Positions 1 to 35,842 of a stretch of DNA of 35,842 nucleotides are shown piece after piece. This DNA comes from Nitrospirota bacterium. Lineage in GTDB: Bacteria > Nitrospirota > Nitrospiria > Nitrospirales > Nitrospiraceae. The stretch is taken from NCBI GenBank assembly GCA_020027965.1, contig JAHRHE010000014.1:1-35842 (forward strand). Reading direction: 5' to 3'. The notes below the pieces were generated by a model, which had not been told where the DNA came from, made no database searches, and saw nothing but the letters and a program-made list of their open reading frames with translations. How positions within the stretch are numbered: position 1 is the first letter of the stretch; every line of letters begins with the position of its first letter. Both the position numbers and the translations under genes were made by a program.

Positions 1-231
1 GGATTCCTGGTGGAATCGTTCCTGGAGCGGGTGGTGGTTTTTGCCGCGCAGCGGGGGACGCTCTCCTTGTCCGATGTCAGCGACGCACGACGCGTGATGG
101 CTCGGACGCAAGCGCGTCGCGCCATGCTCTGTGTGCCGGCCGAAGCGAGCATCCCCAACGCAGTGATGCTCCTGGCGACCCTGTCAAAGATCGAGATCGT
201 GCGCGTCTCTGCCGCGGACGCGGCGCGGTAA
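1..231 (+). CDS. C-terminal end of an unidentified protein (5' partial)
   Basis: The frame is open from the first base of the window and stops at 229-231, so about 76 residues are visible. A GTG at position 10 could start a 73-residue protein, but no ribosome-binding site can be seen before it and the frame continues upstream, so this is most likely the tail of a longer gene. The visible part is mixed alpha/beta, with a hydrophobic strand near the start and an Ala/Val-rich end. I do not recognise a family. Confidence 0.4.
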   Translation, partial: GFLVESFLERVVVFAAQRGTLSLSDVSDARRVMARTQARRAMLCVPAEASIPNAVMLLATLSKIEIVRVSAADAAR

Positions 232-265
232 GCGCCGAGCCAACCGACTTGTGAGGGAGCCTGCC

Positions 266-607
266 ATGTCGGGACCATTCCTCCTGAAGCAGTACCATCT
301 CTTCATCACTCGGCGGTCGGCCGGCGCCTTCATTCTGTCCAGAGACGGACGGTCGGCTGATTATGTCGGAGCCAGCCCCGACGATCTGGGCGAAGCCCTC
401 AGGCGCTTCGCCAGCCAGTCCGTCTACCGCTACTTCTGGTTCGCCTGTACCGCCGCGGCCAAGGAGGCCCATCAACTCGAACAGGCCTGGTGCCACCGCT
501 ATCGCCCCACCGACGTCGCGTCCGGGCCCTCGGGCGATCATGGGGTGGCCTGGCACTGTACGACCGAAGGCTGCGCAGCCTGCGCGCTGGCCGAATCCCG
601 GCGCTGA
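266..607 (+). CDS. Small protein with a degenerate GIY-YIG-like domain
   Basis: This 113-residue protein starts at the ATG at 266, which has a GGGAG about 7 nt upstream; the in-frame GTG at 251 has no such site. The N-terminal 80 residues resemble the GIY-YIG nuclease fold. A GAF triplet (20-22) stands where GIY is expected, YVG (33-35) where YIG is expected, followed by an Arg pair (46-47) and a Glu at 72 in an LEQ context, matching the order of the family's catalytic residues. The first motif is imperfect, so activity is doubtful. The tail has His97, Cys98, Cys103 and Cys106, a possible small metal site. It precedes hutI by about 100 nt with no visible functional link. The fold assignment is inference from motif order. 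Confidence 0.5.
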   Translation: MSGPFLLKQYHLFITRRSAGAFILSRDGRSADYVGASPDDLGEALRRFASQSVYRYFWFACTAAAKEAHQLEQAWCHRYRPTDVASGPSGDHGVAWHCTTEGCAACALAESRR

Positions 608-705
608 CGCCGGCCGCATCGGCGCTGCCTCGCCGCCTTGACTTCCCCTGCCGAGGTCCGTACCGTACCGGCCCTGGTACCTCGTTCTCTTCCTGAAGGA
701 TCATC

Positions 706-1992
706 ATGTCCAATCCGTCCCGTCGAGCGCTCCTGGTGACGCATTGCGGACAACTGCTGACGTTCCGCGGCCCGCGCCGCCCGCGCACCGGGGCCGAGAT
801 GGGGGACGTCGGGCTGCTTCGTAATGCCGCGCTCGTAATCCGGAACGAGACCGTGGTTCGAGTGGGTTCCGGAGCGCGAGCGCGGGACTGGCCGGAAGCC
901 CGCCATGCGCCTCTCTTAGATGCCTGCGGGAAGGTGGTGCTGCCGGGCTTTGTGGATTCCCATACTCATGCGCTCTTTGCGGGCACCCGGTTGGATGAGT
1001 ATGAGGCCAGGATCCGGGGAGCCACGTATGCACGGATCGCCAGGGCGGGCGGTGGAATTCAGGCTTCGGCGAAGCAGGTGCGCAGGCTGAGCCAGTCGGC
1101 GCTGGCCGGTCACCTCGATCACGTCATCCGGCGGTTTCTGGAGTACGGGACCACGACCGCGGAAGTGAAGAGCGGCTACGGCCTCGAGTTCGGGCAAGAG
1201 CTCAAGATGCTGAAGGCCATTCGCGCGGCGCGGCGCCGCGCCTCGTTCGATCTGATCCCCACGCTCCTGGCCCACGCGATTCCCGCACGGTTTCGCGCCG
1301 CGCGCTCACAGTACGTCCGACGCCTGATCCGGTGGTTTATCCCGGCGGTCGCTCGGGCCGGTCTGGCGGAATTCTTTGACGTGTTCTGCGACACCGGCTA
1401 TTTTACTGTGGCGGAAACCAAGACGGTCCTGGAAGCGGCGGCCCGCGCGGGCTTCAAACTCAAGATCCACGCGGAGCAGATGGCCCGCACCGGGGCTGCC
1501 CGGGTCGCGGCGCAACTGGGCGCGGTCTCGATGGATCACCTCGAGCACTTGACTGAATCCGACATCAGGGCGCTCAGGACGGTGCAAGAGGCGCGGGGCT
1601 CGCGGACGATCGCCACCCTGCTGCCCGGGAGCGTGCTGCATCTGGGCGGCGGGGTTTATCCACCCGCCCGAGCGCTCATTCATGCGGGGATCCCCGTAGC
1701 GCTGGCCACGAACTTCAATCCGGGCAGTTCGCCAACTCTGAACATGCAAGTCATCCTGTCCCTGGCCTGTTCACACATGCGGATGAGCCCGGCCGAGGCC
1801 CTCACGGCCTCGACCATCAACGGGGCTTACGCCGTGGGCCGCGGGAGCCTGGTGGGATCACTGGAGGTCGGCAAGCAAGCTGACCTCGTGATCATGGATG
1901 TGCGGGACTACCGGGAGATCCCGTATTTTTTCGGAATGAACCACTGCGCCACGGTAATCAAGAAGGGCCGGGTGGTGTACAGAAAAGGTTGA
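706..1992 (+). CDS. hutI: Imidazolonepropionase
   Basis: This 428-residue amidohydrolase hydrolyses 4-imidazolone-5-propionate to N-formimidoyl-L-glutamate, the third step of histidine degradation, in the cytoplasm. Family marks are the HTHALFAG motif with metal-ligand histidines 86 and 88, His255 in KIHAEQ, the MDHLEH motif and the NPGSSPT motif near residue 340. Residue 336 is Asn in LATNFNPG, where many family members have the metal-ligand Asp. The ATG at 706 has an AAGGA about 7 nt upstream. Length is normal for the family. Its stop codon lies in the left arm of an inverted repeat, and the fused ftcD-fchA gene, which acts on its product, follows after 69 nt, so the two probably form one transcription unit. 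hutU and hutH are about 13-17 kb away on the other strand. Confidence 0.95.
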   Translation: MSNPSRRALLVTHCGQLLTFRGPRRPRTGAEMGDVGLLRNAALVIRNETVVRVGSGARARDWPEARHAPLLDACGKVVLPGFVDSHTHALFAGTRLDEYEARIRGATYARIARAGGGIQASAKQVRRLSQSALAGHLDHVIRRFLEYGTTTAEVKSGYGLEFGQELKMLKAIRAARRRASFDLIPTLLAHAIPARFRAARSQYVRRLIRWFIPAVARAGLAEFFDVFCDTGYFTVAETKTVLEAAARAGFKLKIHAEQMARTGAARVAAQLGAVSMDHLEHLTESDIRALRTVQEARGSRTIATLLPGSVLHLGGGVYPPARALIHAGIPVALATNFNPGSSPTLNMQVILSLACSHMRMSPAEALTASTINGAYAVGRGSLVGSLEVGKQADLVIMDVRDYREIPYFFGMNHCATVIKKGRVVYRKG

Positions 1993-2050
1993 GGTTAAGG
2001 CTAAGGGCAAACTCTCCTCTTTGCTCAACCTGAACCTCAGCCTCAACCTG
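1986..2050 (+). repeat. Quasi-palindrome of 6-nt tandem words, hutI-ftcD junction
   Basis: The left arm (1986-2007) reads as AGGTTG-AGGTTA-AGGCTA and the right arm (2023-2050) as CTCAAC-CTGAAC-CTCAGC-CTCAAC. The outer nine bases (1986-1994 and 2041-2049) pair perfectly and the inner part pairs imperfectly around a 15-nt loop. The left arm includes the hutI stop codon, and the right arm ends 11 nt before the ftcD start. It could fold as an mRNA hairpin between the two genes. It belongs to a class seen several times in this window, each with its own word and period. Confidence 0.75.
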
Positions 2051-2061
2051 GGCGGAAGATC

Positions 2062-3567
2062 ATGGACCGTCTCGTCGAGTGCGTGCCGAATTTCAGCGAG
2101 GGGCGAAACGCGGAGACGGTCCGCGCGCTCGTGGAGGCTGTCCGATCAGTACAAGGGGTGTGGGTCCTGGATGAGGAAATGGACCGGGACCATCACCGGG
2201 CGGTGATCACTTTCGTGGGGGAGCCGGCCGCGGCGGTCGAGGCGGCGTTCCAGGCCACGCGCACGGCGGCCGGTGCCATCGACCTGAGAGTCCATCACGG
2301 CGGCCATCCGCGCGTCGGGGCCACGGATGTCATCCCCTTCGTGCCGATCCGGGGTGTCACGATGGCGGACTGCGTGACCTTGGCCCGGAATCTCGGTGAG
2401 CGGATCGGCCGGGAGTTGGGCATTCCGGTCTTCCTCTACGAACAGGCCGCCTCCCGGGCGGACCGCGCCAACCTGGAATCCATCAGGCAAGGCGGGCTGG
2501 AAGGGCTCGCCAACCGAATGGCGTCGAACCCGGCCTGGGCTCCCGACTACGGCCCTCGCGCGTTGCATCCGACCGCCGGAGCGACGGTGGTGGGGGCGCG
2601 GCCTCCGCTGATCGCCTACAATGTGAACCTCCAGACCGATGACCTGGCGGTGGCGAAGGCGATCGCCAAAACGGTCCGCTTCTCGAGCGGCGGGCTCCCG
2701 TTCGTCAAGGCGATCGGAGTCGAGCTCGCGAGTCGCCATATCGTCCAGGTCTCGATGAACCTCACGAACTATGAGCAGACGCCGATCCACGTCGCGTACG
2801 AGGCGGTGAGGCGGGAGGCCGAGCAGCGTGGCGTGAACGTGTCCGGGAGCGAGATCATCGGGCTCATTCCTCAACGCGCCCTTCTCCAGGCGGCGGAGTA
2901 TTTTCTCAAGGTGGAACGCTTCGACCCGACCCAGGTGCTCGAAACACGGCTGGAGATGGTGCTGGCGAAGACGACGGGGGACTTGAGCGCGTCGGTATCC
3001 GACTTTCTGGGGGCAGTTGCAGCGGGAACCCCGACGCCGGGCGGTGGGAGCGTCGCCGCGATGGCCGGCGCCCTCGCGGCGGCGTTGGGTGTGATGGTCT
3101 GTCGGATCGGCTCCTCGGGTGCGGGGACGACCGCGCCAAGTCAGCCGGCCGACCACACCTCATCGGAGCAACGGCTGGTCCGCTTAGGCGAGAGACTGCG
3201 GGGACTGATCCAAGCGGATGCGGACGCCTACGCCGACGTGGTGCGGGCCTATCGTTTGCCCAAGACCGACGGAACCAGAGCGGAGGCGATCTCGGCTGCG
3301 CTTCGCAAGGCCACCGAAGTGCCTCTCGAGACGGCAGACCTGGCTTGTGAAACGGCCTCCCTCTTGCGCGGGCTGCTGTCGCAGACCAAACCGACCGTCG
3401 CCTCGGATCTCAAGGTGGGGCTGCTCATGGCGCTGGCCGCCATCGAGGGAGGTCTGGAAAATGTCATGACCAACCTAAAAGCTCAGGGGAATCAAGGCTT
3501 TCTGAATGAAATTGCGCCCCGCGTCCAGGCCATTCAACAGCGTCTTGTAGAACTCAAAAAGCTATGA
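2062..3567 (+). CDS. ftcD: Fused glutamate formimidoyltransferase / formimidoyl-THF cyclodeaminase
   Basis: This 501-residue fusion moves the formimino group from N-formimidoyl-glutamate to tetrahydrofolate, giving glutamate. It then deaminates 5-formimidoyl-THF to 5,10-methenyl-THF, so histidine feeds the one-carbon pool. Residues 1 to about 300 are the transferase, with the VPNFSEGRN start and the HHGGHPRVGATD motif, whose His82 matches the catalytic His82 known from the mammalian enzyme. Residues from about 310 are the helical cyclodeaminase, starting at SDFLGAVAAGTPTPGGGSVAA. The domain order is the same as in animal FTCD. The ATG has a GGAAG 6 nt upstream. It lies directly after hutI and is separated from it only by a quasi-palindromic repeat. 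Both domains look complete. Confidence 0.95.
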   Translation: MDRLVECVPNFSEGRNAETVRALVEAVRSVQGVWVLDEEMDRDHHRAVITFVGEPAAAVEAAFQATRTAAGAIDLRVHHGGHPRVGATDVIPFVPIRGVTMADCVTLARNLGERIGRELGIPVFLYEQAASRADRANLESIRQGGLEGLANRMASNPAWAPDYGPRALHPTAGATVVGARPPLIAYNVNLQTDDLAVAKAIAKTVRFSSGGLPFVKAIGVELASRHIVQVSMNLTNYEQTPIHVAYEAVRREAEQRGVNVSGSEIIGLIPQRALLQAAEYFLKVERFDPTQVLETRLEMVLAKTTGDLSASVSDFLGAVAAGTPTPGGGSVAAMAGALAAALGVMVCRIGSSGAGTTAPSQPADHTSSEQRLVRLGERLRGLIQADADAYADVVRAYRLPKTDGTRAEAISAALRKATEVPLETADLACETASLLRGLLSQTKPTVASDLKVGLLMALAAIEGGLENVMTNLKAQGNQGFLNEIAPRVQAIQQRLVELKKL

Positions 3568-3658
3568 TACACTCCCGCCACTATTTCGTAAGGGCTCTTG
3601 CGTGTACGTCCGAAGAGCTCTTGGTCGTCGAGGAGATCGCTGAATCGATCAGGTGACG

Positions 3659-3853
3659 ATGGAAATCAAGGTCTTCAACAACAACGTGGAAAAGGCTCTG
3701 AAGGTGGCCAAGAAGAAGCTGGCGGGAGAGGGCCTCTTTCGCGAGCTGAAGCGACGCCGCTTTTACGAGAAGCCGAGCGTGAGGAAAAAGGCCAAGATGC
3801 GCGAGGCCCAGCGACGGCGCCAGAAGTGGCTGGCCAAGCACCGGATGGAGTAA
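3659..3853 (+). CDS. rpsU: 30S ribosomal protein S21
   Basis: This 64-residue, very basic protein is a small-subunit component that helps mRNA base-pair with 16S rRNA at initiation. It has the family start MEIKVFNNNVEKALK, the RELKRRRFYEKPSVRKKAK core and an Arg/Lys-rich tail. The ATG at 3659 matches the usual family start. A GTG two codons earlier (3653) is possible, and it overlaps the AGGTGA that could serve as ribosome-binding site for the ATG. A TATGAT box lies at 3563-3568, over the end of ftcD, and may be part of its own promoter, though no good -35 was found at normal spacing. Confidence 0.93.
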   Translation: MEIKVFNNNVEKALKVAKKKLAGEGLFRELKRRRFYEKPSVRKKAKMREAQRRRQKWLAKHRME

Positions 3854-3885
3854 TCGGTCCGCCCCGCGTGATCCGTTCCCGCCGA

Positions 3886-3931
3886 CCTTCTCTGACCACC
3901 GACCACTGATCCCCCTTCTGACCGAATCCGC
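3886..3931 (+). repeat. Possible single arm of a 7-nt word repeat before nth
   Basis: The stretch before the nth start reads as loose 7-nt words such as CCACCGA, CCACTGA and TCTGACC. The other arm near 3855-3875 is poorly matched, apart from TCGGTC. It ends at the nth ATG and leaves no visible ribosome-binding site. It resembles the better-formed word-built inverted repeats elsewhere in the window, but the call is weak. Confidence 0.3.
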
Positions 3932-4588
3932 ATGCGCGCCCCGGACATCCATGCCGCCCTCCGCATACTGAGACGGGAAGTCCGGCAGTGGCAGGAGCCC
4001 GTGGTCGGGATTGTGGCCAAGGAGTCGCGCGATCCCTTTCTGATCTTGATCGCCTGCGTCCTCAGCCTCAGGACCAAGGACCTGACGACGACTGAGGCGA
4101 GCCGACGCCTGTTCGCGCTGGCCACCGACCCTGCCGGCATGCTCCGCCTGCCAGTCAGCCGCATCGAGCGGACGATCTATCCGGTCGGATTCTATCGAAC
4201 GAAGGCCAGGCAGATCCGAGAGATCAGCCGACGGCTGCTCGCCGCCTACGCCGGCCGAGTCCCTGATTCCATCGATGAGCTGCTGACCCTGCCGGGTGTG
4301 GGGCGCAAGACGGCCAACCTGGTCGTGACGGTGGGCTACCACAAGCCCGGGATCTGCGTGGACGTGCACGTCCATAGGATCACCAACCGATGGGGGTACG
4401 TCGAGACGACATCCCCGGACGAGACCGAGCAGGCCTTGCGCGCCAAACTGCCGCGCCGCCACTGGATCACCTTCAATGACCTGCTCGTGCCTTTCGGGCA
4501 GAACCTCTGCCAGCCGGTCTCCCCATACTGCAGCCGCTGCCCGGTGGAGAAATACTGCCCGCGCATGGGAGTGACGCGATCACGCTAG
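3932..4588 (+). CDS. nth: Endonuclease III (DNA glycosylase / AP lyase)
   Basis: This 218-residue base-excision repair enzyme removes oxidised pyrimidines and cuts at the abasic site. The helix-hairpin-helix motif LPGVGRKTA (120-128) carries the catalytic Lys126, and the catalytic Asp144 sits in VDVHVHRI; these match Lys120 and Asp138 of the E. coli enzyme. The C-terminus holds the four iron-sulphur ligands Cys193, Cys200, Cys203 and Cys209 with the standard C-x6-C-x2-C-x5-C spacing. Length is normal. The ATG at 3932 fits the family, but no Shine-Dalgarno sequence precedes it, so the start is slightly uncertain. It lies 78 nt behind rpsU. Confidence 0.95.
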   Translation: MRAPDIHAALRILRREVRQWQEPVVGIVAKESRDPFLILIACVLSLRTKDLTTTEASRRLFALATDPAGMLRLPVSRIERTIYPVGFYRTKARQIREISRRLLAAYAGRVPDSIDELLTLPGVGRKTANLVVTVGYHKPGICVDVHVHRITNRWGYVETTSPDETEQALRAKLPRRHWITFNDLLVPFGQNLCQPVSPYCSRCPVEKYCPRMGVTRSR

Positions 4589-4660
4589 ACAAAACCGAGC
4601 CTTTGTTCCTCTACTTTTCTCGCCCGGGGCGCCCATTGGTTGGCCTGATGCAATGCGCCA

Positions 4661-4680
4661 CGGGGAGAGGGTAGGGTGAA
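4661..4680. repeat. Common GAGAGGGTAGGGTGA-type intergenic repeat
   Basis: The 320 bases between nth and the RHS gene contain this motif, whose complement reads as CACCCT-ACCCTCTCCCC. It is a word found between genes in many GC-rich bacteria, and a second copy lies at 15145-15175 on the other strand. Two small hairpins also occur in the stretch: CCCTCC-TTAG-GGAGGG at 4762-4777 and TGAGG-CTTTTT-CCTCA at 4810-4825. Neither is followed by a clear T-run, so I do not call a terminator. A possible promoter for the RHS gene lies at 4779-4807. Confidence 0.4.
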
Positions 4681-4778
4681 GGGATCCCCGTTCGCCTCAC
4701 TCTAGTCCGATAGCCGGTACAAACCAACACGTTAGGCCCTTTCTGCCCAGACCCCCCGACCCCCTCCTTAGGGAGGGA

Positions 4779-4807
4779 TAGACCACAACTCCGATCGGGT
4801 GTATAAG
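4779..4807 (+). promoter_or_regulatory. Possible sigma-70 promoter of the RHS gene
   Basis: TAGACC (4779-4784) and TATAAG (4802-4807) are separated by 17 nt. Transcription would start near 4814, leaving a leader of about 95 nt before the ATG at 4909. Both boxes are imperfect. Confidence 0.35.
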
Positions 4808-4908
4808 CATGAGGCTTTTTCCTCAGGACCGCTGTTGTGGTCTCCGAGACCGCTGATGTGTGGGGTCCTTCACAGCGAATCGGGTGCGTCGTGGCAGGTT
4901 TCAGGTTC

Positions 4909-7900
4909 ATGGCCCACGTCGGCTCCCTCTCCAGTGCACTCTGGAGCCTGAGGCCTCTCGCTGCAGCGATGGGGCTCGTGCTCCTGGCGTCTCCGCTCTA
5001 CGCCGATTCCACCTCTCAGCCCCGCACACTCTTCGGTCCAGAACGCTTCGTCCGGACGGCCGGTCCCCCCAGCACCTTCCAACGCAGCTTTACCGTTCCT
5101 CCCTCAGTCTCCGCCCCCTTTGCGATGCGCCTCATCAATGGAGATCCTGACGAAGACGACGGGAAGGACGCGGATCGGGAGAAGAACAAGGGAGACGACC
5201 ACGGGAGCCTACGGTGCAAGCCTTCCGAAGAGCCGAGGCCCCATGGGGAGGCGGTCTCAAGCGGCCGCATCCTGCTCGATGGGGTCGAAGTCGTCTCCCC
5301 GCAGGATTTCTCCAAGCACGCCGAGGTCCTCGACAAGGAACTCCGGCTCACCTCCGGCCCGCATCGGCTCGAGATTCAAATCGGTGGGGCTCCGGGCACC
5401 CATCTTTGCCTGACAATGGTCGGCACCATCCGGCCCGGCAAGCTGGAAAAGCCGCGGGCCGGCCATGCCGCGACCCTGCTGCCAGACGGCAGCGTGCTGA
5501 TCACCGGAGGCCGGCGCAAGGAGCGCGACATCCTGGACAGCGCCGAAATCTTTGATCCCCAGACGCTCAGGAGCCGCCTACTGACAGTCGAACTCACCGC
5601 CCCCAGGACCGAGCACACCGCCACCTTGGTGCCGAACGGGGAGGTGCTGGTCGCCGCCGGGCGGGATACCCACGGGGTGCTCTTCAGCACAGAGCTCTTC
5701 CAGCGGGATGGCACCTTTCATCCCCTTCCGGCCACGGTCCAGGTGCCGCGCGCCGGCCACACGGCCACGCTCTTGCCCGACGGCCGGGTGGTAATCCTGG
5801 GCGGGCGGGATGTCTCCAATCTGGGGCTGGACCAAGCGGAATCCTTCGAGGTCCCAACCGGACTCCTCTATGATCCCCGAAGCGGCCAATTCTCTGTTCT
5901 TCCCCATGCCCTGCAGGTGCCGCGGCACAATCATACCGCGACGCTGTTGCCCAATGGCAAGGTCTTGGTGGTCGGCGGCCGACAGGACGAGGAGATTCTG
6001 GGCTCGGCCGAGCTGTTTGATCCTGCCACCGGCGAGAGCACGCTTGTGGAGGCTCAGCTACGAAATCCCCGGATGCGGCACACCGCCAGCCTCCTCAACG
6101 ATGCCCGCGTGCTCATCGCCGGCGGGCGGAACAAGAAGGATGCCTTGGATTCGGTTGAGGTCTTCGATCCCGCTTCCCAGACCTTCACCAGACTGCGACC
6201 CAAGCTGCGGGCGGAACGCTTCAATCATACGGCGACCGTGCTGCCGACCGGGGACATCTTGATTGCGGGCGGTCGGGAGGATGAAGACAAGGATCCCACC
6301 GGTGAGATTGAATTGTATTTCCAGCCAGGTCAGGACACCACGCCGCCAACCGTGCTGGAGATCGCGCCGCCCACGGACACCACCGGCGTCTCGCAGACCC
6401 CGCTGATCGCCATCCGGTTCTCGGAGCCGATCAACGTGACGACCTTGAAGGGTACGACGATGACATTGACCGGCCCCCAGGGTCCCGTGCCCGGCTCCGT
6501 GAGTCCGGGAGACGAGGGTCTACTCGCCTTTTTTGTCCCCACTGCGCCACTGACCCCTGGGACCACCTATACACTCGCTTTCCAGGGCGTGACCGATCGG
6601 GCCGGCAATCCGCTACCCACGTTCGCCAGCCGCTTCACGACTGTCCTGCCACCACCGGTGATCACCGGTTTCTCGCCCGGCAGCGGCCCGCCCGGGACGA
6701 CCGTCACGATCACTGGCGAGCAGTTCGTCCAAGTGCAATCCGTTGACTTTAACGGCGTCCCGGCTGCATTCACGGTCGTGAGCCCCGCCGAGCTCACCGC
6801 CACGGTACCTGCAGGGGCGCAATCCGGTCCGATCAGCATCACCACCCCCGGCGGCACGGCCACCTCAGCCATCTTCACGGTGATCACCGGGCCGACGATT
6901 CTAAATTTTGACCCGACCAGTGGGTCGTTCGGAACCTCGGTCACCATCACCGGGCAGAACTTTAGTTCGGTTGCGTCCCAGAATCAGGTGAAGTTCAACG
7001 GTGTCCCAGCCATCGTCACCTCGGCCACACTCACGGAGATCAGGGCCACGGTACCGCACCAAGCCACCACCGGCCCGATCACAGTTACCACGGCGTTGGG
7101 CAACGCCGCCGGTCCCTCGGATTTCACGGTGACCCTGCGGCAGGACTTCACCCTAAGCGCCGCTCCGGCGCAAACCATGACCTTGCAGGGCGGGCAGGGG
7201 AGCTATGTGTTGAACGTGACCGGTCAGGGTACCTTCACCGGCCTGGTGTCGCTGAGCGTGAGCGGCTTGCCGACAGGCGTGGCCGCCAAGTTCGATGCGC
7301 CCACACTCACCACTGGCCAGAACACGCTGCTCACGCTGGCCGCTAGTTCGGCGGTCCAAGTGGGGGTGGCTTCCTTCACCCTGTCCGGCACCGCCACGAT
7401 TGACACTGGGCCCAAGACTCAGACCATTCCATTGACACTGGAAGTCCTGGCCGCCGCCGGCCGGACCGCCGTGAGCGGGCAGTTCCTGACGGTGGATGGC
7501 AGGCCAATTCAAGGCGTAGAGGTAAAAATCGGAAGCGTACAAGGCAGAACCGATGCGGCCGGGAATTTTCTCCTGCTGGATGTGCCGGCGGGGGCCCAAC
7601 TCCTCATGGTTGACGCAAACGTCGCGGTGGCCGGATTCCCGATCTACAACGTGGGACTGGATCTCATAGCCGGCCAGACCTTGGTGCTGCCGGCGTTCCG
7701 GATCACGCCGCCTCCGCGGCCCGAACGATTCACGCCGATCAGCAACGCGTCCGCTGACCAGATCATTACCGACCCGCGGTTCCCCGGAGTGGAGATCACG
7801 CTCCCCGCCGGTGTGACCATCATCGGCTGGGACGGCCAGCTCAAAAACAAGATTGCGGTTGAGCGACTAGATCCCGACCGGTTGCCCGTTCCCCCGCCGC

Positions 7901-10900
7901 CAGGTCCCATGCGGTCGCTTTACCAGCTCTTCTTCGGCACACCCATGGGTGGTCTCCCCAGCAAGAAGATTCCCGTTACGCTGCCGAACGATATAGGCCT
8001 GGACCCCGGCGATAAAGCGGAAATGTGGTACTTCGATGCCTCACCCTTTGGGGATCCTGGCACGTGGCGCCTGGCCGGGTTGGCAACCGTCAGCGCCGAC
8101 GGCACCAAAATCGTTTCGGATCCGGGTGTCGGCATTGAGCGCTTCTGTGCGGTGTGCGGGATCATCGGCTGCATTTCGACAGCCCAGGCTGCCCAAAACA
8201 AGCAGCCGAATATTGTTCCTGGTGGAGAAAGCGGCGGTGAGCCGGTAGATTTGGCCACGGGCATCTTCACAGCGGGGAAAACCGATCTGGTGCTTCCCGG
8301 ACGCTTGCCGATTCGTATCAGCCGGGGCTTCAACCCCTTTGATCCCTTCAGCGCTCTCCGATTGTTTTCGTCGCCCTTGGGGCCAGGGTGGTCTCTGTCT
8401 GTTGATGTCACCCTTTCCTCCCCTACTGCGGACTTGTTGCGCCTCATCCTGCCGGGTAATTCACGGCTAGACCTGGTGCGACAATCTGGTGTGACGTTCA
8501 CCAACAGCACCCATCCTTCCTTGAGAGGTGCGGTGCTCAAAACTCTCCCGGAGGGCGGCCATCAACTGCGCTTCAAGGATGGGACCACCTGGCGGCTCAA
8601 ATCTTTCGAAGTTCAGTCGGGAACTTCCCTCGAGTTTCTGGTGGAGATTGCCGATCGGAATGGCAATAAGATCGCCATTGAACGGGGTGACAGGGGAAGA
8701 GTTTCCCGCATCGTCGACTCCGTCGGCAGGGCCTTGGAGTTTACATACAGTTTTGCTGGTGGAGTCCTCACGCAGATCCGCGACCCGTTGGGCCGGACCG
8801 TCCAGTACCGCTACGACAACAATGGCCGGCTTGCGACCGTAACCGATCTTGCGGTAGGGATGACGAGCTATGCCTATGACACCGAAGGCCGCATTCTCTC
8901 CATCACGGATCCAAAGGGAATCAAGTTCATCGAAAATTTCTATGGTCCCAGCGGCCGGGTCTTGCGGCAGGTGCAGGCGGATGGCGGCGAGTGGCGTTTC
9001 CGCTATCGGGTCGTTGGAGCCACGGTGACGGGACCTGGGTGTCCCGGAAACGGCTGCCCCTCGGAAGACTCCTGGGAAAACTTCCAGGCCGGCTATTCAA
9101 TTAAAGGCGGCGCTGTCACAGCGACCAGCATTGTTGACCCGCGTGGCAATGCGACTAGTCACCGGTTTAATAACGCGGGCTTTACTACCGAGGTCACCGA
9201 TGCACTCGGTCAGACTACTCGCTTCCAAAGAGATGCCGAGGGGAAGCTCTTGAGTACTACTGATTCGCTAAGCCGGACCACTCGGTACGAGTACGATACC
9301 GTCGCAAACGTCACAGCGGTTATAGACCATGCAGGACACGTCAGAAGATTCACCTATGAGCCCACCTTCAACAGGATGACCAGCGCCACGGACGAGCTTG
9401 GCAACCTGAATCGCTTTTCGCACGATGCCACAGGCAACTTGTCCATGGTCACCGATCCACTCGGGCACCTCCGCCCTTTCACCTATAACGACTTCGGTCA
9501 ACCCCTGAATGCCGTAGATCCCCTGGGCAATGTCACTGCCTTTGAGTACGATACTTTCGGTAATCTGGTCCGAATTACGGATCCGCTGGGAAATTCTTCC
9601 ACCAAGACCTATGACGGCGTCTCCCGACTCCTCACTCAGACAGATGCTTTGGGGAGAACCACTCGGTTCACTTACGATGATCTGAACCGCGTGGTCACTA
9701 TTCTGGACCCAATAGGAGGTCAAACAAAATATACGCGAGATCCCAACGGCAACCCACTTGTGATCACTGATGCTCGTGGGAATTCGCAGACTTTGGTCTA
9801 TGACAACATGGACCGCCTAATCCGCCGCACTGACCCACTGGGGAATGTCGAGAACCTTACCTATGACGGTAATGGCAACCTCACCAGGATAACAGATCGG
9901 AAGGGGCAAACGACTGCGATTGTTTACGATGCCCTGAACCGCAAAGCAAGAGTGGAATATCCAGACGGCTCGGTAACTAAGTCCGAGTACAACGCCGCGG
10001 GCCGCGTCATCGAAGCCGACGACATGAGTGATCCCCACCGGCCTATCGTGTTCGCCTACGACCTCCTGAATCGGGTGGTGGCCGAGACCACTTCCCTTGG
10101 GACAGTCAACTATCAGTACGACGCCCTCGGCCGTCGCACGTCAATGACCGTCAACGGTCAGGAGCCTCTGGTTTACACTTACGACGCTAACTCTAGGTTA
10201 CGAACAATGACCCAATTTCCCCTGAATCCGGTGACCCTTGAATATGATGCGTTGGGGCGTCGAACGTTACTGTCTCTGCCCAACGGTGTTTCCACCGAGT
10301 ACCGGTATGATCCTGGCAGTCGCCCTACCGCCCAGGTCTACCGGAACGCTACGAGTTTCCTGGGAGACTTGACTTACCAGTACGACTCCGTTGGCAACCG
10401 CATCGGCGTTGGCGGCTCATTCGCGCAGACCTTGATACCAGCCATTGTCACCGGAGCGACTTACGACGCCGCCAATCGTCAGCTTGCATTTGGTAACAAG
10501 ACGATGACATTTGACGCCAACGGAAACTTGCTCTCAATCACAGATCCCAGCGGGACTACGTCCTTTGCTTGGGATGTCCGTAACCGCCTGCTTGGGCTGG
10601 CTGGCCCCGGAATCGTGGCAGCATTTCAGTACGATGCCTTCGGCCGCCGGGCTCGGAAGACTGGCAACGGTGTTCTCGAAGTATTCCAGTTCGACGGGAT
10701 AAATCTTGTCTCAGAAAATCGCGGAGGAGTGGCAGCCCGATACCTCATGGGTCAGGGAATAGATCAACCACTCGCTCGAATCAGAGCGGACCGAAGTATT
10801 TTCTATTTGCCTGATGCCCTTAGCAGCACGATTGCGCTCACGGATGAAAAGGGTGGGATTTCCACGACGTACAGTTACGAACCATTTGGCAAAACTGCAA

Positions 10901-11676
10901 GCGCTGGCACGATCAATGACAACTCGCTTCGGTTTGCCGCGCGCGAGCAGGATGACATGGGTATCTACTATTTCCGGTCTCGCTACTTTGACCCTGCTCT
11001 AGGCCGGTTCATATCGGAGGACTCCTTTGGCCCTGCTGGTGGAAGCCTGAACCTCTACACGTACGCCGCCAACAACCCTACTCTGCTCCTCGATCCAACT
11101 GGGCATGAGCCAGTGTCACTCACTCTGTTGGCGTTCGCTGTTATTCTCAATGCGGCTGCATGGACCGCTGTTACTGCGGAAATCGGAGCCATCATGGAAG
11201 GTGGCGGGTTGAGTGCAGACCCCATCAAAGTACGGCAGGCGGGAGCAAGAGGATTTGCCGAGGGTGCAGTAAGAGGAGCAATCGAATTCTATTGCAGATT
11301 CACTTGCCCTGCAACCGCCGGAGCAGCAGCCGGGTTCTCGGTTAGCCTCATTGGACAATACCAACAGGGTGATCCGATTAGCCTTCCGCAGGCAGGGCGG
11401 GATGCAGCCCTAGGAGCCTTTGAGAACAAACTTAGTTCATTACTTCTCGCAGGCTTCCCTAGATCGCCAGTCGAGACAGGTTATCTCAAGCTGAGTATCG
11501 TAGAGGGCTGGCAAAACCTCTTATACGATCCGGTATTTACTAAAGGATACCAGTTGCTCCCGGTCAGGGCTGAAATTCTCGGAGGGCCACTTCAAGCAGT
11601 ATTGGAGTTCCTAAAGGGCATTGGGCATGCTTTATTGAATTCGGGTATGACCGACTCCCCTGGTGAGCGTAAGTGA
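4909..11676 (+). CDS. Giant exported Kelch-IPT-RHS/YD-repeat protein
   Basis: I start this 2,255-residue protein at the ATG at 4909, because it gives a normal signal peptide (hydrophobic core, then SPLYA) that a start at the GTG at 4837 would bury. In order come about six Kelch-like repeats with HTATLLPNG and ITGGR-type motifs (about 177-470), an SbsA-type Ig domain (477-577), two IPT/TIG domains (581-741), an Ig-like domain (744-847), a carboxypeptidase-regulatory-like domain (851-904), a DUF6531-like RHS entry domain (about 1109), many YD repeats (about 1245-1890) and the RHS core YFRSRYFDPALGRFISED (near 2018). The last 190 residues after the DPTGH boundary are a variable tip with hydrophobic helices that I do not recognise. 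RHS proteins form shells around a released C-terminal part, often a toxin. No immunity gene is evident downstream. Confidence 0.88.
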   Translation: MAHVGSLSSALWSLRPLAAAMGLVLLASPLYADSTSQPRTLFGPERFVRTAGPPSTFQRSFTVPPSVSAPFAMRLINGDPDEDDGKDADREKNKGDDHGSLRCKPSEEPRPHGEAVSSGRILLDGVEVVSPQDFSKHAEVLDKELRLTSGPHRLEIQIGGAPGTHLCLTMVGTIRPGKLEKPRAGHAATLLPDGSVLITGGRRKERDILDSAEIFDPQTLRSRLLTVELTAPRTEHTATLVPNGEVLVAAGRDTHGVLFSTELFQRDGTFHPLPATVQVPRAGHTATLLPDGRVVILGGRDVSNLGLDQAESFEVPTGLLYDPRSGQFSVLPHALQVPRHNHTATLLPNGKVLVVGGRQDEEILGSAELFDPATGESTLVEAQLRNPRMRHTASLLNDARVLIAGGRNKKDALDSVEVFDPASQTFTRLRPKLRAERFNHTATVLPTGDILIAGGREDEDKDPTGEIELYFQPGQDTTPPTVLEIAPPTDTTGVSQTPLIAIRFSEPINVTTLKGTTMTLTGPQGPVPGSVSPGDEGLLAFFVPTAPLTPGTTYTLAFQGVTDRAGNPLPTFASRFTTVLPPPVITGFSPGSGPPGTTVTITGEQFVQVQSVDFNGVPAAFTVVSPAELTATVPAGAQSGPISITTPGGTATSAIFTVITGPTILNFDPTSGSFGTSVTITGQNFSSVASQNQVKFNGVPAIVTSATLTEIRATVPHQATTGPITVTTALGNAAGPSDFTVTLRQDFTLSAAPAQTMTLQGGQGSYVLNVTGQGTFTGLVSLSVSGLPTGVAAKFDAPTLTTGQNTLLTLAASSAVQVGVASFTLSGTATIDTGPKTQTIPLTLEVLAAAGRTAVSGQFLTVDGRPIQGVEVKIGSVQGRTDAAGNFLLLDVPAGAQLLMVDANVAVAGFPIYNVGLDLIAGQTLVLPAFRITPPPRPERFTPISNASADQIITDPRFPGVEITLPAGVTIIGWDGQLKNKIAVERLDPDRLPVPPPPGPMRSLYQLFFGTPMGGLPSKKIPVTLPNDIGLDPGDKAEMWYFDASPFGDPGTWRLAGLATVSADGTKIVSDPGVGIERFCAVCGIIGCISTAQAAQNKQPNIVPGGESGGEPVDLATGIFTAGKTDLVLPGRLPIRISRGFNPFDPFSALRLFSSPLGPGWSLSVDVTLSSPTADLLRLILPGNSRLDLVRQSGVTFTNSTHPSLRGAVLKTLPEGGHQLRFKDGTTWRLKSFEVQSGTSLEFLVEIADRNGNKIAIERGDRGRVSRIVDSVGRALEFTYSFAGGVLTQIRDPLGRTVQYRYDNNGRLATVTDLAVGMTSYAYDTEGRILSITDPKGIKFIENFYGPSGRVLRQVQADGGEWRFRYRVVGATVTGPGCPGNGCPSEDSWENFQAGYSIKGGAVTATSIVDPRGNATSHRFNNAGFTTEVTDALGQTTRFQRDAEGKLLSTTDSLSRTTRYEYDTVANVTAVIDHAGHVRRFTYEPTFNRMTSATDELGNLNRFSHDATGNLSMVTDPLGHLRPFTYNDFGQPLNAVDPLGNVTAFEYDTFGNLVRITDPLGNSSTKTYDGVSRLLTQTDALGRTTRFTYDDLNRVVTILDPIGGQTKYTRDPNGNPLVITDARGNSQTLVYDNMDRLIRRTDPLGNVENLTYDGNGNLTRITDRKGQTTAIVYDALNRKARVEYPDGSVTKSEYNAAGRVIEADDMSDPHRPIVFAYDLLNRVVAETTSLGTVNYQYDALGRRTSMTVNGQEPLVYTYDANSRLRTMTQFPLNPVTLEYDALGRRTLLSLPNGVSTEYRYDPGSRPTAQVYRNATSFLGDLTYQYDSVGNRIGVGGSFAQTLIPAIVTGATYDAANRQLAFGNKTMTFDANGNLLSITDPSGTTSFAWDVRNRLLGLAGPGIVAAFQYDAFGRRARKTGNGVLEVFQFDGINLVSENRGGVAARYLMGQGIDQPLARIRADRSIFYLPDALSSTIALTDEKGGISTTYSYEPFGKTASAGTINDNSLRFAAREQDDMGIYYFRSRYFDPALGRFISEDSFGPAGGSLNLYTYAANNPTLLLDPTGHEPVSLTLLAFAVILNAAAWTAVTAEIGAIMEGGGLSADPIKVRQAGARGFAEGAVRGAIEFYCRFTCPATAGAAAGFSVSLIGQYQQGDPISLPQAGRDAALGAFENKLSSLLLAGFPRSPVETGYLKLSIVEGWQNLLYDPVFTKGYQLLPVRAEILGGPLQAVLEFLKGIGHALLNSGMTDSPGERK

Positions 11677-11765
11677 GCTGAGATGCCTGACGGCGCGGGG
11701 AAGGTTCTTTCTCGTATGCTGTGGTCTGGACTCCACTGAGTGAGAGTTAAGAGGGGCTTCTGGTG

Positions 11766-12971
11766 ATGAAGGGGCAAGAGTGGCGTTGGATTTGGACCTC
11801 TCGGGTTCAGCAGGCGTGCGGGGGCGTTCTGGCCCTCACCCTTCTCTTATCCCTGCCCATCACCGCCCTTGCCCAGGAGATCCACTACCTCTACGACGAT
11901 CTGGATCGCCTCATCGCAGTGATCGACCAGCAGGGGCGGACCGCCATCTATGAGTACGACGCGGTGGGAAACATCTTGGCCATTCGTCGAGTGGATGCCA
12001 CCGGGCCGGTCGCCATCACCTTGGTGAATCCAACTCAAGGAGGCATCGGGGCCCAGGTCCAGCTCTTTGGGATCGGCTTTAGCAACATTCCGACCGAGAA
12101 TACGATTGCCTTCAACGGCGTCCCCGCTCCTGTGCTGGCTGCCAGTGTTAACAGCCTGACGACTCAGGTCCCGACCGGCACCACCACTGGCCTCATCACG
12201 GTAACCACGCCCTTGGGCTCGGCGGTCTCGCCCACGCCGTTCACGTTCATCGGGGCAAAGGTCACCGTGTCACCCACTCAGGCCACCTTAGTGGTCCGAG
12301 CCAGCCAACAATTCAGCGCCACGGTTACCGAGACAGCCGATGAACGCGTCGCCTGGAGTGTGAATGGGATCACAGGCGGCAATGCCACGGGTGGAACTAT
12401 CAACTCCGAGGGAATCTATACCGCACCCGCCGCAGTCCCTACCCCACCCACGGTCACGATCCGCGTGGCCAGCGTTCCCTCTCCAGGGGTGTTCGCCGAG
12501 GCCACGGTCACGATCGTGCAGGAGGCGACCGACTTTGCCGAAGCGGCGGTGAGCGTCCGCTTCGGCCCGCCTCCGCCGGGAACCATTGGCACTGCACCCA
12601 TCAGCGTCCTTTTTGGCCCGCCGCCTCCTGGAACCGTAGTCGGCAGGGACGTGAGCGTCACGAATGGTCCCCTCATCACCGCCGTCAGCCCGTCAAGCGG
12701 TATCCAGGGGGCCAGTAACTTGGCTGTCACTCTTCGGGGGGTAAACCTCAACGGGGCCACGGCGCTCACGTTTCTTCTGAATAGAACCAGCGATGGGAGC
12801 ATCTCGGCCTCTGGGCTGTCGGTTACTCCAGAGGGGACCGAGGCACAGGCGACCCTAACGATTACCGCCACTGCCCCCCTCGGGCCCCGGGCCGTGGTCA
12901 TCACGACTCCGGCGGGTCCCTCGAGCACGTTGGAGCTTGGCACGAACATCTTTTCCGTACTCGCTCCGTAG
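11766..12971 (+). CDS. Exported mini-YD-repeat / IPT protein with GPPPPGT repeats
   Basis: This 401-residue protein begins with a signal peptide (cleavage after ITALA) followed at once by two YD-repeat signatures, YLYDDLDRLIAVID and YEYDAVGNILAIRR, as in the large RHS protein upstream. An IPT/TIG domain follows (about 75-155), then a Big_2-like Ig domain (about 158-245), a short tandem repeat of about 20 residues containing SV-x-FGPPPPGT (two clear copies), and a last IPT-like domain. The ATG at 11766 follows GAGGGG; a GTG lies one codon earlier. It sits 89 nt behind the RHS gene and is probably part of the same surface module. Two YD repeats are too few to form an RHS shell, so it may pair with the large protein or be a domain relic. 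Function unknown. Confidence 0.7.
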   Translation: MKGQEWRWIWTSRVQQACGGVLALTLLLSLPITALAQEIHYLYDDLDRLIAVIDQQGRTAIYEYDAVGNILAIRRVDATGPVAITLVNPTQGGIGAQVQLFGIGFSNIPTENTIAFNGVPAPVLAASVNSLTTQVPTGTTTGLITVTTPLGSAVSPTPFTFIGAKVTVSPTQATLVVRASQQFSATVTETADERVAWSVNGITGGNATGGTINSEGIYTAPAAVPTPPTVTIRVASVPSPGVFAEATVTIVQEATDFAEAAVSVRFGPPPPGTIGTAPISVLFGPPPPGTVVGRDVSVTNGPLITAVSPSSGIQGASNLAVTLRGVNLNGATALTFLLNRTSDGSISASGLSVTPEGTEAQATLTITATAPLGPRAVVITTPAGPSSTLELGTNIFSVLAP

Positions 12972-12986
12972 TGAGAAGGAGGAACC

Positions 12987-14405
12987 ATGGTTAGGCAATC
13001 AGCCATCAGCGATCAACAATTAACAAGCGGCAGACTGTCCACTCTCAGCTATCGGTGGCGAACTGTTCGTTGTCTGATGATAACTGCCAACTGTCTGCTG
13101 ATAGCCACTCCTGCCTTTGCCCAGCAGACCCTTTCATGTGGGAGCACGGGGGCCGATTTGGCATTCAACCCGACAGTCAGCACCACCCTGACCCTGCCGC
13201 CAAGCGGCGTCTTCAACTTCACCACAGTCAATGTACCGAGCGACGTGACCGTGGCCTTTACCAAGAACGCCGCCAATACCCCCGTCACCATCCTGGCGAC
13301 TGGCGATGTGACCATCAATGGAATCATTGACGTGAGCGGCAAAGCCGCCGGGACCTCTGGCATCCCGGGCCAGGGTGGACCTGGAGGGTTTGACGGAGGG
13401 ATGGGGGGCAACCCCACCGTTGCCGTTAATGGGACTTCCGGACTCGGACCTGGAGGAGGAGGTGGTGGCGACGACACCGTTGGTAGCGGGGGGAGTGGAG
13501 GTGGCTTCGGCACCGCCGGGGTGGGGTCGCGAGCCGGACCGACCTATGGTATCCCCACGCTGCTCCCGCTCATTGGGGGCTCGGGAGGCGGTGGAGCCCA
13601 GACTGTCCAAGGCCTTACAGCCGGTGGAGGAGGAGGGGGTGGTGGCGCGATCTTGATTTGCGCTCCTGGGACAATCACCTTTACTAGTCCCGGTACCATA
13701 AGAGCCAATGGAGGGAGGGCAGGAGGAGGTGGGGGCGGATCGGGCGGTGGCATCCGCCTGATCGCGAACAGGATCACGGGAAGTGGTGCGACAATCGAGT
13801 CTGTAGGGGGACTCTTAAATTTCCTTTTTCCGTCGGGTGGCTTAGGGCGCATTCGCCTCGAGGCCTTCGAGACTACCGTGACCGGCCCCATTACCCCGCC
13901 ACCCTCCGGAGGGCTTCCAGGGCCGGTGACGCCCCCTGCAGGATCTCCCACCCTCCAGATCACATCGGTAGGAGGGGTGACCCCGCCCGCGAATCCACAA
14001 GGCTCCTTCCTGGCGTTGTCTGATATCACACTAAGCCCCACCGTGACCAATCCGCTCACGGTAAATCTGACCGCGGCCAATATCCCTGTAGGGACCTTCG
14101 TGGCGGTGACCGTGACCCCCGAGGCTGGGCCTCGGACGACGGAGAACAGCACGGCCCTCAGCGGGACTCTTGCCGGCTCGACCGCCTCGGCCAGCGTGAC
14201 GCTGCGGAACGGCGTCAGTATCATCAGCGCCACGGCCACCTTTGCCACTTCCCCGACCGCGAGCCTCGGCGCTCCAATGATGATCGGGGAGGAAGAAGTA
14301 AAATGGATCCGCGTGGGAGCCGTTTATGGCGGGCCCTCGACGCTGACGTACATCACGGCCTCAGGCAAGGAGGTTCCGGAGGAACAGATCGCATCCCGCA
14401 GGTAG
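12987..14405 (+). CDS. Exported glycine-rich repetitive protein
   Basis: This 472-residue protein has a strong ribosome-binding site (AAGGAGG at 12976-12982) 4-5 nt before the ATG. Its first 30 or so codons are made of a word-built inverted repeat, after which comes a signal-peptide core ending in ATPAFA. Residues of about 95-260 contain long Gly runs broken by short hydrophobic strands (VTINGIIDVSG, ILICAPGTITFTSPGTIRANGG), a beta-helix or adhesin-like pattern. The second half is Thr/Val-rich and Ig-like and ends in a more ordinary segment (EEEVKWIRVGAVYGG). Only 15 nt separate it from the mini-YD gene, so the three exported proteins probably form one unit. Binding or matrix function is a guess. 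Confidence 0.7.
   Translation: MVRQSAISDQQLTSGRLSTLSYRWRTVRCLMITANCLLIATPAFAQQTLSCGSTGADLAFNPTVSTTLTLPPSGVFNFTTVNVPSDVTVAFTKNAANTPVTILATGDVTINGIIDVSGKAAGTSGIPGQGGPGGFDGGMGGNPTVAVNGTSGLGPGGGGGGDDTVGSGGSGGGFGTAGVGSRAGPTYGIPTLLPLIGGSGGGGAQTVQGLTAGGGGGGGGAILICAPGTITFTSPGTIRANGGRAGGGGGGSGGGIRLIANRITGSGATIESVGGLLNFLFPSGGLGRIRLEAFETTVTGPITPPPSGGLPGPVTPPAGSPTLQITSVGGVTPPANPQGSFLALSDITLSPTVTNPLTVNLTAANIPVGTFVAVTVTPEAGPRTTENSTALSGTLAGSTASASVTLRNGVSIISATATFATSPTASLGAPMMIGEEEVKWIRVGAVYGGPSTLTYITASGKEVPEEQIASRR
12994..13105 (+). repeat. Quasi-palindrome of 7-nt words inside a signal peptide
   Basis: The left arm (about 12994-13035) reads as AATCAGC-CATCAGC-GATCAAC-AATTAAC, and the right arm (13061-13105) as TGATGAT-AACTGCC-AACTGTC-TGCTGAT-AGCC. 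Reversed and complemented, the right arm matches the left in register in two blocks, GC-x-ATCAGC and CAGAC, with weaker pairing between. It lies just after the start codon of the glycine-rich protein and is translated without a stop into its N-terminal region. Confidence 0.6.
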
Positions 14406-14709
14406 GCCATGACCACTGTCCCCACGGCCACCACCACTTTCCCTCTGTTGGCCTCGGCCGGGGAGGGGCGCCTTTTCGCGGAAGGGGAGTTTTGAGAAGG
14501 GGGTCAGACTTTTGGATCTTGACAACTTGACGCGGTGAGCTAGCCCGCTGGCCGGAGGACTAAAAAGGCTTCTCGGAGTGAAGACGCCGAGGCTCAGTCT
14601 TCAGCACCCGCTTTCGCCGCGCTCCAGCGGGCCGCCGACCCGTCGGCCACAGAGCTTGGGCGGCGTGCCGAAGCCAGGCGAAGGCGGCTTCGTCCTCAGT
14701 CCTGGTGTT
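14406..14709. other. Intergenic stretch with RAYT-like motif and hairpin-rich block
   Basis: No gene is supported in these 304 bases. At about 14497-14525 is GGGGGTCAGACTTTTGGATC followed by TTGACA, which resembles a degenerate copy of the GGGGTCAGGTCTTGA-type motif often found next to REP-associated tyrosine transposases (from memory). From 14556 to 14703 lies a block bounded by AGGACT and its complement AGTCCT. It contains two inner hairpins, CCCGCT/AGCGGG near 14610-14632 and CGAAGCC/GGCTTCG near 14669-14692. It could be a decayed mobile-element end or a structured RNA; the sequence does not decide. Confidence 0.3.
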
Positions 14710-15129
14710 TCAGATGAAGAGCGTCGTTTCCGCGTCGGCGGTGAGTGAGAGGATGGCGGGAAGGCCCAGGACTTCGTCCACGTTCTTGGCGACCGTTTCG
14801 GCGTCCACCCCCATGTACTCCAGCCCGGCGCTGCAGGCCACGAGCCGGAAGTGACCCACCTGGCGCGCCTCTTTGAACATCTCCGAGATCCGGGGCACTT
14901 TCTTTTCCTTTAGCAATCGGCTGACCTCCTCGGCCTGTGCCGCGTACTCAGGGGGAAAGTCCACCGCGTCAATCTGGCCTTCCGCCAGCTTCTTGATCGT
15001 CCAGAACAGCAGGACGACGACGACTTCTTTGCCCATCGCGGCGGCCGTCAGGCCGAGCGTAGCCACCTGGTGGAGCTTGTCGTACGTAGCGTTGTGGGCG
15101 AAAATCACGAATCGAGGCTTGTGTTTCAT
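14710..15129 (-). CDS. DsrE/DsrF-like family protein
   Basis: This 139-residue cytoplasmic protein has the Rossmann-like pattern of the DsrE/TusD family: an RFVIFAHNATYDKLHQVATLGLTAAAMG start, a VVVVLLF strand, and a conserved-type Cys in VACSAGLEYMGV near the second half. DsrE-like proteins carry persulfides or act in sulfur relay, but many free-standing members have no known role. The single Cys lies where family members often have the active one. Its own promoter (15204-15232) lies just behind hutU, so it is probably expressed separately from the hut genes. Nothing nearby points to a dissimilatory sulfur pathway. Confidence 0.75.
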   Translation of the reverse strand: MKHKPRFVIFAHNATYDKLHQVATLGLTAAAMGKEVVVVLLFWTIKKLAEGQIDAVDFPPEYAAQAEEVSRLLKEKKVPRISEMFKEARQVGHFRLVACSAGLEYMGVDAETVAKNVDEVLGLPAILSLTADAETTLFI

Positions 15130-15144
15130 GAGGGTTCTCCACCC

Positions 15145-15175
15145 CTCACCCTCGCCCTCTCCCCTTCGGGGAGCG
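15145..15175. repeat. Common CACCCTCGCCCTCTCCCC repeat with hairpin
   Basis: The words CTCACCCTCGCCCTCTCCCC lead into a CTCCCC-TTC-GGGGAG hairpin (15160-15174). This is a widespread intergenic repeat in GC-rich bacteria and resembles the motif at 4661-4680. It lies in the leader of the DsrE-like gene. Confidence 0.5.
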
Positions 15176-15203
15176 GGATAGGAGAGGAGCGGGTATGTGC
15201 CAG

Positions 15204-15232
15204 ATTATACGTCCCTATAAGAATGATGACAA
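15204..15232 (-). promoter_or_regulatory. Sigma-70 promoter of the DsrE-like gene
   Basis: On the minus strand TTGTCA (15227-15232) and a perfect TATAAT (15204-15209) are 17 nt apart. Transcription should start near 15197, giving a leader of about 65 nt that carries the CCCTCTCCCC repeat hairpin. The -35 box directly follows the hutU stop codon. Confidence 0.65.
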
Positions 15233-15233
15233 G

Positions 15234-16895
15234 CTAGGGTTTAGGGGGCGGAGGGATCGGGATGCGAAGGCCGTGGCGGTCTGCGGCCTTCACCGCTTCG
15301 GGGTACCCGGCGTCCGCGTGACGCAGGATGCCGAGGGCCGGATCGTTCGTCAACACACGCGCGAGTTTTGCCGCAGCCTCCCGTGTCCCATCGGCGACCA
15401 TGGCCTGCCCGGCGTGCAGGGAATACCCCATCCCGACGCCTCCTCCATGATGAAACGAGACCCAGCTTGCGCCGGAGGCGGTGTTCAGCAGCGCGTTCAG
15501 GATCGGCCAGTCGGCGATCGCATCGCTCCCGTCGCGCATGGCCTCGGTTTCCCGGTAGGGAGAGGCCACCGAGCCGGCATCCAAATGGTCCCGACCGATC
15601 ACGACCGGGGCCTTCACGATGCCTCGGTGGACGAGCTCATTGATCCGCTCTCCCATGGCCGCCCGCTCGCCGAGCCCCAGCCAGCAGATGCGCGCCGGCA
15701 ATCCCTGAAAGCGCACCTTCTCACGGGCCAGCCGGAGCCACCGCTGTAACGATCGGTTCTCCGGGAACAGCGCCAGGGCGGCGTCATCGGTGGCGGCGAT
15801 GTCCGATGCCTCGCCGGAAAGAGCAATCCAGCGGAAGGGCCCGCGACCCTCGCAGAACAGCGGTCTGATATAGGCCGGGACAAAGCCGGGGAACGCGTAC
15901 GCATCCTGGACGCCGCGCTGGAAGGCCATGGTCCGGATATTGTTGCCGTAGTCGAACACGACGGCGCCCGCCTTCTGGAATTCCAGCATCGCGCGGACGT
16001 GGGCGGCGATCGAATCCAGGGCGCGATCCGTGTATTCCGATGGGTTCGTCCGGCGAAGCTGTGCGGCCGATTCCAGCGACAACCCGGCCGGAATGTACCC
16101 ATTGAGCGGGTCATGGGCGGACGTTTGATCCGTCACCAGATCGGGGACCACGGCCCGCCGAACCAACTCCGGGTGCACCTCGGCGCAGTTCCCGACCAGG
16201 CCGACCGAGAGCGGCTCTCGGCTCGCCTTGGCCGCCAGGACCCACCGGAGCGCCTCATCGAGCGACGCCGTCATGCGATCGCAGTAGCCGCTCTTGATCC
16301 GGCGCTCGATCCTGGCCGGGTCCACCTCGACGCAGAGGAAGGCTGCGCCGTTCATCGTGGCGGCCAGCGGCTGCGCCCCGCCCATCCCGCCCATCCCACC
16401 GGTCAGCACGAACCGGCCCTTGAGGTCGCCCCCGAAATGCCGGGCCCCCGCAGCCGCAAACGTTTCAAAAGTGCCTTGCACGATCCCCTGTGTGCCGATG
16501 TACATCCAGGAGCCGGCCGTCATCTGGCCGTACATGATCAGGCCGAGCGCTTCGAGTCGGCGAAATTCCTCCCAGGTCGCCCAGTGTCCGACCAGATTGG
16601 AGTTGGCGAGTAAGACCCTGGGAGCCCAGTCGTGCGTGCGTAACACACCCACCGGTTTCCCGGATTGGATGAGCAGCGTCTGGTCACCCTCCAGCGCGGT
16701 CAATTCCCGGACGATCGCGTGGTAGGCCGCCCAGTTGCGTGCCGCCTTGCCCACGCCGCCATAGACGATCAGTTCGCGCGGGTTCTCGGCGACCTCTTCG
16801 TCGAGGTTGTTCATGAGCATGCGAAGGGCGGCTTCCTGCGTCCAGCCCTTGCAGGTCAGGGCCGTCCCGCGCGAAGCCCGGATGGGCGTGGTCAT
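15234..16895 (-). CDS. hutU: Urocanate hydratase
   Basis: This 553-residue NAD-dependent enzyme converts urocanate to 4-imidazolone-5-propionate, the second step of histidine degradation and the substrate of HutI. Family marks are the [27 protein letters not shown] segment near the start, the glycine-rich [20 protein letters not shown] segment involved in NAD binding, Cys404 in the [10 protein letters not shown] motif (equivalent to the conserved Cys410 of the Pseudomonas enzyme) and the [18 protein letters not shown] segment near the C-terminus. Length is normal. The start codon overlaps the stop of the preceding gene as ATGA (16892-16895), which implies translational coupling. The C-terminus ends in a Pro/Ile run with no visible domain. 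Confidence 0.97.
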
Positions 16896-17275
16896 TTCTT
16901 TTTCACCTGGGTCTTGACGCTATTGATGAAATCCTCTATTGCGACGTCGACTTCCGCTTTGGTCATGGCCCGGTCATGGGTTTCGCTCTCGTCCACGACG
17001 TAGGCCTCCTTGTCCTTTTCCTGCCGGACAACGACGGTGTTATCCTGCGTGACCTCGATCATCATGTACCATTCCCTGGTGCCCTTTTTGATCACGACCT
17101 CTTTCCCCAGGCCTTTCTTGGTAACTTCCACCTGCAGCTCGTCCTCGGCGGCCACGAGCAGGGTGGCCAGCTCGGATGCGTGAGCGGGGATAATCGAAAA
17201 CGGACCAGCCAGCAGGAGCGCCAGGACGGCCTGCACCAATCTTGCGCGAGGAATGCGGGTGAACGCATGGCTCAT
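16892..17275 (-). CDS. Small exported protein between hutH and hutU, unknown function
   Basis: This 127-residue protein has a clear signal peptide (Arg-rich start, [13 protein letters not shown] core, AHA cleavage near residue 33). The mature part of about 94 residues has no Cys, is rich in Lys, Glu, Asp and Val, and looks like a beta-strand region followed by an amphipathic helix ending in KKK. Its start overlaps the hutH stop and its stop overlaps the hutU start, both as ATGA, so it is tightly coupled to two cytoplasmic enzymes although it is itself exported. I do not recognise a family. A periplasmic role in histidine or urocanate sensing or uptake is possible but unproven, and no transporter gene is seen. 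Confidence 0.8.
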
Positions 17276-18810
17276 GAGAGACTCCTTCGTGATGATCGGG
17301 CCGCGGCCAAGACGCCGGTCAAGGCGCCGCCGGCCACGAGCGCGCGTACGCGCTCGATGTCCGGTGCCAGCGCGCGGTCATGATCGAGACGGGGAACCAG
17401 ACGGCGGATCATTTGCAGGGTCCGACGACTGCCGGCCCCGGGCTGTAAGGGACGGTGAAAGTCCACCCCTTGTGCGGCGCAGAGCAATTCGATGGCGAGG
17501 ATGTGCTCGGTGTTGGAGAGGATCGGCTTGAGCTTGAGGGCCGATCCCATGCCCATGCTGACGTGGTCCTCCTGGTTGCCTGACGTCGGGATGGAGTCCA
17601 CCGAGGCCGGATGGGAGAGGACCTTGTTCTCCGACGCCAGCGCCGCGGCCGTCACCTGCGCGAGCATGAAGCCGGAGTGCAAGCCTGGATGCGGGCTGAG
17701 AAACGGAGGGAGATCGCCGTACTCGGGATTGATCAACCGCTCGATCCGCCGTTCGGAGATGCTCGCCAACTCGGTCATCGCGATGGCCAGGTAGTCCAGC
17801 ACCAGCCCGAGCGGCTGGCCGTGAAAATTCCCGCCCGAGAGGATCTCATCTCTGTCCGGGAACACGAGCGGGTTGTCGGTGATACTGTTCATCTCGATGC
17901 TGAGCGTGCGCCGGACGTGGTCGAGCGCGTCGCGGACCGCGCCGTGGACCTGCGGCATGCAGCGCAGGCTGTACGCGTCCTGCACGCGGGGGCAGTGGAC
18001 ATGAGACGCCCGGATCTCGCTCCCGGCCATCAACGCGCGAAGGTTGGCGGCGACGGCCATCTGCCCCGGGTACGGACGCAGGCGGTGAATGCGGGGATCA
18101 AACGCCACCGGGGTGCCCTTCAGCGCTTCCACGGCCAGCGCCCCCGCGGCATCGGCCGCGTCAGCCAGCTGTTCGCATCGGCGGAGCTCCAACAGGCCCA
18201 AGGCCAGCATGGCCTGCGTGCCATTGACGAGCGACAGCCCTTCCTTCGCTTCCAAGTGTAGGGGGCGCAAGCTCACCTGCGCAAGCGCAGCGCGACCTGA
18301 TCGCCGACGGGAGCCCAGCACGGCCTCCCCTTCGCCGATCAGGATGAGCGCCAGATGCGCCAGCGGAGCCAGGTCGCCGCTCGCCCCGACCGATCCCTTG
18401 GCGGGAATCACGGGCAGGAGATCGTGATTGAGAAAGGTGAGCAGATACTCGGCGATTAGGGGGCGAACCCCGCTATGTCCGCGGGCCAACACATGGGCCC
18501 GCAGCAAGAGGATCCCGCGCGTCTCCTCCGGCGTCAGCGGCTCGCCGACACCGGCGGCATGGCTGCGAACCAGGTTGAGTTGCAGTTGCGCGATGTCGGC
18601 GGGGGAGATGCGTTGGTCGGCGAGTTTCCCGAACCCGGTCGTCACCCCATACACCGGATCGGTTCGCGCAACGGCGCGCCGCACGACGCCATACGATGAC
18701 GCCATCCGTCGCTTCGCGGAGGGAGCCAGCCGGACCGCCCGTCTATTCAAGACGACGTCGTAAAACTCGTCGAGCGTCAAGTCCTCGCCGGTGAGCGACA
18801 GCGGCCTCAT
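17272..18810 (-). CDS. hutH: Histidine ammonia-lyase
   Basis: This 512-residue enzyme removes ammonia from L-histidine to give trans-urocanate, the first step of the pathway. The Ala143-Ser144-Gly145 triplet in GSVGASGDLAPLAHL forms the MIO cofactor on its own, and Tyr54 in VYGVTTGFG matches the catalytic Tyr53 of the Pseudomonas enzyme. The RVQDAYSLRCMPQVHGA and EMNSITDNPLV motifs and the SGNQEDHVSMG motif near the C-terminus are all present. It heads a three-gene operon, hutH-exported protein-hutU. A TATAAT box lies only 10 nt upstream of the ATG with no ribosome-binding site between, so the mRNA is probably leaderless or nearly so. Confidence 0.97.
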   Translation of the reverse strand: MRPLSLTGEDLTLDEFYDVVLNRRAVRLAPSAKRRMASSYGVVRRAVARTDPVYGVTTGFGKLADQRISPADIAQLQLNLVRSHAAGVGEPLTPEETRGILLLRAHVLARGHSGVRPLIAEYLLTFLNHDLLPVIPAKGSVGASGDLAPLAHLALILIGEGEAVLGSRRRSGRAALAQVSLRPLHLEAKEGLSLVNGTQAMLALGLLELRRCEQLADAADAAGALAVEALKGTPVAFDPRIHRLRPYPGQMAVAANLRALMAGSEIRASHVHCPRVQDAYSLRCMPQVHGAVRDALDHVRRTLSIEMNSITDNPLVFPDRDEILSGGNFHGQPLGLVLDYLAIAMTELASISERRIERLINPEYGDLPPFLSPHPGLHSGFMLAQVTAAALASENKVLSHPASVDSIPTSGNQEDHVSMGMGSALKLKPILSNTEHILAIELLCAAQGVDFHRPLQPGAGSRRTLQMIRRLVPRLDHDRALAPDIERVRALVAGGALTGVLAAARSSRRSLS

Positions 18811-18820
18811 TGTGCAGCGG

Positions 18821-18849
18821 ATTATAGCCCGAGGCCGTGCGCACGTAAA
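18821..18849 (-). promoter_or_regulatory. hutH operon promoter with a 10-bp palindrome
   Basis: On the minus strand TTTACG (18844-18849) and a perfect TATAAT (18821-18826) are 17 nt apart. The perfect palindrome CGTGCGCACG (18836-18845) overlaps the -35 box and could be an operator half or a full site. The start codon at 18810 is 10 nt from the -10 box. Confidence 0.65.
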
Positions 18850-18918
18850 CTGTCTATGTCTTCACGTTCGCCACTTACCTGTTCACTTTCTACTTGGCGG
18901 CGACAGCCGCAGGCCTGC

Positions 18919-18947
18919 TTGTGTGGCAGCGGGGCCCATGTTAGGAT
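18919..18947 (+). promoter_or_regulatory. Possible promoter of the PGPGW-like gene
   Basis: TTGTGT (18919-18924) and TAGGAT (18942-18947) are 17 nt apart. The ATG at 18957 lies only 9 nt past the -10 box with no ribosome-binding site, again suggesting a leaderless mRNA. The 146 bases between this gene and hutH also hold loose 7-nt words at about 18852-18899 (GCCACTT, ACCTGTT and similar), perhaps one arm of a word repeat. Confidence 0.4.
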
Positions 18948-18956
18948 GCCTGCCCG

Positions 18957-19367
18957 ATGGAGGTCCTGCTCTCCAAGGAATTTTGGTTTGCTCTCACCGC
19001 GTTCTCGATTGTATGCTTCGTCGGCACCCTGCTTGCGATCCCGTTCATTCTGGTCAGACTCCCCTCCCAATATTTCGACGAGCGCCACCCCAGGAGGTGG
19101 ATGGAGCATCATCATCCGGTGCTGCGGTTGACCGGACTGGCCCTCAAGAACGTGGTCGGGATCGTCTTTGTCCTCGCCGGGGTGGCGATGTTGTTTCTCC
19201 CCGGCCAGGGTATCTTGACCATGTTGATCGGTCTCTCCCTGATGGACTTTCCCGGCAAGCGTCGTCTGGAGCGCAAGATCATCGGGCAGCCTGATATCCT
19301 GCGGACGATCAATAGGCTGCGGGAAAAATTCGGCCGCCCACCGCTCAGCGTCATGGACGAGCCATAA
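18957..19367 (+). CDS. PGPGW-type small membrane protein
   Basis: This 136-residue protein has an N-terminal membrane segment (FALTAFSIVCFVGTLLAIPF), a His/Arg-rich loop (RHPRRWMEHHHPVLR) and a second hydrophobic stretch leading into LPGQGILTMLIGLSLMDFPGKRR. That last motif matches the PGPGW family of small transmembrane proteins, with PGQG in place of PGPG. The C-terminal tail (KIIGQPDILRTINRLREKFGRPPL) is basic and probably cytoplasmic. The family has no firm function. It is divergent from hutH and precedes polA by about 90 nt. Confidence 0.7.
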   Translation: MEVLLSKEFWFALTAFSIVCFVGTLLAIPFILVRLPSQYFDERHPRRWMEHHHPVLRLTGLALKNVVGIVFVLAGVAMLFLPGQGILTMLIGLSLMDFPGKRRLERKIIGQPDILRTINRLREKFGRPPLSVMDEP

Positions 19368-19394
19368 CAACAGGCACGAGGCTCGGGGGGGCGG

Positions 19395-19460
19395 GGCAAT
19401 TGCCAATAGATATAGAAGAGTTGCTCCCATCGCCTCTAGCCCATCGCCCATAGCCAATGC
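19395..19460 (+). repeat. Quasi-palindrome of 7-nt words ending in the polA start codon
   Basis: The right arm (19426-19460) splits into CCCATCG-CCTCTAG-CCCATCG-CCCATAG-CCAATGC, and the last word contains the polA ATG. The left arm (19395-19422) splits into GGCAATT-GCCAATA-GATATAG-AAGAGTT. Reversed and complemented, the right arm matches the left loosely but in register. The polA gene has no separate Shine-Dalgarno sequence because the repeat takes its place. Confidence 0.6.
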
Positions 19461-22174
19461 CTTCTCTCTATCTCATCGATGGTAGCGCCTACATCTATCG
19501 CGCCTTCTTTGCGCTGCCGCCGCTCGTCAACTCCAAGGGCCAGCAGACAAATGCGGTCTATGGCTTCACGACGATGCTGCTGAAGATCCTTCGCGAGCAT
19601 CAGCCGCATGGCCTGGCAGTGGCGTTTGATGAAAAAGGCCCGACCCTCCGCCATGAAGAGTACAAAGAGTACAAGGCACACCGTCCCGAGATGCCCCAGC
19701 CGATGCAGGCGCAAATTCCGTACATCCATCGTGTGGTGGAAGCACTGGGTCTACCGGTGGTCCGATGCGCAGGGTATGAGGCGGACGACCTCATCGGGAC
19801 GCTGGCCCGGCAGGCGGAGGCAGCGGGGTTCGACGTGGTGATCGTGACCGGCGACAAGGACATGTTCCAGCTCCTCTCGCCGGCCGTGCGGATCTACGAT
19901 CCGGTGAAGGACAAGTGGTTCGGCGAGGAGGAATGCCGGGAGCGGTTCGGGGTCGAGCCGGCCAGGGTCGTCGACATCATGGGGCTGATGGGCGATGCGA
20001 CCGACAACATCCCCGGGGTCAAGGGGATCGGTGAGAAGACAGCTCTGAAATTGATCCAGCAGTTCGGGACGATCGAGAACCTTCTTGAGCACGTTGGGGA
20101 GGTCTCGCCGGCGAAACTGCGGGCCCTGCTCACCGAGCAGGCGGGCAATGCTCGCCTCAGCCGGCATTTGGCGACCATTCAAGTGGATTGCCCCGTGACG
20201 TTCGAACCGGAGCGGTTCAGGGTGTCGGCCCCACCGACCGAACCCCTGGTGGCCTTGCTGCGCGAACTGGAATTTCCGACGTTGCTCAAGGCTGTCCAGC
20301 CGGCCGAATCGGGTCAAGGCATGCTGGGCTCCGGCGTGGAAACGATCCGGGACGAAGCCGGGGTCCGACGGTTTGCCCATGGGGCCGCGCAGGCGGAGGT
20401 CGTGGCGGTTCATTGCGTCCTGGAGGGACCGGCCGTGGAAGGAAGTCCGACCGGGGCCGGCGGCGCGCTGCAGGGCATGGCACTCAGCGCGTCCAACGGC
20501 ATGACGGTCTTTGCGGCACGGCCTCCTTCGGGGTCAGGTCGTTCGGCGTGGACAAGGCCTCTGCACCCGCTCTTGCAGCCGCTCGCAGACTTGTTGCAGA
20601 GCCGGACGCGAGTCAAGGCGGCGCACGATCTCAAACCGGCGTTGTTGGCGCTGGACCGGGCAGGCCTGGAGTTGCACCCGCCCTGGTTCGACACCATGAT
20701 TGCCGCGTACCTCCTGAACCCCAACCGGCGCACACACTCGCTGGAGGCGGTCGCGCTGGATGCCCTGGGGTATCGTCTTGGAGCGGAGGCGCCGCGCAAA
20801 GGGCCGGGGAAGCCTCAGGCCCTGTTCGAGGCGGCCGAGGGAGCCGAGGCCGAGAGGCGGATTGCGGAGAAGGCCGCTGAAGCGGCTAGCGTAGTCCTTC
20901 GACTGGTGCCGATCCTGAAAGAACGGCTCGAACAGCAGGGAAGCCTGCGACTGTTTGAAGACGTGGAGATGCCGCTGGTCCCCGTGTTGGCGGAGATCGA
21001 GCAGAATGGTTTTCTCCTGAACGTGGCCGGTCTTCACGCCCTCAGCAAGGAGCTGGAGCGGGAACTGGACCGCATGATGGTCACGATTAGCGGGCTGGCC
21101 GGCGGAGAGTTCAACATCAATTCTCCGAAGCAACTGGCCGCGGTCCTGTTCGAGAAATTGGGCCTCAAGCCGGTCCGGAAAACCAAGACCGGATACTCCA
21201 CCGATGAAGAGACGTTGACTCAGTTGGCGCTGCAGCATGACCTGCCCGCCCAGATCCTGAATTACCGCAGCCTCAGCAAGCTCAAGTCCACGTACGTGGA
21301 CGCGCTGCCTGCGCTCGTGAATCCCGAAACCGGGCGGCTGCACACCTCGTTGAACCAAACCGTGGCGGCGACCGGTCGGCTATCCTCGACCGATCCCAAC
21401 CTGCAGAATATTCCGGTGAAGGGCGAGTTCGGGCTCAGGATTCGCGAGGCCTTCGTGGCGGCGCCGGGCCACGTGCTGCTGTCCGCCGATTACAGCCAGA
21501 TCGAGCCGCGGATCCTCGCGCATCTCTCGCGGGATGAACGGCTGCTGAGGGTCTTCGAGCGCGGGGAGGATATCCACACGGCCACGGCGGTCGAGATCTT
21601 CAACCTCGCCCCGGGCCAGATCACGAAAGAAATGCGGCGCGTGGCCAAGACTGTGGTGTTCGGGATCTTGTACGGGATCAGTCCATTTGGGCTCTCGTCT
21701 ACCCTGGGCGTCTCGCAACAGGAAGCCAAAAAGTACATTGATGCCTACTTCGAGCGCTATGCGGGGGTGAAGGCGTTTCTAGACCGGACCATCGAAGAGG
21801 CCACGCAGCGCGGCTACGTGACGACGATCCTGGGCCGCCGCCGGCCGATCCCCGAGCTTGCCAGTCCCGATCAGACGCAACGCAGTTTCGGCGAACGCAT
21901 GGCCGTGAACAGCCCCATCCAGGGTTCGGCGGCGGACCTGATTAAGGTGGCCATGATCGCGGTCAGCAAGCAAGTGAAGGCCGAGCTGCCGAACACGAAG
22001 ATGATTTTGCAGGTCCACGACGAGCTGATCTTCGAGACGCCGGAAAAGGAATTAGAGCGGGCCAAGACGCTCGTGAAGTCCGAGATGGAAGCAACCGGCG
22101 CGAAGTTGGGGTTATCCGTGCCGCTCAAGGTGGATTTGGGAGTGGGAAGGAATTGGAGAGAGGCACATCCGTAG
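19457..22174 (+). CDS. polA: DNA polymerase I
   Basis: This 905-residue repair and Okazaki-fragment polymerase has a 5'-3' exonuclease domain (1 to about 290; GYEADDLIGTLA, VTGDKDMFQLL, MGDATDNIPGVKGIGEKTA), a middle domain and a polymerase domain with motif A (DYSQIEPR, Asp678), the finger motif RRVAKTVVFGILYGIS and motif C (VHDELIFE, Asp855/Glu856). In the middle domain (about 300-500) I see no DxE at the expected first proofreading site (the stretch reads VVAVHCVLEGP) and no clear second site (KAAHDLKPALLAL), so 3'-5' proofreading is probably absent. The last dozen codons use AGG, AGA, AAT, CAT and GGA, unlike the rest of the gene, and a divergent second copy of this tail lies behind the next two genes. 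The start codon lies in a word repeat. Confidence 0.96.
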   Translation: MPSLYLIDGSAYIYRAFFALPPLVNSKGQQTNAVYGFTTMLLKILREHQPHGLAVAFDEKGPTLRHEEYKEYKAHRPEMPQPMQAQIPYIHRVVEALGLPVVRCAGYEADDLIGTLARQAEAAGFDVVIVTGDKDMFQLLSPAVRIYDPVKDKWFGEEECRERFGVEPARVVDIMGLMGDATDNIPGVKGIGEKTALKLIQQFGTIENLLEHVGEVSPAKLRALLTEQAGNARLSRHLATIQVDCPVTFEPERFRVSAPPTEPLVALLRELEFPTLLKAVQPAESGQGMLGSGVETIRDEAGVRRFAHGAAQAEVVAVHCVLEGPAVEGSPTGAGGALQGMALSASNGMTVFAARPPSGSGRSAWTRPLHPLLQPLADLLQSRTRVKAAHDLKPALLALDRAGLELHPPWFDTMIAAYLLNPNRRTHSLEAVALDALGYRLGAEAPRKGPGKPQALFEAAEGAEAERRIAEKAAEAASVVLRLVPILKERLEQQGSLRLFEDVEMPLVPVLAEIEQNGFLLNVAGLHALSKELERELDRMMVTISGLAGGEFNINSPKQLAAVLFEKLGLKPVRKTKTGYSTDEETLTQLALQHDLPAQILNYRSLSKLKSTYVDALPALVNPETGRLHTSLNQTVAATGRLSSTDPNLQNIPVKGEFGLRIREAFVAAPGHVLLSADYSQIEPRILAHLSRDERLLRVFERGEDIHTATAVEIFNLAPGQITKEMRRVAKTVVFGILYGISPFGLSSTLGVSQQEAKKYIDAYFERYAGVKAFLDRTIEEATQRGYVTTILGRRRPIPELASPDQTQRSFGERMAVNSPIQGSAADLIKVAMIAVSKQVKAELPNTKMILQVHDELIFETPEKELERAKTLVKSEMEATGAKLGLSVPLKVDLGVGRNWREAHP

Positions 22175-22192
22175 TCGCTGGGGAAGGCGTAG

Positions 22193-22477
22193 ATGGGGCT
22201 TATCTTCGAGTGGGACGATAAGAAGGCGAAGCAGAATCGAAAGAACCATGCCGTGTCTTTTGAAGAAGCGGTCACCGTGTTTGGTGATCCACTGTCATTG
22301 ACCATCGAGGACCCGCTCCATTCGACTGAGGAAGAGCGGTTTGTTATCATGGGGCAATCTGTTGGTGGCCGCACGCTGGTTGTGGTTCACACAGAACATG
22401 GCGACAGAGTGCGCATCATTAGCGCACGGGCTGCGACACCGCGCGAAAGGAAAAATTATGAAGAAGGAAATGCTTAA
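22193..22477 (+). CDS. brnT: BrnT-family toxin
   Basis: This 94-residue protein has the BrnT pattern: FEWDDKKAKQNRKNHAVSFEEA at the start, a VFGDPLSLTIED strand segment, and RIISARAATPRERKNYEEG at the end. BrnT toxins have a RelE-like fold and cut RNA, and they are held by a co-transcribed antitoxin. The ATG lies 18 nt behind polA. The last 20 nt overlap the antitoxin gene. Codon use is less GC-biased than in polA, in keeping with transfer. A second, divergent polA tail follows the pair, so the module was probably inserted at the 3' end of polA. Confidence 0.85.
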   Translation: MGLIFEWDDKKAKQNRKNHAVSFEEAVTVFGDPLSLTIEDPLHSTEEERFVIMGQSVGGRTLVVVHTEHGDRVRIISARAATPRERKNYEEGNA

Positions 22478-22655
22478 CGAGTATGATTTCAGCAGAGGCG
22501 TGCGCGGCAAGTATGCTAAGCGCTATGCGCGGGGCAGCAATGTGGTCGTGCTTGCGCCTGATGTGGCGCGGACGTTTGCTGACTCCGAGTCTGTCAACGA
22601 GGCATTGCGGTCGTTGATCAAGATCGCTCGGCAAACCAAGAAAGTCTCTGCCTGA
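22458..22655 (+). CDS. Antitoxin partner of BrnT
   Basis: This 65-residue basic protein starts at the ATG at 22458, inside the end of the toxin gene, with GAAAGG about 9 nt upstream. It reads as EYDFSRGVRGKYAKRYARG, then NVVVLAPDVARTFADSESVNEALRSL, a short strand followed by helices as in ribbon-helix-helix antitoxins. This type is often found behind BrnT genes but differs from the classic BrnA sequence, so I give no symbol. It would bind the toxin and repress the pair's own promoter. The 20-nt overlap implies coupling. Confidence 0.8.
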   Translation: MKKEMLNEYDFSRGVRGKYAKRYARGSNVVVLAPDVARTFADSESVNEALRSLIKIARQTKKVSA

Positions 22656-22667
22656 CCTTCCTTGCTG

Positions 22668-22718
22668 CTGCAAGTCTATCTCGGCGTGGGCCGAAACTGG
22701 CGCGAAGCGCACCCCTAG
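22668..22718 (+). pseudogene. Second, divergent copy of the polA 3' end
   Basis: These 17 codons read LQVYLGVGRNWREAHP-stop, against LKVDLGVGRNWREAHP-stop at the end of polA (22124-22174). Fourteen of 16 residues agree, but by my count only 33 of 51 bases do, mostly through synonymous changes. The copy here uses the GC-ending codons typical of the chromosome, whereas the live polA tail does not. It therefore looks like the original end of polA, displaced when the toxin-antitoxin pair came in with a replacement tail. It is not preceded by a start and is not expressed as a protein. Confidence 0.75.
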
Positions 22719-22843
22719 CAGGTGCTGAAAAAGGTCCCCAACTTTGTTCTCGGGCGACTCAGACCCCTCAACGTACGGCAAAAAGTACGCCTCGGGGGCC
22801 TCGCACCCTGCGGCCGCGTTGGATGACCTTTTTGAGCACCTGC
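22718..22843. mobile_element. MITE-like element with 19-bp terminal inverted repeats
   Basis: GCAGGTGCTGAAAAAGGTC at 22718-22736 faces its complement at 22825-22843 with one mismatch, and pairing continues inward through CCAAC. Inside is a small hairpin, CGTAC-GGCAAAAA-GTACG (near 22780-22797). The 126-bp element codes for nothing. Its left end shares the last base of the displaced polA stop codon. It may be a non-autonomous transposon, or it may have served as the original polA terminator. Confidence 0.65.
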
Positions 22844-22864
22844 GAATAATCCAAGAGATTTAAT

Positions 22865-23065
22865 GTGTCTACTGCATTCGGCTTCCTGCTCCTGATCCTG
22901 GGAGTGGTGATTTTGATTCTCGGAGGGCGCAAGGTTACAGTGTCAGAAGGCTCTCTCCTCCGCTTGCTATTTCCACATGACAGAAACGTGAAATACGTAC
23001 AATGGGTAAGTGCTCTGATCTGCTTCTATCTGGGATTTGGTTTTCTCCTTGGGTGGTTCCAATGA
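22865..23065 (+). CDS. Small two-helix membrane protein, unknown
   Basis: This 66-residue frame starts at a GTG preceded by AAGAGA. It has an N-terminal hydrophobic helix (FGFLLLILGVVILILGG), a short basic loop and a second helix (VSALICFYLGFGFLLGW). No family is recognised. It lies 96 nt before the DUF2007-type gene. Its membrane profile supports a real gene, but the weak start leaves doubt. Confidence 0.45.
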   Translation: MSTAFGFLLLILGVVILILGGRKVTVSEGSLLRLLFPHDRNVKYVQWVSALICFYLGFGFLLGWFQ

Positions 23066-23160
23066 ACTTTATTGGGAGCATCCGGTGCGGCAGAGCCATC
23101 TGCTCCCCCGTGGTTCGCGACTCAGGTCCGGCCCTCCCATAGGAGAAATAGAGTGGAACA

Positions 23161-23988
23161 ATGAGAAAGATCTTTGTCTCCCAGAACCTTATGGAAGTGG
23201 AAATGCTCAAAGACCGCCTTGATCAAGTGGGCATACCCTGCACAATCAAGAACCAACGAGCGTCATCCTTAGCAGGTGAGGTTCCCTTCGCCGAGGTCTT
23301 TCCTGAGCTCTGGGTCCTCAGGGATGAACACTATGAGCGCGCGAGAGAGCTGTTGGAAGAGCAGCCGGTTGTCGGTGAAAAGGGGTCTCCTTGGATCTGT
23401 TCGGGGTGTGGAGAACAGCACTCCAGCGAGTTTACAGCCTGTTGGAAATGTGGAAGGGAGAAGAGGTCCGATTCGAAGCCATCACCGACATGGCCTCGCA
23501 CGTCGGCTGAAACGCCAGACAGCTCGTCCCGCATTCCAGACTCGGTCAAAGGATTTGTTCTCGGAGCCATCGTTGCGCTAGGTGGGTTAGCCTTGTGGAA
23601 TTACGTGTCACTTGAGGGCACTTCTGCCGATCGCAATGGCGATGGGAGGACGGATGAGATCTACACTTATGACAGAAGTGTTCTACGTAGTGCCAAGCTT
23701 GACAATGACTTTGATGGGTTCTTTGAGACCTTGTATACGTACAATCGAAACGGGTTGCCTGTCCGAGGGGAAATTGACCGAAACAAGGATGGAAAACCAG
23801 ACCTGATTGAGCAGTACATATTTGGAAAATATTCCTATTTGGAGTTCCTCGATGGGGACACAGGAAATGTGCGAAAGCGGGCGTTTTTTAAGTTGGGCAA
23901 GAAGACCCACGAGGAAATTGATCAGGACGGAGATGGAAAGTTTGAGCGGACTGTTCGCTTCGACGAATTGGAAAATCCTATCGATTGA
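23161..23988 (+). CDS. DUF2007-like / zinc-ribbon / Asp-rich repeat membrane protein
   Basis: This 275-residue protein begins with a DUF2007-like domain (MRKIFVSQNLMEVEMLKDRLDQVGIPCTI..., about 1-68), followed by a zinc ribbon with Cys at about 80, 83, 94 and 97 in C-x2-C-x10-C-x2-C order. A membrane helix (GFVLGAIVALGGLALW, about 130-146) follows, then an exported part with three Asp-rich EF-hand-like or dockerin-like loops (DRNGDGRTDE, DRNKDGKPDL, DQDGDGKFER) that should bind calcium. Each loop is followed by a YTYDR/YTYNR-type strand. DUF2007 domains are linked to signalling proteins without a proven role. The order suggests a cytoplasmic sensor part and an outer calcium-binding part. Confidence 0.75.
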   Translation: MRKIFVSQNLMEVEMLKDRLDQVGIPCTIKNQRASSLAGEVPFAEVFPELWVLRDEHYERARELLEEQPVVGEKGSPWICSGCGEQHSSEFTACWKCGREKRSDSKPSPTWPRTSAETPDSSSRIPDSVKGFVLGAIVALGGLALWNYVSLEGTSADRNGDGRTDEIYTYDRSVLRSAKLDNDFDGFFETLYTYNRNGLPVRGEIDRNKDGKPDLIEQYIFGKYSYLEFLDGDTGNVRKRAFFKLGKKTHEEIDQDGDGKFERTVRFDELENPID

Positions 23989-24092
23989 GTGCCGCTTCAG
24001 GATTTAGAAAACGCCTAAGAAACTGTCTCATGTGAGAAGCGGAATGAGGACCGTCTCTTATCGGGGTTGAAACGGCTACGCTCGCCGTCGCA

Positions 24093-24264
24093 TTGAAAAG
24101 CAGCGCATTCAGGCGGGTGTACGCGGCATGGCCGTAGAGGTGATCGCAGGCGCTGCCGGCTTGGGGAGTGCCGGTGTCTTGGTAATCCACCAGGAGGCAG
24201 GTACCGTCCGTCGGGCAGCGGACGCTCTTGCGGGCGCACTCCAGCCACCGTTCAAACCCGTCAT
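24093..24264 (-). pseudogene. Fragment of a paralogue of the hydrolase-like gene at 26284-27597
   Basis: Read on the minus strand, this stretch gives GFERWLECARKSVRCPTDGT, then LLVDYQDTGTPQAG and DHLYGHAAYTRLNALLFN, matching the C-terminal part of the intact gene at 26348-26519 almost residue for residue without gaps. Homology stops on both sides, and the rest of the gene is missing. It is a decayed partial duplicate or the remains of an older tandem copy. The flanks (23989-24092 and 24265-24337) hold no supported gene. Confidence 0.8.
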
Positions 24265-24337
24265 CGAGTCGAACGTGTTCAGGCTGGAGACTTGGGGTGA
24301 AAGCCGGTAGAATCCCAGCATGGCAAAGGGTGTTCCC

Positions 24338-24556
24338 ATGAAAGACACTTTACAAAGGGCGTTTGAGGAGGCCTCAAAGCTCCCTGACAATGAGCAGGCA
24401 GCGCTGGGGCAATGGCTACTGGAGGAACTCGCTTCAGAGCGGCGATGGGACGAATTGTTCTCTCGCTCCGCCGATAAACTGACTAAATTAGCGGAAGAAG
24501 CCCTGGCAGAACATCGCGCAGGTCGCACGCAGGACTTTGAACCTGACAAGCTGTGA
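24338..24556 (+). CDS. Antitoxin of a RelE/ParE-type pair
   Basis: This 72-residue acidic helical protein (MKDTLQRAFEEASKLPDNEQAALGQWLLEELASERRW...) matches the small antitoxins encoded before RelE/ParE toxins, with an N-terminal helix pair and a C-terminal arm (LAEHRAGRTQDFEPDKL). A start six codons earlier (24320) is possible; I chose the ATG at 24338 because it gives the usual family length. Its stop overlaps the toxin start as GTGA. The toxin is truncated, so this antitoxin is probably an orphan. Confidence 0.7.
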   Translation: MKDTLQRAFEEASKLPDNEQAALGQWLLEELASERRWDELFSRSADKLTKLAEEALAEHRAGRTQDFEPDKL

Positions 24557-24672
24557 CCTCGAGAACAACGGAGCGATTCCGGCTAGCGTTCTCTAACCTG
24601 CCGTCCGAGATCCAGCAACGCGCTCGGGAAGTGTACAAGCTCTTCAAGCAGGATCCATATCATCCCAGCCTT
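24553..24672 (+). pseudogene. Truncated RelE/ParE-type toxin
   Basis: The first 40 codons from the GTG at 24553 read TSRTTERFRLAFSNLPSEIQQRAREVYKLFKQDPYHPSL, the usual N-terminus of this toxin family. Homology stops abruptly at HPSL, where intact members go on with a strand such as F-K-x-V and about 50 more residues carrying the catalytic part. The frame then runs into unrelated sequence that overlaps the next gene. The toxin is therefore broken by a deletion or insertion at about 24672. Confidence 0.75.
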
Positions 24673-24682
24673 GGCGGCAACA

Positions 24683-25363
24683 ATGATGAAGTTACTGGCG
24701 GCATTGAATGGAGAGGATCGATTGATTGTCGGTTCGATGGCCGTGACGTTGGGCGGGGTCAGCCTGGGTGCGTGGCTCGCAGAGCCTCGCGTCTTTGGTT
24801 TTACAGCGTTGGCCGTCATCAGCATGCTGCTCATCGGGTGGCGCATCACGCAGAGCTCACGACTCTCGTGGCTCTTGGTATTTGGCCTCGTGGCGGGGGT
24901 GTTCGAGCTATGGACAGATTGGGTGCATGTGACGTACTTCGGTTCGCTGGTGTACACCGACTACTTCGGCTTTCAAATACTGGCTTCGCCGTCCTATATG
25001 CCCATTGGATGGTGGCTGACCGTGGTCCAATTTGGCTATCTAGGACTTCGCTTAAGCGACCGCTGGCCGCAAGGGATCGCTATAGGAGCGATCACGCTGC
25101 TGGGCATGACCTTGCCGCCCTGGTATGAGGAGTTCGCCGCCCCGGCGAGGGCTTGGCATTATCGGTCGGGTGGCCTCATGCTCTCCAACACACCGGTGTG
25201 GGTCATTCTGGCGTATGGGAGCGGCATGTTTGCCATTGCGACCCTGACCTTACTCCTCTACCGGCCTCAGGCTTGGGGACGGGCAGTGCTGGGCGGCGTG
25301 TTCACGGGAGCCAGCATCATGTTTTCTGGCGTGTTCTGGTTCGCATGGCTGGGCGCTAGATGA
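24683..25363 (+). CDS. Integral membrane protein with about seven helices, unknown
   Basis: This 226-residue protein has about seven hydrophobic segments (for example FGFTALAVISMLLIGW, SWLLVFGLVAGVFELW, VWVILAYGSGMFAIATLTLLLY and the last FSGVFWFAWL). Acidic and aromatic residues sit within or near the helices (FELWTDWVH, PPWYEEF), a pattern seen in some small membrane enzymes, but I do not recognise the family. Upstream in-frame TTG and the ATG at 24683 are both possible; the ATG pair at 24683/24686 is preferred. Its 5' end lies at the break in the toxin gene. It converges on the oxygenase gene with only 10 nt between the stops. Confidence 0.6.
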   Translation: MMKLLAALNGEDRLIVGSMAVTLGGVSLGAWLAEPRVFGFTALAVISMLLIGWRITQSSRLSWLLVFGLVAGVFELWTDWVHVTYFGSLVYTDYFGFQILASPSYMPIGWWLTVVQFGYLGLRLSDRWPQGIAIGAITLLGMTLPPWYEEFAAPARAWHYRSGGLMLSNTPVWVILAYGSGMFAIATLTLLLYRPQAWGRAVLGGVFTGASIMFSGVFWFAWLGAR

Positions 25364-25373
25364 TCCAGGCTGC

Positions 25374-26249
25374 CTACTTGCGCGTTAACTTCGAAAGAAC
25401 TTGCAGCACGCGGCTGGCGACGCGGTCGCTGAGGCCGAAGCGCCACTTCATGGCGGTATAGCAGCGCAGCACCATCGTGTCGAGATAGATCCAGAGGGCT
25501 TGGATGCCGTCTCCGGGGCGGGCTCGATACTGGGTGGATCGGGCGACCGGGGGGACAGATTCTGCCGTGAAGTAGTAGAGTGCCAGCGATTTGCGGGTCA
25601 CCTCGGGAGGGCAGGACATCGGTTCCGGATGGCCGTGAAACGAATCCTCCGTATTAAAAATAACGGCGCGGTTGAACAGGGGCGCGATCTTCTGGACGCA
25701 GCGCTGCATCTGTCGATCCCACATCTCAAGATGACCGCCGTAGGAGTCCTGCCAATCCTTGTTGAGATACACCAGCACATTGATCCGCCGCCGCCAGTGG
25801 CGGCGATACGGGTGAATGGTGAAATCCGCATGGATGTTCAGATAGCCACCCCGCTCCGATTGGTGGATGCCGCCGCCTTGTAAGGTCGGATCGGCGAGCA
25901 GGCCGTCGATACTGGTCAGGTCAGAAAGAAATCGAACGAAGGTCTGGGAGTTCAACTCGTCAATGGCCGCCCCGAGCATCGGACCGAACGTGGACCGGTC
26001 CTGCATGCCCAGTTTGTTCTCGTTCACGTGTTTCTGATAGATCCAACCGGCCGACGCGATCGCGGGAAACTCGACCAGGAGTTGCTCCGCTGCCTCCGGC
26101 TGGAGGAACTGGTCGAGCACGATGTGGGGGAAGGGCTCATTTGCGGCGTACCTCGCCCGCAGGGCCGGCAGCTCACCGAACCACCGCGCATAGGGAATGA
26201 GGCGTCCGTCGAGGGAGGTGAGGTGTGAGTCTTTCTCGCGTCGACTCAT
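25374..26249 (-). CDS. 2-oxoglutarate/Fe(II)-dependent oxygenase
   Basis: This 291-residue protein matches the prolyl-hydroxylase-like 2OG-Fe(II) group. The iron ligands His140 and Asp142 are in NIHADFTIH and the distal His205 in DSFHGHPEP, with Arg219 about 14 residues on as the likely 2-oxoglutarate anchor. The stretch RRINVLVYLNKDWQDSYGGHLEMWD is typical of the core. About 60 residues after the core contain hydrophobic helices (IYLDTMVLRCYTAMKW). Substrate unknown; relatives act on protein, sugar or small-molecule side chains. The hydrolase-like gene lies upstream on the same strand with a 34-nt gap, so the two may form an operon. Confidence 0.85.
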   Translation of the reverse strand: MSRREKDSHLTSLDGRLIPYARWFGELPALRARYAANEPFPHIVLDQFLQPEAAEQLLVEFPAIASAGWIYQKHVNENKLGMQDRSTFGPMLGAAIDELNSQTFVRFLSDLTSIDGLLADPTLQGGGIHQSERGGYLNIHADFTIHPYRRHWRRRINVLVYLNKDWQDSYGGHLEMWDRQMQRCVQKIAPLFNRAVIFNTEDSFHGHPEPMSCPPEVTRKSLALYYFTAESVPPVARSTQYRARPGDGIQALWIYLDTMVLRCYTAMKWRFGLSDRVASRVLQVLSKLTRK

Positions 26250-26283
26250 CGGTCACCAGCTCAGAGAGACAGGAGGCCGAGGC

Positions 26284-27597
26284 TCATGATGACACGCTCG
26301 CCTGACTGCCCGACGGAACGTAGAAGGCATGCACGAGTTCAGTCGTGTTGAACAGCATCGCGTTCAGACGGGTGTAGGCCGCGTGACCGTAGACGTGGTC
26401 GCGCGCGGTTCCGGCTTCGGGAGTGCCGGTGTCTTTGTAGTCCACGAGCAGACAGGCGCCGTCGATCGGGCAGCGGACGCTCTTGCGGGCGCACTCCAGC
26501 CACCGTTCGAATCCGTCATAGGGCTCCAGGAGTTCCCAGAGGGCTTTATTGGCCGCCTGTGCTTCCGGTGAAGACGGCACTGCATCGCATCCCGCCACCG
26601 CCAGCTGCTGCACATAGTCGCCGCCCCAGGCGATGGGCATCTCCATTGTGATCTGCGGCAGTTCCATTTTGGCCAGCCATCGCTTGCCATCCGTCCGCAT
26701 CGGCCGATGATTCACGATATGAAGCAGCTTGCCCAGACCCGAGGGATCCCAGCCGTAGCGCACCGGCGTGCCATAGGTCACGATGTCGAGGGCTGCACCG
26801 TTGAGGGCCTGGCTGGCCGGCAGCAGAGATTCCAAGGACTCAAGATCGGTGGGGCGGAGGGCGTCCTCGGACGCGTCTCCCCCCTGCTGGAGCGAAGACC
26901 TGAGCAGATGGCAGAAGCGGTCCCTTCCCGAAGAAGGACCCGGAGCCAGGAGATTGGACAGCAGCGCGAGCACGAGCCCTGCCTGTCCGTGAGCCTGCAC
27001 AAGCACCCGATCCCCTGTCCCAATCCTCAGGTCAGTGCAGATTGTTCTGAGCTTGTTGAGGAACTGCACCGCGGCCCGGGCTCGACCGACATGGTGATGT
27101 TCGGACGACCAAAGAGAGCGGACACACAGTATCGGACGGGAGACATCCCGATTGACAGACCTCTTGAACTGTTCGACGTAAGCAGCGGTGAAGTTCCCGG
27201 CATCCACCGCCTGTTCATCGATCAGCTTTTTGATCTGCTCCTCGTCGCGGAATGGCGGCTTCTGCCCTCCTGAAAATGGTGGTAGGCCATTTGACCCTTC
27301 CCGCATGAGAGCAAGTAAGGCTTCCATCCCCGGAATGCCGCGCGAGTACCCTCGCTTCAGTCCGCCCGCCTCATCCAGCCGTTGCACGCCGAACAGGTCC
27401 GTGCTCAGGTAGGTGCCTTGGAACCACAGGACGGCTCGCACGCCCGCCGTGCTTAACTGGATGCCGAGTCGAGCCATCGCATCCTGCCAGGCCGGCGAAT
27501 CAGGGGGCGCCCCGGCCTCCACGGTTCGATAGCCCACGCGTTCGCCAGGGTCCGCACGGGAATAGAGGGCATGTTGGAAATTGTTTGCCATCGGCAT
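26284..27597 (-). CDS. Alpha/beta-hydrolase-like protein lacking the nucleophile serine
   Basis: This 437-residue protein shows a lipase-like order of strands and helices: VRAVLWFQGT (about 53-61, oxyanion region), VLVQAHGQAG (198-207, nucleophile elbow), LDIVTYGTPVRYGW, then KLLHIVNHRP and DHVYGHAAY near the end with candidate histidines. At the elbow the usual G-H-S-x-G-G reads A-H-G-Q-A-G (202-207), so the catalytic Ser is Gly. The fold call is inference from pattern. The start is either this ATG or the third codon. It may be co-transcribed with the 2OG oxygenase. A fragment of a second copy lies at 24093-24264. The C-terminus differs from that fragment after LFN. Confidence 0.55.
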   Translation of the reverse strand: MPMANNFQHALYSRADPGERVGYRTVEAGAPPDSPAWQDAMARLGIQLSTAGVRAVLWFQGTYLSTDLFGVQRLDEAGGLKRGYSRGIPGMEALLALMREGSNGLPPFSGGQKPPFRDEEQIKKLIDEQAVDAGNFTAAYVEQFKRSVNRDVSRPILCVRSLWSSEHHHVGRARAAVQFLNKLRTICTDLRIGTGDRVLVQAHGQAGLVLALLSNLLAPGPSSGRDRFCHLLRSSLQQGGDASEDALRPTDLESLESLLPASQALNGAALDIVTYGTPVRYGWDPSGLGKLLHIVNHRPMRTDGKRWLAKMELPQITMEMPIAWGGDYVQQLAVAGCDAVPSSPEAQAANKALWELLEPYDGFERWLECARKSVRCPIDGACLLVDYKDTGTPEAGTARDHVYGHAAYTRLNAMLFNTTELVHAFYVPSGSQASVSS

Positions 27598-27661
27598 GGC
27601 GCCTTACTCTTACCTGAAGTCCGGCTCCTGTGCAACGCATCAAGAGCGTAGGCTGGGCCGG

Positions 27662-27691
27662 TTGACCAGCCAGAAATTGGCGTGCTAAGGT
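27662..27691 (+). promoter_or_regulatory. Promoter of the phosphodiesterase-like / first HEAT operon
   Basis: TTGACC (27662-27667) and TAAGGT (27686-27691) are 18 nt apart and followed by ACGA. The boxes, the spacing and the ACGA extension are the same as in the promoter at 32186-32215 before the second HEAT gene, which suggests co-expression. Confidence 0.65.
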
Positions 27692-27752
27692 ACGAGACGC
27701 TGACTCGACGAGCGCTGTGTGGTGTGGACGAGTGTTCGTGAGGGGAAGACAG

Positions 27753-28841
27753 GTGGGCCATTCTCGAGCGATCGACGTGTGGAGGCGCGGGCTGGCCCTG
27801 CTTGCCTTGACAGGTCGGCGTCTCTGGGTGTTGGGGTTGATTCTGGCCGGTGTGGTGTTTCTCGGCCTGCCCTCGGCGGAGGCCAAGCGTCCCGCGGCCG
27901 CTCCAGAGTCCAAAGGGCAATCAGGGGCGCCCTCGACGGGTCCGGCCGAGCACGTCATCCTGATCGTGCTGGAAGGGGTGGGACAGGACGGGCTGAAGGC
28001 CGGTCCGATGCCGACCCTGAGTCGTCTGGTGAAAGAGGGCTCGGTCACCTGGTCCGCGGCCGCCGTGATCCCCGCGCTTCGGCTTCCGACTATGGCCTCG
28101 CTCCTGATGGGTGTCCCGGTTGAGAAACACGGGGTGACCTGGAACTCGTTTGACTTCGCTCGGGGCTATCCGAGGCCGCCGACGGTCTTTGATTATCTGG
28201 ACCTGAGTGGGGGCAAGGACAGTGCCATCTTCTTCATGGACGAATCCTTGTACCAGTTGGCCAAGCCGGAGCCCTACACCGACTATCAGATGTGCGGCCC
28301 GCTGAAGCCGGAGTGCAGTCCGGAGACGGTCGTCCACTATATCCGTGATTACTTTCGTAAGGCCACGAGCGGACACGGGTACGGGCACGCTATCCTGTCC
28401 CTGCCGCATTTTTTGGTGGTCCATCTTCCGCAACCAGGTCGGGTAGGAGCGGTCAGTGGGTGGGACTCCCGTGCCTATCGCGACGCGCTACGCTCGGTCG
28501 ATTCAGCGATGGGCTCCATTCTTGGGCTGTACCGGGAGTTGGGGCTCCTCGAGCGGACGACGGTGCTGGTGACGGCGCTCAGTAGTGATAGAGCGGGGAA
28601 ACCGGGCAGCAATGGAGCGAGCCTCCCTCGTGTCCCATGGATCGCCTGGGGGGTTGGCATCAAGGTGGGGCACGTCATCGAGCAGCCCGTGTCGATCGTG
28701 GATACCGGAGCCACGGTGATGCGCGTGCTCGGCCTGGAGACTTATACCGAGTGGGACAGCCGCGCCATCGAAGAGATCTTCTCAATGCCCAAGCCCGCGC
28801 CGTCAGGCACGGCGGCGCAGGGAGATCGCGATGCTCGATAA
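27753..28841 (+). CDS. Exported alkaline-phosphatase-fold (type I phosphodiesterase-like) pseudoenzyme
   Basis: I start this 362-residue protein at the GTG at 27753, which has AGGGGA 7 nt upstream; GTG codons at 27717, 27732 and 27738 are possible. A signal peptide or anchor ends at about SAEA (44). The fold marks are VILIVLEGVGQDGL (68-81), PALRLPTMASLLMGVPVEKHGV with Thr113 at the nucleophile place, LSVDSAMGSILGLYRELGL-type helices and VTALSS. Metal ligands normally expected are mostly changed: Glu74 replaces the first Asp, the P-D/G-H motif reads QPGRVGAV, and the S-D-H-G motif reads SSDRAG. Catalysis is therefore doubtful. It overlaps the next gene by 11 nt and lies in one operon with the first HEAT gene. 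Confidence 0.65.
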   Translation: MGHSRAIDVWRRGLALLALTGRRLWVLGLILAGVVFLGLPSAEAKRPAAAPESKGQSGAPSTGPAEHVILIVLEGVGQDGLKAGPMPTLSRLVKEGSVTWSAAAVIPALRLPTMASLLMGVPVEKHGVTWNSFDFARGYPRPPTVFDYLDLSGGKDSAIFFMDESLYQLAKPEPYTDYQMCGPLKPECSPETVVHYIRDYFRKATSGHGYGHAILSLPHFLVVHLPQPGRVGAVSGWDSRAYRDALRSVDSAMGSILGLYRELGLLERTTVLVTALSSDRAGKPGSNGASLPRVPWIAWGVGIKVGHVIEQPVSIVDTGATVMRVLGLETYTEWDSRAIEEIFSMPKPAPSGTAAQGDRDAR

Positions 28842-29283
28842 GCCGCTGCGCGCGCTCGGGCGGACCGCACTGCGCCGGGGGTGGCTCCTCGGGATCGCCG
28901 CCGTCTTGTGCGGGCTGTACCCGGTGGAACAAGGTCATGCCGCGCCGTCTAACCCGCACCTGACCGAGTATCGCATCACGATCGACGCCACGGCCCTCCA
29001 CCCTCCGACGCAATGGTACGTGCCGGGCGTGACCCCAACTATCATGAGTATGGATCCGGACACCACGGAGGCGTTGCGGACCACCAGCCCCTCCGCACTG
29101 ACTCTCAAGCCCGGGTCCTACCGCTTTGGGACCTTCACGTTCGATTTTCCTTTCATCGTGACCCTGGAAGGCATCTTGGACTTTGCCGCTTCGCTGGACG
29201 AGTGCGTGGGCGGCCGGGGGACGCGGACCCTCACCGTCCGATGCAGCCGAACCCAGCCGTATAGTGGGCAGCGGGATTACTGA
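28831..29283 (+). CDS. Small exported protein, unknown function
   Basis: This 150-residue protein has a signal peptide (RRGWLLGIAAVLCGLYPV core, cleavage near GHAA). The mature part is beta-rich (YRITIDATAL, SYRFGTFTFDFPFIVTLEGILDF) and has two Cys near the end (ECVGGRG, VRCSRT) that could pair. GGGAG precedes the ATG by 7 nt. It overlaps the phosphodiesterase-like gene by 11 nt, so the two are probably made together and may work together outside the cytoplasm. No family is recognised. Confidence 0.65.
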   Translation: MLDKPLRALGRTALRRGWLLGIAAVLCGLYPVEQGHAAPSNPHLTEYRITIDATALHPPTQWYVPGVTPTIMSMDPDTTEALRTTSPSALTLKPGSYRFGTFTFDFPFIVTLEGILDFAASLDECVGGRGTRTLTVRCSRTQPYSGQRDY

Positions 29284-29312
29284 CGCCCGGCATTGAATCA
29301 TCGAGGTCAGAG

Positions 29313-30674
29313 ATGGCCGACACATTGTCGGACTTGTTGGAAGCGTTAGAGGACGTGGACGACGCGACGCGGGAGGAAGCCGCCAGGGCGCTGGCGGAGC
29401 GCGCGGATCCGAGCACGCTGGAACCGCTGCTCCGAGCGCTGGAGGACGAATTCTGGTCGGTTCGCTCCCATGCCGCCTCGGCAATGGCCAGGATCGGGGG
29501 TCCTCAGGCCGTGGAGGGGCTCGTCATCTTGTTCAATGATCCGATCATGGAGGTCAGAGCCTCGGCGGTGGCCGCGATGGCTCATCTCGGCCCGCCGGTC
29601 GTCGATCGGCTCCTCGGAGGCTTGAAAGATGAACGGTGGCGCGTGAGAGAGCATGCTGCGAAGGCCTGCGGTGAGATCAAAGACGCTCACGCGGTGGAGC
29701 CGCTGATCACCGCCTGCCGGGATCGGGACGGAGCGGTGAAGAGCGCGGCGGCCGAGGCGTTGGGCAAGATCGGAGATGGCAGGGCCGTGCCCGCGCTCAT
29801 CAAGCTGTTCAAGGATACTTCCAAAACGGTCCGCGAGACGGCGGGAACGGCGCTGGTGTCGATCGGGCAGCCATCGGTGGACCTCTTGATCGAGAGCCTC
29901 AATGACCGTGACTTTGTGGTGCGCTGCCACGCCGTTCGTGCGTTGGGCGGGATGACGACCGACTACCAGATCGGCCGGTCCTGGATCAGAGAACCGCGGG
30001 TGGTCGATGCACTGCTTCAGGCGCTCAAGGACCCTGACCGGGCGGTGCGCGAGGATGCGACGATCGCGCTCGGGATGATCGGGGATCCGCGGGCGATTGA
30101 GGCGCTGGTCGAAGCCATGAAGGACGGAGCCGTCAAGCGACACGCGATTATGTCGCTCGGCATGATCGGCGATGCCAGGGCGCTCCCCCCTGTGCTCGAC
30201 GCCCTGAAGGGGAAGGGGATCCGTCAGGACGGCACACCGACCCCTGGGTGCATCGTCAGCGAGGAGGCCTTCATCAAAGAAGCGGCTGTCACCGCCCTGG
30301 GACACTTTCGGGACCCCCGCGTGATCCCGGACCTCATCGGGCTCCTCAAAGACGTCCACCTACGGGATCGGGCGGCGGCCTCGTTGGCCCTGATCGGCGA
30401 TGCCGCGATCGAGCCGCTCGTCTCGTTTCTGCACGATCCCAAAGCCTCCGAGGTGGAGTCGGAAGGCGAGCGAGTCTTGTCCTTTGCCTCCGCCCGCCTG
30501 ACCGCAGTCGACGCGCTGAGGAAGATCGTCATCGAGACGCTCCGCAAGCTGGGCTGGGAGCTCCCGCCTGACGAACAGACCGACGCCGCATCGCAGGGCG
30601 GATACACCAGCGTGGACAAACCGCTGGGGGAAGGGCGCTTCGGCCCCTCCGGCGACCTTGCGAAGGGCGCCTGA
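29313..30674 (+). CDS. HEAT-repeat protein 1
   Basis: This 453-residue cytoplasmic protein is almost wholly made of HEAT (PBS-lyase type) repeats of about 31 residues, with units such as VREHAAKACGEIKDAHAVEPLI and VREDATIALGMIGDPRAIEALV. Such alpha-solenoids bind proteins. Two breaks interrupt the repeat rhythm: one near TTDYQIGRSWIREPRV and a loop at about 306-325 with a single Cys (Cys313) before EEAFIKEAAVTALG. The second HEAT protein has a like loop. The C-terminus carries KLGWELPP, similar to the LGWKPG and VGWRPG ends of two neighbours. It follows the two exported proteins with a 29-nt gap and ends at a shared hairpin facing the propeller gene. Confidence 0.9.
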   Translation: MADTLSDLLEALEDVDDATREEAARALAERADPSTLEPLLRALEDEFWSVRSHAASAMARIGGPQAVEGLVILFNDPIMEVRASAVAAMAHLGPPVVDRLLGGLKDERWRVREHAAKACGEIKDAHAVEPLITACRDRDGAVKSAAAEALGKIGDGRAVPALIKLFKDTSKTVRETAGTALVSIGQPSVDLLIESLNDRDFVVRCHAVRALGGMTTDYQIGRSWIREPRVVDALLQALKDPDRAVREDATIALGMIGDPRAIEALVEAMKDGAVKRHAIMSLGMIGDARALPPVLDALKGKGIRQDGTPTPGCIVSEEAFIKEAAVTALGHFRDPRVIPDLIGLLKDVHLRDRAAASLALIGDAAIEPLVSFLHDPKASEVESEGERVLSFASARLTAVDALRKIVIETLRKLGWELPPDEQTDAASQGGYTSVDKPLGEGRFGPSGDLAKGA

Positions 30675-30678
30675 GCGC

Positions 30679-30697
30679 CCCGAGCAGACCGCTCGGG
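30679..30697. terminator. Hairpin between convergent genes
   Basis: CCCGAGC-AGACC-GCTCGGG forms a 7-bp stem with a 5-nt loop between the HEAT-1 stop (30672-30674) and the propeller stop (30700-30702). It probably ends both transcripts, although the T-run is short (ATTTA). Confidence 0.55.
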
Positions 30698-30699
30698 AT

Positions 30700-31989
30700 T
30701 TACTTCCTGACGGCGAGCCCGTGCGTGTCGGCGGTCTCCTTCCCGTCCTTCATGTTCGTGATCCGCGCCACACCGTCGAACTCCCCGCCTTTTCCTCCGT
30801 TCGTGACCTTGATGACGCCGACGCCCGGAGTCGAGCCTTGCGCGTTATTCACGGACTTGTCATTGCCCGTGAGGGGGGTCGGGCCGCGCATTCCCGCGAA
30901 GACATAGGTCCCGTCTGGTGACACGTCGAGCAGGTCCGGGGCGGGATCATCGCTGATCACCCCGGACAGGTTGATGCCACTCACGCTGAGGTTGGTGCTC
31001 GTGTCGATGATCTCGATATTGTTGCCGGCCCGGTCTGCGCTCCAGAGGTACCGTCCCACCGCGGCCATGCCATGGGAGTCGGCGAACTTGCCGTCGCGGG
31101 ACGTGATGAGCTTGGCCGAGACCGACTTGGGCAGATTCCCGAAACTTACGGCGTACACGTCGTAGGCCAGCGAGGCTGACGCCGGGAACTTGTCCGCCGG
31201 CCAGCCGCCGCCCGAGTTGATATACAGAGTGTCGCCCACCAGGATTCCGCCGCAGCCGGCCGGATGGACCTGCTTGTTGTCCAGCGTAGCGACCACCTTC
31301 ATCGGCGTCTGCGTGACGTCCGCCACGATGAGTCCGCCGCCTCGCAGCGTGATGAAGGCGAATTTGCTGGTGTTCTCGGTGATCGGACAGACCGGAGCGT
31401 TGTCCGGGCGCTCCGGACCTTCCATCGCGCCCAGGTTCATCGCGTCTTTGCTCTCGTCAAAGGTGAACTTATGGTCCTTGTAGTCCGTCCAGATTCGGAT
31501 GAGCTTCTTATCCGCCATGTTGGCGGCGAGCGCCATCTTCTGGTCCGGCGTGGGCCAGGCCGCGTGGACGTTCTTGCCCATGGACAGGCATGCCTCGGGC
31601 TTCTTGGTGGCCGCGTCCATGAACAGGACGTGCCCGCTCAGGAAGGACAGGATGGCGTGGGACTGATCCTGCGTAAAGAACAGCATGTGCGGCCGGCGCA
31701 CCGGCTTCTTGGTCGCCTCTTCGCAGAGTTTGTTGACGTCGCCGGCCAGATCCATCATGACCGTTGGCTTCGCCCCGGCGGGGTTGGCCGCCAACTGGGC
31801 CCCGTCGTAAATGTACAGGACGCCGCCGCTTTCCTTGCCGGTATCCGATTGATCCGTGATCCAGACCTCATAGGCGTAGGCACTGGATGACAATGCCCAC
31901 GCGACGCTGAACCCCAGAGTCAGTCCCATGAACAGGGTGAAGAGTGGTCCTAGGGGGGACCGTATCCGTCTCGCTGCCCGCGTCCTCAT
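30700..31989 (-). CDS. Exported beta-propeller protein
   Basis: This 429-residue protein starts at the ATG at 31989, which has an ideal AAGGAGG 6 nt upstream; the longer frame from 32085 lacks one. A signal peptide ends at about SSAYA. The mature part repeats strands of the YVTN/lactonase-like propeller type (GVLYIYDGAQL, GHVLFMDAATKK, KLIRIWTDY, GGGLIVADV, NNIEIIDTSTN, GTYVFAGMRG). Several His and Cys residues stand in conserved-looking places (RRPHMLF, VHAAWPT, HPAGCGG, DSHGMAAVG, ADTHGLAVR), compatible with metal or cofactor binding. Exact family unknown. It stands between HEAT-repeat genes on the other strand and has its own promoter with a palindrome in its spacer. Confidence 0.75.
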   Translation of the reverse strand: MRTRAARRIRSPLGPLFTLFMGLTLGFSVAWALSSSAYAYEVWITDQSDTGKESGGVLYIYDGAQLAANPAGAKPTVMMDLAGDVNKLCEEATKKPVRRPHMLFFTQDQSHAILSFLSGHVLFMDAATKKPEACLSMGKNVHAAWPTPDQKMALAANMADKKLIRIWTDYKDHKFTFDESKDAMNLGAMEGPERPDNAPVCPITENTSKFAFITLRGGGLIVADVTQTPMKVVATLDNKQVHPAGCGGILVGDTLYINSGGGWPADKFPASASLAYDVYAVSFGNLPKSVSAKLITSRDGKFADSHGMAAVGRYLWSADRAGNNIEIIDTSTNLSVSGINLSGVISDDPAPDLLDVSPDGTYVFAGMRGPTPLTGNDKSVNNAQGSTPGVGVIKVTNGGKGGEFDGVARITNMKDGKETADTHGLAVRK

Positions 31990-32083
31990 CAGTGGCCTCC
32001 TTGGTTGTATCACAGGTCGAACGACCTGAGTGGAGAAGCGTTGGGGTAGGGAGTTGCACCTGCCCGATTGGATGAGCGGCTCC

Positions 32084-32113
32084 ATAGTAAGCAGCAGACC
32101 CCGGGTCTGTCAA
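32084..32113 (-). promoter_or_regulatory. Propeller-gene promoter with an operator-like palindrome in the spacer
   Basis: On the minus strand TTGACA (32108-32113) and TACTAT (32084-32089) are 18 nt apart. The spacer holds a perfect palindrome, CAGACCC-C-GGGTCTG (32095-32109), touching the -35 box. A dyad in this position is how MerR-type activators bind, and it would equally suit a repressor. The 369 bases between the propeller and HEAT-2 start codons hold this promoter and the divergent one at 32186-32215, and I see no gene there. Confidence 0.65.
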
Positions 32114-32185
32114 CATGTCGAAATGAGGCGGATCTCAGGCGACTGATCGGCCATGCGGCACAGGCCTGAACCGCCGGGATTCCTG

Positions 32186-32215
32186 TTGACCCTCTAAAAA
32201 ACCCTGTGTTAAGGT
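32186..32215 (+). promoter_or_regulatory. Promoter of the second HEAT operon
   Basis: TTGACC (32186-32191) and TAAGGT (32210-32215) are 18 nt apart and followed by ACGA, the same as at 27662-27691. Transcription would start near 32222 and leave a leader of about 137 nt before the ATG at 32359. Confidence 0.65.
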
Positions 32216-32358
32216 ACGAACACCCAATTCCTGAGCGGCGCGGTACGGCAGTGAGCGCCCGGTCAGCCCTCATCCCGCGCATCCGGTACAGTGACCGCTT
32301 CCCTCCCGTCCTCCAGAGCGGCCGACGCGCTCGGGAACGGCGCTACGAGCCCTCACAC

Positions 32359-33441
32359 ATGATCGACACCGTGGCAGAGCACATTGCAGCCTTGAAAGAT
32401 GAGGACTGGGCTGTCCGGGAAGATGCGGCGACGGCACTAGGCCTGTCTCGCGATACGCGGGCGGTCGTCCCCCTGGTGGCACTCCTCAAGGACTCCGACC
32501 GTGCGGTCCGCGAGGCTGCGATGGCTGCCTTGACGGCGATCGGCGAGGCCTCGGTCATGGTGTTGAGCGCGTGCCTCCAGGACTCCGATCTCAGCGTGCA
32601 GGAATCGGCCGCTGCGATCCTGGCGAAGATCGCGGACGCGCGGGTCGTGGACCCGTTGCTTGCGGTGCTGAATAGCCCAAGCTGGATTGTCAGAATGCAC
32701 ACCGCCAGGGCCTTGGGGCAGATCGGCGACGCCAGCGTGGTGAAACCCCTCGTGTTGTTGCTGCAGGACACCGTGAAGGCCGTGCGGACGGACACGGGGG
32801 AAGCGCTGGCTCGGATCGGCGCGGCTGCCGTCCCGATATTGCTGGAGTCGCTGAAACACGAGGAGTGGCTGGTCCGCCTGCATGCGGTGGAGGCCCTGGG
32901 CAAGATCAGATCGCCCGATGCGGTCGAGCCGTTGCTGTACGTGCTGTTCAACGATCGGGATGCGGCGGTGCGGGAAGACGCGGCCCGATCCCTGGGTGAG
33001 ATCGGAGATTCGCGGGCGGTCGAGTTTCTGATGACCGCAATGGCCGAGCCGGGGCTACGCCCGCTGGCGATCGAAGCCCTGGGTCGCATCGGCGACCGGC
33101 GGGCCGTGCCGGCTCTGATTTCCGTGGTCAACGGTACGAGTCAACCGGTCGACAGCCGGCCGCTCCACGGCTGCGGCGATCGTTGGGACCAGGAGATGTT
33201 CGCCATGGAGGCGGCCGTCAAAGCCCTGGCTCAGATCCGGGATGAGTCCGCGATTCCCACGCTCGTCGCCGCACTGCAGAACACCGTAGTCCGTGCAGAG
33301 GCTGCAGCCGCCCTGGCCGCGTTCGGCACGCGGGCCATACCGTTCCTGTTGGAAGTCCTGAAGAAGGAGCGTGACGAGAATATCCTCTTTTATGCCAAAG
33401 ATGCGTTGACCCAGGTGGGATGGAGACCCGGCCGAATCTAA
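32359..33441 (+). CDS. HEAT-repeat protein 2
   Basis: This 360-residue alpha-solenoid starts at the ATG at 32359, because the repeats begin there (IAALKDEDWAVREDAATALG); in-frame GTGs at 32206 and 32251 would add a basic, low-complexity stretch. About eleven HEAT units follow. A loop at about 262-283 with Cys272 (LHGCGDRWDQEMFAMEAAVKAL) breaks the rhythm, like the Cys loop of HEAT protein 1. The end VGWRPGRI matches the ends of HEAT proteins 1 and 4. The ribosome-binding site is weak. It heads a unit with the next two HEAT genes. Confidence 0.88.
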   Translation: MIDTVAEHIAALKDEDWAVREDAATALGLSRDTRAVVPLVALLKDSDRAVREAAMAALTAIGEASVMVLSACLQDSDLSVQESAAAILAKIADARVVDPLLAVLNSPSWIVRMHTARALGQIGDASVVKPLVLLLQDTVKAVRTDTGEALARIGAAAVPILLESLKHEEWLVRLHAVEALGKIRSPDAVEPLLYVLFNDRDAAVREDAARSLGEIGDSRAVEFLMTAMAEPGLRPLAIEALGRIGDRRAVPALISVVNGTSQPVDSRPLHGCGDRWDQEMFAMEAAVKALAQIRDESAIPTLVAALQNTVVRAEAAAALAAFGTRAIPFLLEVLKKERDENILFYAKDALTQVGWRPGRI

Positions 33442-33446
33442 GTGAG

Positions 33447-33522
33447 GATCTGGCGATTTGGCGATGTGGTGATGTTATCATGCTCCGAGCTCAATGATTC
33501 AATCATAAAGTCACCCAATCTA
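33447..33522 (+). repeat. Quasi-palindrome of 8-nt words before HEAT gene 3
   Basis: The left arm (33447-33478) splits into GATCTGGC-GATTTGGC-GATGTGGT-GATGTTAT, and the right arm (33491-33522) into TCAATGAT-TCAATCAT-AAAGTCAC-CCAATCTA. Reversed and complemented, the right arm matches the left at 18 of 27 places by my count, or 20 allowing G-U pairs. It fills the gap between HEAT genes 2 and 3 and ends 4 nt before the ATG, leaving no Shine-Dalgarno sequence. Confidence 0.7.
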
Positions 33523-33526
33523 ACTT

Positions 33527-34633
33527 ATGCCCAAAGAGTCGCTCGAAACCCTGATCTCGGAACTGGTCCACGAAGAGGACTGGCGCCGAATGCGCGCGAC
33601 GGCGGCCTGTCTAGCCGGCGGTCCCAAGGCCGTGGAAGGGTTGGTCCATGCCCTGGCGAGCGGCAGCTCGGCGCTGAAGATCGAGGCGGCCGGGATGCTC
33701 GCGCGTATCAAGGATCCCATGGGTGGGGTCCCGTTGGTGCGGCTGCTCCGCGATGAGAACATGGCAGTCCGCAAGGCCGGCGCGATCGCACTGGAGCAGA
33801 TGGCGGGAATCCTCGACGCTTCGGCGGCGTCAGCACTGGTGGAGGAACTCCATGTGGTCGAAGAAGACAGCCTGCGGGAACTCGTCGGCGGGCTGCTGGG
33901 AGCGATCCCCAATGCGATCGAGCCGCTGACCGCCATGCTCACGCACGAGGACACATCAGCCCGGCTCACCGCGGCCGGCATCCTGGAGCACCTGCTGGAT
34001 CCGCGCTCAGCGAATGCGCTCGTGGATGCGATGGCGGACTCGGCCGTGCGGGACATCGCGATCCGGACGCTGAAGAAACTCGGCGCGATCCGGGACCGCA
34101 TTGACCGGACCTTCGAGGAGTTGCGGGCGGTGGAAGGCTCCAGCGAGCGTGAGGAGGCCAGGATGGCGGCGGTGATCGACCTCCTGGGGATCGGGCGCCC
34201 AAGCGTGGAGATCTTGATCGAATACCTCCAGGACGAAGATTGGGTCGTTCGGGAGGCGGCGACGGATTTGCTCGGCAAGATCGGCGATGTCCGTGCGGTG
34301 GAGCCGTTGGTTGAACGGCTTCGGATGGACAAGGATACCGGGGTCAAGGAGCTGGCCGTCAAGGCGCTCGGGCTGATCGGTGATGCCCGGCCCGTCGAGT
34401 TGCTGGTGGAACTCATCCCGATCCGCCCGTTGCGGATCTACGCGGTGGAAGCGCTCGCGAAGGTCAAGGACGTCGAGCGGCTTCGCCCGTTTGCGGATCT
34501 CTTTGAGCGATTGAAGACGGATCGCGATGGGTTGGTGTCGTACAACTCGGGCGTGATCGTCGACAAACTCGCGGCGGCTGCCGCGCAGGTCCGCGAGGAA
34601 GCTGTGCAAGAAGGAACGGACGGGGATGAGTGA
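33527..34633 (+). CDS. HEAT-repeat protein 3
   Basis: This 368-residue HEAT-type solenoid is more divergent than its neighbours. Its N-terminal units are acidic and less regular (LVHEEDWRRMRATAACLAGGPKAVEGLV), and later ones are canonical (VVREAATDLLGKIGDVRAVEPLV). A segment at about 185-215 (RIDRTFEELRAVEGSSEREEARM) looks like a helical insertion without repeat rhythm. It lacks the Cys loop and the LGW-type end of the others and finishes in an acidic tail (EEAVQEGTDGDE). The start codon follows a word repeat with no clear ribosome-binding site. Its last 8 nt overlap HEAT gene 4. Confidence 0.85.
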   Translation: MPKESLETLISELVHEEDWRRMRATAACLAGGPKAVEGLVHALASGSSALKIEAAGMLARIKDPMGGVPLVRLLRDENMAVRKAGAIALEQMAGILDASAASALVEELHVVEEDSLRELVGGLLGAIPNAIEPLTAMLTHEDTSARLTAAGILEHLLDPRSANALVDAMADSAVRDIAIRTLKKLGAIRDRIDRTFEELRAVEGSSEREEARMAAVIDLLGIGRPSVEILIEYLQDEDWVVREAATDLLGKIGDVRAVEPLVERLRMDKDTGVKELAVKALGLIGDARPVELLVELIPIRPLRIYAVEALAKVKDVERLRPFADLFERLKTDRDGLVSYNSGVIVDKLAAAAAQVREEAVQEGTDGDE

Positions 34634-35420
34634 CGCGGAAGGCATGGACCGGCCATCTGACCAGCCGGGGGATCGCATCGATCAGTTGTTGTCTGCCTTG
34701 AAGGACGACAATGAAGCCCTCCGTGACCACGCCGCAGTCAGCCTGGGACAGATGGGCCTCGAGGCGCTGCCCAAGCTGATCGGGATGCTGGCGGATGAAG
34801 ATGTGGTGATTCGCGAAGCGGCCATGAGCGCCATCGTGCGCATCGGCCCGGCTTCCGTGGAGCCCCTCATCGAAGCCCTCGGCGACGACGAATGGGCCGT
34901 CCGGGAACAAGCGGCGGCGGCGCTCGGCAAGCTGAAGGATCCGCGCGGGGTCGATTCGCTGATTGGAGCGCTCAAGGACAAGGACGGGGCGGTCCGCACG
35001 GCCGCCGTCTGGGCGCTTGAGCGGATCGGCGACCCGCGGGCGGTGCCCGGCCTGGTGGAGGCCCTGTCGGACGGGACGCTGCGTGAGGATGTCGCGCGCG
35101 TGCTCAAGAAGATCGGAGACGTGCGCGCGGTTGAGGCCCTGATCGAAGGGCTACTGGGTCCCAACTGGATGGTGCGTCGGCACGCCGCGGAGGCCCTGGG
35201 GAAAATCGGCGATCCTCGCGGGGTCGACCCCCTCATGGAAGCCTTGAAGGATGAGGACTGGCTAGTCCGCCGAAACGCAGCCGAATCCTTGGCTCGTCTC
35301 GGCGCTGCGCGGGCCGTGGAGTCGCTGCTGCCGTTGCTGGAGGACGAAAACGAAATGGTGCAGGAGACGGTCGAGGGAGCGCTCGCAAGCCTCGGCTGGA
35401 AACCCGGTGCGGGGACGTGA
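34626..35420 (+). CDS. HEAT-repeat protein 4
   Basis: This 264-residue protein has about eight very regular HEAT units (VREQAAAALGKLKDPRGVDSLI, VRRHAAEALGKIGDPRGVDPLM) after a short polar N-terminus, and ends in LGWKPGAGT. It overlaps HEAT gene 3 by 8 nt, with GGGGATG-type sequence before its ATG, so the two are translationally coupled. It lacks the Cys loop of HEAT proteins 1 and 2. It probably forms a small scaffold working with the other HEAT proteins. Confidence 0.88.
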   Translation: MSDAEGMDRPSDQPGDRIDQLLSALKDDNEALRDHAAVSLGQMGLEALPKLIGMLADEDVVIREAAMSAIVRIGPASVEPLIEALGDDEWAVREQAAAALGKLKDPRGVDSLIGALKDKDGAVRTAAVWALERIGDPRAVPGLVEALSDGTLREDVARVLKKIGDVRAVEALIEGLLGPNWMVRRHAAEALGKIGDPRGVDPLMEALKDEDWLVRRNAAESLARLGAARAVESLLPLLEDENEMVQETVEGALASLGWKPGAGT

Positions 35421-35439
35421 CGCGTATCTCGTGAGTTTG

Positions 35440-35513
35440 CTACGAACCACGCTTCACGCTTGCACGCCGAAGCGCTTCAGCGCGCAGGCACGAACGACGA
35501 GCGACTTATCCAG
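35440..35513 (+). repeat. Possible weak 7-nt word repeat after HEAT gene 4
   Basis: The stretch includes CACGCTT-CACGCTT-GCACGCC and later ACGAACG-ACGAGCG words, with the perfect palindrome GAAGCGCTTC in the middle (near 35468-35477). Pairing of the arms is poor. It may be a degraded member of the word-built repeats seen elsewhere. Confidence 0.3.
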
Positions 35514-35561
35514 AATGACCCATCGCACATCACGAAATAATGTCCCAGGAAAGGAACAGAA

Positions 35562-35842
35562 ATGGCCGATGACGCTCCGAGCAACCTGATTCAGATCGGT
35601 CCCAAAGGCGGGGCCAAGAAGGACGGGTTCAACCTCGTCACCGAAAAGGTGGTCTCGGTCAGTCCCGACACCAAGCAGATCGAGGTCGAGCTGCTGGCCT
35701 ACGATGGCAAGACCGTGATCTTGGAGGTCGCCGAGGAGGCGGTCCAAGACCTGCAGAAGATCAAGCCGGGCGATGGCGCCACCATCCGGGTTGTCGAGGA
35801 GGGGGGCAAACGGGTTGCGAAAGCCTTCAAGATCCGTTCGAA
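35562..35842 (+). CDS. Small beta-rich protein (3' partial)
   Basis: The frame opens at the ATG at 35562, with AAAGGAAC about 6 nt upstream, and runs off the window after 93 codons. The start (MADDAPSNLIQIGPKGGAKKDG) is flexible. The rest alternates strands (VVSVSPDTKQIEVELLAYDGKTVILEVAEEAVQDLQKIKPGDGATIRVVEEGGKRVAKAF), much like an OB or SH3-like barrel. No signal peptide is present, so it should be cytoplasmic like the HEAT proteins. It lies 141 nt behind HEAT gene 4 and may be the last gene of that unit. No family is recognised. Confidence 0.65.
   Translation, partial: MADDAPSNLIQIGPKGGAKKDGFNLVTEKVVSVSPDTKQIEVELLAYDGKTVILEVAEEAVQDLQKIKPGDGATIRVVEEGGKRVAKAFKIRS

Follow-up and report, generated by a model that had tools for sequence, protein, structure and literature searches.

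Inverted repeats whose arms are built from degenerate tandem copies of a short word form a real genome-wide class in the Nitrospirota genome that contains our window (the whole stretch of 35,842 nucleotides analysed here). The gene junctions that these elements occupy, together with their architecture, outlive the words, as the word, and sometimes its period, is replaced both between and within genera. The repeat kind itself is already known, and the novel part is the persistence of junction and design despite the change of word. In each element, a left arm of 3-5 degenerate word copies (6-9 nt) is followed by a loop of unique sequence and then by complementary words as the right arm. In the following, the genomes compared carry G-numbers (G000 being the window's genome) and the sampled loci carry L-numbers; all window features are on the forward strand.

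The element at 1986-2050 lies between a hutI-type amidohydrolase gene (706..1992; Pfam Amidohydro_1/3) and ftcD (2062..3567), which takes its name from the preliminary description and from its histidine-degradation neighbours and served as the anchor for comparing orthologous junctions. The left (5') arm (1986..2006, AGGTTGAGGTTAAGGCTAAGG) reads as the hexamer word AGGTTG AGGTTA AGGCTA AGG and contains the hutI stop codon TGA (1990-1992), while the right (3') arm (2024..2049, CTCAACCTGAACCTCAGCCTCAACCT) is a degenerate reverse complement of the left-arm word and stops 12 nt short of the ftcD ATG (2062). The loop between them (2007..2023) is unique sequence, similar only to the loops that the hexamer elements of G167 and G169 have at the orthologous junction. 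Both the tandem word and the palindrome initially described at this site are borne out by comparison with shuffled sequence: the period-6 self-match is 12 against a dinucleotide-shuffle mean of 4.5 (p 0.0025), and the hairpin has an MFE of -27.3 (z -4.4, p 0.0025 vs shuffles). The covariance models of Rfam 15 gave 0 matches across the whole window at gathering thresholds, and a search for intrinsic terminators at 1900-2150 found no terminator-like site.

Three further sites of the window for which the same design had been proposed, 12994-13105, 19395-19460 and 33447-33522, contain the tandem words (periods 7, 7 and 8; p 0.0025 each vs shuffles), but their palindromes do not exceed shuffles inside those coordinates (p 0.18, 0.83 and 0.21, respectively). 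The first has its left arm at 12998..13026 (heptamer ATCAGCC ATCAGCG ATCAACA ATTAACA; lag-7 p 0.0025) and its right arm at 13070..13105 (TGATGATAACTGCC..GATAGC). This right arm runs over the likely start (ATG 13077) and the signal-peptide codons of gene 13077-14405, part of whose secretion signal is thus written in tandem-word sequence. The second lies between the stop of a PGPGW gene (19367) and the polA ATG (19457), with a left arm at 19397..19411 (GGCAATTGCCAATAG, heptamer GCCAATA) and a right arm at 19426..19455 (CCCATCGCCTCTAGCCCATCGCCCATAGCC, heptamer CCCATAG). In the third, the left arm (33447..33475; octamer word GATCTGGC GATTTGGC GATGTGGT GATG) begins right behind the stop of gene 32251-33441, and the right arm (33490..33522, CAATGATTCAATCATAAAGTCACCCAATCTA), of weak complementarity, precedes a gene with its ATG at 33527. 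The weaker traces suggested at 3886-3931, 18852-18899 and 35440-35513 are no better than shuffles in either periodicity or palindrome. Positions 35440-35513 carry a separate dispersed palindromic core of the CGCGCTGAAGCGCT..GGCGCGCAAGCGTG type, which is also found in or next to some tandem-word elements (L018:8321-8477; L253:6479-6603; L295:3187-3342); the loops of L253 and of L295, from another genus, are 93% alike over 30 nt. Elsewhere in the window, a 2,255-aa open frame (4909-11676) followed by an RHS-repeat protein (11766-12971) breaks the gene order hutI-ftcD-rpsU-nth ... polA, which relatives keep as a syntenic block.

The genome is available as a 3.6 Mb assembly of 263 contigs, of which 996 kb was sampled with an element finder that pairs an arm showing lag-p self-match with a second, complementary one no more than 150 nt away; in the control, the second arm is reversed and not complemented. 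The sample yielded 82 inverted repeats with degenerate tandem-word arms against 4 in the reversed-arm control, and 304 kb from syntenic relatives, where nonamers appear too, yielded 48 against 2, placing the class that the preliminary description had anticipated well above chance in the genome and in its relatives. The two-arm excess in G000 occurs only at periods 6-8, with the remaining periods at control level, and the 82 elements divide into 60 heptamers, 14 hexamers and 8 octamers. Intergenic lag self-match in this sample is in excess at periods 6, 7 and 8 and at the harmonic 14, with a small excess at 12; lag-7 intergenic segments number 15 vs 0 in shuffles. As some sampled contigs were picked by word hits, the overall density is inflated, and the contigs taken without such selection (L021-L068, ~405 kb) contain 21 elements, or ~50 per Mb. 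A loop-to-loop search found the loops to be unrelated between elements, which have only short words in common. One arm at L253:2536-2613 holds 11 perfect GTGAAGC copies while its partner holds one, apparently a recent one-sided expansion. A palindrome family of the form CCCTGAGC..GTCGAAGGGTC is nested in the loops or the neighbourhood of several elements (L242:8876-9029; L241:6218-6348; L061:4045-4230; L012:6876-6965) and gives the impression that repeats of one class insert into those of another.

The elements are features of gene 3' ends and not of start codons. With gene calls from an ad hoc dicodon caller, 73 intergenic elements were placed in G000; tandem gaps hold 60 of them, convergent gaps 11 and divergent gaps 2, corresponding to 0.71, 0.68 and 0.07 elements per kb of gap. 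Divergent gaps, with two starts, are thus depleted about tenfold, whereas convergent gaps, with no start, match tandem ones in density (Fisher p 0.018 and 0.007), and the initial rule that the repeats sit at start codons has to be given up. The association appeared because the elements fill tight operon gaps. The distance from stop to element has a median of 5 nt, with the upstream stop inside the arm in 32%, and that from element to start a median of 12 nt; once the element is removed, a median gap of 15.5 nt remains.

At the RNA level, tandem gaps of G000 that hold an element are considerably more structured than those that do not (median z -2.7 vs -0.35, p 6e-12), and trpE-trpG gaps are strongly structured as well (median z about -3). 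After folding, the trpE stop and the trpG start are separated by a median of 7.5 nt (-1 to 39), compared with 6-24 nt in empty gaps. Genome-wide, the folded residual gap (median 21.5 vs 10 nt, p 0.016) makes a weak argument because gaps without elements also fold. Shine-Dalgarno (SD) cores are present in 25% of the genes downstream of an element vs 52% (p 1.4e-4), as expected if translation of these genes relies on coupling, the efficiency of which declines as the stop-start distance grows (PMC12548453).

Orthologous junctions hold different words in different relatives, in agreement with the shared architecture and site-specific word originally proposed. At hutI-ftcD, the hexamer is found in G000, G169, G167 and G153 (four genera), differing heptamers in G143, G156 and G127 and a nonamer in G166, while the junction is empty in G149 and in G162, a member of the same genus as G169 in which an ATGA overlap has nothing inserted. 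Since the hexamer loops of G167 and G169 are near-identical and that of G000 is similar, the hexamer elements of these three genomes probably represent one old insertion. Upstream of polA, almost every genome has a word of its own; at least six alleles are occupied there and six are empty (gaps of -1 to 23 nt). The nth convergent junction, which G000 does not have and which was therefore not picked in advance for carrying an element, is filled in 7 of 13 relatives, again with differing words. The trpE-trpG junction is filled in ~16 of 20 genomes (gap 54-119 nt) with words that include GTGACGG, GCGTAAG, ATGGCGT, GTAAGGC, GTGATGG, CGTTAATCG and AAGTCATC, and empty in the other four (gap 6-24 nt); G158 carries a long hairpin without tandem words there, and G155, a single-contig genome, carries GAAGTGA, so that the class is not an assembly artefact. 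In empty trpE-trpG alleles (L309 vs L313 and L327), one GTGACGGG or GTGAACGGG stands beside the trpG start; this is the word that forms the arms in G000, and it could be a local seed. Among 15 common tandem or convergent junctions, four account for 25 of 27 elements (permutation p 2e-4), and ftcD-rpsU and rpsU-nth are occupied in 0 of 15 each. A word is common to 10 of 68 same-junction pairs, leaving 58 without one, and the gap in empty alleles overall spans only -4 to ~33 nt.

The words were initially regarded as unrelated between sites and not as a dispersed family, a view that needs revision given that a limited vocabulary, including GTGACGG, AGGTTG and AGGCAATA, recurs across sites within the genome, in relatives of other genera and in other phyla. 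AGGTTG-type (AGGTTRAGGYTRAGG-type) sequence occurs 14 times in G000 vs 0 in the reversed control and GTGAMGS triplets 37 times vs 0, the latter being patchy within the same family; G125, from a different family of the order, gives 48 GTGAAGC/GTGAMGS triplet hits (also L334). The GTGAAGC arrays of G125 are long, reaching about ten units. The same words are present in contigs named as Bacteroidetes, Chloroflexi, Planctomycetes, Acidobacteria-like and Proteobacteria bins and in some isolates. As cross-phylum element counts (109 vs 50 in the control) are inflated by coding sequence and perfect arrays, only polarity and individual clear cases were used as evidence at this distance.

Each word keeps one fixed side in a nearly absolute manner, though a hairpin reads alike from both strands. 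AGGTTG, GTGACG, AGGCAATA, TGAGGAC and GATTTGG stand on the left, and their complements sit on the right. Comparing element pairs with at least 7 common 7-mers, which are not independent of one another, we observed the same polarity in 187 of 189 pairs in G000 (2 opposite), in all 27 from relatives and in 148 of 152 from cross-phylum loci; pooled word polarity, likewise from non-independent pairs, is 763 same to 17 opposite. Such per-word polarity across phyla is a hard constraint on any proposed mechanism. The inward strand is usually G-rich (G>C in 53:7, 30:6 and 65:15), and inward-reading stop density in G000 is 0.099 vs 0.035 outward, with 0.054 in shuffles. Provision of stop codons was nevertheless rejected as the general cause of polarity, the bias being weaker in relatives (19:11) and the Xanthomonas GGGAATC word having no stops.

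In order to rationalise these observations, we give an even chance to a model in which words are generated and turned over at the DNA level and are tolerated at gene 3' ends and tight junctions because the hairpin folds out. A slippage-like process favouring 7 nt would repeat short words, and the same process would convert or extend the opposite arm, such that elements could be made and rewritten quickly. They would persist chiefly at the 3' ends of genes and at tight operon junctions free of other control sequence, where the left arm would supply the upstream stop codon or sit right after it and the right arm would finish ~12 nt ahead of the next start. The folded RNA hairpin would then loop out and leave stop and start ~10 nt apart; as this is near the spacing of empty alleles, insertion and word change should cost little, whereas an element unable to fold would be expected to break coupling. 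Convergent elements, for which stop-start spacing cannot account, would need only to do no harm to gene ends, and the particular word would presumably have no function of its own. Slippage producing tandem units, with a preference for 7 nt, has been proposed for heptamer repeats in studies to which PMC4679880 and PMC4692102 refer. It would not supply the complement of the tandem units, however, while fold-back copying gives the complement and not the polarity. Exact fold-back copying, which should mirror unit variants between arms, was rejected: no element reached p<0.05 in a unit-mirror test of low power (3-4 units; Stouffer z 3.0). The slippage-like making of arms from a word and its complement, suggested in the preliminary description, is possible: tandem periodicity fits slippage, but simple fold-back copying would give mirrored variants and no polarity, whereas mirroring is weak and polarity near-absolute. 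Against the DNA-level model as a whole, neutral slippage with fold-back predicts neither a common vocabulary nor strict cross-phylum polarity, the ~80% occupancy of trpE-trpG across genera suggests that elements there are maintained and not simply tolerated, and the G158 hairpin at this junction is long without having tandem words.

The last two points suit a different reading, possible though doubtful in our view, in which intercistronic RNA hairpins are selected at certain junctions for translation coupling or insulation, mRNA processing or 3'-end protection. Structure alone would then be under selection, with words drifting and tandem duplication rebuilding the arms. That a few junctions are occupied across genera and their neighbours never, and that both trpE-trpG gaps and element-bearing tandem gaps of G000 are strongly structured, speaks for such selection; clean empty alleles within a genus (G162 vs G169), whole lineages that are empty (G009, G077, G148), unmirrored unit variants and equally rich convergent gaps speak against it, and drift at separate sites would not give a vocabulary that recurs at unrelated junctions. 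Leader hairpins that regulate translation from the 5' side of start codons, the function first proposed, would agree with right arms ending a median of 12 nt ahead of the start and with the scarcity of SD cores downstream, yet we hold them to be very unlikely and, as a general rule, largely contradicted by the roughly tenfold depletion of divergent gaps, the richness of convergent ones and a stop codon that lies closer than the start. Even less credible are intrinsic terminators: although 11 of 71 elements have TTTT in the 12 nt beyond the 3' side of the hairpin vs 3% of random gap positions, the T run is missing in most, no terminator-like site was found at 1900-2150, and many elements lie inside operons (hutI-ftcD, trpE-trpG).

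Mobility and enzymatic synthesis were also considered as sources of the elements. If the elements were mobile palindromes like REP/REPIN or MITE sequences, with a transposase that recognises the arm words, this would fit their dispersed, polar placement at gene 3' ends, as seen for REPs, and their presence/absence polymorphism; two Y1_Tnp (PF01797) genes in this genome are candidate transposase genes. We nonetheless regard them as improbable, as the loops are unrelated with sharing limited to short words, word, period and unit number differ by site without a conserved core palindrome, and different words arrive at orthologous junctions; dispersal of whole hairpins was rejected, since all that the loop-to-loop search turned up was a nested palindrome family of an unrelated kind. 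An enzyme that, in the manner of telomerase, writes tandem words on both 3' ends of a break before joining would produce the order word, filler, complementary word, and in one step would account for arms that use one word, for polarity, for unit variants that are independent, for unique loops, for a limited vocabulary, for periods of 6-9 and for an inward strand that is usually G-rich. The genome does have an RVT_1 gene, but this single match is ordinary and the genome's matches show only common families, with no such enzyme or template RNA; moreover, period-7 repeats also arise through slippage in unrelated bacteria, and selection at gene ends could yield polarity. We consequently find this route highly improbable for the elements described here. 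A broader proposal, unlikely but worth stating, is that a process dedicated to word writing, such as templated extension of the two 3' ends at a break, is common to bacteria of several phyla. It would set the same 6-9 nt word in fixed polarity on both junction flanks and revisit junctions with new words, and the single-word repeats GGGAATC, TAACTGA and STRR would all be its products.

Because orthologous elements do not align, the class is missed by repeat finders and by alignment-based non-coding searches. Earlier heptamer repeats were described singly, by word or genome, and each was given its own function (quadruplex, regulator site or fingerprint). A junction and design that stay constant while word and period change make the architecture separable from the sequence and argue against word-specific functions, and word turnover makes the origin testable in strain series.

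The closest counterpart is the GGGAATC heptamer of Xanthomonas (Rehm et al. 2015, PMC4692102), whose tandem copies are mostly intergenic, form 70-75 inverted pairs that are always convergent with the G-rich word on the left, lie mostly between aligned and rarely between divergent ORFs, and are located 0-50 nt from a coding-strand stop, many of them over the stop codon; in ~90% of Xcc/Xac comparisons they occupy the same ORF pair with varying length. Our elements resemble these in architecture, 3'-end placement, scarcity in divergent gaps and G-left polarity, but differ in having many words, periods of 6-9 and word change at orthologous junctions in place of one word and one period. The Xanthomonas repeats were also read as G-quadruplex repeats, whereas four GGG runs occur in 1 of our 82 left arms. 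At one intron site (2002 work, as cited in PMC3488679) and in cyanobacterial STRR, as far as they are described there, degenerate heptamers likewise pair with complementary heptamers into a hairpin, and different repeat classes and copy numbers occur at one place; the elements described here are genome-wide, located at gene junctions, non-cyanobacterial and of periods besides 7. The TAACTGA repeats of marine Beggiatoaceae (MacGregor 2015, PMC4679880), also present in cyanobacteria and Bacteroidetes, are intergenic heptamer arrays that similarly overlap stops and lie close to starts, but are nearly all direct, one-armed, of a single word and oriented toward starts. Geobacter metallireducens has multicopy tandem 7- and 8-nt units, including some opposite-strand pairs that form loops (PMC2700814), which unlike ours are alignable families read as binding sites of global regulators. 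REP/REPIN sequences with RAYT (e.g. PMC2817692) are small palindromes dispersed in gene-dense genomes as well, though REPs have a core sequence in common where our elements have a short word only and unrelated loops. As regards MITEs, which are marked by fixed terminal inverted repeats and target-site duplications, the arms of our elements vary in word and unit number, and empty alleles are seen. The elements thus belong to a kind of bacterial repeat that is known but poorly explained, here in a version with many words.
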